A model generated the notes under the pieces. That model was not told where the DNA came from. It ran no database searches and was given only the letters and a program-made list of their open reading frames with translations. Source: Anaerolineaceae bacterium oral taxon 439 (GTDB lineage Bacteria; Chloroflexota; Anaerolineae; Anaerolineales; Anaerolineaceae). Taken from it: DNA of 64,000 bases. The DNA is taken from positions 1,302,001 through 1,366,000 of the forward strand of contig CP017039.1 of assembly GCA_001717545.1 (NCBI GenBank), given 5' to 3'. A program made the position numbers and the translations under genes. Below, in pieces: positions 1 through 64,000 of this stretch. The first letter of the stretch is position 1, and each line of letters opens with the position of its first letter.

Positions 1-1
1 T

Positions 2-1003
2 CCCGGGATGGCGATCGATAAGAACCCGTCGACGACGTTTATTTATCATGATCGGTTCATGATTCCGGCTTTTCTGGGCTTGTCGCTGCTGATCCCGGCG
101 GCTTTCGCGAAATTCGTGAATAAACGATGGCTGCGGATCATGGCGCTGGCGGGGTTTTGCGCGGTCGCGGTTAATTTTCAAATTGTCAATTCGTTTGATT
201 ATCGGACCGCATGGAAGAATCAGCAGGATTTCCAGTGGCAGCTGTACTGGCGGGTTCCCGACGCGAAGCCGGGTACGGCGTTTCTCGGCGACGGGATTAT
301 CGCTTCGTTTCTCGGCGGTTGGGCGGACGGAGCGATGGTTTTGGAGATGTACGGGAAGGGGACGGGGCTGGATCCGACGCCGTACTGGTATTTGGTGGTT
401 GGCGAGGGCGACTTTGAGCATGAGTTTCAGAACCAGCTTCCGTTAACAAACAAGGTAAAAATTTATAATTTCAGATCTGAGTTCCGAAATAATATCGTGT
501 TGACCAAGAACGAATGGGACCGCTGTCTCTGGGTCCTGGAGGATTTGGATCGGTTGAATCCGTATATTAGCCCGACTACGAAAAAGCTGATCAATTATCA
601 GAATCCCGACCGGATTATCTATGATTCCGGGCGGCGGCTGACGCCGGCGATTTTCGGCGCGGCCCGCCCGCGGAATTGGTGCTACGCGTATGCGAACGCG
701 GCGCGGGCGGTCGCGGTCGGCGACGACGCAGAGGCGCTGCGCTTATATGACGAAGCGGTCGTGGCGCGCTGGGACCCGTTGAAGCCGGTCGAGTTTACGC
801 CGTTTATCCGCGCGGCGGCGCGAACGGGCGACTGGTCGCTGGCGGCGGAGCTGACCGAGCGGGCCGGCTGGGAGGCGCATATTACGCATGAATATTTTCA
901 GGCGCTATGGGAGGAGCTGACGGCGGCTGGGGAAGCGTCGCCGGAACGGACGGCGGCGTTCGAACGCGTTCGGCCGCTGATCACGGCGCCGGATGGGAAC
1001 TGA
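2..1003 (+). CDS. C-terminal part of a polytopic membrane protein (partial)
   Basis: The reading frame is open to the left edge, so this is the end of a longer protein and the first ATG at 8 is probably internal. Two hydrophobic segments are visible at the start (residues about 18-35 and 43-55 counted from that ATG), followed by a soluble part of about 270 residues rich in Trp, Tyr and Phe. The segment HDRFMIPAF followed by a membrane span resembles the last helices of GT-C type glycosyltransferases or similar integral membrane proteins, where ERY/DRY-L-P-A motifs are common, but I cannot assign a family. The gene is convergent with mutS, 66 bp away, and no terminator is obvious between them. 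Confidence 0.6.
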   Translation, partial: PGMAIDKNPSTTFIYHDRFMIPAFLGLSLLIPAAFAKFVNKRWLRIMALAGFCAVAVNFQIVNSFDYRTAWKNQQDFQWQLYWRVPDAKPGTAFLGDGIIASFLGGWADGAMVLEMYGKGTGLDPTPYWYLVVGEGDFEHEFQNQLPLTNKVKIYNFRSEFRNNIVLTKNEWDRCLWVLEDLDRLNPYISPTTKKLINYQNPDRIIYDSGRRLTPAIFGAARPRNWCYAYANAARAVAVGDDAEALRLYDEAVVARWDPLKPVEFTPFIRAAARTGDWSLAAELTERAGWEAHITHEYFQALWEELTAAGEASPERTAAFERVRPLITAPDGN

Positions 1004-1069
1004 CATATCAGTCCTGCCATAGAAAATATTCCATCCGGCTAAAACGAAGGATACGACGGCTTTTGAAAT

Positions 1070-3634
1070 TTATGACGACGGTTTCCCGAAGCGGACTTTC
1101 CATTCATACAGCAGGTTGATCGCTTCGATCGGCGAGAGGACGTTGATATCGACGCTGTCGAGCGCGTCGACGATCGGGTTCGTCTCCGGAAACAGCGCCA
1201 TCTGAACTTCCGGTTCTTCCCGGGCCGTTTTCGGCGCGGACCCTTCGGCTTCGAGCCGGTTCAGGATTTCGTTCGCGCGATTAATGACCGGTTTCGGGAG
1301 CCCGGCGATCCGTCCGACATGGATCCCATACGAACGATCCGCCGCGCCGGGGATGATTTTATGCAGGAAGACGACGTCGCCGTTATGCTCGCTGACCGCG
1401 ACGTTGTAATTTTTCAGGTTGGGGAGCGTCTCGGCGAGCCGGGTCAGCTCGTGATAATGGGTCGCGAAGAGAGTCCGGGAGCGAAGCTGCGGCGCGTTAT
1501 GAATATACTCGACGACCGCCCAGGCAATCGACAGCCCGTCGTACGTGCTCGTTCCGCGGCCGATTTCGTCTAAGATCAGGAAGCTGCGCGGGGTGGCGTT
1601 GTTGAGAATATTGGCGGTCTCGACCATCTCGACCATGAACGTTGAGAGGCCGGCGTGAATTTCGTCCTGCGCGCCGATCCGCGTGAAAATCCGGTCGACG
1701 ACGCCGATGACGGCGCTGTCGGCGGGGACGAACGAGCCCATTTGCGCCATGAGCAGGATAATCGCGGTCTGGCGCAGATAGGTCGATTTTCCGGACATGT
1801 TCGGGCCGGTTACGACGTGAATCTGTTCAGATTCTTTAAAGCAGATATCGTTCGGAATAAAGCGTTCCCCGTTTTTCATCGTCAGCTCGACGACGGGATG
1901 CCGGCCGCCCTTGATTTCGATTTCGTGTGAATCGTTAATTTCCGGCTTGACGTAATGATTCAGCGCGGCGGATTCGGCGAGCGAGGTCAGGACGTCCAGC
2001 GTCGCCAGCGCCCGGGCGGTTTCGAGGATCGCCATGGATTCCCGCCCGACCTCGGCGCAGAGCTCGGCGAAGAGGCGGCCCTCGATCGCGCGGATCGTTT
2101 CCTCGGCGTTCAGGACGAGCGCTTCATATTCTTTCATTTCGGGCGTGATAAACCGTTCGGCGTTGACGAGGGTTTGTTTGCGAATGTATTCCGACGGGGC
2201 GTTCCCGGCGAGCGATTTCGAGATTTCGATATAGTAGCCGAAAACTTTGTTGTACCCGACTTTCAGCGTCCGCAGGCCGGTTCGCTCCCGCTCGACCCCT
2301 TCCAAATTTGCCATCCAGTCGCGCGCGCCGGTCGATTTCGCGTAAACTTCGTCGAGTTCTTCGGAATAGCCCCGGCGAATTACCCCGCTCGTCATCAGCG
2401 TCGCGGGCGAATCCGGCGAGATCGCCCGCTGAAGAAGACCGCGAATTTCGGCGCATTCGTGCAGGCGGCCTAAGATCGGTAAGTCGCCCGGAAGCAGGCT
2501 GAAAATCGTCGGAAGCGCTTCGAGCGACGATTGCAGCGCGATCAGGTCGCGCGGGATCGCGACGCCGCCGGTGATGCGGTTGATGAGCCGTTCCATGTCG
2601 TTCAGCGGTTTCATCGCCGCGCGCAGCTCGGCCCGGCGCATCCCGTCGGCGACGAAAATTTCAACGGCGTCGAGCCGCTGGCGGATCCGATCGATGTCTG
2701 TGAGCGGCTTGCTGACCCATTGTCGGATCGCGCGTTTCCCCATCGGCGTGACCGTGTTATCGAGAACGCCTAAAAGCGACCCTTTCGCGTTATTCGAACG
2801 CAGCGTCTCGGTCAGTTCAAGGTTGCGGCGGGTCGAAACGTCGAGCGCCATGAATTCGTCGAGCGAATACGGCGTCAGCTTCGATAAGATTTTGAGCGTG
2901 GCCGGTTGGTTCGCGTCCAGGTAGCGGACGAGCGCGCCGGCCGCCTGAACCGCCGGACTGCCGGCGCTGAACCCGAAGCCGTCGAGCGTCGGGACGCAGA
3001 GGATTTCGCAGAGAATACTGAAACAGCGCGCCGGGTCGAAAATCGCGTTTGGAACGGGAGTGACGCTGAAAGACGACGGGATCGCGAGCGGGTTTTTCTC
3101 CGAATTCAGGATTTCGGCCGGGCGGAGCCTGGATAATTCGGCGGCGAAGACGCCGCGCTGATTTTCGCCGCGGATGACCGACGCGAAGAATTCGCCGGTC
3201 GTAATATCGGCGCAGGCGATCCCGATCCCTTTCGCCGTTTCGATTGCGGCGAGCAGGTAGTTATTGGCGTCAGACTTGAGGAGCCCGGGCTCGATCACGG
3301 TCCCGGGCGTGACGACGCGGACGACTTCGCGTTCGAAAAGCCCTTTATCCGGCTGTTCGCCGACCTGCTCGACGATCGCGACGTGAAATCCCTTATCGAT
3401 CAGCCGCGCAAGGTAATTTTCGACGGCATGATACGGGATCCCGGCCATCGGGACCTTCACGGTTCTGGAAACCTTTCGCGCCGTCAGGACGAGATCGAGC
3501 TCGCGCGACGTGGTTTCGGCGTCCTGATCGAAGGTTTCGTAAAAGTCGCCGAGCCGGAAGAAAACGATTGTATCAGGGTAGTTCTTTTTAATATCGAGAT
3601 ATTGTTTTCGAATCGGAGTTACATCATCATCCAT
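1070..3634 (-). CDS. mutS: DNA mismatch repair protein MutS
   Basis: MutS recognises mismatches and small loops and recruits the repair machinery in an ATP-dependent way. The 854 residues match the usual length. The mismatch-reading Phe-Xaa-Glu motif is present (GDFYE, Phe31/Glu33). The C-terminal ABC-type ATPase carries Walker A GPNMSGKST, the DEIGRGTST Walker B/signature region and the conserved THYHEL. A dimerisation tail ends in NLLYEWK. The start ATG at 3634 lies inside the end of the upstream TrmH-type gene (8 bp overlap), so the two are translationally coupled. MutL is not in the window. Identification is secure. Confidence 0.98.
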   Translation of the reverse strand: MDDDVTPIRKQYLDIKKNYPDTIVFFRLGDFYETFDQDAETTSRELDLVLTARKVSRTVKVPMAGIPYHAVENYLARLIDKGFHVAIVEQVGEQPDKGLFEREVVRVVTPGTVIEPGLLKSDANNYLLAAIETAKGIGIACADITTGEFFASVIRGENQRGVFAAELSRLRPAEILNSEKNPLAIPSSFSVTPVPNAIFDPARCFSILCEILCVPTLDGFGFSAGSPAVQAAGALVRYLDANQPATLKILSKLTPYSLDEFMALDVSTRRNLELTETLRSNNAKGSLLGVLDNTVTPMGKRAIRQWVSKPLTDIDRIRQRLDAVEIFVADGMRRAELRAAMKPLNDMERLINRITGGVAIPRDLIALQSSLEALPTIFSLLPGDLPILGRLHECAEIRGLLQRAISPDSPATLMTSGVIRRGYSEELDEVYAKSTGARDWMANLEGVERERTGLRTLKVGYNKVFGYYIEISKSLAGNAPSEYIRKQTLVNAERFITPEMKEYEALVLNAEETIRAIEGRLFAELCAEVGRESMAILETARALATLDVLTSLAESAALNHYVKPEINDSHEIEIKGGRHPVVELTMKNGERFIPNDICFKESEQIHVVTGPNMSGKSTYLRQTAIILLMAQMGSFVPADSAVIGVVDRIFTRIGAQDEIHAGLSTFMVEMVETANILNNATPRSFLILDEIGRGTSTYDGLSIAWAVVEYIHNAPQLRSRTLFATHYHELTRLAETLPNLKNYNVAVSEHNGDVVFLHKIIPGAADRSYGIHVGRIAGLPKPVINRANEILNRLEAEGSAPKTAREEPEVQMALFPETNPIVDALDSVDINVLSPIEAINLLYEWKVRFGKPSS

Positions 3635-4289
3635 GCGTTATCTTTCCAAATCGTATCAGGTAAGCGGCGGCGGCGAAGGCGGCCGCGACGTTCAGCGATT
3701 CCTTTTCCCCTATCATCGGCAGGTAGAAAATCCGATTGCAGCTGTCGAGGATCGTCGGGTCGACGCCGCTGACTTCGCCGCCGAGAACGAGAGCGATTTT
3801 ATTTCCCGCTTCCAGCGCGCTGAGTCCGGGAAACGCGGCGAACAGGTTTTCAGCGGCCTCGCCGCCTTCCAGCGCCCAGATTTCGCAGCCTTCCGATTTC
3901 AGCCGCGCGATCGCGTCCGCGCTGTCCCAGTCATGCCGCCAGGGGACCGTTTTTTCCGCGCCGAGGGCGGTTTTCGCGATTTTCGGATGCAGCGGCGTCG
4001 GGGTCGTCCCGAGGAGAACGAGTTTCTCCGCGCCAACAGCGTCGGCGGTCCGGAAGATCGAGCCGACGTTTAAAGCGCTGCGAAGGTTGTCGAGGACGAC
4101 GGTCAGCGCCGGGGAGCCGCGGTACGGCGCACGCTCTGGAACCCGAAGATCAGGAACGGCGCCGTCCGGTTCGGTATCAGAGCCGCATCTCGGACAGCGT
4201 ACCCGTTCCGGTCGCTCCGGACCTGCTTTCAGGCTGAATCGAAAACGGCAGTCAGGTTGGATACAGACGTAGGTTTCGATGGGCATCAT
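3627..4289 (-). CDS. TrmH/SpoU-family RNA 2'-O-methyltransferase with N-terminal zinc ribbon
   Basis: 220 residues. The N-terminus (residues 8-40) has a zinc-ribbon-like set of cysteines, CIQPDC followed by RCPRCGSD. The rest is a SpoU (knotted SPOUT) methyltransferase: motif 1 NLRSALNVGSIFRTADAVG, motif 2 LVLGGEVSGVD and motif 3 KESLNVAAAFAAAAY, which bind S-adenosylmethionine and the 2'-OH target. Such enzymes methylate tRNA or rRNA ribose; which RNA is the target cannot be read from the sequence, and the zinc ribbon is an unusual addition. It is the first gene of a two-gene unit with mutS. Start is ATG 4289 or 4286, with a weak GGAG about 11 bases upstream and a TATAAT at 4315-4320 on the minus strand. 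Confidence 0.88.
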   Translation of the reverse strand: MMPIETYVCIQPDCRFRFSLKAGPERPERVRCPRCGSDTEPDGAVPDLRVPERAPYRGSPALTVVLDNLRSALNVGSIFRTADAVGAEKLVLLGTTPTPLHPKIAKTALGAEKTVPWRHDWDSADAIARLKSEGCEIWALEGGEAAENLFAAFPGLSALEAGNKIALVLGGEVSGVDPTILDSCNRIFYLPMIGEKESLNVAAAFAAAAYLIRFGKITHG

Positions 4290-4653
4290 GCGTTCGCAGC
4301 TCCGTTTCTGCCTAATTATAAAGGGTAACGATTGGAGTTAGCGTTAGTTAACCGGAAATTGTCTGACTTGAACGGACATGGCGCGATGATTCAGTCGGCC
4401 AATCCACAAATTCGGACTCATGATGGAAGTATATAATCTATTATATTTACACAAGTGCAATGATGAGAGAAAATATAGCAATAATCAAGACACATTACAT
4501 CTGTAATGTTTTTTTTTGAAGAATGCTATGCTTTTTACAATTTTGCCTGAAATCTTTGTATACTGATTTTAAGCAGCAGGAGGAATTAACGAACGTGTCT
4601 TAGTTTTGAAGAAGAAAAGATTTAACGGGTTTTATCTTGCGAGGAGGTTTAAT
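4290..4653. other. Intergenic region between trmH-like gene and secreted unknown
   Basis: This 364-base AT-rich stretch carries start signals for both neighbours. On the minus strand TATAAT lies at 4315-4320, 26 bases before the methyltransferase start. An inverted repeat TATAAT-CT-ATTATA lies at 4432-4445. A plus-strand promoter is at 4534-4564. A tiny ORF of two codons (GTG TCT TAG, 4595-4603) follows an AGGAGG at 4578 and may be fortuitous. No protein-coding gene is evident. Confidence 0.5.
4534..4564 (+). promoter_or_regulatory. Sigma-70-type promoter for the secreted protein gene
   Basis: TTTACA at 4534-4539 and TATACT at 4559-4564, separated by 19 bases, both close to consensus; the spacer is slightly long. 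It would start transcription near 4571, upstream of the TTG start at 4654. Confidence 0.55.
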
Positions 4654-5586
4654 TTGAAAAATAAAAAATTTCTGGCGCTGAGCATGATTGCGCTTATCTT
4701 TGTTTTCAGTTGGTCTGTCGACGTGCTTGCGCAGGAGGATTCAGTAATTCCGGTGCAAATTGAAACCGGTTCATTTTTGACGCTGCGGATTGACAATCAG
4801 CTGAAAGCCCGGGAGATTTTTCCTCTCGATTTGGAGGAGCTGGAGCCTCTGAAATACGGCTTCCACATCGGGATGTATGATCAATGCGAATCGGATGTGG
4901 ATAATTTGCGTCCTGAAGCCCGGGAACTCGGAACGGTCGTTCATTCGAACGAAATTCATTATGATTTGCGTTTTGCGATTGAAAACGCGCGAGCGGAAAA
5001 ACTGCGATTGGCCGCTGATCATGTTAAAGTTCAACTGGCTTACACGGAGCCGGATGGAACAGATGGCCTCTGGGAAAAAGAACTCCCGTTTCCTGCGATT
5101 GATTTCTATTTACGTGGGAGCGGTGTAGAAATTCCTTCTTATTCCGGCGAAAGCTTCGTGACGCGGGATTCGTTGGAAGTCGTTTCCTACGGATTTTATC
5201 CGGTGGATGACGAGCGTATGCAGCTGCGTTTCTATTTCTTGGGTGATAAGACGGTTCCCGGAGGCTGTTACGTCAAAGGCGAGATAGCTGAGGAAAAGGA
5301 AATTCATTACAGTTTTACCTGCGAAGATCATATTATTGGGCAAGGAGCGCTTCGGTCTAATAATTATCTGGAGATCAATTTCGATCCCGGTGAGTTTCCT
5401 GTAGAGGCGCGGATGAAGGAGGTGAAATTTCTGATGGTGGATCCGACGATATCTGGAGAGTTCAGGAAAGCGGATGGTGATTCGGTTGAGCGAATCGTCC
5501 GATTCGGGAACGATATTCTGGTAACGTTCTACGCGGAATTCGGCTCCTCAGGTTCGAATCGGTGTCTGAATTATGTGATTGAATGA
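4654..5586 (+). CDS. Secreted protein of unknown function
   Basis: I do not recognise this 310-residue protein. I chose the TTG at 4654 because GAGGAGG (4641-4647) lies 6 bases before it; an upstream in-frame TTG at 4606 has no ribosome binding site. The N-terminus KNKKFLALSMIALIFVFSW then VDVLAQ is a typical signal peptide with a VLA-Q cleavage site near residue 24. The mature part is rich in beta-prone, acidic sequence with no cofactor motif; single cysteines are scattered. It is lower in GC than its neighbours and is followed after 15-45 bases by a second small exported-looking frame, suggesting a two-gene unit with its own promoter and a terminator at 5971. Confidence 0.7.
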   Translation: MKNKKFLALSMIALIFVFSWSVDVLAQEDSVIPVQIETGSFLTLRIDNQLKAREIFPLDLEELEPLKYGFHIGMYDQCESDVDNLRPEARELGTVVHSNEIHYDLRFAIENARAEKLRLAADHVKVQLAYTEPDGTDGLWEKELPFPAIDFYLRGSGVEIPSYSGESFVTRDSLEVVSYGFYPVDDERMQLRFYFLGDKTVPGGCYVKGEIAEEKEIHYSFTCEDHIIGQGALRSNNYLEINFDPGEFPVEARMKEVKFLMVDPTISGEFRKADGDSVERIVRFGNDILVTFYAEFGSSGSNRCLNYVIE

Positions 5587-5631
5587 GGAGGGAGGTCATA
5601 AAAAACATTATTATCTGTAATCGTTATATTA

Positions 5632-5946
5632 TTGTGCGGAGGTTTTATCATCTTTGATGATTTGATCGATTTCAGCCCTCCTGACAGAGCGTGGAATTGT
5701 TCATACTCTCGTGGGGTTCGATTCTGCGAAGGAAGGATCGGCGGCAGCCAAACGACTTATACGGTAACGTTGGACGTCCCGGCTGGAAACGGATACAAGG
5801 CGATCGCGAATATCTATATTGACGGTCAGGTTTCGCTGTCAACCGGCTGGCTATCTGCGGGCCAAAGCAAACAACTTGATCAGGCGATCACGTATGGCCA
5901 GCATAATTGGAGCGGCGGCTGGGACGTTCAGCCTGACGCTAAATAG
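5632..5946 (+). CDS. Small exported or lipoprotein-like protein, start uncertain
   Basis: The ORF is open from 5602, but the only standard start codon in the N-terminal part is TTG 5632, which has no Shine-Dalgarno. A strong GAGGGAGG (5588-5595) sits just before 5602, and reading from about 5602 gives KTLLSVIVILLCGG, which looks like a signal peptide with a lipobox-like LLCG. So either a non-standard start (for example ATC 5620) is used, or the start codon has decayed. The mature part, about 95 residues, is Gly/Trp/Ser-rich (for example QHNWSGGWDVQ) and resembles no family I know. It follows the secreted protein gene by under 50 bases and ends at a terminator. Confidence 0.5.
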   Translation: MCGGFIIFDDLIDFSPPDRAWNCSYSRGVRFCEGRIGGSQTTYTVTLDVPAGNGYKAIANIYIDGQVSLSTGWLSAGQSKQLDQAITYGQHNWSGGWDVQPDAK

Positions 5947-5970
5947 TAAATTGTAACTTTTGCTGCTGAA

Positions 5971-6006
5971 GCGCCCCAGACTTTTGGCTTATATGTCTGG
6001 GGCGTT
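5971..6006 (+). terminator. Intrinsic terminator-like hairpin
   Basis: Perfect 10-bp stem CGCCCCAGAC (5972-5981) / GTCTGGGGCG (5995-6004) with a 13-base T-rich loop; the U-tract that follows is short (TTCT). It sits between two convergent transcription units and may serve both. Confidence 0.65.
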
Positions 6007-6064
6007 CTCATGATTCAAATCCGATCACCGATGGGCGTTAGCCCCTGTCCTGACGCTTTATTTT

Positions 6065-9000
6065 TTACAGGATGGTCAGCGGCGCTTTCCCAAGGTTCAA
6101 CCGGATCGCCCGCCGGTCCATCGCCAAAAGCGCTTCGAAATCGCCGAGCGCCTGGGCCCGTTCGAACGTCGCGAACGACATTCCTTCGCCGGGGATTTCG
6201 GCGTCGCGCGGCGCGTCGGCGACGAGCTGGAGGAAGACGCCGTTATTCGCGCCGCCTTTATGGAGCTGGCCGGTTGAATGCTGGAAGCGGGGGCCGAAGC
6301 CGAGCGTCGTCGCGCAGTTCGTCGTTTTCAGGATTTTCTCCCGGAAGGCCTGAAGCTGGGCGAGCGTTTCGTCGCTGCGCGGGATATAGGCGTTAATCGC
6401 GACGTAATCTTCTCCGGCTTTCGCGAGCTTCAGCGCTGCGGCGACGAACTCACGGACCGTTTTTGCGGCCTGCATCTCCGGATTCTCGAAATTGAAATAA
6501 GCTTCGACGCCTTCCCCGCGCCAGACGGCGCTGAGCTCGTCTAATTTCCCGTTCTTCTTGAAATCGTTGACCTTCGCGACCGTTCGCGTTTTGGAGTCCT
6601 GAACGTTCGGCTGGTCGAAGGCGTTAACGCCGAGTATCGCGCAGGCCACGGATACGGCTAATTCCCAACGGTAGAATTCGCGGAAGATATCGTATGGATC
6701 GTTCAGCCGGATCGTCAGGACCGGCTGGCCCGCCGCGATCAGCGCCTCGACGAAGCGAGTCTTTTCGCCGGCGAAATCGACGTAGACGAAAGCGCGGTCT
6801 TTTCCGTACTTTTCCGCGGGGAGCTCGGGTTCAATATCGATCGGGACGATCCCGCGCCCGTTTTTTCCGGAGGATTCGGCGATCAGCTGTTCCAGCCAGG
6901 AGCCGAACGAGGCGAGCGCGCGGTCGGTCAGGATCGTAATTTTATCGCGGCCGGACTGCGCCGCGGTTCCGAGAAAGACGCCGAGCGCGGCGCTCTCGTT
7001 CGCGCCGAGCGGCGCGGATGGGGCGCTGATTTTCGCGATCTCGCTGACCTTCCGTTCGATTTCAGCAGGGTCCAGCCCGATCAGCACGGCGGGAAGGATC
7101 CCAAACGGCGAAAGAACCGAGAAGCGTCCCCCGATCGACGGATCGGAGATGACGATATTGCGGAACCTGAGCTCGGCCGCAGTGCGTTCAAGGAGCGTTC
7201 CGGGGTCGGTGATGGCGATGAAATGCTTTCCCGCGTCGTCGCCGAGTTCGGCTTTGGCTTTCGCGTAGAAATAGTCCATGAGTGCGCGGATTTCAGCGGT
7301 GCCGCCGGATTTCGACGAAACGATATAGACGGTTTCGGAGAGCGGATGCGCCTGGTCGGCGTCCAGGACCTGGCCCGGGTCGGTTGAATCGATGATCGTT
7401 AATCTGAGCCCGTCCGCGCCGGCGAAGGTCAGCGCTAAAACTTCGGGCGCGAGCGAGGAACCGCCCATGCCGATCAGGAGCGCTTTCGTGATCCCGTCTT
7501 TCCGGAGACTTTCGAGAATCTCCCTGTATTCCGGACCGTTTTTTTCGATCGTTTTATGAACGTCGAGCCAACCGAGGCGATTCCGGATTTCAGGGTATGC
7601 CTGCGTATCGAAGGTCCAGACGGTCGGATCCTTCGCGAAGATTCGCGTGATGACCGAGTCTTCTTCGATTTTTTTGAAATTCGCTGAAATCGGTTCAGCA
7701 AGAACGCCGAGCGCCTTTTCAACGGCGTCGCCGGCTTTTTGAATGTCGTTTTGCATGGCCAAATATGCTTGAATCATGTCATTTCCTTTCGTTTCTTTTA
7801 ATTTTCGGCTGATTGCCGCAATCAGGCTGGCTTCTTCCTCCAGCGATTTTCCCGGGAAGATTTTCGCGTCTGCGTCCGGAGTCAGCGTATTGAATCGTCC
7901 GTTTTCCCGATACGCGGCGATCTGGGCGCTCGTCATGGCGGCGACGCTGTTTTTTACGACGAGCGAATTCTGGTAGCGGATCCCGGTCGATGCGGCCGCG
8001 CTCCAGACAATCCGGAACGGCCTGGCGCCATGTTCGCGAAGGTCCGACCAGCGTTCGGACTGCGCGAATTTTTCCGCCGCGGCGGCGAGCCGGCGCGCGA
8101 GCGGGAGCGCTGCGCCAGCCGCCGATCCATTCGAAATTTCTCCGTCGATCCGGTCCGCTTCGAAGATGACGCCGCTGATCAGCGTGTCGATCGCTTTCCC
8201 TCCGGCGAAGCGATCTTCGAGCGCTTCGAGGACGGTTTGTGCGGCGCTGATGAAGCCGGGTTCGGCGGCAACGGCGGTGAAAGCGACGTTGACCCCTTCA
8301 TGGAGAAGCTCTTCGGCGATCTTCAGGCCCGATCCGGAAGCCGGAATCGCGATGACCAGGTTTGGACGGTTGGCCGCTTTCCAGAACTGGCGAATGTCTT
8401 CGGCGGCCTGAGCTGGCTGATCGAAGCTTTCGACCGCGTATTCGACGAGAACGAGACCGTCCTGTCCGCCGCTTTCGTTGAAGACCGGCTGGAGGAGCGC
8501 GGCGGCTTTCCGGACGGCCGCGGCGGCAGTTTCAGCGAAAAGCTGTGCCGGGGTCCGCCTGTGCATTCTCATGGGGAACGCCCGGTTCATCAGCGCTGTC
8601 CGGGCGCAGGCGCAGTCGCATACGGCGGAAAGAGTCATGAGGACGCCGCGGACGCGGTTGTCCGCGATCTGGCCGCTGAGCGCGGCGATGTCGTCCTGCC
8701 TGTCGCAGCGCAGGTAAAGCGATTGCCCTGCGGATTCGAGATTGATCAGTCGGTCGGCAAGGTACATGTCGCCGGCTTCAATGCGCCTGATTTTATTGAA
8801 GCGGCGGATCTGATTAGGCTGGTTATTAAACTCTGCGCCAAGGAAGGCTTTGACGAGTTCCTTGCAGAGTTCGCTTCCGATAATCCGGGCGCCCAGGCAA
8901 AGGACGTTCATCCCGTCATGTTCTACGCCCTGATGCGCCGAGTAGGTATCATGGCAGACGCAGGCGTAAATTCCGGGAATTTTCGAGGCGGCGAGCGAAA

Positions 9001-9217
9001 CGCCGACGCCCGACCCACACATGAAAATTCCTGCGTCGGCGTCTCCCCGCAGGATCGTTTCCGCGCCCAGCTGAGCGAAGTCAGGAAAATCGGCGCTGGC
9101 CGCCGACCAGGTTCCTACGTCGACGACGTTCCATCCGAGGCTCTCCGCGGTTGTTCTGACCGTGTCTTTCAGTTCGAATCCGGCATGATCACAGGCGATA
9201 ACGACAGTTTTCTTCAT
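6065..9217 (-). CDS. Three-domain fusion: RpiB / transaldolase-like / glucose-6-phosphate isomerase
   Basis: 1050 residues from the ATG at 9217, preceded by GGAGAA; the longer frame to 9361 would run into the divergent gene. Residues 1-150 are ribose-5-phosphate isomerase B: ACDHAGFELK, catalytic CGSGVG (Cys67), His100 and NVLCLGARIIG. Residues about 151-480 align with a transaldolase, but the Schiff-base lysine motif IKIPAT reads IAIPAS (Ala290) and the early Asp-containing motif reads SLYLRCD, so this part is probably inactive. Residues 481-1050 are phosphoglucose isomerase: MGGSSLAPEV, SSKSGGTAE, DPSIGGRFSVLSPFG, QLIAESSGKNGRG and HSTGQLHKGG are intact. An internal ATG at 7777 has GAAAGGA before it, so the isomerase could also be made alone. 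Transaldolase-isomerase fusions are known; the third domain is unusual. Confidence 0.9.
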   Translation of the reverse strand: MKKTVVIACDHAGFELKDTVRTTAESLGWNVVDVGTWSAASADFPDFAQLGAETILRGDADAGIFMCGSGVGVSLAASKIPGIYACVCHDTYSAHQGVEHDGMNVLCLGARIIGSELCKELVKAFLGAEFNNQPNQIRRFNKIRRIEAGDMYLADRLINLESAGQSLYLRCDRQDDIAALSGQIADNRVRGVLMTLSAVCDCACARTALMNRAFPMRMHRRTPAQLFAETAAAAVRKAAALLQPVFNESGGQDGLVLVEYAVESFDQPAQAAEDIRQFWKAANRPNLVIAIPASGSGLKIAEELLHEGVNVAFTAVAAEPGFISAAQTVLEALEDRFAGGKAIDTLISGVIFEADRIDGEISNGSAAGAALPLARRLAAAAEKFAQSERWSDLREHGARPFRIVWSAAASTGIRYQNSLVVKNSVAAMTSAQIAAYRENGRFNTLTPDADAKIFPGKSLEEEASLIAAISRKLKETKGNDMIQAYLAMQNDIQKAGDAVEKALGVLAEPISANFKKIEEDSVITRIFAKDPTVWTFDTQAYPEIRNRLGWLDVHKTIEKNGPEYREILESLRKDGITKALLIGMGGSSLAPEVLALTFAGADGLRLTIIDSTDPGQVLDADQAHPLSETVYIVSSKSGGTAEIRALMDYFYAKAKAELGDDAGKHFIAITDPGTLLERTAAELRFRNIVISDPSIGGRFSVLSPFGILPAVLIGLDPAEIERKVSEIAKISAPSAPLGANESAALGVFLGTAAQSGRDKITILTDRALASFGSWLEQLIAESSGKNGRGIVPIDIEPELPAEKYGKDRAFVYVDFAGEKTRFVEALIAAGQPVLTIRLNDPYDIFREFYRWELAVSVACAILGVNAFDQPNVQDSKTRTVAKVNDFKKNGKLDELSAVWRGEGVEAYFNFENPEMQAAKTVREFVAAALKLAKAGEDYVAINAYIPRSDETLAQLQAFREKILKTTNCATTLGFGPRFQHSTGQLHKGGANNGVFLQLVADAPRDAEIPGEGMSFATFERAQALGDFEALLAMDRRAIRLNLGKAPLTIL

Positions 9218-9278
9218 GCAATTCTCCGTTCCGGTCGGAGGCTGATCCGACGGGTTGTCTTTTGATACTGTTAGGTTC

Positions 9279-9284
9279 ATTATA
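9279..9284 (-). promoter_or_regulatory. -10 element for the RpiB fusion gene
   Basis: TATAAT on the minus strand, preceded by CCGG; no good -35 is visible. It supports the start at 9217, 62 bases downstream. Confidence 0.45.
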
Positions 9285-9330
9285 CCGGAAGCGGCCGCGT
9301 TTGGCGGGGAAGCGCGGCTCGCGATTGAGC

Positions 9331-9336
9331 TATAAT
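9331..9336 (+). promoter_or_regulatory. -10 element for the yjbQ gene
   Basis: TATAAT on the plus strand, 24 bases before the ATG at 9360; the -35 region is poor. Divergent from the minus-strand -10 at 9279. Confidence 0.45.
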
Positions 9337-9359
9337 CTGAAAGCGAGAAAGGAGCAGGC

Positions 9360-9776
9360 ATGAAGAGTTATCGAAAGGTATTAAAGTTCTTTTTTCCGAC
9401 GCGCCGCGGATTAGAAAATATTACCGGGAAGGTTCAGCAGGCGATCGATGAAAGCGGCGTTCGCGAAGGACTGGTCCTGGTTAACGCGATGAATATTACC
9501 GCGTCGGTTTTTATCAACGACGACGAATCCGGACTGCATCATGATTATGAGACGTGGCTGGAGAGGCTGGCGCCGGAGAAGCCGTATGATCAGTATCGCC
9601 ATAACGGGTATGAGGATAACGCAGACGCGCATCTGAAACGGACGGTTATGGGACGCGAGGTTGTTTGCGCGATTACGGAGGGGAAGCTGGATTTCGGGAC
9701 CTGGGAACAGATTTTTTATTTCGAGTTTGACGGGAAACGGGAAAAACGCGTGCTGATCAAGATTATCGGCGCGTAG
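9360..9776 (+). CDS. yjbQ: YjbQ family (UPF0047) protein
   Basis: 138 residues, the normal size for this compact family. Conserved signatures are SGLHHDYE and [15 protein letters not shown], followed by [16 protein letters not shown]. The paired His residues and acidic residues form the family's putative active pocket. Homologues have been reported to have weak thiamine-phosphate synthase activity, but the physiological role is not settled. The start ATG follows GAAAGGAG. It is a single-gene unit with its own -10 element, ending in a strong hairpin at 9800. Confidence 0.9.
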
Positions 9777-9799
9777 TCCAGTGCGCAGGGGATGACTGG

Positions 9800-9837
9800 A
9801 TCATCAGCGAGGTCTCTTTTCAGATCTCGCTGATGAT
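9800..9837 (+). terminator. Long hairpin after yjbQ
   Basis: Arms 9800-9815 and 9822-9837 pair over 16 bp with one G-T wobble and a 6-base loop. No U-tract follows directly, so it may stabilise the 3' end as well as help termination. Confidence 0.55.
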
Positions 9838-9857
9838 TCGGGTTCTGATTTCATGAT

Positions 9858-9910
9858 AAAAAAGGCCATGGGCGTTCAGATTTCTGGTTTTTACCTGAGC
9901 GGCATGGCTT
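9858..9910 (-). terminator. Intrinsic terminator of the minus-strand sugar ABC operon
   Basis: On the minus strand AAGCCATG pairs with CATGGCCTT around an imperfect second helix (CTGA/TCAG), and six Ts (9858-9863) follow. It lies 49 bases after the stop of the permease gene at 9959. Confidence 0.7.
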
Positions 9911-9958
9911 GGAGGAATCCTGCTTTATTGTTGGACTCAGCGAGATTGTGTATTGTTC

Positions 9959-10978
9959 TTAGCCTTTCCCATGGAGCGTCCGGCTTTTTCGGACCATATC
10001 GATATAGACTGCGAAAAGAATGATCAGTCCTTTTGCAACGTATTGCCAATACGAATTTACGTGCAGCAGGTTAAGACCGTTAGAAATAATACCGATGATC
10101 AATACGCCGATTACCATGCCGCCGACGCTTCCGACGCCTCCGTACATGCTCGTTCCTCCGACGACTGCCGCGGCAATAGCGTCTGTTTCATAGCCCAGCC
10201 CGACGGCAGGCTGACCAGAGGTCATCCGGGTCGCTAAGATAATGCCAGCGATTGCTGAGAGCGTTCCACTAATTGTCCAGACAATAATTTTTGTTTTATA
10301 GATATTGATTCCACTATAACGCGCGGCGGTTTCGTTCCCTCCAACCGCATAGATATGTCGTCCGGATTTCGTTCTGTTAAGAAGAAATGAAAGGAGCAGT
10401 AAAGCGAAGACCATATAGATCACCGGAAAAGGTATACCAAAAAGCGTTCCATTCCCGATCAGCGAAAAATCATCTCTCCCATAAATCGTAACGGGTTGAC
10501 CGCCTGCGATCAGATAGGCTATTCCTCGGCAGATGCTTTGGGTTGCGAGCGTAACAATGAATGGGTGAATTCCTGAGAACGCGATAATCCAGCCGTTCAA
10601 AACCCCTATTGCTACGCCGCTTAGAACGCCGAGGCTGATTGCGAGGGGAATTGATAAACCGTGTCGGGTCATGCCGACAACGCAGATACAACCGGACATC
10701 GCTATCATAGCCCCGCCAACTAAATCAATTCCTCCTAACATCAAGCAGAGCATTACGCCCATGGCTAAGAAAGCGTTAGTGGACACATTCCGCATGACAT
10801 TTAGGAAATTTGCTTTGCTGAAAAAATTTTCAGCGGTTAAGCTCATGAAAATAAAGAGCAGAAGAAAGGCAATCAGGATTCCCAGATTCAATCTTGCAAA
10901 TGATGCGATGCTGCCTAATCCAGGAACATGCTCCAATGTTTCAAAGAAACTTGATTTTTTCGTTGTTGTTTCTTTCAT
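9959..10978 (-). CDS. rbsC: Ribose-type sugar ABC transporter permease
   Basis: 339 residues, about ten hydrophobic segments, inner-membrane permease of the RbsC/AraH family (carbohydrate uptake transporter 2). Family landmarks are GGIDLVGGAMIAMSG, GGNETAARYSG and GGTSMYGGVGSVGG. It forms a homodimer through which the sugar passes. The start is directly next to the stop of the ATPase gene (10979), so the two are coupled. Order in the operon is binding protein, ATPase, permease, with a terminator after this gene. Base composition is clearly more AT-rich than the surrounding genes, as for the other two genes of the operon. The exact sugar is unknown; gene symbol by family resemblance. Confidence 0.92.
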   Translation of the reverse strand: MKETTTKKSSFFETLEHVPGLGSIASFARLNLGILIAFLLLFIFMSLTAENFFSKANFLNVMRNVSTNAFLAMGVMLCLMLGGIDLVGGAMIAMSGCICVVGMTRHGLSIPLAISLGVLSGVAIGVLNGWIIAFSGIHPFIVTLATQSICRGIAYLIAGGQPVTIYGRDDFSLIGNGTLFGIPFPVIYMVFALLLLSFLLNRTKSGRHIYAVGGNETAARYSGINIYKTKIIVWTISGTLSAIAGIILATRMTSGQPAVGLGYETDAIAAAVVGGTSMYGGVGSVGGMVIGVLIIGIISNGLNLLHVNSYWQYVAKGLIILFAVYIDMVRKSRTLHGKG

Positions 10979-12469
10979 TTATATGCCTCCTAAGGCGTAG
11001 CGTAAAATAACATCTTGATCGAACTGTTCCGAAGAAAGCTCCGCGACAATCGTTCCGTCACGCATGATGAAAAGTCGGTCGCACATATTAATGATTTCAT
11101 TAAGTTCTGAAGAAACCATAATAATTGCGTTTCCATCGGCGACCAATTTATTCATGATCGCGTATATTTCGGCTTTCGCGCCTACGTCGATTCCGCGGGT
11201 CGGTTCGTCCATGATCAGGATTCCTGGATTGGTCAATAACCATTTTGCCAAAACGACTTTTTGCTGGTTTCCCCCGGAGAGATTGATGCATTTCTGCAAA
11301 GAAGATGAACATCGAATTGAGAACTTCTCGATCGCTTCTTTCGATAGTTCTTTTTCTTTTTTCAAGTTAACTCGAAGCTTATTGATAAACTTATCGAGAA
11401 TTGCGATCGTTGTGTTGAATCGGATGCTGTTTTCGAGAATAAGCCCCTGAGTTTTTCGACTTTCGGGAACTAGGGCTAATCGGTTTTTTAACATATTTCC
11501 TGGATTGATCTTTTTGACTTCTTTTCCAAAGACAGAAATATTTCCTCGAGTAATCGAATCAAGTCCCATAACAGCATTCATTAATTCAGATCGTCCCGCG
11601 CCTACTAAACCATAGAATCCCAATATTTCGCGTTGGTGAAGCTGAAAGGAACAATCATGTACGCCGGAGTCAGTATGGATATTTTGAACGTCCAGGATAA
11701 CGTCTCCTGGCGTGTTGAACGTTCGAATATAATATTTTTCTAATTCACGCCCAACCATCAATTCTACTAATTCGTCAGGGTTTGTTTCATTTGTTATTCT
11801 CGTCCCTATATACGAACCGTCGCGCATGACAGTAACTCGATCAGTCAAATCGAAAATCTCCTGCATTTTATGAGAAATATAAATAATTCCAATTTCTTTT
11901 TCTTTCAACTGACGAATGGTTTTGAAGAGGATTTCGACTTCCTTTTCAGATAGGGATGAGGTTGGTTCGTCCATGACGATGATCCGCGCGTTCAGAGAAA
12001 AAGCTTTTGCGATTTCGAGAAGCTGTTGCTGCCCCGTGCTGAGGCGCGATACTTTTTCTTTCGGATCGATTTCTAATCCGACGGTTTCAAGAATCGGCTT
12101 CGCTTGCTTATTCATTTCGTTTTGGCTGACCATATGGAAGCTGTCTAGCTTCTCCCGCCCTAAAAAGATATTTTCAGCGACGGTTAAATGCTGGACCATT
12201 GCTAATTCTTGATGGATAAACGCGATTCCCAGGTTTTGTGCATCTAAGACGGAGTGGACTGCTACTTCGTTCCCGTCAATCTGAATCTTACCCTCGTCGG
12301 GATGATAAACGCCACCGAGGATATTCATCAGCGTTGATTTTCCAGCGCCGTTTTCGCCCATTAAGCCGAGAATTTCCCCAGCAAATAATTCTAAAGAAGC
12401 GTTCGATAACGCCTGTACGCCTGGAAATTTCTTTTTGATATCAGTCATACGCAATAATGGCTCAGGCAT
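10979..12469 (-). CDS. rbsA: Ribose-type sugar ABC transporter ATP-binding protein (two ATPase domains)
   Basis: 496 residues from ATG 12469, chosen because GGAGG lies 8 bases upstream; the ORF itself extends to 12553. Two fused nucleotide-binding domains as in RbsA/XylG: the first with Walker A GENGAGKST, signature LSTGQQQ and Walker B VMDEPTSSL, the second with a degenerate P-loop (GLVGAGRSE), signature LSGGNQQKV and IMDEPTRGID. It drives import through the RbsC-type permease. Located between the binding protein gene, from which it is separated by a hairpin, and the permease. Confidence 0.93.
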   Translation of the reverse strand: MPEPLLRMTDIKKKFPGVQALSNASLELFAGEILGLMGENGAGKSTLMNILGGVYHPDEGKIQIDGNEVAVHSVLDAQNLGIAFIHQELAMVQHLTVAENIFLGREKLDSFHMVSQNEMNKQAKPILETVGLEIDPKEKVSRLSTGQQQLLEIAKAFSLNARIIVMDEPTSSLSEKEVEILFKTIRQLKEKEIGIIYISHKMQEIFDLTDRVTVMRDGSYIGTRITNETNPDELVELMVGRELEKYYIRTFNTPGDVILDVQNIHTDSGVHDCSFQLHQREILGFYGLVGAGRSELMNAVMGLDSITRGNISVFGKEVKKINPGNMLKNRLALVPESRKTQGLILENSIRFNTTIAILDKFINKLRVNLKKEKELSKEAIEKFSIRCSSSLQKCINLSGGNQQKVVLAKWLLTNPGILIMDEPTRGIDVGAKAEIYAIMNKLVADGNAIIMVSSELNEIINMCDRLFIMRDGTIVAELSSEQFDQDVILRYALGGI

Positions 12470-12531
12470 TCTTATAACCTCCGGATAAAGATCGTCGCTG
12501 TGAATATAATCACTTGCGATTTTAGATTTGA

Positions 12532-12570
12532 GAACGGCGGATGATTGTGTCATGATTCATTCCGCCGTTC
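12532..12570 (-). terminator. Intercistronic stem-loop between binding protein and ATPase genes
   Basis: Perfect 10-bp inverted repeat GAACGGCGGA (12532-12541) / TCCGCCGTTC (12561-12570) with a 19-base loop. It probably acts as a partial terminator or as a 3' stabiliser that raises binding-protein mRNA over the rest of the operon. Confidence 0.6.
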
Positions 12571-12625
12571 CCAGCATCAATTATTTAGTTGTAGCTATAT
12601 GGCAAAAGATTGGGGTTCCAGTGTC

Positions 12626-13555
12626 TTATTGCCAACCGTCGGTTCCATATTCTTCTACATTCTTCTTTGTGATGAGGAACGTATCGACTACGATATTTTT
12701 TTCGACTTCCTTCCCGGAGAGTAATTCATATGTAGCTTTGATCGTTTCTTTTCCGATCGTTTCAGGTGATTGGGCCGCGGTTCCGGTCATTTTTTCATCC
12801 AGAATAAGTTTTTTCGCGTCCGGATTGCCGTCGACGCCGTAAATCAGGACGTCTTTCATTTCCGGATGGGCCGCGAGTGCGTTAACAGCTCCCATCGCCG
12901 AGGGGTCGTTGACACAGAAGAAAGCCTTGAGATCAGGCGTACTTTGGAGCACATCTTCGGCCAAAGGAAGCGTCACGCCGGTATCGCCTTTACCGTCTAA
13001 TTCGATTACGACTTCAAAGTAATCTTTGATCGTATCGTAAAAGCCGTTGGCGCGATCGATACATGCGCCTCCCGCGGGTGAATGCATGACTGCGATTTTT
13101 GATCCCTCTTCGAGCTTTTTCATCATGTCTTTTGCAACGACGACGCCGGCGTTATAATTGTCCGAAGCGATGATCGTCTCGACTAAATCGGTATTTGCGA
13201 CCGGCGTGTCAAAGTTGACGACCTTTATTCCGGCGTCTTTGCAAGCGACTAATGCGCTTTCAATTCCGGCTGAGTCTTGTGGCGCGACTAACAGGATGTC
13301 GATTTTCTGCGCAATCAGATCGCCGATCATGTCGTTCATGCGGGCTTGATCGTTTTGAGCGTCTACAGAGATATATTCATCGCCTCTTTTTTCGACTTCC
13401 TCCTTGATCGGACCTTCCAGTGCGAGCCAGAACGCGTTATTCATTGTCGTTGGCACGTACGCGATTTTGTAATGCTTCTCTTGCGCAGAGGCAATCCCAC
13501 TTAAAGCTGAAAGAAGCATTACGATGACTAAAATTAACGCTAAAGATTTTTTCAT
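12626..13555 (-). CDS. rbsB: Sugar ABC transporter substrate-binding protein (RbsB-like)
   Basis: 309 residues. Signal peptide MKKSLALILVIVMLLSALS with an ASA-Q cleavage site near residue 25, then a periplasmic-binding-protein type 1 fold: IAYVPTTMNNAFWLALEGPI at the N-lobe, IDILLVAPQDSAGI, AGIKVVNFDTPV, IAVMHSPAGGACIDRANGF and a FFCVNDPSAMGAVNAL hinge region. These are the family's sugar-contact regions. The ATG follows AAGGAG. It is the first gene of the operon. The sugar specificity is not evident; it could be ribose, another pentose or an inositol-like compound. Confidence 0.9.
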   Translation of the reverse strand: MKKSLALILVIVMLLSALSGIASAQEKHYKIAYVPTTMNNAFWLALEGPIKEEVEKRGDEYISVDAQNDQARMNDMIGDLIAQKIDILLVAPQDSAGIESALVACKDAGIKVVNFDTPVANTDLVETIIASDNYNAGVVVAKDMMKKLEEGSKIAVMHSPAGGACIDRANGFYDTIKDYFEVVIELDGKGDTGVTLPLAEDVLQSTPDLKAFFCVNDPSAMGAVNALAAHPEMKDVLIYGVDGNPDAKKLILDEKMTGTAAQSPETIGKETIKATYELLSGKEVEKNIVVDTFLITKKNVEEYGTDGWQ

Positions 13556-13601
13556 TTTCTAATTCTCCTTGTTTTCAAAAACGTTATTTCTGTGTAGTAA
13601 A

Positions 13602-13649
13602 CCTCTCGGAAAACTTTTTTACCTCCTTTCTATAGTATGTTCCGAGGGG
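13602..13649 (-). promoter_or_regulatory. Inverted repeat in the leader of the sugar ABC operon
   Basis: CCTCTCGGAA (13602-13611) and TTCCGAGGGG (13640-13649) form 10-bp arms with one mismatch, bracketing a minus-strand AAAGGAGG and a TACTAT -10-like box. It could be an operator or a leader hairpin 50-90 bases before the binding-protein start. Confidence 0.4.
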
Positions 13650-14121
13650 CTAATACATTGAAATCCATTTGACGGAACCGAAAGCTTAAAGTAGATATGC
13701 GGCCGATTCCGGTTCAGGGATCGATTTCTGGTGTAATGCGAGTATGTGGATTCGGGCAGGATAATATATCGCTATTTCGTGCAGTGGTGATGACCTCGCT
13801 GGCGCACACAAGGTTCCAAAATCTGGATCGATTACAAAACGTTGGTTTTCGGGTGCTGAAGAATTGTTCATAAGATTTCTGACCTGCCTCATTTAATTGA
13901 AAATCTGTAGACAACAAATTAATAAAAAATTTCGAATAAAAAATGATTGGCGCGTATCAGCGATAAGTCAACTTATCAGGAAAAGATCCTACAGCAGGAG
14001 CTTTTATCACTTATGATTTAGCATTTATCTTATATGATGATTCTATCAGGCCAAATTCCTTTTGTCAATACTGAATCTCAGATTAAAAAAGGTCTTTTGG
14101 ACTGTTCTGATTTTTTTGCCT

Positions 14122-14163
14122 GTGGAAAATCGCAGTTATTCAAGATGACGCCGGATTTTCCAC
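14122..14163 (+). promoter_or_regulatory. Inverted repeat upstream of the glp-type operon
   Basis: Perfect 10-bp arms GTGGAAAATC (14122-14131) and GATTTTCCAC (14154-14163), 22 bases apart, preceded by a run of seven Ts. It lies about 50 bases upstream of a TATAAT (14215-14220), a plausible place for a regulator site. Confidence 0.45.
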
Positions 14164-14214
14164 GATTTCCATGAATTGGATTAAGATTTATAGGGGCATT
14201 TTTAACGGAAACTG

Positions 14215-14220
14215 TATAAT
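14215..14220 (+). promoter_or_regulatory. -10 element for the glp-type operon
   Basis: TATAAT preceded by CTG, 77 bases before the ATG at 14297; no clear -35. Confidence 0.4.
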
Positions 14221-14296
14221 TTCCTGTAGTCTCGTTTTTAAGGCAGCGGCGGAAGCCGGGGCGCGAAGAGAGAGAAGAGGGAGCGGGGAAAGGCTT

Positions 14297-15799
14297 ATGC
14301 AGGGACGCTATGACGTGGTGATCATCGGCGCGGGGATCGTCGGATGCATGACGGCGCGTCGGCTGGCGAGATTCGATCTGGACGTTTTAGTTCTCGAAAG
14401 GAACAGCGACGTCGGCGCGGAAACGTCGGCGGCGAATTCCGCGCTGATTCACGCCGGATACGACCCGGTTCCGGGAACGCTGAAGGCGGAGCTCAACGTT
14501 CGCGGCAACGCGATGTGGGAGGGGCTGGCGCGGGAGCTTGATTTCGAGTTCCGGCGGACCGGCGATTATGTCGTGGCGGTCGGGCCTGACGAGGTCGAAG
14601 CGCTTCGCGCGCTTTATCGGCAGGGGATCGCGAACGGCGTCCCCGGTCTTGCGCTCCTTGACGGCGAAGCGGTCAAAGCGCGCGTTCCGCTCCTGAATCC
14701 GGAGGTCAGCGGCGCGCTTTACGCGCCGACCGCCGGCGTCGTCGACGCCTTCGGCGCGACGGTAGCCGCCGCGGAAAATGCGGTCCGGAACGGAACCGAG
14801 TTTGCGCTTGAAACGGAATTTGAAGATTTTATTTTTGACGGGCGCCGGATTATCGGCGTACGGACCTCGAAAGGCGAGGCGCGCTGCGACTGGGTGATCA
14901 ACTGCGCCGGGCTGCAGTCGGATATCGTGATGCATCGGGCGGGCTGCCGGCCCGAGTTTTCGATCCGCGCGCGTCGTGGGGAATACTGCGTTCTCGATCC
15001 GGACGCGTTTGCCCTGGACGAGGTCCTTTTCCCGGTCCCGAGTCTTAAAGGAAAAGGCGTATTAGTGTTTACGACGACGCATGGAAATACGATCGTCGGC
15101 CCCACGTCGGAATGGATCGACGATCGAACGGACGCTTCGATTTCGAAGACAGGTCAGGCGTATCTGGAAGCGAATATGAAAAAGCTGGTTCCCTCGATCG
15201 ACCTGAGACGGACGATCGCCGTGTTCGCCGGGCTGCGCGCCGCTGGAAACGCGCGCTGCCTGAACCCGGACGTCGATTACGTCGGCGATTTTATCGTCGA
15301 ACGCGCGGCGGAAGCGGCCGGGCTGATCAACTGCGGCGGGATCGAGTCCCCAGGGTTGACGTCGGCGCCCGCGATCGCTGAACGGATCGAAACGCTGATC
15401 CGGGAAACCGGATATGAATTGATCGAAAAGGCGGATTGGGACCCGATCCGGAAGCGTCCGCCGGTGATGCGCATGCTGAGCGATGACGGGAAACAGCGCG
15501 TCATCGAGGCTGACCCGCGCTATGGGCGAATCGTCTGCCGCTGCGAGATGGTCACGGAGGGCGAGATCGTCGCCGCGATCCATTCGCCGATCCCGGCGCG
15601 GACGTATGACGCGATTAAGCGGCGGACGTGGCTGGGGACGGGCCGCTGCCAGGGGGGATTCGACCTGACCCGCGTCGTCGGGATCCTCTCTCGGGAGCTC
15701 GGGATTCCCGTCGAGTGGGTTCGAAAGAACAACGCCGGTTCGGAGTTCGTCTTCGGAGAGACGAAGGACGGAGGGAGCGATGAATCAGGGGCGGCTTGA
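14297..15799 (+). CDS. GlpA-type FAD-dependent glycerol-3-phosphate dehydrogenase-like protein
   Basis: 500 residues from ATG 14297 (GGGGAAAGG just upstream; the ORF runs further 5' without a binding site). N-terminal FAD-binding DVVIIGAGIVGCMTARRLA, then ETSAANSALIHAGYDPVPGT, the DAO-type oxidoreductase core, and a C-terminal BFD-like [2Fe-2S] region with CRCEM and GTGRCQGGF supplying four cysteines. Proteins of this type oxidise glycerol-3-phosphate to dihydroxyacetone phosphate. It begins a three-gene unit with a second flavoprotein, overlapping it by 20 bases, and a DUF1667 protein, an arrangement common in anaerobes lacking GlpB/GlpC. No membrane anchor is encoded, so the electron acceptor is likely soluble. 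Confidence 0.9.
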   Translation: MQGRYDVVIIGAGIVGCMTARRLARFDLDVLVLERNSDVGAETSAANSALIHAGYDPVPGTLKAELNVRGNAMWEGLARELDFEFRRTGDYVVAVGPDEVEALRALYRQGIANGVPGLALLDGEAVKARVPLLNPEVSGALYAPTAGVVDAFGATVAAAENAVRNGTEFALETEFEDFIFDGRRIIGVRTSKGEARCDWVINCAGLQSDIVMHRAGCRPEFSIRARRGEYCVLDPDAFALDEVLFPVPSLKGKGVLVFTTTHGNTIVGPTSEWIDDRTDASISKTGQAYLEANMKKLVPSIDLRRTIAVFAGLRAAGNARCLNPDVDYVGDFIVERAAEAAGLINCGGIESPGLTSAPAIAERIETLIRETGYELIEKADWDPIRKRPPVMRMLSDDGKQRVIEADPRYGRIVCRCEMVTEGEIVAAIHSPIPARTYDAIKRRTWLGTGRCQGGFDLTRVVGILSRELGIPVEWVRKNNAGSEFVFGETKDGGSDESGAA

Positions 15800-17081
15800 T
15801 ACGGAGTTCGACGTCATCGTGATCGGGGCGGGACCGGCCGGACTGGCGGCGGCGATCGCGGCGAAAACGCAGGGCGCGGACGGCGTCCTGGTCATCGATC
15901 GTGAAATCGAGGCCGGCGGTATTCTTCAGCAGTGCGTCCATAACGGCTTTGGGCTGGAAACGTTTAATGAGGATTTACCGGGCCCGGCGTACGCGCAGCG
16001 GTTTATCGATCGCGCGGCCGACGCCGGCGTGTCGTTTTTATTCGACACGATGGTCAGCGACGTCGATCCGGATTTCCGCGTCATGACGACGAACGATCGC
16101 GACGGGATCCGCGCTTATCGGGGAAAAGCCGTCGTCTTTGCGATGGGCTGCCGCGAGCGGAGCCGGGCTCAGCTTCGGATCCCCGGGTCGCGGCCCGCGG
16201 GCGTGATGACCGCTGGGACCGCGCAGCGCTGGGTCAATATCGACGGGAAGCTTCCGGGCAGGCGCTTCGTTATTTTAGGTTCAGGCGATATCGGGATGAT
16301 CATGGCGCGCCGTCTGACGCTCGAAGGGGCGAAGGTTGAATACGTCGTGGAGATCAATTCATACCTGTCGGGGCTGTCGAGAAATCTGGTCCAGTGTCTT
16401 CAGGATTACGGGATCCCGCTCCTCCTCCGTCATACGGTTACGAATATTTTCGGGAAACGGCGTGTCGAAGGCGTCGAAATCAGCGCGGTTGACGAAAAAT
16501 GGCGCCCGGTTCCGGGAAGCGAACGGATCGTCGAATGCGATGCGCTGCTGCTGTCGGTCGGGCTGACGCCGGAAAACGAATTAAGCCGCCGTGCCGGGAT
16601 CGAGCTCGATCCGCTTATCGGCGGGCCGGTCGTCGACGACGCGTACGCGGCGAACGTTCCCGGTTTTTTCGGCGCCGGGAACGTCGTTCAGGTGTACGAC
16701 CTTGTCGATTCCGTTTCGGCGGCGGCGGCGATCGCCGGGCGGTCAGCCGCTCTCTACGCGGCGGGGCAAAGCGTCGCGGGTCGGAAGGTGATCCCAGTTG
16801 GCGCAGGGCGAAACGTCCGTTCCGTCGTTCCGCAGCGGATCCATCCGGAGACGCTCGACGAACGCGCGATCCCGCTTCAGCTTCGCGTTTCGGCGCCGAT
16901 CGAGCGGGCGGTCGAGCTTCAGCTTTGCGCCGGCGCGAACGTATTGGCGCGGAAGCGCTTCCCATACGCGCGTCCCGGTGAGATGATAACCGTTCCGATC
17001 GCGCGGTCGCTCCGGAACGCGGTTGAGGAGGCGGACGCGCTGCGGATCGACGCGGTCCCGCTGGATGAACTTACGGCGTAA
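15780..17081 (+). CDS. NAD(P)/FAD-dependent oxidoreductase of the glp-type operon
   Basis: 433 residues. Rossmann motifs DVIVIGAGPAGLAAAIAAK for FAD and VILGSGDIGMIMARRL for NAD(P), with FGAGNVVQVYDLVD as the C-terminal FAD-contact motif (usually GD). The GGILQQCVHNGFG segment is typical of the partner of GlpA-like proteins. It likely passes electrons from the GlpA-type subunit to NAD(P) or another carrier. ATG 15780 follows GACGGAGGGAG and overlaps the upstream gene; the downstream DUF1667 gene starts 18 bases after its stop. Assignment to the family is secure; the acceptor is inferred. Confidence 0.88.
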   Translation: MNQGRLDTEFDVIVIGAGPAGLAAAIAAKTQGADGVLVIDREIEAGGILQQCVHNGFGLETFNEDLPGPAYAQRFIDRAADAGVSFLFDTMVSDVDPDFRVMTTNDRDGIRAYRGKAVVFAMGCRERSRAQLRIPGSRPAGVMTAGTAQRWVNIDGKLPGRRFVILGSGDIGMIMARRLTLEGAKVEYVVEINSYLSGLSRNLVQCLQDYGIPLLLRHTVTNIFGKRRVEGVEISAVDEKWRPVPGSERIVECDALLLSVGLTPENELSRRAGIELDPLIGGPVVDDAYAANVPGFFGAGNVVQVYDLVDSVSAAAAIAGRSAALYAAGQSVAGRKVIPVGAGRNVRSVVPQRIHPETLDERAIPLQLRVSAPIERAVELQLCAGANVLARKRFPYARPGEMITVPIARSLRNAVEEADALRIDAVPLDELTA

Positions 17082-17099
17082 AGGCGAAGGAGGGAACGG

Positions 17100-17477
17100 G
17101 TGGAAACTGGGAACCCATGTCAGGATCTGATTTGTATTACCTGTCCGCGCGGTTGCCGGCTGCGCGTGGAGCGGGAGATGAGCGGCGAGCTCCGCGTCAG
17201 CGGGAACGCCTGCAGGCGCGGGATAGCCTATGCCAATGCTGAGCTGAACGACCCGCGGCGCATGATCGCGTCGACGGTACGGGCGATCCATGGGGTTCAT
17301 CCGGTCGTTCCGGTCGCGACCGAACGTCCGATCCCGAAAGCGAAGATCCGCGACGTCATGACGCAGCTCCGCTCGGTCGCCGTTACCGCGCCGGTTCGGA
17401 TCGGCGACGTGATCCTGAAAGACGCGGCGGGAACCGGGGTCGACGTCCTGGCAAGCCGCGATTTAGCCGCCGATTGA
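17100..17477 (+). CDS. DUF1667 domain protein (CxxC-containing)
   Basis: 125 residues with GTG start at 17100, preceded by GAAGGAGGG. Cysteines in ICITCPRGCRLRVE and VSGNACRRG are the signature of DUF1667, a small family almost always found as third gene after a GlpA-like protein and a FAD/NAD oxidoreductase. The four cysteines probably bind a metal or iron-sulfur centre, which would link electron flow from the two flavoproteins. The C-terminal part has VPVATERPIPKAKI, also conserved. Function is inferred from context only. Confidence 0.88.
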   Translation: METGNPCQDLICITCPRGCRLRVEREMSGELRVSGNACRRGIAYANAELNDPRRMIASTVRAIHGVHPVVPVATERPIPKAKIRDVMTQLRSVAVTAPVRIGDVILKDAAGTGVDVLASRDLAAD

Positions 17478-17575
17478 AAATCAGGTCAGGCAAATTGGTC
17501 GATTATTGCCTTATACTTGTGAAGTAAGGCGGTGCGAAAACGGCGTTGCGCTGCGCGTTGAGAGGATTTGAGAAA

Positions 17576-19549
17576 ATGAGCGAGAAACCGAACTATCAGA
17601 AGCTTTATGCGGCCGGCTGTTCCGGGAAGATTCGCGGCTCCGGAAGAGACGTTAATCAGGACGTCGCGGTCTTCTTTGAAAAGGAGCCGGAGGGGAACGT
17701 TGGCTCCGGGAATTTATACGTCATGGCGGACGGGGTCAGCGGGACGAACCGGCCGGAAGTCTCCGCTGCTTTCGTTGCGAAAAAGGTTCTTTACGATTAT
17801 TTCCGTTCGCGCGAATACGCCGAGGCGAATAAAATCGCCGTAGCGATTCGAAACGCGAATCATGAATTGTATTATTACGCTCAGGCGGAGCGTCAGGACC
17901 TCCAGGCAGCGGTAACGGCGGTGTCGGTCGTCGACGGGCATGCGGTGATCGGGACGATCGGCGACTGCTCGGTTTTCATCCTGCGCGGCGGCGTCGCGTA
18001 TAAGATGACCGAGGAGGCCGGCGCGCAGGACGGAGAAGGCGCGATTCAGGAAAACGCGATCGGCGCGACCGACGAAATTATCGTTGATATTCTGGACGCA
18101 ATCGAGCTGAAGGCCGACGATCTGATCATTATCTGCAGCGAAGGGCTGACGAATTTCGCCGGGAAGAAAGAGTTTCTCGAAGCGTCGTTAGCTGAAACGC
18201 CAAAGGAAATCTGCCGCCGCCTGCTGGACGATATTGAGCGGCGGCATCCGACGATCGATATTTCCGCGATCGTCGTTAAAATTTATGACGAAAATACGAT
18301 TCATTCAGTTGTCCGCCAGCCGGGAACCGCACCGGAACGGATCGAAGTCGCGCAGGCGGCTCAGGATCTCAGGCTTTTCCAAGCGACGCACGCGCAGTCG
18401 CCCGCTTCCACAGAAGCTCAGCCGGCGGCGCGTCCGAACCGTTTCCTTTTCCGGCTCCTTGCCGTGCTGATTGCGGGCTGCATCGTCGCGGGGCTGATCT
18501 GGGCCGTCGGGAATTCGAAAATGGGGAAGACGATCTTCGGGCCGCGGGAAACGCCGACGCCGACGATCGACGCAGTTCAGGCGACCTTAGCCTCGATCAA
18601 CGCGACCAAAGATTATGAACTGATTTTGCAGCTGTCGTTTACGCCGACACAGACCGCGACCGCGACTGAAACGATGACGCCGACGCCGGTCCCGCCGACG
18701 GAGACGCCGCTTCCTCCGACCGACACGCCGCAGGCAACGCCGGATACCGCCGGATCGATCCCTGAAACGCCGAGGCTTATCACCAGCGATCGCGATGACG
18801 CGGAGATGGTCTTTGTTCCGGAGGGCGTTTTCCTGATGGGCGCGGGGACGAACGACGCTTCCGCTTTTGGCGACGAACGCCCGCAGCTCAGCGTCTTCCT
18901 GAACAGCTTCTGGATCGATCAGCATGAAGTTACTAACGGTCAGTACCTGAAATGCGTCAATGAGGGCGGCTGCCAGCAGAACGGAACGCTGATCTTATCG
19001 AACGCGTATTACAAGGACCATCCGGTCATGTCGGTTACGTTTGAACAGGCGCGGCAGTATTGCGCCTGGGCGGGGAAACGGCTGCCGACGGAGTTTGAAT
19101 GGGAAAAGGCTGCGCGCGGGACCGACGGGCGGATTTACCCATGGGGCGACGACGCGCCGACGGGCGAAAACGCTACCGCGAATACGCCGATATTTGAACG
19201 GCTGGAAGGGATCACGCCGGACGATTACGGTTTGCTCCCTGTCGGGACGTTCCCGAAAGGAGCGAGCCCATATGGGGCGCTCGACATGGCTGGGAACGTT
19301 TGGGAATGGACGTCGTCAACGTATCAGTCCGATACGTACGCGCGTCTTTCGGAGCTCGCCGATGGCGACGGGATTGTGGTTGACCCTGAAGATCTGGCCG
19401 AGGGAACCGGGTACGTCAGGCGCGGCGGCTCGGCTTCAATGGGCGAAGCGGCGAACTATACGATTTTCATGCGCACGACGCACCGCTGGGGCGATGAGAT
19501 CCTGGAAAGTGAATATTTAGGCTTCCGCTGCGCGAAGTCGGTGGAGTAA
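17576..19549 (+). CDS. PP2C-like / transmembrane / SUMF1 (FGE-like) protein
   Basis: 657 residues from ATG 17576 (GAGAGGA upstream). Residues 1-240 are PP2C-like: GRDVNQDV, MADGVSG and GTIGDCSVF are present, but the late CSDG motif is CSEG and the terminal Asp-Asn pair is missing, so catalysis is doubtful. A single membrane span lies at about 289-312, then a Thr/Pro-rich linker (TPTPT, PPTETPLPPTDTP). Residues 411-657 are a formylglycine-generating-enzyme-like domain (FVPEGVFLMG, IDQHEVTNGQYL, KRLPTEFEWEKAARG, DMAGNVWEWTSS, LGFRCAK); the cysteines of true FGE enzymes after RRGGS are absent, so it is likely a binding domain. The layout suggests a signalling protein joining cytoplasm and cell surface. 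Confidence 0.85.
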   Translation: MSEKPNYQKLYAAGCSGKIRGSGRDVNQDVAVFFEKEPEGNVGSGNLYVMADGVSGTNRPEVSAAFVAKKVLYDYFRSREYAEANKIAVAIRNANHELYYYAQAERQDLQAAVTAVSVVDGHAVIGTIGDCSVFILRGGVAYKMTEEAGAQDGEGAIQENAIGATDEIIVDILDAIELKADDLIIICSEGLTNFAGKKEFLEASLAETPKEICRRLLDDIERRHPTIDISAIVVKIYDENTIHSVVRQPGTAPERIEVAQAAQDLRLFQATHAQSPASTEAQPAARPNRFLFRLLAVLIAGCIVAGLIWAVGNSKMGKTIFGPRETPTPTIDAVQATLASINATKDYELILQLSFTPTQTATATETMTPTPVPPTETPLPPTDTPQATPDTAGSIPETPRLITSDRDDAEMVFVPEGVFLMGAGTNDASAFGDERPQLSVFLNSFWIDQHEVTNGQYLKCVNEGGCQQNGTLILSNAYYKDHPVMSVTFEQARQYCAWAGKRLPTEFEWEKAARGTDGRIYPWGDDAPTGENATANTPIFERLEGITPDDYGLLPVGTFPKGASPYGALDMAGNVWEWTSSTYQSDTYARLSELADGDGIVVDPEDLAEGTGYVRRGGSASMGEAANYTIFMRTTHRWGDEILESEYLGFRCAKSVE

Positions 19550-19668
19550 AAACAGGCCTGAATTGAAGAGAGGCGCCGTATGGTGGGAACGGCAGGCAGC
19601 TTTTTCTTAGTAAAGGGGCCTTCTGAGGCGCGGCGGTTCAGCGTTTATTTTATGAGAAAGGCAGGGGC

Positions 19669-20607
19669 ATGGAGCAGCCGAGAATCGTTTTCATGGGATC
19701 GCCGGAGATCGCGGCGCCGCTTTTTCGAGCGTTAGCGGAGCGATATCCGATCGTCGGCGTCGTCACGCAGCCAGACCGCCCGGCGGGACGCGGAAAGAAA
19801 GCAGCTTCGCCCGCGGTAAAGCTTGCGGCGGAAGCGGCGGGGATCCCGGTTTTTCAGCCGGAGCGGCTTCGGCGTCCGGAGGCTTTTGAAGTTGTCGCCG
19901 GCTGGGAGCCGGACCTGATCGTCGTCATGGCCTACGGCCAGATCCTGCGTCAGCCCGTTCTGGACCTGCCGCGATACGGCTGTATCAACGTGCATGCGTC
20001 GATTTTACCGCGTTGGCGCGGAGCGTCCCCGATCCAGGCCGCGATCGCGGCCGGAGACGGGAGAACCGGCGTTTCGATTATGCGGATGGACGCCGGAATG
20101 GATACCGGGGCGGTTTACTCGGTTCATGAAACGGCGATCGCGCCGGACGACACGGCGGGATCGTTATCCGCTAAAATCGCCGGGCTTGCCGCTGAGGCGT
20201 TGATTTCCGACTTGCCGCGGATTTTATCCGGCGAGCTGCGTCCGACTGCGCAGCCTGAAACGGGCGTGACGCTGACCGGCCTGATCAAAAAAGAGGATGG
20301 TCGGCTCGATTTTACGAGGGAAGCGGTTGTTTTAGAGCGGCTCGTCCGCGCGTATGATCCCTGGCCTTCCGCGTTCCTGGAGCTGGACGGGGCGACGCTG
20401 AAAATTTTGCGCGCGCGGATCGGTCCCGAGGATTCCGGGTCCCGTCCTGGCGCGCGGGTCCGGATCGGGAAAGAGCCGGCGGTCAAGGCGGCGGATCGGT
20501 TCCTGATTTTAGACGAGGTTCAGCCGGCTGGAAAGAAGCCGATGAGCGGGAGGGCGTTTCTGGGCGGTTATCGGAATTGGTCTCCGGATGGACTGGAGGG
20601 ACCATGA
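19669..20607 (+). CDS. fmt: Methionyl-tRNA formyltransferase
   Basis: 312 residues, usual length. Transfers a formyl group from 10-formyltetrahydrofolate to initiator Met-tRNA. Catalytic motif NVHASILPRWRGASPIQ (Asn, His) and DAGMDTGAVY (Asp) are present; the C-terminal OB-fold domain begins near residue 205. The ATG follows AAAGGCAGGGG. Its stop overlaps the ATG of panE (ATGA), so they are co-translated. def, the usual partner, is not in the window. Confidence 0.97.
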   Translation: MEQPRIVFMGSPEIAAPLFRALAERYPIVGVVTQPDRPAGRGKKAASPAVKLAAEAAGIPVFQPERLRRPEAFEVVAGWEPDLIVVMAYGQILRQPVLDLPRYGCINVHASILPRWRGASPIQAAIAAGDGRTGVSIMRMDAGMDTGAVYSVHETAIAPDDTAGSLSAKIAGLAAEALISDLPRILSGELRPTAQPETGVTLTGLIKKEDGRLDFTREAVVLERLVRAYDPWPSAFLELDGATLKILRARIGPEDSGSRPGARVRIGKEPAVKAADRFLILDEVQPAGKKPMSGRAFLGGYRNWSPDGLEGP

Positions 20608-21650
20608 GATTTCTTTGTATCGGAGCGGGAGCGATCGGGACGTACGTCGGCGGAAGCCTTCTGGCGGCCGGCGAGACGGTAACGTTCGTCGAACGCGCGG
20701 ACGCGGTCGATCGGATCCGCGCGCAAGGCATGAGCATTACCCAGGCGGATGGGACCGAGCTTCGCCTGGAAACGGTAACGATCGTCGCGACGGTCGAAGA
20801 AGCGCTTCGTCTCGGCGATTATGACGCGGCGATTTTTGCCGTGAAATCGTTTCATACGGACGCGGTCCTGAGCGGATTGAAGCCCGTTCTCGATCGGCTC
20901 CCGCCCTTCTTATCGCTGCAGAACGGCGTTGAGAACGAAGGCAGGCTCGAAGCGGTTTTAGGCAGCGCGCGCGTTGTCCCGGTTTCGGTTTGCACGGCGA
21001 TTGCGCGGCGGGAGCGCGGCGCGATTCAGGTTTCGAAGCTGCGCGGGATCGGTATTGCCGCGGCGCATCCATTGTCCCATGATCTTTACGCCGCTTTTGC
21101 GAAGGCGGGGCTCAAGCCGGGATTGGTCGCCGACGGGACGGGGATGAAGTGGTCCAAGATGATTTCAAACCTGCTTTCGAACGCGGCTTCGGCGATTCTG
21201 AACATGACGCCGGCGGAGGTTTACGCCGATCCGGATAGTTATGACCTCGAGAGGAAGCAGCTTCTGGAAACACTGGCGGTCATGAAAGCGTACGGTATCC
21301 CGGTTGTCGATATTCCCGGCGTACCGGTGCGGCTGCTGTGTTTTGCGATCCGGACGCTTCCGCCGAGATGGGGACGGAAAGTGCTGTCGGCGACGATCGG
21401 CGGCGGGCGCGGATCGAAGATGCCGTCGTTTTATATCGACCTGCATTCGGGAAGCAGGGAAAATGAAGTAGAGTTCCTGAACGGGGCGGTCGTTCGCTTC
21501 GGCGAGCGGCGCGGCGTCCCGACGCCGATCAATCGGCTTTATTATCGGACGCTGACTGCGATGACGGAAGGCAGGATTGCGATCGACGCGTTTGATCATG
21601 CGCCGGTCAGGCTTTTCGAACAGCTGGCGGATCCGGAGAATCTTCGATAA
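20604..21650 (+). CDS. panE: 2-dehydropantoate 2-reductase (ketopantoate reductase)
   Basis: 348 residues from ATG 20604, which overlaps the fmt stop and follows CTGGAGGG. NADPH-binding GAGAIGTYVGGSLLAAGE, the LQNGVENE motif, and KMISNLLSNAASAI with the catalytic-type lysine are all typical of ApbA/PanE enzymes that reduce ketopantoate in pantothenate synthesis. The conserved glutamate region SRENEVEFLNGAVV is also present. Some family members reduce other 2-keto acids, so the substrate is probable and not certain. Convergent with the next gene after 12 bases. Confidence 0.9.
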   Translation: MRFLCIGAGAIGTYVGGSLLAAGETVTFVERADAVDRIRAQGMSITQADGTELRLETVTIVATVEEALRLGDYDAAIFAVKSFHTDAVLSGLKPVLDRLPPFLSLQNGVENEGRLEAVLGSARVVPVSVCTAIARRERGAIQVSKLRGIGIAAAHPLSHDLYAAFAKAGLKPGLVADGTGMKWSKMISNLLSNAASAILNMTPAEVYADPDSYDLERKQLLETLAVMKAYGIPVVDIPGVPVRLLCFAIRTLPPRWGRKVLSATIGGGRGSKMPSFYIDLHSGSRENEVEFLNGAVVRFGERRGVPTPINRLYYRTLTAMTEGRIAIDAFDHAPVRLFEQLADPENLR

Positions 21651-21662
21651 AAATCAGCTGCG

Positions 21663-24353
21663 TTATGGGACGATAACCGGAGCGTCGTCGTACGCGTATC
21701 GTCCCGCTTCGTCGATCGCGGCGACGCGGATGACGTAAATTCCCGGCGGAAGCGACGCGTAGTCGAATGAAGCGGCGCTGTAACGCCCGGTCCTGACGTC
21801 GGAGATTTCGTTGAGCAGGTACCATTGCGTTGGATCGAGCCCGATTCCGTATTGGACCCGGAGCGTCTGAGCCGGGGGATCGGCGTTGAGCTCCACCGTT
21901 ATTTCGAGACTTTGCCCTGTCGCGCCGGGGTTCAGCCTGACGTCGGTAAACGGAACCGGCGCGACGATTTCGACGGTATCGGCGGTTTCGTTCGCATCAA
22001 GCCGGACGGTATCGTAGGTATTCGGGACAGTTTCGATCTGTTCGCGTTCCGCCCAACGTTTCGCAAAGTCGGGAAGGTTCAGGTAGGTTTTCCGGAACCG
22101 CTGATGGAGCGGGGTCAGCGCGGTCGATCGCGACTGGTTTTCCTCGTTGATCCAGACGCTTTGGTATAAATTGTCGGCCTCCGTCGGTTCCGATCCGCTC
22201 AGGAACGTTTCAGTGACCAAGTTGGGGCAGGCCTCGGTCGGGAGCTTCCCGGACTCGGCGCAGACCAGCCGCGTCCGGACGTTCTCCGGTCGGACCCAGT
22301 CGCCGGGCGGAACGCCGCGCAGCGTCCGTTCGGCCAAGGCGCGGAAAAGCGCGATCGCCGCCGCTTCGATTTTTGCCGCCGGGAAGCTTCTTCCCCCGAT
22401 TCGCAGCGCGATAACGCGGTCGGGCGTGTAGCCGACGAGCCAGCGCGCGTTTCCCTCGATCGTTTTTCCGAGCTTGACCGCCGCCGGACGGTCGATATAG
22501 CGATAGGTCTGATTTTCCGCGCTGAGCGTATGATTGATCAGGTAGGCCAGCGACTCGTCGACGAGCCGGAGCGATTCGCGCGGCTGAAGGACGATCGCGT
22601 CGGGATCGTCGCGGGTAAAGGCGTGAAGGATGGTTCTTGGGCGGAGGAAATCGCCCCTGCCGCCGGAGACCGTCCCACTCAGCTGTCCACCGCCGGCGAA
22701 CGCGCTGTAGGCGAAGGCCAATCCTTCGACGCTGACATAGCCGCCGTTAAAATAAAGGCGTTCCGCGTTCAGTCCGCTCCAATTCGACAGCCCGAATTCG
22801 CTTAACGTTTTCAGGACTTTATCCGAACCGATTTCCCGCGTCAGCTCGACAATCGGAGCCAGGCGATCTTCTGTGATCGCGCTGCGAAGGCGGATCGGTC
22901 CTGATTCGGTCTGGCCTGATTGAAGATAAGCGACAGGAACGAGCTCGGGTTTCGCCGACGGGATGTCCCAGACGCCGTCAGCGGGCGAAAAGCCGTTTTT
23001 ATACGCGGTCAGCGCCGCGAACGGCGTCAGCACGCTTCCAGGGCTGTAAGTCCTGAAGGCTTTCTCGCTGATCCGCGATCCGTCGGGCGTGGAGGCCGCC
23101 TGGATCCCGGCGAGGGCGTTTCCCGTCTTTACGTCGAGGACGTACGCGCTGACTTCGGCGCTGCGCAGGATTTCCCGGTATTCCGCTTCCCGCCCGGCGC
23201 GCGTCGGATCATCATCGCTTTCGCCGAAAATCGGGCAACGGGTTACCGGAGCGCTTTCGTCGGGCTCCTGATCCTCCTCAGCGCTGGTTCCGTCCGGTTG
23301 GTCCGTTTCGTCCGCTCCGGTTTCAGGCGCTTCCGTTTCCCCCCGTCGCGCCGGTTCGTCGGGAACAACCCCGGTCAGGCAGTTTAAATACGCCTGCAGC
23401 TCGGCGTCGATCGTCGTTTGGATCGCGAGGTCGCCGCGTTCGACCGTTTCAACGCCGAATTCGTCCATCGCGCTTTGAATCGCTTTTTGCAGGATCGGGT
23501 TCGGTGGGATGGATCGTTCCGGTTCCGGAGGTTCGAATATCAGGAAGCTATGCGCGCGGAGCGATTCGGCTTCCTGTGCTGTGATCCGTTCGTCTGAGAG
23601 AAGGCTGTCGATTTTCGCTAAGTACACGGTCCGCATCGCGCCCTGCGAATCGATCGGGTTCAGCGCCGGTTTATCGAGGATGGCGCTGAGAAGGACGCCG
23701 TCGGCGAACGTCGCTTCGTCGATTCCTTTATCCAGATAGGTACGGAGCGCGGCGCGGACGCCGATGGAGAACTGCGCGAACCAGGCGTTTTCGATATACG
23801 CGATCAGGAGCTTTTCGCGCGGGTAGAGCTTCTGGATTTGCGAACCGACGATCCGCAGCCGGATCGTCCGTCCCAGACCCGTCCCCAGGCGCTCTTTGAA
23901 AACGATCAGCGCTAATTTCTCGCTGATCCGCTGCGGCTCCGGGTCGAAAAAATTCCGCAAGGCGAACAGCCCGCCGCCATCCTGCATGAAGTCGGGCTGT
24001 TCCGCGGCGACGATCGCGCGCAGCAGCTCTTTCGAATAGGATTCGAACGCCGGATAGCGCGGCGCGGACGCCGCTTCGAAGGCTGGGTAGCGGAGCGTGA
24101 AAACGCGTTCCCGCCCGCTTCGATCGGTAAAAAAGGTGGGTTCCGGACGGGCGTTAATCCGCGATTCAAATTCGGTCAGAGATGGAAGACGCTGCGTCAG
24201 GCGCACATACGCGAAAAGAAGTGCGGCGAAAACGGCGAGCGCGCTGAATCCGAAAACGATCAGGACGTTTTTCAGGATCGAGCCGTGCGGCCTTCCGGAC
24301 GCCGGGAGGCGACGGCGGAGACGCTGATGAACGATTTGACGCAGGCGGCGCAT
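21663..24353 (-). CDS. Degenerate class A penicillin-binding-protein-like protein
   Basis: 896 residues with a cytoplasmic basic tail, one membrane span (about 26-50), a GT51-like domain and a transpeptidase-like domain. Key residues are missing: the transglycosylase motif EDxxFxxHxG reads EQPDFMQDGGG (Glu118 kept, Asp lost) and the QQL-KN motif is not recognisable; the transpeptidase SxxK reads SVLT (440-443) and KTG reads KLG before TIEGNARWLVGYTPD. An acidic insert (about 335-385) splits the domains. The C-terminus adds an Ig/fibronectin-like beta domain. It is probably a structural or regulatory pseudo-PBP. It starts 13 bases after the uppP stop with no clear binding site, so coupling to uppP is likely. 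Confidence 0.82.
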   Translation of the reverse strand: MRRLRQIVHQRLRRRLPASGRPHGSILKNVLIVFGFSALAVFAALLFAYVRLTQRLPSLTEFESRINARPEPTFFTDRSGRERVFTLRYPAFEAASAPRYPAFESYSKELLRAIVAAEQPDFMQDGGGLFALRNFFDPEPQRISEKLALIVFKERLGTGLGRTIRLRIVGSQIQKLYPREKLLIAYIENAWFAQFSIGVRAALRTYLDKGIDEATFADGVLLSAILDKPALNPIDSQGAMRTVYLAKIDSLLSDERITAQEAESLRAHSFLIFEPPEPERSIPPNPILQKAIQSAMDEFGVETVERGDLAIQTTIDAELQAYLNCLTGVVPDEPARRGETEAPETGADETDQPDGTSAEEDQEPDESAPVTRCPIFGESDDDPTRAGREAEYREILRSAEVSAYVLDVKTGNALAGIQAASTPDGSRISEKAFRTYSPGSVLTPFAALTAYKNGFSPADGVWDIPSAKPELVPVAYLQSGQTESGPIRLRSAITEDRLAPIVELTREIGSDKVLKTLSEFGLSNWSGLNAERLYFNGGYVSVEGLAFAYSAFAGGGQLSGTVSGGRGDFLRPRTILHAFTRDDPDAIVLQPRESLRLVDESLAYLINHTLSAENQTYRYIDRPAAVKLGKTIEGNARWLVGYTPDRVIALRIGGRSFPAAKIEAAAIALFRALAERTLRGVPPGDWVRPENVRTRLVCAESGKLPTEACPNLVTETFLSGSEPTEADNLYQSVWINEENQSRSTALTPLHQRFRKTYLNLPDFAKRWAEREQIETVPNTYDTVRLDANETADTVEIVAPVPFTDVRLNPGATGQSLEITVELNADPPAQTLRVQYGIGLDPTQWYLLNEISDVRTGRYSAASFDYASLPPGIYVIRVAAIDEAGRYAYDDAPVIVP

Positions 24354-24366
24354 GCGGACGACCCGA

Positions 24367-25188
24367 TCAGCGGACCAGCGTCAGAATCAGCGTTCCGGTT
24401 GCGACGACAGCGCAGTAGACCGCGAAGACCGTCAACGTTTTTTTTGCAAGATAACCGAGGAACCAGCGAATCGCGAAGAAGCCGGTCCCTGCCGCTGTCA
24501 GCGCGGCCAGGATAAGTTTCGGCGCGGATTCGGTCAGGAGCGCGGCGTTGCCGAGGTCGAGGACGGATAGGACTCCAGCGGCGATCATAATCGGGACAGA
24601 CAGCAGAAACGAAAAGCGTCCGGCCTCGGCGCGTTGGAAACCGCGTCCCAGTCCGACAGCGATCGTCGCGCCGGAGCGGGAAACGCCGGGAAAAATCGCC
24701 AGCGCCTGCCCCAGGCCGATCAGGAGCGCGTCAACAGCGGTCAGATCTGAAAGCTGGCGCGTTTTTTTCGCGGCGCGATCGCTCCAATACAAAAAAATCG
24801 CGGTCAGGTAAAGGAAAGCCGCTATGATCCGCGGTTCGGAAAACGCGGATTCGACGGCTGGTTTCAGGATCAGTCCGATCAGTCCCGCCGGGACCGTTCC
24901 AAGGAGAATGAACCAGCCGAGCCGCGCGTCGGGATCGGCGAATGGCTGACCGCGGCGCAGAGCGCGAAACGCCGCGCGCAGGATTTCCCGGAGATCGGAG
25001 AAAAAACAGGCGATCACCGCGATCAGCGTCCCCATCTGAACCAGGACGCCGAAAAGAAAGACGGTTTTTTCGTCGAGCCGCCAACCGAACCAGTAAGGGA
25101 CGAGGGCGAGATGCGCTGAACTGGAAATCGGGAGAAATTCGGCGAGGCCCTGGACGACGCCGAGAAGAAGCGCTTGAAGGTAGGTCAT
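24367..25188 (-). CDS. uppP: Undecaprenyl-diphosphatase
   Basis: 273 residues from ATG 25188 (a GTG two codons earlier is also possible). Recycles undecaprenyl diphosphate to the monophosphate carrier lipid needed for cell-wall synthesis. The BacA/UppP active-site motifs are intact: QGLAEFLPISSSAHL (Glu and Ser/His) and PGVSRSGATI. About eight hydrophobic segments fit the integral membrane fold. No Shine-Dalgarno is visible; the -10 box lies just 7 bases before the ATG, so the mRNA may be leaderless. It is followed by the PBP-like gene, a sensible cell-wall pairing. Confidence 0.96.
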   Translation of the reverse strand: MTYLQALLLGVVQGLAEFLPISSSAHLALVPYWFGWRLDEKTVFLFGVLVQMGTLIAVIACFFSDLREILRAAFRALRRGQPFADPDARLGWFILLGTVPAGLIGLILKPAVESAFSEPRIIAAFLYLTAIFLYWSDRAAKKTRQLSDLTAVDALLIGLGQALAIFPGVSRSGATIAVGLGRGFQRAEAGRFSFLLSVPIMIAAGVLSVLDLGNAALLTESAPKLILAALTAAGTGFFAIRWFLGYLAKKTLTVFAVYCAVVATGTLILTLVR

Positions 25189-25195
25189 AGGCACT

Positions 25196-25201
25196 ATTAT
25201 A
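25196..25201 (-). promoter_or_regulatory. -10 element immediately before uppP
   Basis: TATAAT on the minus strand; predicted transcription start falls at about 25189, next to the ATG at 25188, which would give a leaderless mRNA. The -35 is weak. Confidence 0.5.
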
Positions 25202-25240
25202 AATCAGGCCGTCATCCCCGCAGCGGAAATCTTCCCGGAT

Positions 25241-26008
25241 CTACCCGCGGACGAGCGTCCGATTGTACAGGATGACCGCGGCAGCAAAGAGGAGGAAAAC
25301 GGCGGCGAACGTTATTCGGCGGCGCGTTTTCGGGACGCTGTCCCTGAAAACCGTCCTGTCGCTCGCGGCGTCGTAAAACGGCGCGAACTTCGGCGCGGCC
25401 AGCGCGCAGATCAGCGTTCCGCCGACGAAGCCGCCGAGATGACCCCAGTTATCGATTCCGGCGCGGAGACCGTAAAGGAAATTCAGCGCGATGACCGTAC
25501 CGATTCGCCCCAGCGCTGATTGCGGGCTGCGCAGGTAATCGCGGTTCCTGAGGATCAGGAACGCTGAAGCGACGAGAGTCCCGAAGATAGCGGTTGACGC
25601 GCCGGCGGAGATTGTCCGGAAATTGAAAATATACGAGAAAACGTTGCCTGTAAACCCGGTCATCAGGTAAAAGATCAGGAAATCGCTCTTCCCCCAGGCG
25701 GGTTCGATATTCGATCCGATTACGTAGAGCGAGTACATATTCGATAGAAAATGTCCCCAGCCGAGATGCAGAAAGACAGGGGTGATCAGCCGCCAGGCTT
25801 CGCCGTAGAAAATCAGCGGGCCGTACTTCGCGCCGAATTCGAGAACGGGGTCATACCCGTACCAGGCCTGGGTAATCTGCTGCGCGAGGAAGACGATCGC
25901 CGTGAAAGCGGCTAACGCGATCGTCATAACCGGCAGCCCGGCAGTCTTTCTTTTTATGGGGCGGGCGATCGGCGCAGGGGAGGTTTCGGGAGCGGCGGGA
26001 GCGTTCAT
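25241..26008 (-). CDS. Rhomboid family intramembrane serine protease
   Basis: 255 residues, about seven membrane spans. The catalytic serine is in GASTAIFG and the catalytic histidine in WGHLGGFVGG; HLGWGHFLSNMYSLYVIG is the conserved region of the early helices with the oxyanion-side His and Asn. Rhomboids cut single-span membrane proteins. The ATG overlaps the gmk stop (ATGA at 26005-26008), so it is the second gene of that unit. Substrate unknown. Confidence 0.93.
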   Translation of the reverse strand: MNAPAAPETSPAPIARPIKRKTAGLPVMTIALAAFTAIVFLAQQITQAWYGYDPVLEFGAKYGPLIFYGEAWRLITPVFLHLGWGHFLSNMYSLYVIGSNIEPAWGKSDFLIFYLMTGFTGNVFSYIFNFRTISAGASTAIFGTLVASAFLILRNRDYLRSPQSALGRIGTVIALNFLYGLRAGIDNWGHLGGFVGGTLICALAAPKFAPFYDAASDRTVFRDSVPKTRRRITFAAVFLLFAAAVILYNRTLVRG

Positions 26009-26652
26009 GCGGTTTCGCGATCGATCGGCGTGCGGCGGATATGGTTTCGGATCGTCCGGCAGCGTTCCGCCTCGATAATCGTCAGAATTGACTTTTTCGT
26101 CTGTTCCAGCGAATCGTTGATAACGAGGTAGTCGAAGTCGGAAATATGATCGAGTTCCTGATTCGCTGTGGATAACCGCGTCTGCAGGTCGGAGGCGCTG
26201 TCGGTTCCGCGTCCGATCAGGCGGCGGCTCCAGGTTTCCGAGTCGGGCGGGATGATGAAAATCGAGATGGCCTGCGGATATTGTTCCTTGACTTTTCGCG
26301 CGCCCTGATGATCGATCCTGAGGAGCAGGTCGTGTCCGGTCGAGAAGGCCTGGTCGATTTCAGCGCGGGAGATTCCTTTATAGTCGTCGTAGACTTTCGC
26401 GTATTCGACGAGCTCGTCCCGCTCGATCATCGCGGCGAAATGTTCGCGGGTGATAAAGTGATAATCGACGCCGTCGACTTCATGTTCCCGCGGGGCGCGG
26501 GTATTCATCGTTACAACGAAATGAAACCTGAATCCGGGATCACGCTTCAGGGTTTCGATTACGGTGTCTTTCCCGGCGCCGGAGAGCCCGGAAAGGATCA
26601 GGATCAGCGGGTCGGGAGGGATTACTTTAAAATAAGGAATTCTTTCTGTCAT
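26005..26652 (-). CDS. gmk: Guanylate kinase
   Basis: 215 residues. Phosphorylates GMP to GDP. P-loop GLSGAGKDT (usual GPSGVGKGT), the GMP-binding TMNTRAPREHEVDGVDYHF and EYAKVYDDYKG, IDHQGARKV (usual DIDWQGA) and the lid RLIGRGTDSASDLQTRL are recognisable. The differences at several normally fixed positions are modest, but slow or altered specificity is conceivable. First gene of a unit with the rhomboid protease; divergent from the FmdB-type gene and sharing a bidirectional -10 region. Confidence 0.93.
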   Translation of the reverse strand: MTERIPYFKVIPPDPLILILSGLSGAGKDTVIETLKRDPGFRFHFVVTMNTRAPREHEVDGVDYHFITREHFAAMIERDELVEYAKVYDDYKGISRAEIDQAFSTGHDLLLRIDHQGARKVKEQYPQAISIFIIPPDSETWSRRLIGRGTDSASDLQTRLSTANQELDHISDFDYLVINDSLEQTKKSILTIIEAERCRTIRNHIRRTPIDRETA

Positions 26653-26704
26653 GCTGTTCTGTTGAAACGGGATCGGTCGCCGACCGTTCCGCGTCGTTTC
26701 TGTG

Positions 26705-26712
26705 ATTATAAT
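26705..26712. promoter_or_regulatory. Bidirectional -10 element ATTATAAT
   Basis: Overlapping TATAAT on both strands (minus 26705-26710, plus 26707-26712) between the divergent gmk and FmdB-type genes, 53 bases from each start. Confidence 0.45.
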
Positions 26713-26765
26713 GGAATCAGGTACCAGGTCCGCTTCCGATGAAATGGACTGATGACGGAGGATGC

Positions 26766-27116
26766 ATGCCGATTTACCGATTCCGCTGCCGCGACTGCGA
26801 AGAGCGATTTGAAACGCGGCTGTCTTACGACGAATTCGACGCTGCGCGCGTGTCTTGTCCGTGCTGCCGGTCCGAACGGGTTGAAAGGCAGCTGAACCGC
26901 GTACAGACGATCCGGAACGACCGGTTCAGCGTTTTCCGCGAAGCCGACGAACGGGTCCGTTCGCCGGGAACGGACGAGCGCGCGCTGGGAAAGATGATGC
27001 GCGAGATGAAGACGGAGAGCGGGGCGAGCGTCGGGCCTGAATATGACGAGGTCGCGGAGCGCCTCGAAAGCGGCGAGCCGATGGCCTCAATTGACGCGTC
27101 GTTTTCGGACGAATAA
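26766..27116 (+). CDS. FmdB-type zinc ribbon protein
   Basis: 116 residues; ATG 26766 chosen over the upstream one because MPIYRFRCRDCEERFE is the typical family start and ACGGAGG lies just before it. Cysteine pairs CRDC and CPCC form a small zinc ribbon, as in FmdB/CxxC putative regulatory proteins. The remainder is charged and probably helical. Function unknown; such proteins are often taken to be regulators or RNA/protein binders. Confidence 0.85.
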   Translation: MPIYRFRCRDCEERFETRLSYDEFDAARVSCPCCRSERVERQLNRVQTIRNDRFSVFREADERVRSPGTDERALGKMMREMKTESGASVGPEYDEVAERLESGEPMASIDASFSDE

Positions 27117-27141
27117 TGGGGATCGGCTCGCCGGAGGTCTT

Positions 27142-28374
27142 TTACGCGCCGCCGGCTCCGTAGAACGACGGATCGGTCGGGGTCTTTCCTGTCCGGTCGT
27201 GGACCCAGACCGGATCGCCTTCGTTCGCCCAGTTATAAAGCCAGTGCGCGTCGCCGATCGTCATGTTGATACATCCGTGACTCTGCTCGATTCCGAACCA
27301 CGCGCGCCAGTAAGCGCCGTGAAACGCGCGCGCCTGATCGTAGTACATGACGAACGGGACGTCGTCGAGCGAATAGTAGTCCGATCGATCGGCTTCGAAC
27401 GACCCGGTCATCGTTTCAGCCTCTTTTTTTGTTTCAATTTTGAAGACGCCCGGCTGGGAGAAAAACGGTTCCATGCCGGTCGCGACCATGACCGCGTAAA
27501 TCAGGCGCCGGTTCTCGTAAACCAGGACGACCTGCTCGGCGAGGTCGACTTCGATCCAGCGGTCGGCGGTGATTTCCGCGGGCGGCTGACTGTTGATGAT
27601 CGCGGCGCGGAAATGAATCCGATCGAGCCATTTATTCTCGCCGACACGGAACCAGGTCGAGGCTTCGTTCTCAACGATTTCATAGACCTGGAGGACCTCT
27701 TCGCGGTTGTAAAAGACGTTCGGGTCCATTCCGCTGTTATAGTTGGGCGCGAGGTACGGGTAGGTTGGTTCGAAGACCCAGCCGAAGTTGGTCGTCGGCG
27801 GAGTCGCGAAGGTCCGCCCGAGGGTCACGGATGAGACGGCGGCGGGACTGGCGCGAAGCCAGCCGCCGTTTTTCGCGAGGACGTATTTTCTTCCGTCAAT
27901 ATCGGCTCGGTTGATATAGGATACGTAGCGAATTCCGCCGGGAGGAATGGTTTTGATCGGGTTCGCGCCGGCGGCCGCGTCGGCCGCGGAATTATAAATA
28001 TTCGCCGATTCCCAGTTTTCAATATTCAGCTTCGCGTAGGTGTACGATACCTGCGACAGGGCCGGATCCAGCGTCTCAGGCGCGAACGAATCGGCTTCTT
28101 CGGCTCCGCTCGCCTTTTCGGGGCCCGGCTCCGTCGGCGGGACCGCCGCGGTCGGAGCGTCTTCGACCGGAACGTAGAGGCATTGCCCATTCGCGTCTTC
28201 CCCGTTGATGCAGGGCGAACCGTTTTCGGCTGCCGGCGCTGTGGGGGCAGGCTCTGACTCGATCGGACCGGGCTGGAGCGTAATGAGCTGGAGGCCCTGC
28301 GCCGCGGTCGGGCGCGCGTAAAGCGCGCAGCAGGTTCCGACGAGAAGGAGAAGCGTCTTTTGGAGAAATTTCAT
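27142..28374 (-). CDS. L,D-transpeptidase (YkuD domain) with SH3-like region, secreted
   Basis: 410 residues from ATG 28374, which starts a clear signal peptide MKFLQKTLLLLVGTCCALYA with cleavage near ARPTAA-Q. A Pro/Ala/Glu-rich linker follows, then an SH3-like region, then the YkuD catalytic domain with HGAYWRAWFGIEQSHGCINM: His and the Ser-His-Gly-Cys motif carrying the catalytic cysteine. These enzymes make 3-3 cross-links in peptidoglycan or attach proteins to it. An in-frame ATG at 28449 precedes it but has no signal peptide. A 13-bp hairpin lies in the leader. Confidence 0.92.
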   Translation of the reverse strand: MKFLQKTLLLLVGTCCALYARPTAAQGLQLITLQPGPIESEPAPTAPAAENGSPCINGEDANGQCLYVPVEDAPTAAVPPTEPGPEKASGAEEADSFAPETLDPALSQVSYTYAKLNIENWESANIYNSAADAAAGANPIKTIPPGGIRYVSYINRADIDGRKYVLAKNGGWLRASPAAVSSVTLGRTFATPPTTNFGWVFEPTYPYLAPNYNSGMDPNVFYNREEVLQVYEIVENEASTWFRVGENKWLDRIHFRAAIINSQPPAEITADRWIEVDLAEQVVLVYENRRLIYAVMVATGMEPFFSQPGVFKIETKKEAETMTGSFEADRSDYYSLDDVPFVMYYDQARAFHGAYWRAWFGIEQSHGCINMTIGDAHWLYNWANEGDPVWVHDRTGKTPTDPSFYGAGGA

Positions 28375-28450
28375 ATTGTTGGTTCCCTTTCGGTTTCCGG
28401 CGGGCGAATCCACGCCGTTTAAATCTTTTTCGCGATATAATTCAGTCATA

Positions 28451-28480
28451 TTTTTGCGCCGGATCCCTCCGGCGCAAAAA
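28451..28480. repeat. Perfect 13-bp hairpin of reverse polarity in the L,D-transpeptidase leader
   Basis: TTTTTGCGCCGGA (28451-28463) and TCCGGCGCAAAAA (28468-28480) with a 4-base loop. The T-run is in the 5' arm and the A-run in the 3' arm on both strands, the opposite of an intrinsic terminator. It lies between divergent start points. Confidence 0.7.
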
Positions 28481-28498
28481 TAAGCGAACGACGTCTAT

Positions 28499-28506
28499 AT
28501 TATAAT
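28499..28506. promoter_or_regulatory. Bidirectional -10 element ATTATAAT
   Basis: Overlapping TATAAT on both strands (minus 28499-28504, plus 28501-28506) between the L,D-transpeptidase and the glycosyltransferase genes. The minus-strand transcript would run through the hairpin at 28451-28480. Confidence 0.45.
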
Positions 28507-28575
28507 CCGTCGGTCGGAGCGCGTTTCCCCGATTGGCGCGAAAAATACCTTAAAAATAAGAAAGCGGAATGACTC

Positions 28576-29304
28576 ATGAAAACGACTATCGTAATTCCAA
28601 CCTACAACGAGAAGGAAAATCTGCCGCTGTTGATGGAAAAGCTGTTCGGGTTGGGGATGGATGGGTTGAACGTCCTGATCGTTGACGATAACAGTCCCGA
28701 CGGGACCGGCGATCTGGCGGAGGAGCTTCGCGGCGTATACGCGGAGCGGATCAGCGTTCTGCATCGCGCCGGTAAGCTCGGACTGGGAACCGCCTATATT
28801 CAGGGATTTCAGCGCGCGATCGCGGACGGCGCGGATTTCATCGGGCAGATGGACGCCGACTTTTCGCATCCGATCGAGAAGCTCCCGCTCCTGGCGGAGG
28901 AGCTTAAAGCTTACGACGTAGCGATCGGCTCGCGGTACGTAAAGGGCGGGAAGCTTGACGAGGACTGGCCGCTTTTCCGGAAGCTCCTTTCCGGATTTGG
29001 AAATCTTTACGCGCGCGCGATTTTAGGGCTGTCGATCCGGGACGCGACTGGCGGGTATAAACTTTGGCGAAAGACGACGCTGACGGCGATGCCGCTGGAC
29101 CGGATCAAATCGAACGGGTACATGTTCCAGGTGGAAATGAACTTCGTCGCGACCCGGCTCGGGTTCAGGTTCAGCGAAATTCCGATTTATTTCCGCGAAC
29201 GGATCGCCGGCGCGTCGAAAATGAATTTCGCGATTCAGCGCGAGGCGGCGATCCGCTGCTGGAAGCTGCGTTCCGAGTATCGCGACCTGAAGCCGGTAAA
29301 ATAG
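28576..29304 (+). CDS. Polyprenol-phosphate mannosyltransferase-like GT2 glycosyltransferase
   Basis: 242 residues, the size of the single-domain dolichol/polyprenol-phosphate mannose synthases. GT-A motifs: VIPTYNEKENLP, IVDDNSPDGTGDLA, QMDADFSHP (DxD-type), GSRYVKGG, NLYARAILGLSIRDATGGYK and ERIAGASKM. Lacks membrane helices. It would make a lipid-linked sugar used by GT-C enzymes in glycan or glycoprotein synthesis. Sugar identity is inferred from the family. Own promoter at 28501; convergent with lplA. Confidence 0.88.
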   Translation: MKTTIVIPTYNEKENLPLLMEKLFGLGMDGLNVLIVDDNSPDGTGDLAEELRGVYAERISVLHRAGKLGLGTAYIQGFQRAIADGADFIGQMDADFSHPIEKLPLLAEELKAYDVAIGSRYVKGGKLDEDWPLFRKLLSGFGNLYARAILGLSIRDATGGYKLWRKTTLTAMPLDRIKSNGYMFQVEMNFVATRLGFRFSEIPIYFRERIAGASKMNFAIQREAAIRCWKLRSEYRDLKPVK

Positions 29305-29317
29305 ACGGTATCCCGCG

Positions 29318-30304
29318 TCAATCGCCCTGCGCGACGAAAGCGGCGAAGTCTTCCTCCTGAATCGTCGGGAACCAGGCTTTCCAGTCGATCGACCGCAGCG
29401 CGGCGGTCAGCGCGCCGGTTTCGAGTTCGGAGCCGCGGAGGGCGTCGACGATCGGGTCGATTTCCTGCGACGTGAAGAAATCGCCGAAGAAAACGACGTC
29501 GCGGATGATGTTATCCCTGACCTCGATCCGCAGCTCGATTTCACCGATCGGGAAGCGGCGCGTCCGTTTCAGCGTATATTTCGGCGAGGTCCCGAATGTC
29601 CAGAGCGGATTCCGATAGCGTTCGTCGGCGATTCCCTCGGCGTTCGCGAGGTCGGCGTCGCTCAGCTCGATCGTTTTCGCGTCGCGCGCAATTTCGGAAA
29701 GGAGCCGTTCGCGGAATTCGACGGTCGTTTTAATCCCGGGAAGATAACCGTTCAGGTTGGTCACGCGGCTTCGGACCGACTGGACCCCTTTCGCGCTGAG
29801 TTTTTCCGGCTTTGGGTTGAGAGCGCGCGCCAGAACGGTCAGATCCGTGTTGAAGAGCAGCGTCCCATGACAGACGGTTCCGAATTTATTATGGTAATAC
29901 GCGTTTCCGGAAATTTTCGCGCCTTCGACGAGGATGTCGTTGCGTCCGCTTTTTTCCGCCGGGACGCCCATTGTCCGCAGCGCGCGGATGACCGGCTCCG
30001 TGAACGACGAAAAATCGGGGACTGGCTGGTTCGGGAAGGGGAGGATGAACGAGAAACAGAGGTTGCCGAGGTCATGATAAACGGAACCGCCGCCTGAGAG
30101 CCGGCGGACGACCTGAATATCCTGCGCTTTGACGTAGTCGAGGTTGATTTCGTCGATCGTGTTCTGGTGCCGTCCGACGATAATCGACGGGCGGTCGATG
30201 AAGAAAAAGAGGATTTCTTCGTCGAGGTTCAATCCGCTGAGGATATATTGTTCCATAGCGAGGTTGAGGGTTGGGTCCAGATTTTCGTTGGGAATAAAGT
30301 ACAT
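29318..30304 (-). CDS. lplA: Lipoate-protein ligase A
   Basis: 328 residues. Activates lipoate with ATP and attaches it to lipoyl domains (2-oxoacid dehydrogenases, glycine cleavage H protein). Motifs RRLSGGGSVYHDLGNLCFS and the adenylate-contacting lysine in GAKISGNAYY are present, as is the C-terminal accessory domain (TLKRTRRFPIGEIELRIEV). The ATG follows CAGGAGACC. It is the last gene of the unit beginning with prfA; the 32-base gap to the lipoprotein gene suggests read-through. Confidence 0.95.
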   Translation of the reverse strand: MYFIPNENLDPTLNLAMEQYILSGLNLDEEILFFFIDRPSIIVGRHQNTIDEINLDYVKAQDIQVVRRLSGGGSVYHDLGNLCFSFILPFPNQPVPDFSSFTEPVIRALRTMGVPAEKSGRNDILVEGAKISGNAYYHNKFGTVCHGTLLFNTDLTVLARALNPKPEKLSAKGVQSVRSRVTNLNGYLPGIKTTVEFRERLLSEIARDAKTIELSDADLANAEGIADERYRNPLWTFGTSPKYTLKRTRRFPIGEIELRIEVRDNIIRDVVFFGDFFTSQEIDPIVDALRGSELETGALTAALRSIDWKAWFPTIQEEDFAAFVAQGD

Positions 30305-30336
30305 GGGCTTTCGGTCTCCTGATTTGGGTTTTTACG

Positions 30337-31506
30337 CTATACGCCCGGCGGAACGGAACAGTATTCCGGAAAGACGGCCCCGTTCCGCCCGCCGCAGGAC
30401 GCGCCGTAGCCGGTCCGTCCGCCGTCGGTAATCGACGAAAACTGGTCCCCGTCCGTGAGAACGCGCCATTGAACGTTGATAAATTTACGTTCCCAGGGGT
30501 AGCCGACGCGACCGGTAAACAAGAGCGAATCGTCGGAAAGCGTTCCTTCGACGAGGGCGGGTTCGCCGTTCCGGTCGTAGAAATATCCGCTTAGCTGATG
30601 GTCCTGCTGGCCGAATTCGGCTTCGACGGGAATCGTATTTTCTTCGCTGAACGGATCGCGGATCAGCCATTTCCCGCTCCAGTCGATTGTTTTGACGGTC
30701 GTCGGCATGACCGTTCCGGTTTCAGGGCGTTCGGCTTCGGCGAGCGGATCGGGCGTCGCCGAAAGCCGGACCGCTTCTTCGGCCGTCGCGGTCAGCTCGC
30801 CCGCTTCAAACGGAATTTCGAAACTCATCCACAGCTTCGTCCCCACGATTTCGCCGCGATCGTTTATGAGGTAATACTCGATCTGATAGCTTCCGGGCCG
30901 GGTTGGGACGCGGAATGGGACGACGAGGTCGACGGTCGTTCCGGGCGCGACGGTGAATTGCCGTGCGTTCCAGGTCGCCAGCTTCAGCTCGATCAGCTCG
31001 GTCGGCTGAAGGAAAACAGCGCGCTGCCGCTGCGGCGCGTCGAACGGGAAAGAATCGACGCGGACGAGACTGAATTTCTCGTTCCAGACGGACGATCCGG
31101 TATTTTTGATCCGCCAGCTCTTGAGGAGGACCGCGCCGCGTTCGAGCGTTTCTCCGTCCGGGATCGTCACGTCGGACTGAAGCGAAAAATTGTCGCCGAG
31201 CGCCGTTGGAAAGCTCCAGACGTTGACGGGTTCGTAGGTCGGGGTCACGATCGGGACGGGGGTCTGCGTCGGCGTTGCGGTCATCGTTGGTGAAGCGGTA
31301 TAGATCGGGGTTGCGGTGATTGTCGGCGTTCGCGTTGGGCGCGCCGACGCGATAATCGGGAGGGTAGCGGTTTCGCGGTAGAAAAGGTCCGCCGGGTCGA
31401 ACGCGACGTTCCCTCCCGCGGCGCAGCCGGCAGCCAGGATGACGCAGGCGCAGCCGAGAACGAAGAACCAGGAGCGGGCGAAAAAGCGGGGAAATTGGCT
31501 GCGCAT
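30337..31506 (-). CDS. Lipoprotein with NBR1-type Ig-like domain
   Basis: 389 residues. Lipobox LAAGC at about residues 24-28 after a basic N-terminus marks a lipoprotein. A Thr/Pro linker (RTPTITATPIY, TATPTQTPVP) follows. Residues about 110-235 match the 'Ig-like domain from next to BRCA1' pattern: SWRIKNTGSSVW, the APGTTVDLVVPFRVP stretch and GSYQIEYYLINDRG. The C-terminal third is a second beta-rich domain without a clear family. Such proteins are common in Anaerolineae and are probably surface adhesion or scaffold modules. It starts 6 bases after tsaC stops. Confidence 0.85.
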   Translation of the reverse strand: MRSQFPRFFARSWFFVLGCACVILAAGCAAGGNVAFDPADLFYRETATLPIIASARPTRTPTITATPIYTASPTMTATPTQTPVPIVTPTYEPVNVWSFPTALGDNFSLQSDVTIPDGETLERGAVLLKSWRIKNTGSSVWNEKFSLVRVDSFPFDAPQRQRAVFLQPTELIELKLATWNARQFTVAPGTTVDLVVPFRVPTRPGSYQIEYYLINDRGEIVGTKLWMSFEIPFEAGELTATAEEAVRLSATPDPLAEAERPETGTVMPTTVKTIDWSGKWLIRDPFSEENTIPVEAEFGQQDHQLSGYFYDRNGEPALVEGTLSDDSLLFTGRVGYPWERKFINVQWRVLTDGDQFSSITDGGRTGYGASCGGRNGAVFPEYCSVPPGV

Positions 31507-31512
31507 GAGGTT

Positions 31513-32142
31513 TCAGCGTGGTTCTTCCGGCGAAAGGCCGAGCGCGGCGGCGGAAATCGCGCCTTCACGGAGGATCCGGAGCGGTTCGCCGCTGCAATCG
31601 ACGACAGTTGACGCCTGGCCGCCGAGTACCCTGCCGCCGTCAAGGACAAGGTCGAGCTGATCGAACCAGTCTCCCGGTATTTCTGAAACCGCATTTGCCG
31701 GCGGGGTCCCGGAGAGGTTCGCTGAAGTCGTCGCTAACGGGCCGCTTCTGCGAATGAGTTCCCGGGTCAGTTCGTGGTCCGGGAGTCGCAGTCCGACGGT
31801 CGGAGCCAAGGATAAGTTTTCAGGCAGCCCGGCTTTCTTGGGGACGACGAGCGTCAGCGCTCCCGGCCAGAATTTCTCCGCCAGCGCCAGCGCGGACGGC
31901 GGGAAAAAATCGGTCAGCTGCGAAATCTGGTCCAGTTCGGCGATCAGGACGGCGATCGATTTATTCGGATCGCGGCGCTTAATCGAAAAAATCCGATCGA
32001 TCGCGTCGCCGCGTGAAAAAGCACAGCCGATTCCATAAACAGTATCGGTCGGAAGGACGATAACGCCGCCGTTCGCGATTTTCCGCGCGGCTTCGTCTAA
32101 GATGGCTTCGTTAAAGCGGATTACGTTCGTCATTCGGCTCAT
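31513..32142 (-). CDS. tsaC: L-threonylcarbamoyladenylate synthase (Sua5/YciO/YrdC)
   Basis: 209 residues. Makes threonylcarbamoyl-AMP from threonine, bicarbonate and ATP for the t6A37 modification of tRNA. Family motifs: LPTDTVYGIGCAF, KRRDPNKSIAVLI, FWPGALTLVV, VGLRLPDH and LATTSANLSG. Only the YrdC domain is present, without the Sua5 C-terminal extension. The start overlaps the prmC stop by 4 bases. The order prfA-prmC-tsaC is a common bacterial arrangement. Confidence 0.95.
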   Translation of the reverse strand: MSRMTNVIRFNEAILDEAARKIANGGVIVLPTDTVYGIGCAFSRGDAIDRIFSIKRRDPNKSIAVLIAELDQISQLTDFFPPSALALAEKFWPGALTLVVPKKAGLPENLSLAPTVGLRLPDHELTRELIRRSGPLATTSANLSGTPPANAVSEIPGDWFDQLDLVLDGGRVLGGQASTVVDCSGEPLRILREGAISAAALGLSPEEPR

Positions 32143-33011
32143 CCTTCGATTCGTAAGTAACGGGTTTTCCCGGCGTAATCGGTTTCGATCGCGATTCGTG
32201 CGGAGGGGAAAAGCGGCCGACTGAAATCGCAGGCAATTTCGGCGTGCGTATCGTCAATTTCGCATAGAATTAAAAAAGGGTTGGCAACCTTTCCGCGAAT
32301 TCCGACCAGCAGCTTCCGGATCAGTTCAAAACCGTCGGGTCCTCCGTCCAACGCAAATCTCGGCTCTGCCGCCGCGATCGCGAGCGTCGCGATCCGCGCG
32401 GACGGGATATAGGGAAGATTCGCGAGGATCAGCCGCTGTCCCGGCGGAAGCGGATCGCCGAGGTTTCCCTGAACGAGGGCGGCGCGCGATTCGAGCTGGT
32501 AACGGTTCAGGTTCGCCCTGGCGACAGAGAGGGCTCCCGCGGACGCGTCGACAAGGACGGCGCGCAGCGATGGGTTCGCCGCGTTGGCGAGAACGGCGTA
32601 GCCGATACATCCGGATCCGGTTCCAACGTCGACGAATTCCCCGACGTCAGGATGCGCTTTGAGCCATTGGAGCGCGCCGTCGACGAGCCGTTCGGTTTCT
32701 TCCCGTGGGATCAGGACGTCCGGCGTTACGGCGAACGTCATTCCGTAAAATCCCCATTCGCCGAACAGGTACGGGAGCGGCGTTCCTCCGAGATAAGCAT
32801 CGAGGAGGTTTTCAACGCGCCCGACGTCGTCGGCGGAAACCGGCGTTTCCGGATGAGCGAAGAGCAGGGGTGTGTGGATCCCGAGAACATGCTCGATGAT
32901 CATGCGGGTTTCTTCGACCGGAAAATTATCGAGCGGACTTTCGCTGAGCGTATTTTTTATCAGGCGGTACAGTTCGCCGACGGTCCGCGCCTGAAACAAG
33001 TTGGTCGTCAT
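32139..33011 (-). CDS. prmC: Release factor glutamine methyltransferase PrmC
   Basis: 290 residues. Methylates the Gln of the GGQ motif of release factors. The SAM-binding VDVGTGSGCIGYAVL and the substrate-binding NLPYIPS (NPPY variant) are present, plus a five-helix N-terminal domain (residues 1-90). Residue two of the usual NPPY is Leu here. It follows prfA by 7 bases. Confidence 0.95.
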   Translation of the reverse strand: MTTNLFQARTVGELYRLIKNTLSESPLDNFPVEETRMIIEHVLGIHTPLLFAHPETPVSADDVGRVENLLDAYLGGTPLPYLFGEWGFYGMTFAVTPDVLIPREETERLVDGALQWLKAHPDVGEFVDVGTGSGCIGYAVLANAANPSLRAVLVDASAGALSVARANLNRYQLESRAALVQGNLGDPLPPGQRLILANLPYIPSARIATLAIAAAEPRFALDGGPDGFELIRKLLVGIRGKVANPFLILCEIDDTHAEIACDFSRPLFPSARIAIETDYAGKTRYLRIEG

Positions 33012-33018
33012 CGTCCGC

Positions 33019-34083
33019 TCAGGCTTCGTCGTCTCCGGAAACGGATAAACGTTCGGATTCGGAACGCAGGATCAGTTCGTCGATGAACATATCGAGGTCC
33101 CCGTTCATGACGCCGGCGAGGTTGTATGACGAGAGGTTGATTCGATGGTCGGTGACGCGCGATTGCGGATAGTTATAGGTTCGGATCTTCTCAGAGCGGT
33201 CGCCGCTTCCGATCATGGAACGGCGTTCGGCGTCGAGCTCGTCCTGCTGGCGCTGCTGTTCCATGTCGTACAGGCGGGCTTTCAGGATCGACATCGCGCG
33301 GGTCTTATTCTGTAGCTGCGACCGTTCGTCCTGGCAGGTAATGACCATTCCGGTTGGCAGGTGGATCAGGCGGACGGCGGTTGAGTTTTTCTGGACGTTC
33401 TGACCGCCGGCTCCGGCCGACCGGAAAACTTCGATCCGGACGTCGGACTCAGGGACCTGAACGTCGACGTCTTCGACTTCGGCGAGGACCGCGACCGTCA
33501 CCGCGGACGTATGGATCCGGCCCTGCGATTCGGTCGCGGGGACGCGTTGAACGCGGTGCGTCCCCGATTCGAATTTCATTCGGGAAAACGCGCCTTTACC
33601 TTTGACCATGAAGCTGATTTCTTTATAACCGCCAACGCCGATTTCATTTGCGGAAAGGATTTCGATCGTCCAGCGGCGGTTTTCGGCGTAATGCGCGTAC
33701 ATCCTGAACAGGTCGGCGGCGAAAAGCGCGGCTTCGTCTCCGCCGGTTCCGGCGCGAATTTCGACGATGACGTTGCGGCTGTCGCGCGGGTCCTTCGGGA
33801 GAAGGAGCGAACGGATTTCGGCTTCGAGCGGTCCGACCGCGGGCTCTAATTCCGACAGTTCGATTTCGGCTAACCCTGCCATCTCCGGATCATGCTGAAG
33901 CTCGCGGGCCTCGGCGATCCGGCGAAGAATCTCTTTATATTGACGGCCCTTTTCGACGACGTCCTCGATCTCGGCCCGTTCTTTCATCAGCTCAACGGTG
34001 ACTTGATAATCGTCGACGTTTTCGGCGATCTGGCGGTTGATTTCCTCGTAACGTTCTTCGATCGAATTAATTTTATCTAACAT
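33019..34083 (-). CDS. prfA: Peptide chain release factor 1
   Basis: 354 residues. Recognises UAA/UAG codons. GGQ motif in GAGGQNVQKNSTAVRL, where the loop sequence differs somewhat from the common GGQHVNTTDSAV but the three residues are intact. The class I RF coiled-coil start and the region EGIHRVQRVPATESQGR (here TEXT-like SGTHRVQRVPATESQGR) are conserved. ATG 34083 follows GAGGGAAC. First gene of a five-gene minus-strand unit ending with lplA. Confidence 0.96.
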   Translation of the reverse strand: MLDKINSIEERYEEINRQIAENVDDYQVTVELMKERAEIEDVVEKGRQYKEILRRIAEARELQHDPEMAGLAEIELSELEPAVGPLEAEIRSLLLPKDPRDSRNVIVEIRAGTGGDEAALFAADLFRMYAHYAENRRWTIEILSANEIGVGGYKEISFMVKGKGAFSRMKFESGTHRVQRVPATESQGRIHTSAVTVAVLAEVEDVDVQVPESDVRIEVFRSAGAGGQNVQKNSTAVRLIHLPTGMVITCQDERSQLQNKTRAMSILKARLYDMEQQRQQDELDAERRSMIGSGDRSEKIRTYNYPQSRVTDHRINLSSYNLAGVMNGDLDMFIDELILRSESERLSVSGDDEA

Positions 34084-34161
34084 GTTCCCTCAGGCTGCGA
34101 TTTTCCCCGTTGAACAGTGCGGTCGAACGCCGGGGTCAGTTCATAAGATCACGCCAGAATA

Positions 34162-34170
34162 TTTTAGCAT
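34162..34170 (-). promoter_or_regulatory. Extended -10 promoter for the prfA operon
   Basis: TGCTAAAAT on the minus strand (TGn plus TAAAAT), 79 bases before the prfA ATG. The -35 is weak, as expected for extended -10 promoters. Confidence 0.5.
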
Positions 34171-34229
34171 ACTTCCGTCCGCTTTTTTCGCAGGCGAAGG
34201 GATATCTGCCTTCCCCTGTTGATTAAAAA

Positions 34230-34238
34230 TGGTAAAAT
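34230..34238 (+). promoter_or_regulatory. Extended -10 promoter for the permuted tRNA-like RNA
   Basis: TGGTAAAAT on the plus strand; predicted start at about 34245, exactly where the outer stem of the RNA begins. The same TGGTAAAAT occurs before der at 57031. Confidence 0.55.
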
Positions 34239-34245
34239 TGTTTCA

Positions 34246-34381
34246 GGCTGGCAGCTAATCAGGTTTACTTCATACCATCATTTATCAGGTGGTTGCGGGT
34301 TCGAATCCTGCCGGAGGCGATCCGCCTTCGTAGCTCAAGGGAAGAGCGCCTGAAATAATCTGATGATTTCGCCGGCCTTTT
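34246..34381 (+). ncRNA. YrlA-like Y RNA: circularly permuted tRNA-like RNA
   Basis: The 3' half of a tRNA (34285-34319) lies before the 5' half (34324-34353), joined by ATCC. Helices: acceptor GCCTTCG (34324-34330) with CGGAGGC (34312-34318), 7 bp with one G-U; D stem GCTC/GAGC; anticodon-type stem CCTGA (34349-34353) with TCAGG (34285-34289); T arm GCGGG-TTCGAAT-CCTGC (34295-34311). T8, A14, A15-T48 Levitt pair, G18G19, T54T55C56 and a five-base variable loop are all present. There is no anticodon loop: both sides open into a leader and trailer that close with GGCTGGC (34246-34252) and GCCGGCC (34371-34377), followed by TTTT. Bacterial YrlA Y RNAs are known to carry such a closed tRNA-like domain on a Ro60-binding stem. 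Identity as YrlA is inferred; the fold is seen. Confidence 0.8.
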
Positions 34382-34410
34382 GTATTTGGCTTTAGAAAAG
34401 GGAGCTGCGG

Positions 34411-36459
34411 ATGAAGTGGATTTTCTTGAATTATCTTTTTGATCGGGGTTATTTTGTTAATTCCAGCGGAAAAGTCTGCGAGCATGTTCCTGAGACGGTT
34501 TCCTCGTTGGGAAGGCTCTTCGGTATCCGGATCGTCAGCGGCGCGGAATATCTGACGATGGAAATGATCCATACGGCGTCCGCCCGCATGGGCGTTAACG
34601 TTCCGCTCCCGTTTTATCGCGGCTTCCCGGATACCGTCCGTTCGCTCTTCCCTGAAGAACGGCTCTTTGACCAGCTGGTTCATTATATGCAGACGTATGA
34701 TTTCGGCCTTTTTGACGAGCCGGGGCGTTCGATCCTGGAACCGGAGTTCGAGCGGCTGGCGTTCGCCGAAAAGACCGAAATCCGCGATTTTTCCGTCCTG
34801 ACTGAAGCTGAAGCGGTTCGAGAGCTCGAAGAATTGGTTCGTGCCCTGCTGGCCGGAACGCGTCCGCTCAGCACGGAACAATTCGGGCTGGTTCGTGAAT
34901 TCATTCAGACGTACGGCTGGTTCCCGGAGACCTGCGCATCGAGAAATACCGCGCTGCGGTTATCTGCTGAGCTCCGGGATTTTCGGTTCGCGAAGTTTCT
35001 GGCGCTCTCCGATGTGATCAAGCTGGTTGAGGAGATTCAGTACCGCGTCTATAAAAAAGAAAACATCCGAAAGCTGAACCTCCGGAACCAGGACCGTAAG
35101 TTTATTGCCAGGATGATCGATTTCCTGTTCGAAGCGGACCGCTGCGATTTGCGTCAGTGCTGCGAGCGAAAGGCGCTCTGGTCCGGCCTGCTTCATCATC
35201 TTCATTATCGGCCGGGTTCCGCGAAGGCGGTTGAATTCGTTAACACGATCCGCGGAAAGAGAAACGGCTCGGTCAGCTCGGAATTTGAGGCGGCGATGCG
35301 GGCTGGGAAGGTCAACGACGCGGTTTCGATTCTGCTCGATCGGAAAGGCGTCGCCGCGGTTCTCCGCAGCCTGGACTATATCCTGAGCCGCTGCGGTTCG
35401 GATCGGGAAGTTCGGTCGGTACTGGATCGGATCGACGGCGAAAATCTGATCATCATGATTCAGCTGATTTTTCGGTATTCGCGCCGGGAAAACGCGTTTC
35501 GCGTTTTCAGGTTTACGCGGTTTGAGAAGCTCCGAATCCATGAGGAAACCGAATCGGAGATGCGCCGACGAAAAAGCGGTCTTCCCGTGGAGACGAGGAC
35601 GTTGGTTTTGGGCGCGCTGCGCGCGAAGCTGGAACAGAAGCTGAAAGGGCGGTCAGGAAAAGTCTACCTCGATCCGAAGATGCGGGGGATCGCGCTCCCG
35701 CTCCAGGAAACGGTCGCACAGGGCGGATTTGGGACGCTTCCGCGAGGTTCGCGGCTTCCGTTCCCTCCTGGAAAAAAGATTCGTGCGTTTACGTATTGGG
35801 AAAAAGTGGACGATATCGATCTGTCGGCGATCGGACTTCGGGAAGACGGTTCATATCAGGAATTCTCCTGGCGAACGATGTCCGATAGAACGGGGGATGG
35901 TATCGTTTATTCCGGCGATCAGACTTCCGGATATGACGGCGGGTCGGAATATTTTGATGTCGATCCGGTTTTATTCAGGAAAAGATACCCGTCCGTTCGT
36001 TATCTGGTTTTTTGTGATAACGTGTTCAGCGGCGTTCCGTTCAGCAGCTGTATCTGTCGCGCTGGCTACATGATACGCGACCGGATCGATTCGGGCGAGG
36101 TTTTTGAGCCGAAAACGGTTCAATCGTCTTTTGCGGCGAACGGTCAGAGTACGTTTTGTTATTTATTTGCGCTCGATCTGGACGCAAACGATTTTATCTG
36201 GCTGAATATTTCCCGTAAGAGTCAGGCCCGGATCGCGGGTACGACCGATTTCGCGTTTTTGTTGGATGATTTCCGGACAACCGACGTGATGAATGTTTAT
36301 GAGTTCTTTAAGCTGATGGCGACGGAGCTGGTTGACGATCCGATCGATGCCGACGTCGTCGTTACCGACGGGGCAGCTGCGCTGAAGGAGGGTGCAGAAT
36401 TGATTCGGAGCTGGGATACGGAACGCATGATCGCGCTGCTGAATTTACCCCGTGCGTAA
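34411..36459 (+). CDS. Large TerD-like domain protein next to the tRNA-like RNA
   Basis: 682 residues, no signal peptide, ATG after AAAGGGAGCTGCGG. Residues 1-430 are helical and repeat-like (for example FEAAMRAGKVNDAVSILLDR then VAAVLRSLDYILSRCG), resembling an alpha-solenoid. Residues about 430-620 resemble a TerD-type calcium-binding beta-sandwich: VYLDPKMRGIALPLQ, DDIDLSAIGL, VYSGDQTSGYDGG then SEYFDVDP, and RYLVFCDNVFSG. I recall long proteins of this layout in actinobacteria and other phyla, usually annotated only as TerD family. It is not an evident TROVE/Ro60 protein, yet it combines a helical rod with a metal-binding domain as Ro60 does. It begins 30 bases after the RNA. Confidence 0.7.
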   Translation: MKWIFLNYLFDRGYFVNSSGKVCEHVPETVSSLGRLFGIRIVSGAEYLTMEMIHTASARMGVNVPLPFYRGFPDTVRSLFPEERLFDQLVHYMQTYDFGLFDEPGRSILEPEFERLAFAEKTEIRDFSVLTEAEAVRELEELVRALLAGTRPLSTEQFGLVREFIQTYGWFPETCASRNTALRLSAELRDFRFAKFLALSDVIKLVEEIQYRVYKKENIRKLNLRNQDRKFIARMIDFLFEADRCDLRQCCERKALWSGLLHHLHYRPGSAKAVEFVNTIRGKRNGSVSSEFEAAMRAGKVNDAVSILLDRKGVAAVLRSLDYILSRCGSDREVRSVLDRIDGENLIIMIQLIFRYSRRENAFRVFRFTRFEKLRIHEETESEMRRRKSGLPVETRTLVLGALRAKLEQKLKGRSGKVYLDPKMRGIALPLQETVAQGGFGTLPRGSRLPFPPGKKIRAFTYWEKVDDIDLSAIGLREDGSYQEFSWRTMSDRTGDGIVYSGDQTSGYDGGSEYFDVDPVLFRKRYPSVRYLVFCDNVFSGVPFSSCICRAGYMIRDRIDSGEVFEPKTVQSSFAANGQSTFCYLFALDLDANDFIWLNISRKSQARIAGTTDFAFLLDDFRTTDVMNVYEFFKLMATELVDDPIDADVVVTDGAAALKEGAELIRSWDTERMIALLNLPRA

Positions 36460-36578
36460 AGGAGAGCGAGCGGGTCGCGCTCGGAGGACGGACGGAAAGC
36501 GCGGTTTCTGTTGGAACGAATTTGGAACGGCGAACGTATTAAGGGTGTAAGTAAAAAAAATAACAGGAGAGTTGAAAG

Positions 36579-37304
36579 ATGAGTACGAAGAAAGTAATGG
36601 CAGTCATGTTTGCAGTCGTCGCGGTAATGTTCTTAGCGGTTGGGGCCGCGTTCGCGCAGGAGAATACGATTACGGTCGAAGGGACCGGAATCGTCAATAT
36701 GGATCCGGACCTGGTTAAAATCAACGTCGCTATTAATAACGAAAGCCGTTCGATTCAGGACGCCGTGAACAATAATACGGAGATGGTTAAGAAAGTTCGC
36801 GAAGCGCTGATCGAGATCGGCCTGAGCGAAAGCGACCTGATCACGACGAATTTCTCCTTATGGTCCGGTTATTTGTATTATATGGACGAGAACGCGGATC
36901 CTGAAGCGAAGAAATATACGGTGAATTACTCGATGCAGATTGTGCTGCGCGATGCGTCGCGGTTAAACGAGGTTTTAGATACGGCGGTCAATTCGGGAAT
37001 TACGAGTATTGACACAGTATCGCATGAATATTCGGATCGCCTCGCGATGTACGAAGAGGCGCGGAAGCTGGCGCTCGCCGACGCGAGGGCGAAAGCGGAC
37101 ACGATCGCGGATGAGCTGGGGAAGAAGATCGTCGATGTCGTGACGGTGGAGATGCCAGATTATTCCGAAGCCAGCGACATGCGCTATAACATGGCAGCGC
37201 GCGAGGGTATGGGCGGCATGGGCGGAGGAGCGTCGACGCCCGAGATTACTTCCGGTGCGTATCAGGCGTCCGCCAGGCTGCGCGTTACGTATTTATTCGA
37301 ATAA
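36579..37304 (+). CDS. SIMPL domain (DUF541) secreted protein
   Basis: 241 residues. Signal peptide VMFAVVAVMFLAVGAAFA-Q (cleavage near 27), then the DUF541/SIMPL pattern: ITVEGTGIVNMDPDLVKINV at the start of the mature protein, a long coiled middle (DAVNNNTEMVKKVREALIEIG), and YEEARKLALADARAKADTIADELGKK. SIMPL proteins form oligomers in the periplasm or at the surface; their function is not settled. The ATG follows AACAGGAGAG. Single-gene unit. Confidence 0.92.
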   Translation: MSTKKVMAVMFAVVAVMFLAVGAAFAQENTITVEGTGIVNMDPDLVKINVAINNESRSIQDAVNNNTEMVKKVREALIEIGLSESDLITTNFSLWSGYLYYMDENADPEAKKYTVNYSMQIVLRDASRLNEVLDTAVNSGITSIDTVSHEYSDRLAMYEEARKLALADARAKADTIADELGKKIVDVVTVEMPDYSEASDMRYNMAAREGMGGMGGGASTPEITSGAYQASARLRVTYLFE

Positions 37305-37334
37305 TAAGCGGATCCATAACAAAAGAGACGCTAT

Positions 37335-37377
37335 AAAAAATAGAAGAGCCGTCCCCAATCATCGGGACGGCTCTTCT
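37335..37377 (-). terminator. Intrinsic terminator of the kinase-rpe-gpx unit
   Basis: Perfect 14-bp stem (37342-37355 with 37364-37377), 8-base loop, followed on the minus strand by ATTTTTT (37335-37341). It lies 15 bases after the gpx stop and also faces the SIMPL gene from the other side. Confidence 0.85.
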
Positions 37378-37392
37378 GTACGTCTATTCTAG

Positions 37393-37938
37393 TTAACCGA
37401 TGAGTTTTTCGACCAGCTTGCGGACGTCTTTCATGTCGGCGGTGGGTTCGAAGCGAGCGGCGACGTTCCCCGCCCGATCGACGACGAATTTCGTGAAGTT
37501 CCATTTTATATCTGGTGTCGACTTGTAATCCGGACGCGAAACTGCGAGCATTCCCTTCATCATCAGCGCGGCGGGGGAGGAGCCGAAGCCTTCGAAGCCT
37601 TTCTGCGCTTTCAGCCAGGTAAAGAGCGGGAGTTCGTTTGCGCCGTTGACGTCCGATTTTTTCATCTGCGGAAATTGCGTGTTGTATTTCAGCGTGCAAA
37701 ATTCCTGAATTTCGGCGTCAGAGCCGGGCGCCTGTCCGCCGAACTGGTTGCAGGGGACGTCGATGATTTCGAGCCCCTTTTCATGTAGCGCCTCGTACAT
37801 TTCTTCCAGCGGCTGATAATGCGGCGTGAATCCGCAGCCGGTCGCCGTGTTGACGACGAGGATGACTTTCCCTTTATACGCGCTGAGCGGGACGTCTTCT
37901 CCGGCGGCGTTCGGGACGGTAAAGTCATAGATGTTCAT
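37393..37938 (-). CDS. Glutathione peroxidase family thiol peroxidase
   Basis: 181 residues. Peroxidatic cysteine in NTATGCGFTPHY, Gln in PCNQFGGQ and Trp/Asn in KWNFTKFVVD form the catalytic tetrad. The enzyme is the cysteine (not selenocysteine) type; it has CTLKYN with a second cysteine, so it probably works with thioredoxin. It detoxifies hydroperoxides, a sensible gene for an anaerobe exposed to oxygen. Last gene of a minus-strand unit after rpe. Confidence 0.94.
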   Translation of the reverse strand: MNIYDFTVPNAAGEDVPLSAYKGKVILVVNTATGCGFTPHYQPLEEMYEALHEKGLEIIDVPCNQFGGQAPGSDAEIQEFCTLKYNTQFPQMKKSDVNGANELPLFTWLKAQKGFEGFGSSPAALMMKGMLAVSRPDYKSTPDIKWNFTKFVVDRAGNVAARFEPTADMKDVRKLVEKLIG

Positions 37939-37987
37939 GCACTGGTCTCCTGTTGAATCGAAGCGTTCTGTTTGAATTTTGATCCGG

Positions 37988-38662
37988 CTAACGGGCGGAC
38001 GATTTCGCAGCTTCGCGGAGCGACCGGACCGCGCGGCCGTAACCGACGGGGTTACGGAAAATCGAGGTCCCGGCGACGAATACGTTCGCGCCAGCCTCGG
38101 AGCAGAGCCGAATCGATTCTTCGTTAATTCCGCCGTCGACTTCGATATCGACGTCCAGCCGCGCCTCGTCGATCCAGTTCCGGATTACGCGGATTTTTTT
38201 CAGCGTCTGTGGGATGAACTTCTGGCCGCCGAAGCCGGGGTTGACCGTCATGACGAGAACCATATCGACGAAAGGCAGCAGCGGTTCGATCATCCCGGCA
38301 GGGGTTCCCGGGTTGAGGACGATCGAAGGCTTTGCGCCGAGACGGCGTATTTCGGTCAGGGTTGAATGAATATTCTGGTTGTTTTCGACGTGAACCGATA
38401 CGATATCCGCGCCGGCTTCGATAAACGAGTGGATATGCCTTTCCGGCTGAATGATCATCAGGTGCACGTCCAGCGGCGCGGCGCTGATTTTTTTTAACCC
38501 TTCTACGACTGGAACGCCGATCGTAATATTCGGAACGAATGAACCGTCCATGACGTCGACATGGACCCAGTCGGCGCCGCCGTTGACAACCGCGTCGACC
38601 TCGTTCCCCAATTGCATGAAATTCGACGCTAAAATCGAAGCTGAAAGTTTAACCGGTTTCAT
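37988..38662 (-). CDS. rpe: Ribulose-phosphate 3-epimerase
   Basis: 224 residues, TIM barrel. Interconverts ribulose-5-phosphate and xylulose-5-phosphate. Signatures: LSASILASNF, VHVDVMDGSFVPNITIG (metal-binding His and Asp), HLMIIQPERH, VLVMTVNPGFGGQKFI and the VDGGINEE phosphate and acid motif. Placed between a Ser/Thr kinase gene (87 bases upstream) and gpx (49 bases downstream). Confidence 0.97.
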   Translation of the reverse strand: MKPVKLSASILASNFMQLGNEVDAVVNGGADWVHVDVMDGSFVPNITIGVPVVEGLKKISAAPLDVHLMIIQPERHIHSFIEAGADIVSVHVENNQNIHSTLTEIRRLGAKPSIVLNPGTPAGMIEPLLPFVDMVLVMTVNPGFGGQKFIPQTLKKIRVIRNWIDEARLDVDIEVDGGINEESIRLCSEAGANVFVAGTSIFRNPVGYGRAVRSLREAAKSSAR

Positions 38663-38749
38663 TCCTGTTCCTCATTTCCTGCCCTTTATTGTACCCTCTT
38701 GCCGAACGGCGGCGCGGAATTTTTTTGGATTGCGTGCTTCCCGGTGGAT

Positions 38750-39556
38750 TTATCCGGCGAGTATCCTGTCGAGCCGTTCGGCGGCTTTCAGTCTTGGCGC
38801 AGGGTCTTTCGAAAGGAGAATCAGGATCGATTCAGCGAGTTGGCCCGGGAGGTCGGGACGGAATCGGATCGGATCGGGCGGCGTCTCGTTGACCTGCGCG
38901 CGCATGACGGTTTCCGCGTCCTGCCCTTCGAAGACTGTCCGCCCGCAGATCGTCCGGTAGAGGATCGCGCCGACGCTGTACCAGTCGGAAGCGGGAACCG
39001 GAGGATATCCGCGCGCGCATTCCGGCGCCATGTAATACGGCGAGCCGTTGACGATTGAGGATGGGGCGGCGGGGCGCGGGTCGTCGATTTGGCGGGCTTC
39101 TCCGAAGTCGCTGATTCTCAGGCGGTTTTCGGCGTCGATCAGGAGGTTCAGCGGCTTCAGGTCGCCATGCACGATTCCGCACGCATGAATCGCACGGACT
39201 CCCGCGCAGAGATCTCGCCCGTATGCCGCCGCAAGCGGAAAAGCCAGCCCGGTCCCGACGGGAAGCGCGTCCTGAAGCGTGCCGCCCGGGACGAACGGCA
39301 GGACGATCGCCGCGGTATCCGCTTCGGTCAGGAGGTCTGAAACCGGAAGGACGTTCGGATGGCGAACGCGGGACTGGAGCTCCGCGCCGCGGAAGAAACG
39401 TGCGCGCTCGGCCGGGTCCGCGGCTCCGCTCTTCAGGACTTTCAGGAAGACGGCCCGTCCGGTCAGGCGGTCAACAGCGCGGAAAAGTTCGACGATCCGC
39501 CCGGCCCCGATCGGCTGGATATGTGTAAAGCTGCGAAATAGCGCCTCGTAACTCAT
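38750..39556 (-). CDS. Serine/threonine protein kinase, soluble
   Basis: 268 residues: a bare Hanks-type kinase domain without the membrane span and sensor domain usual in bacteria. VFLKVLK holds the ATP lysine; the catalytic loop is VHGDLKPLNLL (HGD in place of HRD), the metal site is SDFGEA and the activation-segment end is APECARG. The glycine-rich loop (IGAGRIVELFRA) is degenerate. With HGD in place of HRD, activity should be tested, but Asp, Lys and Asn are kept. Divergent from the SH3/PP2C unit, which probably provides its phosphatase. A -10 lies so close to the ATG that the mRNA is probably leaderless. Confidence 0.9.
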   Translation of the reverse strand: MSYEALFRSFTHIQPIGAGRIVELFRAVDRLTGRAVFLKVLKSGAADPAERARFFRGAELQSRVRHPNVLPVSDLLTEADTAAIVLPFVPGGTLQDALPVGTGLAFPLAAAYGRDLCAGVRAIHACGIVHGDLKPLNLLIDAENRLRISDFGEARQIDDPRPAAPSSIVNGSPYYMAPECARGYPPVPASDWYSVGAILYRTICGRTVFEGQDAETVMRAQVNETPPDPIRFRPDLPGQLAESILILLSKDPAPRLKAAERLDRILAG

Positions 39557-39564
39557 CTTGATTT

Positions 39565-39570
39565 ATAATA
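39565..39570 (-). promoter_or_regulatory. -10 element immediately before the kinase gene
   Basis: TATTAT on the minus strand, 8 bases before the ATG at 39556; no Shine-Dalgarno follows. This predicts a leaderless mRNA. Confidence 0.45.
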
Positions 39571-39591
39571 TTAGCATGGTTCTTCTGCCGA

Positions 39592-39619
39592 TTGGAAAAA
39601 GGTTCTTATCTTATAAAAT
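39592..39619 (+). promoter_or_regulatory. Promoter for the SH3-PP2C-response regulator unit
   Basis: TTGGAA (39592-39597), 16-base spacer, TAAAAT (39614-39619). The predicted start is about 6 bases before the ATG at 39632, so the leader is very short. Confidence 0.5.
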
Positions 39620-39631
39620 CGAAGGCTGTTT

Positions 39632-40141
39632 ATGAGATCCCGTTCGGAGCGATCCTCCTCTTCGTTAATTCCGTTCTGGGCGGTTGTTGCGGCGATCCTG
39701 TTCGGCGCGGGCCTGTTTGTCGCGCTGATGGTCGCGATTACGCGGAGCGCGCTTGAAAACGATCCGCCGCTTCGGTCGGCGCTGGCTCAGGTGACGATTA
39801 TTCCGGCGCCGACGGTTACGCCGACTGCCCCGGTTTCGTCCGAGCCGAAGGAGCTTTCGGTTCGATACGTTTCGCCGGAAGGCTTCTCGATCGGCGCTTT
39901 CGTAAAGATCGCGAATACGCAGGGCGCGGGGCTGAAAATCCGTCCGGAGCCCGGGACCGGGAGCCAGACGTCGTTTATCGCCAGCGAGGGCGAACTTTTC
40001 GTGATTACCGACGGGCCGGACGAACGGAACGGTTATACCTGGTGGAAATTGGCGGGATTTGAAGATTCTGAGCGGACGGGATGGGGAGCGTCGGCGTTTT
40101 TCGCGCTGGTCGCCCCGCCGTCGGACGGAGCGGCTGAGTAA
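39632..40141 (+). CDS. Membrane-anchored SH3-like domain protein
   Basis: 169 residues. Short basic N-terminus, one membrane span at about 13-36 (FWAVVAAILFGAGLFVALMV), a Thr/Pro linker, then an SH3-like domain (AFVKIANTQGAGLKIRPEPG, FVITDGPDERNGYTWWKLAG, GWGASAFF) that would lie outside and may bind peptidoglycan. First gene of a unit with a PP2C phosphatase whose ATG is directly after its stop; the pair is divergent from the Ser/Thr kinase, so it may be a sensor or anchor in a phospho-signalling module. Confidence 0.8.
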   Translation: MRSRSERSSSSLIPFWAVVAAILFGAGLFVALMVAITRSALENDPPLRSALAQVTIIPAPTVTPTAPVSSEPKELSVRYVSPEGFSIGAFVKIANTQGAGLKIRPEPGTGSQTSFIASEGELFVITDGPDERNGYTWWKLAGFEDSERTGWGASAFFALVAPPSDGAAE

Positions 40142-40921
40142 ATGAGTTCGAATCAGGCAGAACGGTTTGATTATTGTATGGGGCATGATATCGGCAGGGT
40201 CCGGCCCGTAAACGAGGACGCGATTTTCGCGTTCTCGGCGCAGGTTATGCGGATGGATACGCTGACGCCGATTGGCCTGTTTATTATTGCCGACGGAATG
40301 GGGGGGCATTCCAGCGGCGAAAGAGCGTCCGCAAAGGCGATTTCCGAGTTTACCGGCGATTTCTTTCGAACGGTTTATCTGAAAGCGATCGACGCGCGAG
40401 GCGATTCCGCCGATCTTGGCGGCGAGATGGCGCGCTGTCTTGAGCGGACGAACGCGACGATTTATTCGGATATTCCGAATAGCGGGACGACGTTTTCGGC
40501 GCTGCTGCTGGTTGGGAATTCGTATTGGATTGTTCATGTCGGCGATTCGCGGATTTACTATTTTTCGGGGAATCAGGACGAAGCGCTGCTGACGAAGGAT
40601 CATTCGCTCGTGCAGATGATGATCGATCTTGGGGAAATCACGGAGGAGGAAGGGAAGACGCATATTCGACGGAACGTGATCCTGCGGTCGGTTGGTTTCG
40701 AATCGTCGGTCCAGCCGGATATCTATCAGGGAACGTTCGAGGCGGGCGATCGCTTTCTGCTCTGCTGCGACGGGGTTTGGTCGGTCGTGGGAACGGAGGC
40801 GTGGGAGGAGATTCTTCGCTCGCCGGAACCGATTCAGGATCAGGCTCGGCGCCTGGTTGAAGCCGCGAACGAGGCGGGCGGGACGGATAATATCAGCTGT
40901 ATCCTCGTTCAGTGCGGGTAA
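40142..40921 (+). CDS. PP2C-type protein serine/threonine phosphatase
   Basis: 259 residues. All metal-binding and phosphate-binding motifs are intact: GRVRPVNEDAIFAF, IADGMGGHSSGE, HVGDSRIYYF, LLCCDGVWSVV and GGTDNISCILVQ. It should remove phosphate from Ser/Thr on targets of the neighbouring kinase. It starts at the base after the SH3 gene's stop, so translation is coupled. In contrast to the PP2C-like domain of 17576-19549, this one looks fully active. Confidence 0.95.
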   Translation: MSSNQAERFDYCMGHDIGRVRPVNEDAIFAFSAQVMRMDTLTPIGLFIIADGMGGHSSGERASAKAISEFTGDFFRTVYLKAIDARGDSADLGGEMARCLERTNATIYSDIPNSGTTFSALLLVGNSYWIVHVGDSRIYYFSGNQDEALLTKDHSLVQMMIDLGEITEEEGKTHIRRNVILRSVGFESSVQPDIYQGTFEAGDRFLLCCDGVWSVVGTEAWEEILRSPEPIQDQARRLVEAANEAGGTDNISCILVQCG

Positions 40922-40954
40922 TCGGGCGGATTATGAGGGAAAAGGACAGGCGTT

Positions 40955-41683
40955 ATGAATACAAAACAGCGAATATTGGTTGTGGACGACGAAGAGCGGA
41001 TCGTGCGCATGATCCGGCTCAACCTGGAGCATGACGGCTTCACCGTAATCGAGGCGAATAACGGGATGCAGGCGATCAATCAAATTCGGGAGAAGCTTCC
41101 GAATCTGGTCATTCTCGATGTGATGATGCCGGGGATCGACGGGTATGAGACGCTGTCGCTGATTCGCGAGACGAGTCAGGTCCCGGTGATCATGCTGACG
41201 GCAAAGAGCGAGGAAGAGGACCGGATTTATGGGCTCGAACTGGGCGCGGACGATTATATTACGAAGCCGTTCAGTCCACGCGAGCTGGTCAGCCGGATTA
41301 AAGCGGTGCTGCGGCGGACGGAAAATCGGAGTCCGGACGAAGAGGACGTTATCCGCGTCGACGACCGGCTGACGCTGGACTTCGGGAAACGCGAAATCTG
41401 GCTGGACGGCGAGCTGGTAAAGCTGCGACCGACGGAGTATCGCCTGCTGTATCATCTGGTTAAAAACGCCGGGTGGGTGATGACGTATGATCAGATTCTG
41501 GCGAAGGTCTGGGGGTATGAGTACCGGGATGAGACGCATTACGTCCGGCTATATGTCAACTATCTGCGGCAGAAGCTGGAAAAGGATCCCGCGAACCCAA
41601 AGTATATCCTGACGGAACGCGGGGTCGGGTACCGCTTCGTCGATTATAAGAATTCAGCGAAAACGGAACCGCCGTCGGCTTAG
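40955..41683 (+). CDS. OmpR/PhoB-family response regulator (orphan)
   Basis: 242 residues. Receiver domain with the acidic pair VVDDEE, phospho-acceptor Asp in ILDVMMPGIDGYE, Thr/Lys in MLTAKSE and TKPFSPRELVSRI; then a winged-helix DNA-binding domain (LVKLRPTEYRLLYHLVKNAG, YVRLYVNYLRQKLE, GVGYRF). No histidine kinase gene is adjacent, so its partner is elsewhere or it is controlled by the Ser/Thr kinase. Start ATG after GGGAAAAGGACAGG; terminator at 41731. Confidence 0.95.
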   Translation: MNTKQRILVVDDEERIVRMIRLNLEHDGFTVIEANNGMQAINQIREKLPNLVILDVMMPGIDGYETLSLIRETSQVPVIMLTAKSEEEDRIYGLELGADDYITKPFSPRELVSRIKAVLRRTENRSPDEEDVIRVDDRLTLDFGKREIWLDGELVKLRPTEYRLLYHLVKNAGWVMTYDQILAKVWGYEYRDETHYVRLYVNYLRQKLEKDPANPKYILTERGVGYRFVDYKNSAKTEPPSA

Positions 41684-41730
41684 CGAACGGGAGGACGGTC
41701 TTCCCCGCGGCGCGCGTTTTTTGCGGAACG

Positions 41731-41769
41731 GGGAGCCCGCGAGGGGATGTTTTTTGAGGCTCCCTTTTT
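41731..41769 (+). terminator. Intrinsic terminator after the response regulator
   Basis: GGGAGCC (41731-41737) pairs with GGCTCCC (41758-41764), 20-base loop, followed by TTTTT. Confidence 0.7.
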
Positions 41770-41859
41770 CCGGACAGCGGGCGGTGATGTTAACAAATTG
41801 CTGACGGATTGTTTAGGCGGATCTGATCTTTCGTTTCTATTTTTCTAACGAACCTTTCC

Positions 41860-41865
41860 TATACT
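41860..41865 (+). promoter_or_regulatory. -10 element for the Hsp20 gene
   Basis: TATACT, 69 bases before the ATG at 41934. The leader has a 5-bp hairpin TGGGC (41888-41892) / GCCCA (41905-41909) and then AAGGAAAGGAA. No CIRCE element is seen. Confidence 0.4.
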
Positions 41866-41933
41866 GAGGACAAATCAGGAAACAAGCTGGGCGATGAAAA
41901 AAAAGCCCAACGGAAAAGGAAAGGAAAAATACC

Positions 41934-42380
41934 ATGTATTACAGAATCAATCATTACCCCGTTCGTGAACTCGTCTCGATGCAGGATTCGATGAACCGGT
42001 TATTTTCGAACATGTTTGCGCCGTCGGCGGAGGATGGAACGCTGGTCGCCTCACCCGCGATTGACATGAAAGAAAGCGAAAACGAGCTGTCGGTCCGGGT
42101 AACGCTTCCGGGCGTGGATCCGAAAAACGTTGAATTATCGGTCAACGAGAACGTTTTATCGGTGCGTGCGTCGATTGAGGAAGAGGTTGAAAAAGGCGAA
42201 ACGAAGAGCGTTTTCCACCTGCGCGAGAATACGTTTACGTCTTACTATCGCGAAATCCGGCTGCCGTTCGAGGTAGACGCGGATAAAGCCGAGGCCGATT
42301 ATAAGAATGGGATCCTGACGATTACGCTTCCGAAGGCTGAAATCGTGAAGCCGAAATCGATTCAGATCCGCACGAAATAA
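41934..42380 (+). CDS. Small heat shock protein (Hsp20/alpha-crystallin)
   Basis: 148 residues. Alpha-crystallin domain from about 40 to 140 (SPAIDMKESENELSVRVTLPG to YKNGILTITLPKAE) with the conserved GILTI/V signature; the C-terminal IxI-like tail is SIQIRTK. Holds unfolding proteins in a refoldable state as an oligomer. The N-terminus MYYRINHYPVRELVSMQDSM is typical for bacterial class A/B. Single-gene unit between two terminators. Confidence 0.96.
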   Translation: MYYRINHYPVRELVSMQDSMNRLFSNMFAPSAEDGTLVASPAIDMKESENELSVRVTLPGVDPKNVELSVNENVLSVRASIEEEVEKGETKSVFHLRENTFTSYYREIRLPFEVDADKAEADYKNGILTITLPKAEIVKPKSIQIRTK

Positions 42381-42412
42381 CGCCGCTTTTCAAGGGACTT
42401 CCTTTTTTTCAG

Positions 42413-42446
42413 GAGAGCCTCCCCAACAGGGGGGGCTCTCGGTTTT
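42413..42446 (+). terminator. Intrinsic terminator after the Hsp20 gene
   Basis: GAGAGCC-T-CCCC (42413-42424) pairs with GGGG-G-GGCTCTC (42429-42440), 4-base loop, followed by GGTTTTA. Twelve base pairs with one G-T. Confidence 0.8.
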
Positions 42447-42469
42447 AAGCGGACGGGAGGACGAGGGCG

Positions 42470-42868
42470 TCAGAACGTGACGCCGCCTTCCAGAAGGATA
42501 TTGCAATAGGGGGTGCATTCTCCGGTTCGGATCTGCGCCTTGCAGGATTTCGACAGCGCTTTCAGCTCCTCATGGGGAACGGCGTCGAGCGGAAACTGGT
42601 CGTCGATCAGGTCCTGGAGACGGATAAACGCATTCGGCGAGGCGTCTTTCATTTCAGAGCTGATCACACCGCGCTGAACCTCCAGCTCGTCCAGAACCGC
42701 GTCCAGGACGTCGAAGAAGGAGGGGACCCCTTCGCAGACGGCTAAATCGATCCATTTTACGCCGGACGGGCAGGGCATCCCGGCGTCTCCGATCAGGATC
42801 GTATCAAAATGTTCTAATTCTGCGATAATTTTAGACAGGTCGCCATGAAAGATTCCGCTTTTTTTCAT
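42470..42868 (-). CDS. rbsD: D-ribose pyranase
   Basis: 132 residues, the usual RbsD length. Converts the beta-pyranose form of ribose (or a related sugar) to the form used by the kinase. Motifs MKKSGIFHGDLSKIIAELEH with the catalytic His, LIGDAGMPCP and the C-terminal RTGECTPYCNILL. ATG follows CAGGAGG. It is the last gene of the sugar locus and lies 35 bases after the isomerase. Confidence 0.95.
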   Translation of the reverse strand: MKKSGIFHGDLSKIIAELEHFDTILIGDAGMPCPSGVKWIDLAVCEGVPSFFDVLDAVLDELEVQRGVISSEMKDASPNAFIRLQDLIDDQFPLDAVPHEELKALSKSCKAQIRTGECTPYCNILLEGGVTF

Positions 42869-42903
42869 CTTTGCCTCCTGATTTTCGCTGGCGCGGGGCC
42901 GGT

Positions 42904-44322
42904 TCAGTCCGTCTCGTGCAGGTAGGTTTCCCAGCCGAGATAACCCTCGAATGCTTCGACGAGGATTTCCGCCAGGTTATTTTTAGCGATGGCTACGTGA
43001 TGCTCAAAGCCATTGGCGCAGATGAAGCGCATCAGCTGCTGAAGGCGCGGAATTTCGACGACGCCGCGTCCGCCGAATGTCCTGAGCTCGTCGTCGACGA
43101 ATTTCCCTTCTCCCGCGTAGGCCCGGATACAGCCGTTGACATCGTCCGTCGACACGCGCGCATACGTCAGATTCCCGGCGGGGATCCTTCCGTCGACGCT
43201 TCCCATCGTGTTTTCGGTCCCCATGGTTGTGGCTAAGATTTTCGCGTTATTCATGCAGGCGTCCGGCACGTAGCATTTGGCAAAATTGCCGCAGTGGAAA
43301 ACGACGCATTTATTTTTCTCTTGCGCGTAGTTATTGTTCCAGTCGACGATAATCGCCGGTTCCGTTCCTGCCAGCTGAAGCGCGTACATCGAAAGAACGC
43401 CGGTAATATCGGTTTCGCAGGCGGAAGGGACGAGCTCTTCGCTCATCATGCTCATCAGCGTACAAACGTTGATCCCGAAGTTTTCCTGGAGCGAATTCCA
43501 GCATTGAATCGCGGTTGCGTCGACCGCGTTGTCGCTGATCCAGCGGTCAAGAACGGTCTTGAATTTAGCCATGCGCATCAGCGAAGCGTCCGGAACGCCT
43601 GGATGAGGAATGTAGCTGCTGATTTTTTCGAGCGCGGCGCGAACGGCTTTATCGTCGTCGCTGAGACGGGAGGATGGGCCGATTATTTCGGAAAGATCGG
43701 CGGTGCAGACCGAAATTCCGGCGCTTTCCAGGAGCTTTTCGCTGTAGCGGACGGTGTTAAAGGCGTTGGGCCGCGCGCCGATTGCGCCGAAACGCGCGCT
43801 GCGAAGCTTATTGACGACACGGCAGACGCCGCAGAATTTTTTCAGGTCTTCCTTGAAGCTAACTTCGTATGGATAAACGCAATGATCCTGCGTCAGCGTA
43901 AAGTCGAAGTTTCGCTGGCGTAAATTCGCACAGACGGAAATCTTTCCGCAAAACGAATCCCGGCGATTGGCGACGTCGAATTTATCCAGGTCGTCAGGAA
44001 ACGCCTGAACGAGGATCGGTACCCGGAGACCGGATAAGCGCAGCGTATCGGCGATTCCTTTTTCGTCGCCGAAATTCGGCAGGCTGATCAGGATGCCGTC
44101 GATCTCGTCGGCGTGTTTTTTGAACAGATCGGCGCAAAGCCTGGCATGGTCGTAGGTGGTGACGGCGCCATGGATACCGGCGTTCCCGTCCAGCGCGACG
44201 TACCCGACGCCGAGCTCGTCAAGCGCGGCGAACATCTGCGTCCGCGCGGCGGAGACAAGCGACGCGGGAAAAAATTCGCGGGACCCGAACAATACGCCTA
44301 AGGTTATCTTTTTTTTCATCAT
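42904..44322 (-). CDS. L-fucose/L-arabinose isomerase family protein
   Basis: 472 residues. It matches the FucI/AraA family, which interconverts aldoses and ketoses with a Mn2+ ion; IGARPNAFNTVRYSEK, AIQCWNSLQENFGINVCT, PSACETDITGVLSMYALQLA and DWNNNYAQEKN are recognisable conserved blocks, and Glu/Asp/His in the last two fit the metal site. The exact sugar is unknown; a pentose or deoxyhexose is likely given the neighbours. Start at 44322 or the next codon, after AGAGGAGAAG. Separated from the upstream binding-protein gene by a terminator-like hairpin. Confidence 0.88.
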   Translation of the reverse strand: MMKKKITLGVLFGSREFFPASLVSAARTQMFAALDELGVGYVALDGNAGIHGAVTTYDHARLCADLFKKHADEIDGILISLPNFGDEKGIADTLRLSGLRVPILVQAFPDDLDKFDVANRRDSFCGKISVCANLRQRNFDFTLTQDHCVYPYEVSFKEDLKKFCGVCRVVNKLRSARFGAIGARPNAFNTVRYSEKLLESAGISVCTADLSEIIGPSSRLSDDDKAVRAALEKISSYIPHPGVPDASLMRMAKFKTVLDRWISDNAVDATAIQCWNSLQENFGINVCTLMSMMSEELVPSACETDITGVLSMYALQLAGTEPAIIVDWNNNYAQEKNKCVVFHCGNFAKCYVPDACMNNAKILATTMGTENTMGSVDGRIPAGNLTYARVSTDDVNGCIRAYAGEGKFVDDELRTFGGRGVVEIPRLQQLMRFICANGFEHHVAIAKNNLAEILVEAFEGYLGWETYLHETD

Positions 44323-44423
44323 TTGCTTCTCCTCTTTTCTCTAAATAGGGCTTCGCTTCTATCTTTTCGGCTCGTCTTTCGGCCGGAACCTGATTTTCCC
44401 GAATCGGGCTCCGGTTGAAAGAC

Positions 44424-44459
44424 GACGGGGGAGCCCATCCTGATTAAGGCTCCCCCGTC
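44424..44459 (-). terminator. Stem-loop after the third sugar binding-protein gene
   Basis: Perfect 12-bp stem GACGGGGGAGCC (44424-44435) / GGCTCCCCCGTC (44448-44459), 12-base loop; only GTCTTTC follows on the minus strand. Probably partial termination or transcript stabilisation. Confidence 0.65.
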
Positions 44460-44469
44460 CGTTTCCGTG

Positions 44470-46583
<2,114 letters not shown>

Positions 46584-46585
46584 GT

Positions 46586-48160
46586 TTACCCTCGCTGTTT
46601 GGATGTATGGCCGACGGCCGAGGCGGCGACTAACGCTTCCTCAGTCGCTTCTTCTTTCGTGAATTCGCCGGTGATCTTCCCTTTGGACATGACGAGAATG
46701 CGATCGGATACGGCGATGACCTCTTTCAACTCCGTCGAAACGAAGATGATTCCATAGCCTTGTCTGGCTAAATTATTGACGATTTGGAATATCTCGGCTT
46801 TAGCGCCGACGTCGATTCCTCGGGTGGGCTCGTCGAGAAGCAGGATTTGCGGGCGCGTCAGGAGGGTCCGGGAGATGACGACCTTTTGCTGGTTCCCGCC
46901 GCTCAGCGAAGAAATCAGGTTTTTCGGATTGGAAACCTTGATCCGGATATCGCTGATCTGATCGGCGATCGCTTTGCGTTCTTTTCGCTCTGAGAGGAAG
47001 AAACCGGACAGGTAGTTTTTAAGACTGGAAAGAACGATGTTCCCGGCGACGGACATCGTCTGAACCAGGCCTTCTCCCTGGCGGTCTTCCGGGACGAGGA
47101 TTATTCCGTCGGCGATCCGGTCTTCGATCGAACGGCTCGACAGTTTCCGCTCCTGCAGATAGATTTCGCCGGTCGCTTCCTTCGCGCAGCCGGACAGGCA
47201 TTCGAATAGCTCGGTGCGTCCGGCTCCAACGAGCCCGTACAGTCCGAGGATTTCGCCCTTTCGCAGGGTGAAACTGACATGGTCCACCGCGAAGCCGCCG
47301 CCGATCCGCGGCAGGGTCATCTCTTCAACGCGCATGAGTTCGCCGCCGATTTCGGCTTTTTCGCGGTTGGGGTACTGGTTCTTTTCGCTCCCGACCATCT
47401 GACGGATAATCCAGGGCAGGTCGATATCCGATATTTTCGCCTCCGCGATTTTATTCCCATCGCGCAGTACGGTAATATAGTCCCCAATCTGCATCAGCTC
47501 TTCCAGCTTATGGGAGATGTAAATAATGGTGACGCCCTCGGCGAGCAGTTCCCGGATCAGCTTGAAGAGGACCTGAACCTCGTCGTTGGATAACGCTGAC
47601 GTCGGTTCGTCCATGATCAGGATCCGCTTATTTTCTGAAATTGCCCGCGCGATCTCGATAATTTGCTGCTGCCCGACGCGGAGCTCGCCGACGAGCCGGT
47701 CGGGATTGATTTTCTGCTCCATGTGGTTCAGGATGCGGACGGTCTCTTTCCGCTGGTCGGCGGCGGACACGATCCCGGCGGTTCGTTTCTCGCGCCCGAT
47801 AAAGAGGTTTTCGGTCACGCTCAGGTTTGGAAAGATCATCATTTCCTGGAAAATAATCCCGATTCCGTTTTTCCCGGCTGTTCGAACGGACGTGTTGAAG
47901 ATTTCCGTTCCTTCGAGATAAATATTTCCCGTGGTGGGCTGTTCAACGCCGGCGAGTATTTTCATCAGCGTCGATTTTCCCGCTCCGTTTTCGCCGACGA
48001 GGACGTTGACCTTTCCGCGATAGACGTTAAAGTCGACTTCCTTGAGCGCCATCGTTCCGGGATAGGCTTTCGTGATCTTTTCCGTGCGCAGGATGACGTC
48101 GGGACTGGTCATCGGCGGAGCGGCTTCCGGCGGGACAGTGGAAGTAAGTTCGGTTGCCAT
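46586..48160 (-). CDS. Sugar ABC transporter ATP-binding protein (RbsA-like, system 2)
   Basis: 524 residues with two nucleotide-binding domains. First: GENGAGKST, RVGQQQIIEIARA and MDEPTSALS; second: degenerate P-loop LVGAGRTE, then SLSGGNQQKVVISRTL and LLDEPTRGIDVG. Residues 1-25 are an Ala/Pro-rich leader before the domain starts at VILRTEKITKAYPGT. Starts 4 bases after the DUF2291 stop; coupled. Confidence 0.94.
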   Translation of the reverse strand: MATELTSTVPPEAAPPMTSPDVILRTEKITKAYPGTMALKEVDFNVYRGKVNVLVGENGAGKSTLMKILAGVEQPTTGNIYLEGTEIFNTSVRTAGKNGIGIIFQEMMIFPNLSVTENLFIGREKRTAGIVSAADQRKETVRILNHMEQKINPDRLVGELRVGQQQIIEIARAISENKRILIMDEPTSALSNDEVQVLFKLIRELLAEGVTIIYISHKLEELMQIGDYITVLRDGNKIAEAKISDIDLPWIIRQMVGSEKNQYPNREKAEIGGELMRVEEMTLPRIGGGFAVDHVSFTLRKGEILGLYGLVGAGRTELFECLSGCAKEATGEIYLQERKLSSRSIEDRIADGIILVPEDRQGEGLVQTMSVAGNIVLSSLKNYLSGFFLSERKERKAIADQISDIRIKVSNPKNLISSLSGGNQQKVVISRTLLTRPQILLLDEPTRGIDVGAKAEIFQIVNNLARQGYGIIFVSTELKEVIAVSDRILVMSKGKITGEFTKEEATEEALVAASAVGHTSKQRG

Positions 48161-48164
48161 GGCT

Positions 48165-48827
48165 CTACTCCGCGGCTTCCGCGTACACGGTCGAAATCAG
48201 GATCGTGTCCAGATTGATCCTGGTTTGATTCGTCGTCAGGATCGTGAACATCCCTCCGAAGGAGACTTTCTTCCCGACCATGTTTTCCCAATCGAGCGCT
48301 TCGAAAACGGATTTCCCGGATCGTTTATTCAATTCGCGCGAAACCTGTCCATATTCGGTCTGGTCCTTGAAATCGCCGAAGCTGATAAATCCGGCGCCGT
48401 CGCGAATCGCTTCTCCGGAGACGTTCGGCCCGACCGCGAGCGTGACGACGATCTTTCCGTCGTATCCGACAGGGCGGATAACCGCTTTCCCGGATTTCGA
48501 CGACAGGTCGACCGATTCCACGATACCAACGCCATGGACGCGGAAGTTATAGGCCCCGCTGATGGAGATGTTCGCGAATTCCTGAGATTTTTCTAAGCCC
48601 TGATCGATCGCGGTCAGAACGGTCGCCAGTTCAGCTGAGTCGTCTTTGACGGCTGGGATCAGCCGCGATTCCCAGATTCCGTCGACGAACGCAACTCGAT
48701 CGAATTTTTCCGATTCAAGAACTGCCGCCTGGCGCTCGGTGTTCACGACGACGAACTGGGTGGATCCCCAGATCAGGAATGCGGCGATTAGAATGACCCA
48801 AATTGCCCATTTTATTTTCCTGTTCAT
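48165..48827 (-). CDS. DUF2291 family membrane-anchored protein
   Basis: 220 residues from ATG 48827 (AAAGGAAG upstream). One N-terminal membrane span (KWAIWVILIAAFLIWGSTQF) and a mature periplasmic domain with FVDGIWESRLIP and the VGPNVSGEAIRDGAGFI block then FGDFKDQTEYGQVSRELN. DUF2291 genes are almost always found beside ribose-type sugar ABC transporters, and the protein's role in transport is not known. It leads the four-gene unit system 2. Composition is GC-rich, unlike the next unit upstream. Confidence 0.85.
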   Translation of the reverse strand: MNRKIKWAIWVILIAAFLIWGSTQFVVVNTERQAAVLESEKFDRVAFVDGIWESRLIPAVKDDSAELATVLTAIDQGLEKSQEFANISISGAYNFRVHGVGIVESVDLSSKSGKAVIRPVGYDGKIVVTLAVGPNVSGEAIRDGAGFISFGDFKDQTEYGQVSRELNKRSGKSVFEALDWENMVGKKVSFGGMFTILTTNQTRINLDTILISTVYAEAAE

Positions 48828-48863
48828 ATACACTTCCTTTCAATGATATAAGTAGCGGAATAC

Positions 48864-49841
48864 TTAGTTACCGCTTTTGTAGGCTCTCACCCGATCGATT
48901 GTGACAGCAATAAGGACGACTGCCCCGACAATTATCTTTTCCCAGTATGCGGATATTTCGAGTAAAACGATCGCATTTGAAATCACACCCATCAGCGCGG
49001 CGCCTATGATTGTGCCTCCAATCCCGCCTTTGCCTCCGGTCAAAGATGTCCCGCCGATAATGGCAGCTGTTACGGACGGCATGACCCAGGTGGAACCGAC
49101 GCTGGGTTGTGCGGCGCCTAATCTTGCGGTAATTAATATCCCGGAAAGACCCGCCATCAAACCTGAAAGCCCGTAAACAATCGTCGTTATTTTTCCGGTT
49201 TTGATGCCGGTTATCCTTGCCGCCCGTTCATTTCCGCCAATCGCAAAGATATATCTTCCGAATGGAAAGAACTTCAGCATGATCATCAAAATTAAACCGA
49301 TCAGAAGCATGATGATTGCGGGAAATGGAACAGGGCCAACCATTCCCCTTCCGAGCGGGATAACTTCATTTGGAATATTTTGAATTGGCCATCCTTGTGT
49401 TATTACATAAATCAGTCCCCCAAAGATTTCTCCCGTAGCTAAAGTCGCGATAAACGGGACTAATTTTACGCTGGTAATCAAAATCCCATTGATGAGCCCG
49501 GCTACGAAGGCGCCGGCAGCCGTCATTAGAATACATAGGTAAGGATGGATTGATGTATTTACCATCAACCAAGCGCTGATAATTGCCGACGCTCCCGCAA
49601 GCCCGGCCACAGACAGGTCAATTCCCCCTGTGAGCAAAACCAGAGTTTGCCCGAACGCAACGATTGTTGTAAATGAGATTGTCCTGATGAGGGTTGAGAC
49701 GTTATATCGGGAAAGGAAGGCCGGATTAACTAAGTTAAGCAAGAAGCAGCTAACGACTAAAACAATTCCAATCATGAACGCGGTCGAGGAGCTCCTGCTC
49801 TTAAGCGATCCGATGAGATTACCTTTATTCTCTATTTCCAT
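48864..49841 (-). CDS. Sugar ABC transporter permease (RbsC-like, system 3)
   Basis: 325 residues, about ten membrane segments; LTGGIDLSVAGLAGASAII, GGNERAARITGIKTG and GGTSLTGGKGGIGGT mark the family. ATG follows GAGGGATAATT, which is inside the end of the ATPase gene. AT-rich compared with the neighbouring systems and the kinase. Last gene of system 3; 36 bases before DUF2291. Confidence 0.92.
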   Translation of the reverse strand: MEIENKGNLIGSLKSRSSSTAFMIGIVLVVSCFLLNLVNPAFLSRYNVSTLIRTISFTTIVAFGQTLVLLTGGIDLSVAGLAGASAIISAWLMVNTSIHPYLCILMTAAGAFVAGLINGILITSVKLVPFIATLATGEIFGGLIYVITQGWPIQNIPNEVIPLGRGMVGPVPFPAIIMLLIGLILMIMLKFFPFGRYIFAIGGNERAARITGIKTGKITTIVYGLSGLMAGLSGILITARLGAAQPSVGSTWVMPSVTAAIIGGTSLTGGKGGIGGTIIGAALMGVISNAIVLLEISAYWEKIIVGAVVLIAVTIDRVRAYKSGN

Positions 49842-49843
49842 AA

Positions 49844-51340
49844 TTATCCCTCGTTTTTTAATGCGGTCATCAGGATATCTTCCTGCTTAGTTTCCGAAGT
49901 GATGAGGATACCTTTATTTCGTCCTTCGTGCATAACCATGATCCTATCTGTCAATGCCAATAATTCTTCATGTTCAGAAGAAACGATTAACACTGTAAGG
50001 CCGTTGTCCGACAGATCCCTGATCAGTTCATATATCTCATATTTCGCATTGACGTCAATCCCGCGCGTCGGTTCGTCTAATATTAATAAATCAACATTGC
50101 GGGCCAGCCAGCGGGAGAGGATGACTTTTTGTTGATTTCCTCCGCTGAGATTTTTTATTTCAACCTCGCCTGACGGCGTCTTTATTCTTAATTTCTCTAT
50201 GTAATTTTTCGTTATGTTTTCAGCTTTTTTGAAATTTATTCCGAGAAAACCGCAAATCCGGGCGTAAAGAGTTATCATAAGATTCTCTTTAACTGAAAGA
50301 ATAGGAAAAATTCCGTCCCTTCGTCGTTCTTCCGGCAAGTACCCGATCCCGAATGTGATTGCCTGATCTGGGGATATTATATTTATTTCTTTGCCTTGAA
50401 AGAAAGTTCGCCCGGAAGTTTTTTTCGTCAATCCGAATATTGAATTAATTAGTTCCGTTCGTTTTGATCCTACTAATCCGCCGATCCCAAATATTTCACC
50501 TTTATAAACATCAAAATTAATATCATGGAATTCGCCAGTTTTGGAAAAATCCCGAATCGATAGGATCGTTTTTTTCTCGACAGATCGATTCCGAGATTTG
50601 CCTCTTTGGACATCTTTGCGGCCTGCCATGAAAGCGATAATTTCATCAATCGTAATATCCTTTGTATCGCCTTGATGAACAACAGCTCCGTCACGCATAA
50701 TTGTGACCCTGTCAGTTATTTGTATAATTTCCTCAAGGTGATGAGAAATAAAGACAATTGATTTGTTATTTCTTCGGATTTTTCTGAAAATCGAAAATAA
50801 TGTCTCGACCTCATTTGCTGTTAACGATGCTGTTGGTTCGTCGAATATCAAGACATTTGCTCCCGTCGCCAGTGAACGGGCTATTTGAACTAACTGTTGA
50901 TATGCGACGCTTAGATTTTCAACAAGCGCGTCGACGCTGATCGAAACTCCTAAATCGTCAAGCAGTAATTTAGCTTGTTTTTTTGTTTCCGGCCAATTGA
51001 TTAATCCGCCCTGAAATCGGATTTCATTTCCAAGAAAAAGGTTTTCAGCCACTGTTGCATTCGGAACCAGACTCAATTCCTGCGGTACCATGCTGATCCC
51101 AAGTGTGATTGCTTCTACGGGTGAATGAATTTCATGTTTGTTCCCCTGAACCAGGATTTCTCCGCTGTCTGGATGATAAATCCCCATGAGGACATTCATT
51201 AATGTGCTTTTTCCGGCTCCATTTTCACCAATCAACGCATGGATTTCCCCGGGACGTAAATCAAATGATACGCTTTTTAAAGCCTTTACACCGGGGAACG
51301 TTTTTACTATATTGGTCATTTTAACAATGTGAGTGTCCAT
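49844..51340 (-). CDS. Sugar ABC transporter ATP-binding protein (RbsA-like, system 3)
   Basis: 498 residues, two nucleotide-binding domains. First: GENGAGKST, LSVAYQQLVQIARSL, IFDEPTASL; second: GLVGSKRTE in place of a P-loop, LSGGNQQKVILSRWL, ILDEPTRGIDVN. The second domain is thus only partly active, as usual for RbsA. No strong ribosome binding site; a long hairpin (51390-51430) precedes it, so expression is probably lower than the binding protein. AT-rich. Confidence 0.93.
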   Translation of the reverse strand: MDTHIVKMTNIVKTFPGVKALKSVSFDLRPGEIHALIGENGAGKSTLMNVLMGIYHPDSGEILVQGNKHEIHSPVEAITLGISMVPQELSLVPNATVAENLFLGNEIRFQGGLINWPETKKQAKLLLDDLGVSISVDALVENLSVAYQQLVQIARSLATGANVLIFDEPTASLTANEVETLFSIFRKIRRNNKSIVFISHHLEEIIQITDRVTIMRDGAVVHQGDTKDITIDEIIAFMAGRKDVQRGKSRNRSVEKKTILSIRDFSKTGEFHDINFDVYKGEIFGIGGLVGSKRTELINSIFGLTKKTSGRTFFQGKEINIISPDQAITFGIGYLPEERRRDGIFPILSVKENLMITLYARICGFLGINFKKAENITKNYIEKLRIKTPSGEVEIKNLSGGNQQKVILSRWLARNVDLLILDEPTRGIDVNAKYEIYELIRDLSDNGLTVLIVSSEHEELLALTDRIMVMHEGRNKGILITSETKQEDILMTALKNEG

Positions 51341-51389
51341 TGTGCCCTGCCATTGCGCTGAGTAAAACTGATAATTGACGAACTGTTAT

Positions 51390-51430
51390 TTATCTCTATC
51401 GGATGCGGGGATTGCATCCGATAGAGATAA
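51390..51430 (-). terminator. Intercistronic 17-bp stem-loop, system 3
   Basis: Perfect 17-bp arms (51390-51406 and 51414-51430) with a 7-base loop, between the binding-protein stop and the ATPase start. No U-run follows, so it is a stabiliser or attenuator more than a full terminator. Confidence 0.7.
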
Positions 51431-51441
51431 GAATTGGTTTT

Positions 51442-52428
51442 TTATTTCCCGGTGACCGTATGATAATTTTCCAGGGAGTCTTTCATTACCAGAAATGCGC
51501 CTACCTCATCCTCTTTTAATTCAGGGAGAACGCCGTCGGCGATTTGAATCATCGTGAAAATGCTTCTGTATCCGATTTCTTTAACATTTTGAACCATTGT
51601 GGCGTAGATAGAGCCATCTTCAATGCCTGAAATTGTTTCCGGCTCATCATCCATTCCGACGATTATGATTTGATCTTTTAATCCGGCGTCAACTACTGCT
51701 CTGGCTGCGCCGTAAACGTTCGTAGCGTTGCATCCAAAAATGCCAGATAAATTCGGGTTCCCCTGCAGGATACTTTCCGTAAGAGAAATGGCTTTCTCTA
51801 AGGAATCTTCATCCGGGTATTCCGCAACGATTTTAATATTGGGGTAATTCGCTATTTCTTCCTTGAACCCTTCGACTCGTTCTTTATGGTTCGGGGCGCT
51901 TAATGTTCCGGAAAGGATTGCAATTTCACCTTCTTCGCCGATTTTTGCCGCTAAGATTTTGGCTAATGCCGCTCCGTCGCCTTTGTTGTCAGCGTGTCCG
52001 CAATATGATAATCGATCGCTTTCCGGCGCGTCAGTATCAAAAGTGCTGACATTGATGCCGTTTGCAACCAAGTCATCAATAATCGCCGTTGTAACGGATG
52101 CGTCAATTATGGCGATGGATATTCCGTCGGGATTTTTTGCAGCTGCGGATTCAAGTTTTTGCGTTTGCGCCAATACATCGGCTGTTGAAGTAGCGTCCCA
52201 GGAATAATTGATCGTGATGCCTCTCTCGGCGAATTCTTCGATAGCTTTTTCTATCCCCACTTTTACGGTTTCATACCAAGGATGGACCAGTTTCGGAATG
52301 AATACGAAATTGTACTCATTCTTTTCAGGTTTATACGCTTCAGATTGTGCTACCCCGATGATCTGGATAGGCGTTAAAATTATAACAAATGCAGTGAACA
52401 ATAGTGCGGCCAATAATTTTTTAGACAT
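51442..52428 (-). CDS. Sugar ABC transporter substrate-binding protein (RbsB-like, system 3)
   Basis: 328 residues from ATG 52428, which follows CAGGAGAAAAAG; the ORF extends upstream without a ribosome site. Signal peptide MSKKLLAALLFTAFVIILTP, cleavage around VAQ-SEA. Then the type 1 fold: FVFIPKLVHPWYETVKVGIE, NPDGISIAIIDASVTTAII, GINVSTFDTDAPESDRL, IFGCNATNVYGAARAVVDAG and VGMDDEPETISGIEDG. Specificity unknown. AT-rich. The FGGY kinase gene starts upstream with 65 bases between. Confidence 0.92.
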   Translation of the reverse strand: MSKKLLAALLFTAFVIILTPIQIIGVAQSEAYKPEKNEYNFVFIPKLVHPWYETVKVGIEKAIEEFAERGITINYSWDATSTADVLAQTQKLESAAAKNPDGISIAIIDASVTTAIIDDLVANGINVSTFDTDAPESDRLSYCGHADNKGDGAALAKILAAKIGEEGEIAILSGTLSAPNHKERVEGFKEEIANYPNIKIVAEYPDEDSLEKAISLTESILQGNPNLSGIFGCNATNVYGAARAVVDAGLKDQIIIVGMDDEPETISGIEDGSIYATMVQNVKEIGYRSIFTMIQIADGVLPELKEDEVGAFLVMKDSLENYHTVTGK

Positions 52429-52493
52429 CTTTTTCTCCTGATTTTTTGTTTTTATTTTAAGTATTATGTAATTAGCCTTGAGCAATTTAATGC

Positions 52494-53975
52494 CTAAGCT
52501 AAAACTTTTCGAATCGCCGCGTTCCATTCGGCGAACAATTCTTCGACTTTTTCAGAATCTGACTCTGGCTCATAGACGGTTATACCGGTATTGATGGTTC
52601 GAATCGCGTCTAAATCGGCATAGATCCCGATCGCCAGTCCACCGGAAAAGGCCGCCCCCAGCGCGGAAAGCTCCGGCAGGGAAGACGCGTGCAGCTCGCG
52701 GCGATTGATATCCGCGACAAATTGCATTAAGAAGCTGTTCCGAACGGGACCGCCGTCGGCGAAAAGGCACTTAAGCGGAACGCCGGCGTCTTTTTCCATG
52801 ATCCGGATCACGTCGGTGACCGTAAACGCGATCCCCTCGAGTCCGGCCCGAACCACGTGCGCGCGCGTTACGCCCGGCGTCAGTCCGAAAATTGCGCCTT
52901 TAACGTCTGCGCGCCAGTACGGAGCGCCCAGCCCGACGAAAGCGGGAACAAGGTACACGCCGCCATTATCCGGGACCGACCGCGCTAACGTTTCGGATTC
53001 CTCCGGCTTCTCGATCAGGTTCATCCGGTTTTGCATCCAGGAGATCGTCGCGCCGGTGAAATTCGTGATGCCTTCGAATGCGTACGTCGGTTTCCCGTCA
53101 AGGACCCAGGCTAAAGCGTTGACGATTCCGTTTCCCGACCGAATTCTTTTATCCCCGATATTCATTAAGACCGAGGAGCCGGTTCCAAAGGTAATTTTCG
53201 CCATTCCCGGCTCGTAACAGCGTTCGGCGAACAGCGCCGCCTGCGAATCGCCCATGACGCCGGCGATCGGTATCGGCTTCGAAAGGAGTCCGTTCAGGTC
53301 GGTTTCGCCGAATACAGACGCACTTTCACGGATTTCCGGAAGTTCGGCGATTTCCAGACCGAAAATTCGAATCAGTTCTTCGTCCCAGTTCAACCGATCT
53401 ATATGATAAAAAAGCGTTCGACTGGCGTTGGTCGGATCGGTCGCGTAGACTTTCCCTCCTGTCAGGCGGTAGATCAGGTAGGTATCGATGGTTCCGATCA
53501 GCGCGCTTCCGGATTTCAGCTCCGCGGCGACGGCGGGATTGTTCCGGGTCAGCCAGGTCAGCTTGCTCGCCGGAAAATAGGTATCGACGCGCAGCCCGGT
53601 TTTTTTCTCGACGGTCCTTTCGTCTGCTCCGCCGCGCAGCTCGGCGCAGAAGGGTTCTCCGCGGCGATCCAGCCAGACGATCGCGTTCGAGAGCGGTTTC
53701 CCGCTTCCTTTTTCGAAAACGACGATCGTTTCACGCTGGTTGGTAACGCTCAGGCAGGCGGCCTGAGCGAACGCGGCGGGATTCCTGGCTTTCAGCTCGC
53801 TCATTGCCGTTAACAGGTTCGCGTAAATCTGCTCTGCGTCATGTTCAACCCAGCCCGGGCTGGGAAATATCTGCTCATGCGCTTTGCTCGCCGAATCGAT
53901 CAGCTCGGCGCTGTGGTTGAAGATCATGACCTTTGTCGATTGCGTGCTTTGGTCGATGGCAAGAATGTATGTCAC
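52494..53975 (-). CDS. FGGY-family carbohydrate kinase (glycerol-kinase-like)
   Basis: 493 residues from GTG 53975, preceded by GCGGAGGATCTC and overlapping the transketolase gene by 4 bases. Ribonuclease-H fold kinase: LAIDQSTQSTKVMIF, the GWVEHDAEQIYANLL block, SVTNQRETIVVFEKGSG, GVMGDSQAALFAE with the catalytic Asp, GLGAPYWRADVKGAIFGLTPG and GGPVRNSFLMQFVADI. The sequence is closest in pattern to glycerol kinase, but the neighbours (split transketolase, sugar importers, SorC regulator) make a pentulose, tetrulose or alditol kinase as likely. A glp-type dehydrogenase operon elsewhere in the window keeps glycerol possible. Confidence 0.88.
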   Translation of the reverse strand: MTYILAIDQSTQSTKVMIFNHSAELIDSASKAHEQIFPSPGWVEHDAEQIYANLLTAMSELKARNPAAFAQAACLSVTNQRETIVVFEKGSGKPLSNAIVWLDRRGEPFCAELRGGADERTVEKKTGLRVDTYFPASKLTWLTRNNPAVAAELKSGSALIGTIDTYLIYRLTGGKVYATDPTNASRTLFYHIDRLNWDEELIRIFGLEIAELPEIRESASVFGETDLNGLLSKPIPIAGVMGDSQAALFAERCYEPGMAKITFGTGSSVLMNIGDKRIRSGNGIVNALAWVLDGKPTYAFEGITNFTGATISWMQNRMNLIEKPEESETLARSVPDNGGVYLVPAFVGLGAPYWRADVKGAIFGLTPGVTRAHVVRAGLEGIAFTVTDVIRIMEKDAGVPLKCLFADGGPVRNSFLMQFVADINRRELHASSLPELSALGAAFSGGLAIGIYADLDAIRTINTGITVYEPESDSEKVEELFAEWNAAIRKVLA

Positions 53976-54934
53976 GAGATCCTCCGCTGTTTCAGCAGCT
54001 CCAGAGCCGCGCATTGAATACCGCTGGCGCTGATGCCGTAATGATTGAATAATTCCGTCTGGCTGCCGGTTACGAGCTCTTCATGCGGAAAGGCGATGAT
54101 CTTCATCGGTTTGAAGATACGGTTCTGCATGAGCAGAGCGGCGGTAAAAGCGCCTAAGCCGCCGTTGACGGAATGTTCTTCGACGGTGACGATCGCTTTC
54201 GCGGCGGCCGCCATTTCGAGAATGGTCTGGGTATCGAACGGATTCAGCGTGTGCATGCTGATCAGGCCGCAGCGGATCCCCTGATCCCGAAGCTCGATCG
54301 CGGCTTCGTACGCCGGCCAGAGCGGTTCGCCGGTCGCGACGATCAGCAGGTCGTTCCCCTCGGAAAGGACGGAGGCTTTCCCGATCTGGATTTCGGCGGC
54401 GGAAGAATGTATCTTCGGCATGACTTTTTTCCCGAAGCGGATATAAACGGGGCGGGGGTTCTCGGCGTAGGATCGGATCGCGGCTTCGGTTTCGGCGTTA
54501 TCCGCCGGAACGATCAGATCGATACCTGGAATTGCCATGAGAACAGCCAGGTCGTGGAGCGAATGATGGGTTGCGCCTAAGCCGCCGTAGCTGGCGCCGG
54601 AGCTGATCCCGATCAGTGCGACAGGGTTTTTTGAATACGCGACGTCATTTTTTACTTGTTCGAGGGCGCGCGCGGATAAGAAGCTTCCGGGTGAGATGGT
54701 GAAAACCTTCTTGCCGCAGGAAGCCAGCCCGGCCGAAATCCCGACGGAATCCTGTTCCGCGATCCCGACTTCGACGACCTGATCCTTGAATTTCTGAGCG
54801 AAGCCGGTGACTTTCCCCGATCCACGCGAGTCGCTCGTCACGAGCAATAAATCCGGATCCGTTTCCGCCAGGGCGGATAGTACGGACGCCATGCAGTCTA
54901 AATTGGTCATTCCGAGTTCTAAGGAGCGGTTCAT
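53972..54934 (-). CDS. Transketolase, C-terminal half (pyrimidine-binding and C-terminal domains)
   Basis: 320 residues from ATG 54934 (AAAGGAAATC upstream; ATGA overlap with the N-terminal gene). VEVGIAEQDSVGISAGLAS carries the glutamate that activates thiamine diphosphate; FTISPGSFLSARALEQVKND, GASYGGLGATHHSLHDLAVL and VPADNAETEAAI are typical. Split transketolases of this pair are common in anaerobes and archaea. The two halves must associate to form the active site. Confidence 0.94.
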   Translation of the reverse strand: MNRSLELGMTNLDCMASVLSALAETDPDLLLVTSDSRGSGKVTGFAQKFKDQVVEVGIAEQDSVGISAGLASCGKKVFTISPGSFLSARALEQVKNDVAYSKNPVALIGISSGASYGGLGATHHSLHDLAVLMAIPGIDLIVPADNAETEAAIRSYAENPRPVYIRFGKKVMPKIHSSAAEIQIGKASVLSEGNDLLIVATGEPLWPAYEAAIELRDQGIRCGLISMHTLNPFDTQTILEMAAAAKAIVTVEEHSVNGGLGAFTAALLMQNRIFKPMKIIAFPHEELVTGSQTELFNHYGISASGIQCAALELLKQRRIS

Positions 54935-55758
54935 GCGTATGATTTCCTTTCTGAATCCAATTCGCGCAGCGCTTCGGACATCTGGTCCGGGGAAGGGACG
55001 CCATGGTGCCATTTGGCCTGATTTTCCATGAAGCTGACGCCTTTTCCTTTAATCGTATGCGCGATGATCAGGCTTGGCTTTCCTTTTTCGAACGGGACGG
55101 CGCGGAAGGCCCTGATCAGCTCGGTGAGATCATGGCCGTCGACTTCACGGATCGAATATCCGAACGATTTAAATTTATCGCTGAGCGGTTCCAGCGCCAT
55201 GACGTTTTCGGTCGGCCCGGATATCTGAAGCCCGTTGCGATCAACGATGACGACCAGGTTGTCCAGCTTGTAATTTGCTGCCGCCATGGAGGCTTCCCAG
55301 TTTGAGCCTTCGGCTAATTCGCCGTCGCCCAAGAGGACGAAAACCCGATAGGGACGCCGGTCGATTTTCCCTGCGATCGCTATCCCGACGCCGATCGGGA
55401 GTCCATGCCCAAGCGCGCCGGTGTTCTGCTCAACGCCGGGAATTTCCCGGGTCGGATGACCTGTCGCGGGTGACAGGTATGCGCAGACTTTCGACGTCCA
55501 TTCGCGCGGCATGAATCCTTTTTCCGCTAATACGGCGTAGAGCGCTTCCGCGGAATGGCCTTTCGATTGGATATATCGATCGCGATCCGGATTGTCGGTG
55601 TCTCCGGGCGTGATATTGAGGATTTCGTTGTAAAGAACGTTCAAAATATCGATACAGGAAAGATCCCCGCCCGTGTGCCCGGCCTTGGCTTCTGTTATGA
55701 TTCTCAGCGTATCTTCGCGATAGAAGATTGATTTTTCTTTTAGTTTGGCGGTATCCAT
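54931..55758 (-). CDS. Transketolase, N-terminal half (thiamine diphosphate binding)
   Basis: 275 residues. GHTGGDLSCIDILNVLYNEI, SKGHSAEALYAVLAEKG and LLGDGELAEGSNWEASMAAA (the GDG...N thiamine diphosphate motif) are present, with Mg2+-binding Asp and Asn and the catalytic-type His of KGHSA. First gene of the long minus-strand sugar locus, divergent from the SorC regulator. Together with the C-terminal half it moves two-carbon units between sugar phosphates, joining the sugars taken up here to the pentose phosphate pathway. Confidence 0.94.
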   Translation of the reverse strand: MDTAKLKEKSIFYREDTLRIITEAKAGHTGGDLSCIDILNVLYNEILNITPGDTDNPDRDRYIQSKGHSAEALYAVLAEKGFMPREWTSKVCAYLSPATGHPTREIPGVEQNTGALGHGLPIGVGIAIAGKIDRRPYRVFVLLGDGELAEGSNWEASMAAANYKLDNLVVIVDRNGLQISGPTENVMALEPLSDKFKSFGYSIREVDGHDLTELIRAFRAVPFEKGKPSLIIAHTIKGKGVSFMENQAKWHHGVPSPDQMSEALRELDSERKSYA

Positions 55759-55851
55759 GTTTCTTAAATCCTATCTGTGTTACAATCATCCACGAATAAA
55801 AATTCAAGGTTGCTCGGTTATTCTATGCAGTTTATGATAACGGCGTCTCCT

Positions 55852-55883
55852 TGAATAATATGGCGTAAATGAATATTTATTCA
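55852..55883. promoter_or_regulatory. Candidate SorC operator
   Basis: TGAATATTTATTCA (55870-55883) is a palindrome of 6-bp arms with a 2-base centre; another TGAATA half-site is at 55852-55857, 18 bases upstream, and TTATTC at 55818-55823. It lies between the divergent SorC and transketolase genes, the expected place for autoregulation and control of the locus. Confidence 0.5.
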
Positions 55884-55974
55884 AATCTTACAGGCTTCGT
55901 TACATCCGTCATGGAACGGCTATGACAATTTCATGAGCCGACGGCGGCTGAAGCGCTGAAAAAAAGGATACGCG

Positions 55975-56934
55975 ATGGGGAATCGGGAAGATCCAAGGCT
56001 GATTGCGCGGGTTGCGCGTTTATATTATGAAAAGAAAATTCGGCAGAGCGAAATCGCGGAGCAGCTGGGCCTGTCGCAGGCGGCTGTTTCGCGATTGCTT
56101 TCGTTGGGCGAAAAAGAGGGGATTATTAAGGTTGTCGTTCAGATTCCTCGCGGCGTGTATACCGACATGGAAGAGCATCTGGCGGCAAAATATCATTTAA
56201 AGGACGTTGTTATAGCCGATTGCTCCGTGGACCGGGAGAGTCCGGCGATGATCCGCGAAATCGGGACCTGCGCGGCGTCGTATGTTGAAAATATCCTGCG
56301 GCCAAACGACGTGATCGGGCTGTCCTCATGGAGTACGGCTCTGCTGGCGATGGTTGACGCGATGGCGCCGGTTCATCGGAAGCCGGGGATTCAGGTTGTT
56401 CAGATTCTCGGCGGATTGGGGACGGCGAGCGCACAGAATCAATCTACTTATTTAGCGAATCGTCTTTCGAATCTTGTGAATGGTCCGGCGTATTTCCTGC
56501 CGCTTCCGGCGGTGGTATTGTCCCGGGAGGCGTATCAGGCGCTGATTACGGATAAATCGGTCTGCAACGTTTTGGATAAGTTTTCGTCGGTGAATACGGC
56601 GCTGGTGGGGATCGGGGATATGAATCCGTCGAGTTTATTGTCCGCGAGCGGGAACGTGCTGTCGGAAAAGGATTTGAAGCTGCTATCCAGGAATGGGGCG
56701 GTTGGGGATATTTTGCTGCGGTTTTTTGATCGATACGGGACTGAGCTCGATGAAAACCTGCTGACGAACCATGTGATCTCGATGAGTTTGTCGCAGCTGC
56801 GGAACGTTGAGCGCGCGATTGGAATTGCCGGAGGGCTGCGGAAGTTTGAAGCGATTCGCGGAGCGCTGCGCGGACGGTTGATTAATATCCTGGTCACCGA
56901 CCAGTTTACTGCGGAACGATTGCTGAATGATTAA
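55975..56934 (+). CDS. SorC/DeoR-type sugar-binding transcriptional regulator
   Basis: 319 residues. N-terminal helix-turn-helix (IRQSEIAEQLGLSQAAVSRLL) and a C-terminal sugar-phosphate-binding domain: DVIGLSSWSTALLAMVDAM, VVQILGGLGTASAQNQS, ALVGIGDMNPSSLLSASG and AIGIAGGLRKFEAIRGALRG. Such proteins respond to phosphorylated sugars and usually regulate the neighbouring genes. Divergent from the transketolase-kinase-ABC locus, with candidate operators in between. The effector is unknown, but a phosphorylated product of the FGGY kinase is likely. Confidence 0.93.
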   Translation: MGNREDPRLIARVARLYYEKKIRQSEIAEQLGLSQAAVSRLLSLGEKEGIIKVVVQIPRGVYTDMEEHLAAKYHLKDVVIADCSVDRESPAMIREIGTCAASYVENILRPNDVIGLSSWSTALLAMVDAMAPVHRKPGIQVVQILGGLGTASAQNQSTYLANRLSNLVNGPAYFLPLPAVVLSREAYQALITDKSVCNVLDKFSSVNTALVGIGDMNPSSLLSASGNVLSEKDLKLLSRNGAVGDILLRFFDRYGTELDENLLTNHVISMSLSQLRNVERAIGIAGGLRKFEAIRGALRGRLINILVTDQFTAERLLND

Positions 56935-57030
56935 GGGAAAGATCTGAGGGGCCAAGTCTCTTCCATATATCTAATTATAGGCTTATTTTCATGCCTTCCC
57001 CGGCGCATTCGCGGCGCTGAGGCGAAAGCT

Positions 57031-57039
57031 TGGTAAAAT
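57031..57039 (+). promoter_or_regulatory. Extended -10 promoter for der
   Basis: TGGTAAAAT, the same extended -10 as at 34230, 86 bases before the ATG at 57125. Confidence 0.45.
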
Positions 57040-57124
57040 TATCGCGGCATCGGCGCCTTTCGCGCCGATTATACATGGCGGAGGTCAGGGTTCGGATCCG
57101 GTCGGGTTCGTGGAAGCAGGAAAA

Positions 57125-58489
57125 ATGAAGAGACCAGTTGTCGCCCTTGTGGGGCGGCCAAACGTTGGGAAAAGTACGATTTTCAACCGATTAACCGGAA
57201 CGCGCGATGCGATTATTGACGACGTTCCCGGAACGACGCGGGATCGGCTTTTCGGCGTTGGCGAATGGGTTGGGGTCGAATTTGACCTGATCGACACCGG
57301 TGGGATCGATCCGGAGCCAGGCGGCCAGAAAAAGCCGCTTTCGATTGGGTCCGCCGATTTTGTCGCTGAAATAAAACAGCAGGCGCTCTTAGCCGTCGAA
57401 GAAGCCGACGTCGTTTTATTCGTCGTCGACGCGATTTCCGGCGTTACGCCGTCCGATCGGGAAATCGCCGGGATTCTGCGAAAGGCGCAAAAAACCGTCG
57501 GCGGAATCGTTCGTCCGCCTGTCCTGCTGGTCGTGAATAAGGTGGATTCTGCGAATATTCGTGAAAATGTGCATGATTTTTACGAACTGGGCATGGGCGA
57601 TCCGTATCCGATTTCCGCGATTCACGGAACGGAGACGGGCGACCTGCTGGATGCGATGATAGAGTTATTTCCGGACCAGGTCCCGGAGGACGATGACGAT
57701 TCCGTCAAGATCGCGATTGTCGGCAAGCCGAACGTCGGTAAATCAAGCCTGCTGAACCGGTTGGTCGGCGAAGATCGCGTGATCGTCAGCAGCATCGCCG
57801 GAACGACGCGCGATGCGATCGATACCAGGATCGAATTTAACGGCGTCCCGATTACGCTGATCGACACTGCCGGAATCCGGCGGCGCGGAAAAATCGAACG
57901 CGGCGTTGAAAAATACGCGGTCTTACGATCGATGCGCTCGATCGAGAAGGCTGACGTTGCGCTGTTGGTGATCGACGCGATCGAAGGCATCTCGGTTCAG
58001 GACGCGCATATCGCGGGATATATTCTCGAAGAATGGAAAAGCGTCGTCGTCGTCGTCAATAAATGGGACGCGATCGAAAAAGACACGTATACCATGCAGA
58101 AGATGACCGAAAGGATCCGCCGCGAATTGAATTTCATGGATTACGTGCCGATCCTGTTTATCTCGGCGAAAACGAATCAGCGCGTTAATCAGGTCCTCCC
58201 TACTGCGCTTCAGGTTCAGGAAGAACGCGTCGCGCGGATCCCGACTTCCGCGTTGAACGAAATTATTCATCAGGCGCAGGACGAACATCACGCGACTTCG
58301 AAAACCGGGCGCTCGCTTTCGATTTATTACGCGACGCAGGTGCGTTCGGATCCGCCGACGTTCATGCTGTACTGCAACGATCCAAAGCTGGCGCATTTTA
58401 CTTATACACGCTACCTGATGAATCGGATCCGCGCTCGTTTCGGGTTCGTCGGAACGCCGATCCGGATCGTCTATAAAGCGCGGCGATAA
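57125..58489 (+). CDS. der: Ribosome-assembly GTPase Der (EngA)
   Basis: 454 residues from ATG 57125 (AGCAGG upstream); a GTG at 57110 is in frame. Two tandem GTPase domains, each with GRPNVGKST/GKPNVGKSS, DDVPGTTRD/SSIAGTTRD, DTGGI/DTAGI, and NKVD/NKWD (G1 to G4), followed by a KH-like domain that ends in GFVGTPIRIVYKARR. Needed for 50S subunit assembly. The spacer after the first G domain has a small extra segment. Followed by lepB. Confidence 0.97.
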   Translation: MKRPVVALVGRPNVGKSTIFNRLTGTRDAIIDDVPGTTRDRLFGVGEWVGVEFDLIDTGGIDPEPGGQKKPLSIGSADFVAEIKQQALLAVEEADVVLFVVDAISGVTPSDREIAGILRKAQKTVGGIVRPPVLLVVNKVDSANIRENVHDFYELGMGDPYPISAIHGTETGDLLDAMIELFPDQVPEDDDDSVKIAIVGKPNVGKSSLLNRLVGEDRVIVSSIAGTTRDAIDTRIEFNGVPITLIDTAGIRRRGKIERGVEKYAVLRSMRSIEKADVALLVIDAIEGISVQDAHIAGYILEEWKSVVVVVNKWDAIEKDTYTMQKMTERIRRELNFMDYVPILFISAKTNQRVNQVLPTALQVQEERVARIPTSALNEIIHQAQDEHHATSKTGRSLSIYYATQVRSDPPTFMLYCNDPKLAHFTYTRYLMNRIRARFGFVGTPIRIVYKARR

Positions 58490-58581
58490 ATTAAAAAGCT
58501 GAATCATTTAATCCTGTTGGATAGCTTTTACGCGAAACCGGATTAGAATTTAAACGATGAGAAGAATTGAGAAGCGATAAC

Positions 58582-59151
58582 ATGAGCAAACGTAAGAAAA
58601 CCGAAACGAAGAAAAAAACTACTATGGAGAACGTTATCGATTGGGTCGTGACGATCGTTATGGGCCTTGCGCTGTACTTTGCGATTGATTTCTGTATTGG
58701 TCGGGTACGTGTTGAGGGAATCAGCATGGATACGACGTTTTTGGAAGGGCAGCTCCTGATGGTCAATAAGCTGAATTATCGTTTCAACGAGCCGACGCGC
58801 GGCGATGTCGTCGTTTTTAAATCGCCGGTTGAACCGGAAAAGGAATATATTAAACGGCTGATCGGGCTGCCCGGCGATACGATCGCGATTCATGAAAATC
58901 AGCTGTATATCAACGGCGGCGCCGTCGACGAACCGTATCTGCATGAAGCGATGACGTATGATTTTGAGGAATGGGTCGTTCCCGAGGGCATGTATTTCGC
59001 GCTTGGGGATAATCGGAACCATTCATTCGATTCGCATAGCTGGGGCGGCGTTCCGCGCGCGAACCTGGTTGGGAACGCGTTTTTCCGCTATTGGCCGTTG
59101 AACCGAATCGGGACGATCGGGTATGAGATCGCGGTATCGCCTTCGGAGTAA
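58582..59151 (+). CDS. lepB: Signal peptidase I
   Basis: 189 residues from ATG 58582; a TTG five codons upstream is possible. One membrane span (VTIVMGLALYFAIDFCI), then EGISMDTTF with the catalytic Ser and YIKRLIGLPGD with the catalytic Lys, and GDNRNHSFDSHSWGGVP. Cleaves signal peptides of the secreted proteins, including those in this window. Basic Lys-rich cytoplasmic tail. Probably in a unit with der (92 bases upstream). Confidence 0.97.
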   Translation: MSKRKKTETKKKTTMENVIDWVVTIVMGLALYFAIDFCIGRVRVEGISMDTTFLEGQLLMVNKLNYRFNEPTRGDVVVFKSPVEPEKEYIKRLIGLPGDTIAIHENQLYINGGAVDEPYLHEAMTYDFEEWVVPEGMYFALGDNRNHSFDSHSWGGVPRANLVGNAFFRYWPLNRIGTIGYEIAVSPSE

Positions 59152-59175
59152 GGCGGGGCAGGAGGTATAACGGAA

Positions 59176-59484
59176 ATGGAAAGCGAATCTTTGGATTCAC
59201 GGGTTGAATTCTGTTCGGAATGCCAGGTGGGGATTCCGCGGTATCGGGCGGCGACGTATTATATGTGGATTGGCGATGAAGTGGTCATGGTCCCGAATTT
59301 TCCATGTTGGGTTTGCGACGTTTGCGGAAGGCGGGAATGGGACGCGGCCGCGCAGCGCAGCCTGCGCGCTATTTTACGTCTGGACGCAGAAAATATCATG
59401 AACGCAAAAAACCGCTTCAATACGGCGAAGGAGGCAAAGGCGCGTCCAGAAAAGAAACGCGCCCGGCGCGTCGCCCGCTCGTAG
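59176..59484 (+). CDS. YgiT-type zinc-finger protein
   Basis: 102 residues. Two cysteine pairs, FCSECQ and CWVCDVCGR, as in the YgiT/MqsA N-terminal zinc finger. The MqsA helix-turn-helix C-terminus and a toxin gene (MqsR-like) are absent, so it is not evidently an antitoxin; the C-terminus is very basic (KEAKARPEKKRARRVARS) and could bind nucleic acid. The ATG follows AGGAGG, close behind lepB. Confidence 0.8.
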   Translation: MESESLDSRVEFCSECQVGIPRYRAATYYMWIGDEVVMVPNFPCWVCDVCGRREWDAAAQRSLRAILRLDAENIMNAKNRFNTAKEAKARPEKKRARRVARS

Positions 59485-59504
59485 TTTCGGGAATAAAAAA
59501 TCCG

Positions 59505-60905
59505 CTAACCGCCGCTCGTTTCCGCCGCCGCGTCGCTCTCGGCGGTTTCGTTTTCATACTCGTTCGCGTCTTCCGATTCGCTTCCGGTCCCCTCGCCGTC
59601 GGTCATCGGCAGCGCGATAACGCTTTCGTCGTCGACCGGCGAAGCGAGCGCGATATCGAAATCGTTCGATTTGCAGCGGTCCGTCATCGTGTTCGCGTTC
59701 GCCATGGCGATCGCGTCGTCCGGGATATTCTGAGTGATCCTTCTGACAATTTCCGTCGCTTCGGTGCAGTTCCCGCTGCGCGCCATGACCAGCCCATACA
59801 TCGAATATAGTTCGGGAATCCGATTATTATAGGAAATCGGGATCCCTTCGATCATGGCGCCGGAAGGCGTCATGCCGCCGTAGATCGCGAGGCGGAAATT
59901 CTTAACCGCGTCGTTGTATTTTCCGGACATGTAATATTGAATTCCCAGGTTCCAGTAAAACATCGTCTCTTCCGGATCAAGGTCGATCGCGTCTTCGGCT
60001 TGCTGGATCGCTTTCGCGTATTCGCCATTTCCGCTATAGGTTCGGGAAATATAGTAAGGCGCCCAGGGGTCGTACGGGTTCAGCGATCGGGCGCGCTCGA
60101 ACGCGGTAATCGCTTCGGTCGTCTGGTCCGCCGCGCGGAGGTTTCGTCCCAGCGCCAGGTACAGATCCGCGATATTCGGGTTGATTGAAATCGCGATCTG
60201 AAATTCGTTAATCGCTTCTTCATAGTTCCCGGTAATTTCGAGGAGCAGCCCGCGGGCGCGGTGCGCTTCCATCGTATCGCTTCCGTATTCAATCGCTTTT
60301 CGGGACGCGTCGGTCGCTTTTTCGAGCGTCGCCAGCGATTCTTTTTCGTTGAATTCGTTGACGTAAGCTTCGGTCATGTAGGCATACAGAAGCGGATTTG
60401 TCGGGTCGATCTCCGAGGCGCGCTGGAACGCGGCTTCGGCGTCCAGATAATTCCCGAGCTCGCCCAGCGCCCAGCCGCGGATCGCGTGCGCGACGGGGTT
60501 ATTCCCGTTCAGGAGAATCGCGTTTTCGGCGTTCAGGAGCGCGTCTTCGGTATGCCCTTCGTACATTTCGATTTTCGCGAGATTTACGTAGACGGAAATA
60601 TCCTTCGGATTGGAATCGATCGCTTTATAATACGACTCGATCGCGCGAGCCATCTTTCCGTCACTCGCGAATTGTTCCGCTTCAAAGACAAACGCTTCGG
60701 GCGGCGTTGTCGGCGTGGCGGTCGGGATGAAAAGCGGCTGCGTTTCGGGAACGACGGTAACGCTGAAGTAAATACCGAACGCGGCGACGACCGCGAGAAA
60801 CGCCAGCCGGAGTGGGTTCGATCTTTTTCTGCGGTTGTTATAGCTGTAACGCGAGCCTCTTAAGTACACGGGCGGTTTCCTCCTGTCGACTGCGAAACTG
60901 CGCAT
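59505..60905 (-). CDS. Membrane-anchored TPR protein
   Basis: 466 residues. A cytoplasmic basic N-terminus, one membrane span at about 32-50 (LRLAFLAVVAAFGIYFSVTV), Thr/Pro linker, and then about eight tetratricopeptide repeats (for example AFERARSLNPYDPWAPYYI and YAKAIQQAEDAIDLDPEE); a Glu/Asp-rich C-terminal tail. It probably acts as an extracytoplasmic scaffold. Convergent with the zinc-finger gene. Confidence 0.85.
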   Translation of the reverse strand: MRSFAVDRRKPPVYLRGSRYSYNNRRKRSNPLRLAFLAVVAAFGIYFSVTVVPETQPLFIPTATPTTPPEAFVFEAEQFASDGKMARAIESYYKAIDSNPKDISVYVNLAKIEMYEGHTEDALLNAENAILLNGNNPVAHAIRGWALGELGNYLDAEAAFQRASEIDPTNPLLYAYMTEAYVNEFNEKESLATLEKATDASRKAIEYGSDTMEAHRARGLLLEITGNYEEAINEFQIAISINPNIADLYLALGRNLRAADQTTEAITAFERARSLNPYDPWAPYYISRTYSGNGEYAKAIQQAEDAIDLDPEETMFYWNLGIQYYMSGKYNDAVKNFRLAIYGGMTPSGAMIEGIPISYNNRIPELYSMYGLVMARSGNCTEATEIVRRITQNIPDDAIAMANANTMTDRCKSNDFDIALASPVDDESVIALPMTDGEGTGSESEDANEYENETAESDAAAETSGG

Positions 60906-60942
60906 AGGCGCTGCGCAATATTGGAACGCAGTTCGGACTTTG

Positions 60943-60948
60943 ATTATA
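60943..60948 (-). promoter_or_regulatory. -10 element for the TPR protein gene
   Basis: TATAAT on the minus strand preceded by CGG, 38 bases before the ATG at 60905; no clear -35. Between it and the start, TGCGCA repeats can form a small hairpin. Confidence 0.4.
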
Positions 60949-61044
60949 CCGTCAGCCCCGTTGTTTTTTCCTTTAAAAAATATTTTGTTTCATCGACGAG
61001 AAAAGATTATCAGGATTTGAGTTCCGTTTTCAGACAAAAACGTG

Positions 61045-61050
61045 TATAAT
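61045..61050 (+). promoter_or_regulatory. -10 element for the BMP-family gene
   Basis: TATAAT on the plus strand; a weak -35-like TTCCGT lies 17 bases before it. 56 bases before the ATG at 61106. Confidence 0.45.
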
Positions 61051-61105
61051 TTAAGCAGGAAACGGAATGATCCGTTGTCGAATTCAAATAGAAGGAGTTG
61101 GATAT

Positions 61106-62134
61106 ATGAAAAAAATGCTCATTGGCGTATTGGTTGCAGTGTTGGTTCTCGGCGTTGCGGTTTTTTCGGTTGCGGCCCAGGACCAGATCAAAATTTGCCA
61201 GGTGACCGACCTGGGCGGCGTCGACGATAAGTCGTTTAACGAGACGGCGTGGAACGGGATTAAGATGGCCGAGTCGGAATTGGGGATCAAGGGGATTGTC
61301 CTCGAATCGAAAACCGACGCGGATTACATGGTCAACATCGATCAGTTAGTCGACGACGGCTGCGATCTGATCGTTACGGTCGGTTTCATGCTTCAGGAAG
61401 CGACGGCGACCGCCGCGACCGATAACCCGGACGTAAAATTCTCGATTATTGACTCTGCCGTTGGAATGGACAACGTTGTCGATCAGGTTTTCCAGACGGA
61501 CGAAGCCGCGTTTCTGGCCGGGTACGTCGCCGCGGCGATGTCGAAGACGGGAACCGTCGGGACCTACGGCGGTATGTGCATCCCGACCGTTACGATTTTC
61601 ATGGACGGGTTCGCCCGCGGCGTCGCCTACTATAACGAAGCTAAGGGAACGGACGTTAAGGTTCTCGGATGGGACCTGGAAAAACAGGATGGAACCTGCG
61701 TCGATTCGTTTGACGACCTCGACAAGGGTAAACAGACGACAATCGCGATGATGGACCAGGGCGCGGATATTATCATGCCGGTTGCCGGTCCGGTTGGCGG
61801 CGGTACGATCGCGGCGATTGAAGATCGCGGGACCGGTATGGTTATCGGCGTCGATTCTGACTGGGCGCTGACCTATCCTGACAGCGCGAAGATCATCCTG
61901 ACGTCGGTTGTTAAGAAAATGGACGCGACGACGTTCGACGTTGTCAAGTCGATTGTCGACGGTAAGTTCGCCGGCGGTAAACTCGTCGGTACGCTCGAAA
62001 ATCAGGGTGTTGGAATCGCCCCGTTCCATGAATTTGACGCGGAAATCTCCGACGAGCTCAAGGCCGAACTCGCCGATATTGAAGCGAAAATTATTTCCGG
62101 CGATATTGCGCTGAACGAAGCGTTCGTTCAATAA
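61106..62134 (+). CDS. BMP family ABC transporter substrate-binding protein (nucleoside-type)
   Basis: 342 residues from ATG 61106 (AGAAGGAG upstream). Signal peptide MKKMLIGVLVAVLVLGVAVF with cleavage at VAA-Q near 25. Mature part: KICQVTDLGGVDDKSFNETA, the VGFMLQEATATAA segment, FQTDEAAFLAGYVAAAMSK and VIGVDSDWA, all typical of the basic membrane lipoprotein family (TmpC/PnrA/Med) that binds purine nucleosides. No lipobox cysteine, so it is a secreted and not lipid-anchored member. A terminator follows and the ATPase has its own promoter. Confidence 0.93.
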   Translation: MKKMLIGVLVAVLVLGVAVFSVAAQDQIKICQVTDLGGVDDKSFNETAWNGIKMAESELGIKGIVLESKTDADYMVNIDQLVDDGCDLIVTVGFMLQEATATAATDNPDVKFSIIDSAVGMDNVVDQVFQTDEAAFLAGYVAAAMSKTGTVGTYGGMCIPTVTIFMDGFARGVAYYNEAKGTDVKVLGWDLEKQDGTCVDSFDDLDKGKQTTIAMMDQGADIIMPVAGPVGGGTIAAIEDRGTGMVIGVDSDWALTYPDSAKIILTSVVKKMDATTFDVVKSIVDGKFAGGKLVGTLENQGVGIAPFHEFDAEISDELKAELADIEAKIISGDIALNEAFVQ

Positions 62135-62161
62135 ATCGAAATTCCGGGAGCGTTTTGAATT

Positions 62162-62189
62162 GGGCGGGGCGTACGTTCCCGCCCTTTTT
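62162..62189 (+). terminator. Intrinsic terminator after the BMP gene
   Basis: GGGCGGG (62162-62168) pairs with CCCGCCC (62178-62184), 9-base loop, then TTTTT. Confidence 0.85.
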
Positions 62190-62233
62190 CAATCGGCCAT
62201 ATGGACGGATCTTGAGAGTTGGGTCGAAAAACA

Positions 62234-62262
62234 TCGACATTTTCGAAAAATCAAACTATAAT
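62234..62262 (+). promoter_or_regulatory. Sigma-70 promoter for the nucleoside ABC ATPase gene
   Basis: TCGACA (62234-62239), 17-base spacer, TATAAT (62257-62262): 5/6 and 6/6 matches. It lies downstream of the BMP terminator, so the ATPase-permease genes are transcribed separately or in addition. Confidence 0.75.
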
Positions 62263-62322
62263 TATTGAATGGAAATATAAGGGCTTCCAGTCGGTAAAAT
62301 ATTACGGATGAGGAGTAGAAAA

Positions 62323-63870
62323 ATGCCTCCGGTATTGGAATTAAAAGGGATTACCAAGCGGTTTCCCGGCGTCCTGGCCAACGATCATATCGATCTGCGC
62401 CTGGAAAAAGGAGAAATTCTGGCGCTTCTGGGCGAGAACGGCGCTGGAAAATCGACGTTGATGAATATTCTGTATGGGCTGTATCAGCCGGACGAAGGCG
62501 GTTTCAAGATCAATGGCCAATCGATCCAGATTCACGGGTCGATGGACGCGATTCGCGCTGGAATCGGCATGGTTCATCAGCATTTCATGTTGATTCCCGT
62601 GTTCACAGTGACGGAGAACGTCATGCTGGGCGAGGAATCGGTTCGCATGGCGGGAGTTCTCGACCGTCAGTCCGCTGCCAAACGGATTACCGAAATCGCG
62701 GATACGTATGGGCTGAGCCTGGATCCGAACGCGTTCGTCAAAGACCTCCCGGTCGGAATCCAGCAGCGCGTCGAAATCGTCAAGCTTCTTTATCGCAACG
62801 CGAATATCCTGATTTTCGACGAGCCGACCGCGGTTCTCACGCCGCAGGAGGCTGACGACCTGTTCCGCGTCATGAAGTCGCTGACCGATCAGGGTAAATC
62901 GATTATTTTTATTACGCATAAGCTTCGGGAAGTTCTCGAATACTCTGACAGGATTATGGTCATCCGGCGCGGTAAAGTCGTCGGCGAGGCGCTCCCGAAG
63001 GAATCGGATCAGGCGTCCCTGGCGTCGATGATGGTCGGGCGATCGGTGAATATTGAAAGCGATAAAGCCCCCTGCAAGCCGGGCGAGCCGGTTCTTCGTG
63101 TCAACGATCTTTACGTCAGCGACAATACGCGGACGGTTACCGTTCATGGGATTTCGTTCGAAATTCGCGCCGGCGAGATTTTAGGCGTCGCCGGCGTTCA
63201 GGGCAACGGACAGACCGAGTTGGAGGAAGCGGTAACGGGAATGCGCGATCCCGACGCGGGGACGATCGAATTCCTGGGGCGTCCATACGCGAGGCTTCAG
63301 CCGCGGAAATTTGTCGAAATGGGCGGAGCGCATGTTCCAGAGGACCGACAGCGCGACGGCCTGATCCTGGGGTTCTCGGTTGAAGACAATCTGATGCTTT
63401 GTACGTATTATAGGCCGCCGTTCTCAGTTAACGGAATTTTCGATCGCGGGGAAATTTCCGAGAACGCGCTGGAGCTGATCGAGCGGTTCGACGTCCGCCC
63501 GCCGCATCCGCTTAACGCGGTCGGGAATCTTTCCGGCGGCAACCAGCAGAAGGTCATCGTCGCGCGCGAGTTATCGCGTGGAAATAAGCTGATCGTCGCG
63601 TCGCAGCCGACGCGCGGCCTCGACATCGGTTCGATTGAATATATTCATGCGCAGCTCGTCCGGCAGCGCGACGAGGGCTGCGCCGTGCTGCTGATTTCGT
63701 CCGAGCTGGACGAGATTATGTCGTTGGCGGACCGCGTTCTTGTCATGTACAAGGGGCAGGCGATGACGCTGGTAGATCGCGACAAGACGACGAAAGAGAA
63801 GATCGGGTTATACATGGCGGGCGTCATGGACCCGTCCGAGAAGGCAGATTCCCACGAGGTCGAATCATGA
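62323..63870 (+). CDS. Nucleoside-type ABC transporter ATP-binding protein (two ATPase domains)
   Basis: 515 residues from ATG 62323 (ATGAGGAGT upstream; an ATG at 62308 is also in frame). Two nucleotide-binding domains as in YufO/NupA: GENGAGKST, LPVGIQQRVEIVKLL, IFDEPTAVL; second GVQGNGQTE, LSGGNQQKVIVARELS, and SQPTRGLDIGS in the position of DEPTRG, so Walker B of the second domain is altered (Gln for Glu), as commonly seen in this family. The permease starts with an ATGA overlap. Confidence 0.94.
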   Translation: MPPVLELKGITKRFPGVLANDHIDLRLEKGEILALLGENGAGKSTLMNILYGLYQPDEGGFKINGQSIQIHGSMDAIRAGIGMVHQHFMLIPVFTVTENVMLGEESVRMAGVLDRQSAAKRITEIADTYGLSLDPNAFVKDLPVGIQQRVEIVKLLYRNANILIFDEPTAVLTPQEADDLFRVMKSLTDQGKSIIFITHKLREVLEYSDRIMVIRRGKVVGEALPKESDQASLASMMVGRSVNIESDKAPCKPGEPVLRVNDLYVSDNTRTVTVHGISFEIRAGEILGVAGVQGNGQTELEEAVTGMRDPDAGTIEFLGRPYARLQPRKFVEMGGAHVPEDRQRDGLILGFSVEDNLMLCTYYRPPFSVNGIFDRGEISENALELIERFDVRPPHPLNAVGNLSGGNQQKVIVARELSRGNKLIVASQPTRGLDIGSIEYIHAQLVRQRDEGCAVLLISSELDEIMSLADRVLVMYKGQAMTLVDRDKTTKEKIGLYMAGVMDPSEKADSHEVES

Positions 63871-64000
63871 GCAATACATTTTCATCGAGCGAAAAAAAGT
63901 TAAGTACCGGCGGCGTCCGTCCGGAAAACGGTTTGAGGCCTGAAAAGAAAAGAGGCTGGCTCTATCGGTTCTGGCAGGCGATTCGGATTCCGTTCCTGGC
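63867..64000 (+). CDS. Nucleoside-type ABC transporter permease (start only)
   Basis: The ATG at 63867 overlaps the ATPase stop (ATGA). The visible 44 residues, MSNTFSSSEKKLSTGG then a basic stretch KKRGWLYRFWQAIRIPFLA, are a cytoplasmic N-terminus before the first membrane helix. Identity as permease is inferred from the order BMP, ATPase, permease, permease usual for these operons. Truncated by the window edge. Confidence 0.7.
   Translation, partial: MSNTFSSSEKKLSTGGVRPENGLRPEKKRGWLYRFWQAIRIPFL

Follow-up and report, generated by a model that had tools for sequence, protein, structure and literature searches.

The small RNA gene at positions 34246-34381 (forward strand) of the window, i.e. 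of the whole 64,000-nucleotide stretch of DNA analysed here, is in our assessment quite probably a divergent bacterial Y RNA, with the 682-residue protein encoded next to it as its Ro60-like partner. With somewhat less assurance, we favour the view that the two represent an undescribed class of Y-type ribonucleoprotein (RNP), in which a TerD-containing Ro60-like ring would replace Ro60 and bind a constant stem with an exchangeable head. This class would be frequent in gut and rumen Firmicutes and present in some other bacteria and in phages; its head would be a permuted tRNA mimic attached by the anticodon side, a normal-order mimic attached by the acceptor side, a T arm alone, or nothing. The recurrence of the RNA-protein pairing in many gut bacteria and some phages points to a branch of the Ro60/Y RNA machinery that has been overlooked. 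To our knowledge, bacterial Y RNAs have been described with Ro60/Rsr as their partner; in the open-licence literature we found no description of a TerD-containing Ro60-like protein with Y RNAs.

Architecture of the RNA gene

The original prediction, made from the sequence alone, described the four helices of a tRNA core with the 3' half placed ahead of the 5' half, an order that is borne out by sequence, fold and pairing counts. The features of the locus are as follows.

34233-34238, forward strand: TAAAAT, -10-like hexamer, 7 nt ahead of the stem
34246-34381, forward strand: Y RNA-like small RNA gene, leader to U run (cmscan match to RF02553 at 34273-34371, E = 1.8e-7; fold)
34246-34252, forward strand: outer helix, 5' strand GGCUGGC, partner 34371-34377
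34253-34257, forward strand: AGCUA, 5' side of the internal loop and predicted protein-recognition element, part of AGCUA-N7-UUACUUC
34258-34265, forward strand: inner helix, 5' strand AUCAGGUU, partner 34357-34364 (two-sided changes at 7 of 8 pairs; partner-swap test)
34265-34271, forward strand: conserved UUACUUC, stem element common to relatives
After UUACUUC and ahead of the anticodon-type strand CAGGU, forward strand: loop region
34286-34290, forward strand: anticodon-type stem, 3' half CAGGU, partner 34348-34352, followed by GGUU
34295-34311, forward strand: T arm, GCGGG-UUCGAAU-CCUGC (cmscan, pairing counts, covariation)
34312-34330, forward strand: acceptor-type hairpin, CGGAGGC-GAUCC-GCCUUCG (two-sided changes at 5 of 5 pairs tested)
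34331-34347, forward strand: U8-A9 and D arm, GCUC-AAGGGAA-GAGC (pairing, covariation, tertiary positions)
34348-34352, forward strand: anticodon-type stem, 5' half GCCUG, followed by AAAU
34357-34364, forward strand: inner helix, 3' strand AAUCUGAU (stem scan, covariation)
34365-34370, forward strand: GAUUUC, 3' side of the internal loop, consensus RAUNYC (upstream-region comparison)
34371-34377, forward strand: outer helix, 3' strand GCCGGCC (fold, covariation)
34378-34381, forward strand: UUUU, terminator-like end (U-run count in homologous RNAs)
34411-36459, forward strand: 682-residue predicted partner, with a Ro60-like helical ring (about residues 130-445) and a TerD-type domain (about 449-617) (ORF, homologues, structure model, profiles)

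Folded alone, positions 34240-34390 reach -54.8 kcal/mol (z = -3.24), with equally good values in 2 of 200 shuffles. All pairs are formed in the T stem (5/5), acceptor-type hairpin (7/7), D stem (4/4) and anticodon-type stem (5/5), and the tertiary positions that had been named at the outset (U8, A14, A15-U48 and the D-loop GG) are all in place, as is the terminator-like U run into which the RNA was said to lead. Two details required revision. The gap of four bases reported between the halves is an acceptor loop of 5 nt closed by 7 bp, or of 3 nt in the 8-bp minimum-energy fold; and whilst leader and trailer do pair through GGCUGGC/GCCGGCC, they do not form one stem, the outer helix giving way to an internal loop (AGCUA/GAUUUC), beyond which lies an 8-bp helix (AUCAGGUU/AAUCUGAU). 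The RNA ends 29 nt ahead of the start codon of the 682-residue protein gene.

The covariance-model search proposed in the original prediction places YrlA (RF02553) as the best Rfam match of this RNA, at 38.8 bits (E = 1.8e-7) against a family cut-off of 69 bits; the sole other cmscan match listed for it is with the tmRNA model, over a 17-base T arm. Nothing in the 64-kb window reaches any Rfam cut-off, and ARAGORN finds no tRNA in it. Elsewhere in the genome the YrlA model gives five matches at E <= 10, none above 21.3 bits and all overlapping ordinary tRNA genes, and in 14 named control genomes it gives matches at E <= 0.01 in nine and above the cut-off in none. Since the YrlA model thus weakly picks up ordinary tRNAs, our case rests on covariation and not on the YrlA E-value.

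The resemblance to YrlA extends to a circularly permuted tRNA mimic with a closed acceptor hairpin, as in crystal structure PDB 6CU1 (the permutation relative to tRNA is stated in PMC11472068), to the identical order of T arm, acceptor-type hairpin and D arm, to a basal stem with internal loop and inner helix formed by the paired 5' and 3' ends, and to tandem copies adjoining a ring-protein gene. YrlA is described as a substrate of DusA and TruB, and the tethering of Rsr to PNPase is given as a further feature (PMC8394870). There are also differences: the window RNA lies below the gathering score of 69, as do several Y-like RNAs beside true TROVE genes; its stem carries AGCUA/GAUUUC and UUACUUC where the model consensus, present beside the TROVE genes of loci L166 and L167, has CGAAUGC ... 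CUUGUCG; the genome lacks a Pfam TROVE partner, the neighbouring protein having no Pfam TROVE match; and in the window's genus the identical stem also bears normal-order mimics.

Conserved stems and their exchangeable heads

Upstream regions were available for the window and 56 further loci, six of the 62 homologue loci being without upstream sequence. Allowing at most one mismatch, AGCUA-N7-UUACUUC occurs there in 95 copies, distributed over 54 of the 57 regions, and not at all on the opposite strand. The N7 segment is fully paired with a partner beside a RAUNYC-like loop in 81 of these 95 copies, compared with a mean of 12.6 and a maximum of 23 when N7 sequences were swapped (200 trials), and 56 distinct N7 sequences occur among the stem elements. 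A stricter scanner returned 76 stems in 49 of the 57 regions, as against 0.1 per Markov replicate. Across the 62 homologue loci, 94 elements lie within 1600 nt upstream of the gene and one farther away, none lies inside or downstream of it, and two are antisense.

Setting aside one match with four mismatches (L088), the remaining 75 stems carry 24 tRNA-sized inserts, i.e. 18 permuted tRNA mimics and six normal-order mimics, the latter in the window's genus only, and 51 shorter heads. In four same-genus genomes, between one and six RNAs precede the gene, with one stem and differing heads, and tRNA-like copies form tandem arrays of up to six. The normal-order mimics, found on window-type stems upstream of the gene in L047, L048, L049 and L050, score 40.8-49.9 bits, above the Rfam tRNA cut-off, and would be annotated as odd tRNAs. 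Inspected by eye, L047, L048 and L050 (-205) have a short 5' hairpin in place of the acceptor 5' strand, and in L049 and L050 (-973, -576) the acceptor stem seems complete; in L104, some 155 nt ahead of the gene, the insert is seemingly a T-arm-like hairpin alone, again by eye.

The compensatory changes that the original prediction proposed to seek in relatives are present. Among the 18 permuted RNAs, 98.9% of 443 cells are paired and two-sided changes occur at 21 of 25 pairs; 70 cells are changed on both sides, compared with 18.5 in shuffles, structures slid along the alignment pair in 36-47% of cells, and none of these measures was reached by any of 500 shuffles. The two stem helices and the loops served to pick the stem hits, and the T arm together with a 5' D-arm sequence motif to define the permuted class, so for these parts the count is biased towards the structure. 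Acceptor- and D-helix pairing played no part in the choice of permuted RNAs, and here two-sided changes are found at 5 of 5 and 3 of 4 pairs, respectively. Acceptor sequences differ from one permuted RNA to another with pairing kept, and in a forced 7-bp frame all seven pairs form in 13 of the 18. Less regularity is seen in the anticodon-type stem (3-5 of 5 pairs, with flexible spacing), which was given no weight. Of the 24 tRNA-like RNAs, 11 have A-U and another 11 G-C at positions 15 and 48, and two break the pair (the D motif of L047, UAGCUUAA, was read by eye and gives A15); because this Levitt pair is kept in 22 of 24, selection seems to act on the tertiary tRNA core.

A -10-like hexamer with at most one mismatch to TATAAT lies just 5' of 20 of the 24 tRNA-like RNAs (random positions, 8.6%) and TTTT just 3' of 15 (random, 4.8%); the figures for the shorter stems are 21/51 and 17/51. 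With hexamer and U run of their own, the tRNA-like copies look like independent small-RNA genes, and some short stems may be leaders. The latter suggestion is taken further in an alternative whereby the stems are cis-acting regulatory leaders, serving autoregulation or T-box-like sensing, with the tRNA-like part as a sensing decoration. Many minimal hairpins do lie some 60-215 nt upstream of the start codon, a hexamer being present in only 21 and a U run in only 17 of the 51 short stems, and the window RNA itself stops only 29 nt ahead of its start codon; against this, the tRNA-like copies have a hexamer of their own in 20 and a U run in 15 of 24 cases, occur in tandem, and are found on a separate contig in G312 and downstream of the gene in phage Weasels2 (see below), and we regard this explanation as quite improbable. 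Archaea and algae have permuted tRNA genes with the 3' half ahead of the 5' half, and the window RNA shares this order, its core helices and tertiary positions being complete. Nevertheless, a true permuted gene processed to a working tRNA, which had been raised as the more unusual possibility, is very improbable: there is no anticodon loop, the anticodon-type stem continuing into the basal one, the 5-nt acceptor loop has no CCA, acceptor sequences vary with pairing kept, homologous stems bear normal-order mimics or none, and ordinary tRNAs in the genome cover all 20 amino acids. To dead tRNA fragments or chance we give next to no credence; tRNA-like pieces are common near mobile genes, but these RNAs covary and are conserved across many genera, and the search for an ordinary tRNA that might explain the window RNA as such a fragment turned up no tRNA locus of the genome that could be its close parent, the best matches being short T-arm or D-arm stretches. 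The YrlA-type reading, in contrast, stands, with a permuted mimic, a closed acceptor end, attachment at the anticodon side, compensatory changes and promoter- and terminator-like signals all in evidence.

The 682-residue protein and its resemblance to Ro60

A Pfam search of the 682-residue protein gave no match, and TROVE is not among the 15 Pfam families listed for 44 members of its family. Residues 285-606 match NCBIfam NF041916 (MXAN_6230/SCO0854 RING domain family) with E = 1.8e-31, at 109.1 bits of a cut-off of 600; Streptomyces plasmid members annotated as this family were recovered by tblastn, whereas a search around two Streptomyces relatives and one from Variovorax revealed no Y-like RNA. 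Neither MXAN_6230 nor SCO0854 was found mentioned in the open-licence literature.

An AlphaFold2 model built from 44 sequences (pLDDT 83.2, pTM 0.81) was compared with known structures using VIA-align. The top matches are TerD-fold entries (PDB 2qng, 2qz7 and 3ibz) with Z of 14.2-14.5 over residues 449-617, together with 9a6r_B (Z = 14.3), followed by a radial spoke chain (Z = 12.6, 172 residues aligned); the domain at 449-617 is thus shared with TerD-fold proteins, although here it sits within a larger helical protein and identity is 12-13%. Five Ro60/TROVE entries align with the full model over 295-310 residues (model residues 130-682) at Z of 9.7-10.3, a value that possibly reflects just a common arrangement for helical repeats, and the next row has Z = 6.3. 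For a model of residues 1-445 alone, the Ro60/TROVE entries have Z of 5.8-7.3, under some unrelated rows, and are the longest alignments listed (239-263 residues). Neither model had a Foldseek match in the PDB at E <= 0.001, though absence from a structure library proves nothing.

Profile comparisons gained in strength with the number of TROVE proteins included. With nine there was nothing; with 14, P was 0.005-0.048 over four settings, one of 60 column shuffles scoring 30.7 as against 33.3; and with 76, hhalign gave P = 0.0011 at a probability of only 20.8%, with a score of 38.9 compared with at most 25.3 in 60 column shuffles, residues 148-425 being collinear with TROVE 57-372 over 256 columns. 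HMMER cross-searches between the two families found no match (best E = 0.34). Where TROVE has DVSGSM at the vWA MIDAS (DxSxS), the window-family consensus by inspection is GKVYIDPxM, its place being set by the weak alignment. With Ro60/Rsr (TROVE, PF05731; NF041674) the protein has in common a weak collinear profile match, a gene that adjoins Y-like RNAs and, probably, a helical-ring fold, predicted across about 300 residues; it differs in having a TerD-type domain and 682 residues and in lacking a Pfam match and a MIDAS motif at the equivalent place. A Ro60-like fold is probable; homology to Ro60/TROVE is likely, though not proven.

The same data admit another explanation, in which a TerD-family protein with an unrelated helical repeat has the RNA stem as its ligand and is only analogous to the Ro60/Y RNA system. 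The TerD-type domain is indeed the strongest structural match, and TROVE homology is non-significant in HMMER and weak in hhalign; on the other hand, the Ro60 entries span 295-310 residues of the full model, and UUACUUC is common to TROVE-side RNAs. We consider mere analogy rather unlikely and prefer to read the protein as the Ro60-like partner of a Y RNA, a reading in which the RNAs of canonical systems also have a part. In Xanthomonas and Rhizobium, TROVE loci carry YrlA copies of 33-95 bits beside rtcR and RtcB, the better copies with the stem signature CGAAUGC ... CUUGUCG. When 81 TROVE-side loci were put through a simple filter, 24 showed permuted tRNA-like RNAs, a few of which may be pieces of ordinary tRNAs, and many of the viral TROVE-side Y-like RNAs have GGCCGG ... 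GGUUAUC. In TROVE-side RNAs of viral contig L241 and of locus L039 of genome G341 the stem contains GGUUACUUC; that of the window class contains UUUACUUC and that of Weasels2 CUUACUUC. UUACUUC is common to the window class, L241, L039 and Weasels2, and by this shared element the RNA itself ties the window class to Y RNAs. L241 encodes a 517-residue TROVE relative with a vWA-type DTSGSM, and its two Y-like RNAs with GGUUACUUC (positions 2005-2273) may link canonical Y RNAs with the window class. On a Variovorax plasmid (L158, 2360-7563), a RING-annotated relative of the 682-residue protein lies close to rtcR, which is the place of TROVE in Xanthomonas and Rhizobium.

Distribution, phage loci and possible function

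Relatives of the protein occur in four of 13 same-genus genomes (51-53% identity) and, among named genomes, in 58 loci, whose titles are mostly Lachnospiraceae and other Clostridiales, with many rumen and gut assemblies, four Coriobacteria-type loci and two labelled planctomycete; in an even sample of the window's phylum the protein was found in one of 301 genomes, the window's own. The original prediction had envisaged a new Y RNA group in Chloroflexota: a divergent YrlA-type class is supported, but, because the relatives are mostly in genomes labelled Lachnospiraceae or other Clostridiales, its range extends beyond a single phylum. Relatives of 39-50% identity are also encoded on six viral contigs, five of which have stem elements no more than 430 nt ahead of the gene; these elements are identical in L178 and L179, probably copies of one phage, and L174 has only a related, more divergent form of the stem (by eye). 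Distant relatives were recovered by tblastn from 11 phage and 24 plasmid records. Clustering of flanking ORFs over 68 loci gave no operon partner, the protein itself being present in 65 and every other cluster in six loci at most. A glutathione peroxidase is encoded two genes downstream in the window (37393-37938), and a homologue lies right behind the relative in L090 and L092; this cluster comprises six loci by clustering as against four of 68 by tblastn with the window's own gene.

A covariance model of the 18 permuted RNAs (R1), with RNAs of the window, G304, G305 and G313 in its training set, was run on 61 genomes with strict filters. Strong matches (86.9-112.2 bits) were obtained in G000, G304, G305, G312 and G313, precisely those five of the 61 genomes that encode the protein, although only the G312 match is independent, the other four having contributed to training; this G312 copy (C97) lies on a contig other than that of its gene, in a fragmented assembly. 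The window RNA, itself a training sequence, scores 107.4 bits and is the only match in its genome. At E <= 0.01, 23 of the 61 genomes have some match. The best of these without the protein, at 60.1 bits in G341, adjoins a TROVE homologue (E = 4e-8), and those in 17 other protein-less genomes are weak, at 35.7 bits or less. A loose pattern search of the 61 genomes was uninformative, with similar counts from a backwards control.

R1 was also run on all 58 named-genome loci and on 38 chosen loci, namely 11 of 12 distant relatives (Deinococcus L159 was left out), five of the six viral loci, 20 of the 81 TROVE-side loci, picked for passing the permuted-RNA filter, and L038 and L040. Full-length matches beside the gene were found in two of the 11 distant-relative loci. 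In Rhodococcus phage Weasels2 (28.1% identity), an unannotated permuted RNA (L156, 5449-5568; 54.9 bits, E = 6.7e-10) lies directly downstream of gp266 (692 residues), with an annotated RtcB about 3 kb further on. In Ruegeria phage RpAliso (23.5% identity), two such RNAs (L171, 2635-2904; 41.7 and 36.2 bits), likewise unannotated, separate a tRNA cluster from the gene of the distant homologue, upstream of which they are placed; a tRNA nucleotidyltransferase gene comes after that of the homologue. The other nine loci gave no full-length match at E <= 0.01: beside the Streptomyces (two), Variovorax, Niallia, Vibrio, WXIN and LpeD relatives there was none at E <= 1, and L160 and L163 (gut/environmental phage) gave weak matches only. 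On gut phage contig L160, the distant homologue is near a tmRNA and a tRNA cluster, and positions 726-920 score 47.5 bits with the permuted-tmRNA model (cut-off 47). In viral contigs a Rhizobium TROVE query found no relative, and a Weasels2 query only a copy of Weasels2.

As to function, the 682-residue protein very likely binds the constant stem (AGCUA/RAUNYC, the inner helix and UUACUUC) as Ro60/Rsr does the stem of a Y RNA, which would likely make the complex a ring-type Ro60-like RNP. The tRNA-like head, the most constant part of which is the elbow (T loop, D loop and Levitt pair), could plausibly present that elbow to a second factor, a candidate being a nuclease such as PNPase, or tRNA-modifying enzymes; since mimics are grafted by either the anticodon or the acceptor side, it would be the elbow that matters and not the anticodon or CCA. 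The factor might be brought to the ring, or access of other RNAs to it gated, for decay or quality control of structured RNA. In Deinococcus radiodurans, Rsr is tethered to PNPase by Y RNA (PMC7790460), and jumbo phages with a TROVE protein, said to work with a tRNA-like partner in cells, have been described (PMC7824862). The window's genome encodes PNPase and no RtcB was found in it, so decay or quality control seems likelier here than RtcB repair, which can be dismissed for this genome for want of RtcB. Canonical YrlA with Ro60 is likewise dismissed, a Pfam TROVE (PF05731) match being absent from this and all 16 other carrier genomes. The protein may also regulate its own mRNA, by way of the window RNA in the leader or of the minimal stem-loops that closely precede the gene.

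A divergent RNP with two modes of head attachment allows the seemingly essential part (the tRNA elbow) to be told apart from what seems dispensable (the order of the halves, the anticodon, CCA), and the natural variants of this RNA class provide a clean set for testing. If the proposal is correct, Ro60-type biology reaches phages and gut anaerobes without a Pfam-detectable Ro60 (none in the 17 carrier genomes searched).

A second type of permuted RNA was observed in G312 (L040, 1465-1595) and G313 (L038, 1489-1593, reverse strand), with a stem AAGGCAC...GUGCCUU, a shared ACAGCAAUU and a U run. These RNAs score 37.9 (L040) and 45.8 (L038) bits with R1, and that of L040 precedes an ORF that, by eye, looks like ThrH.
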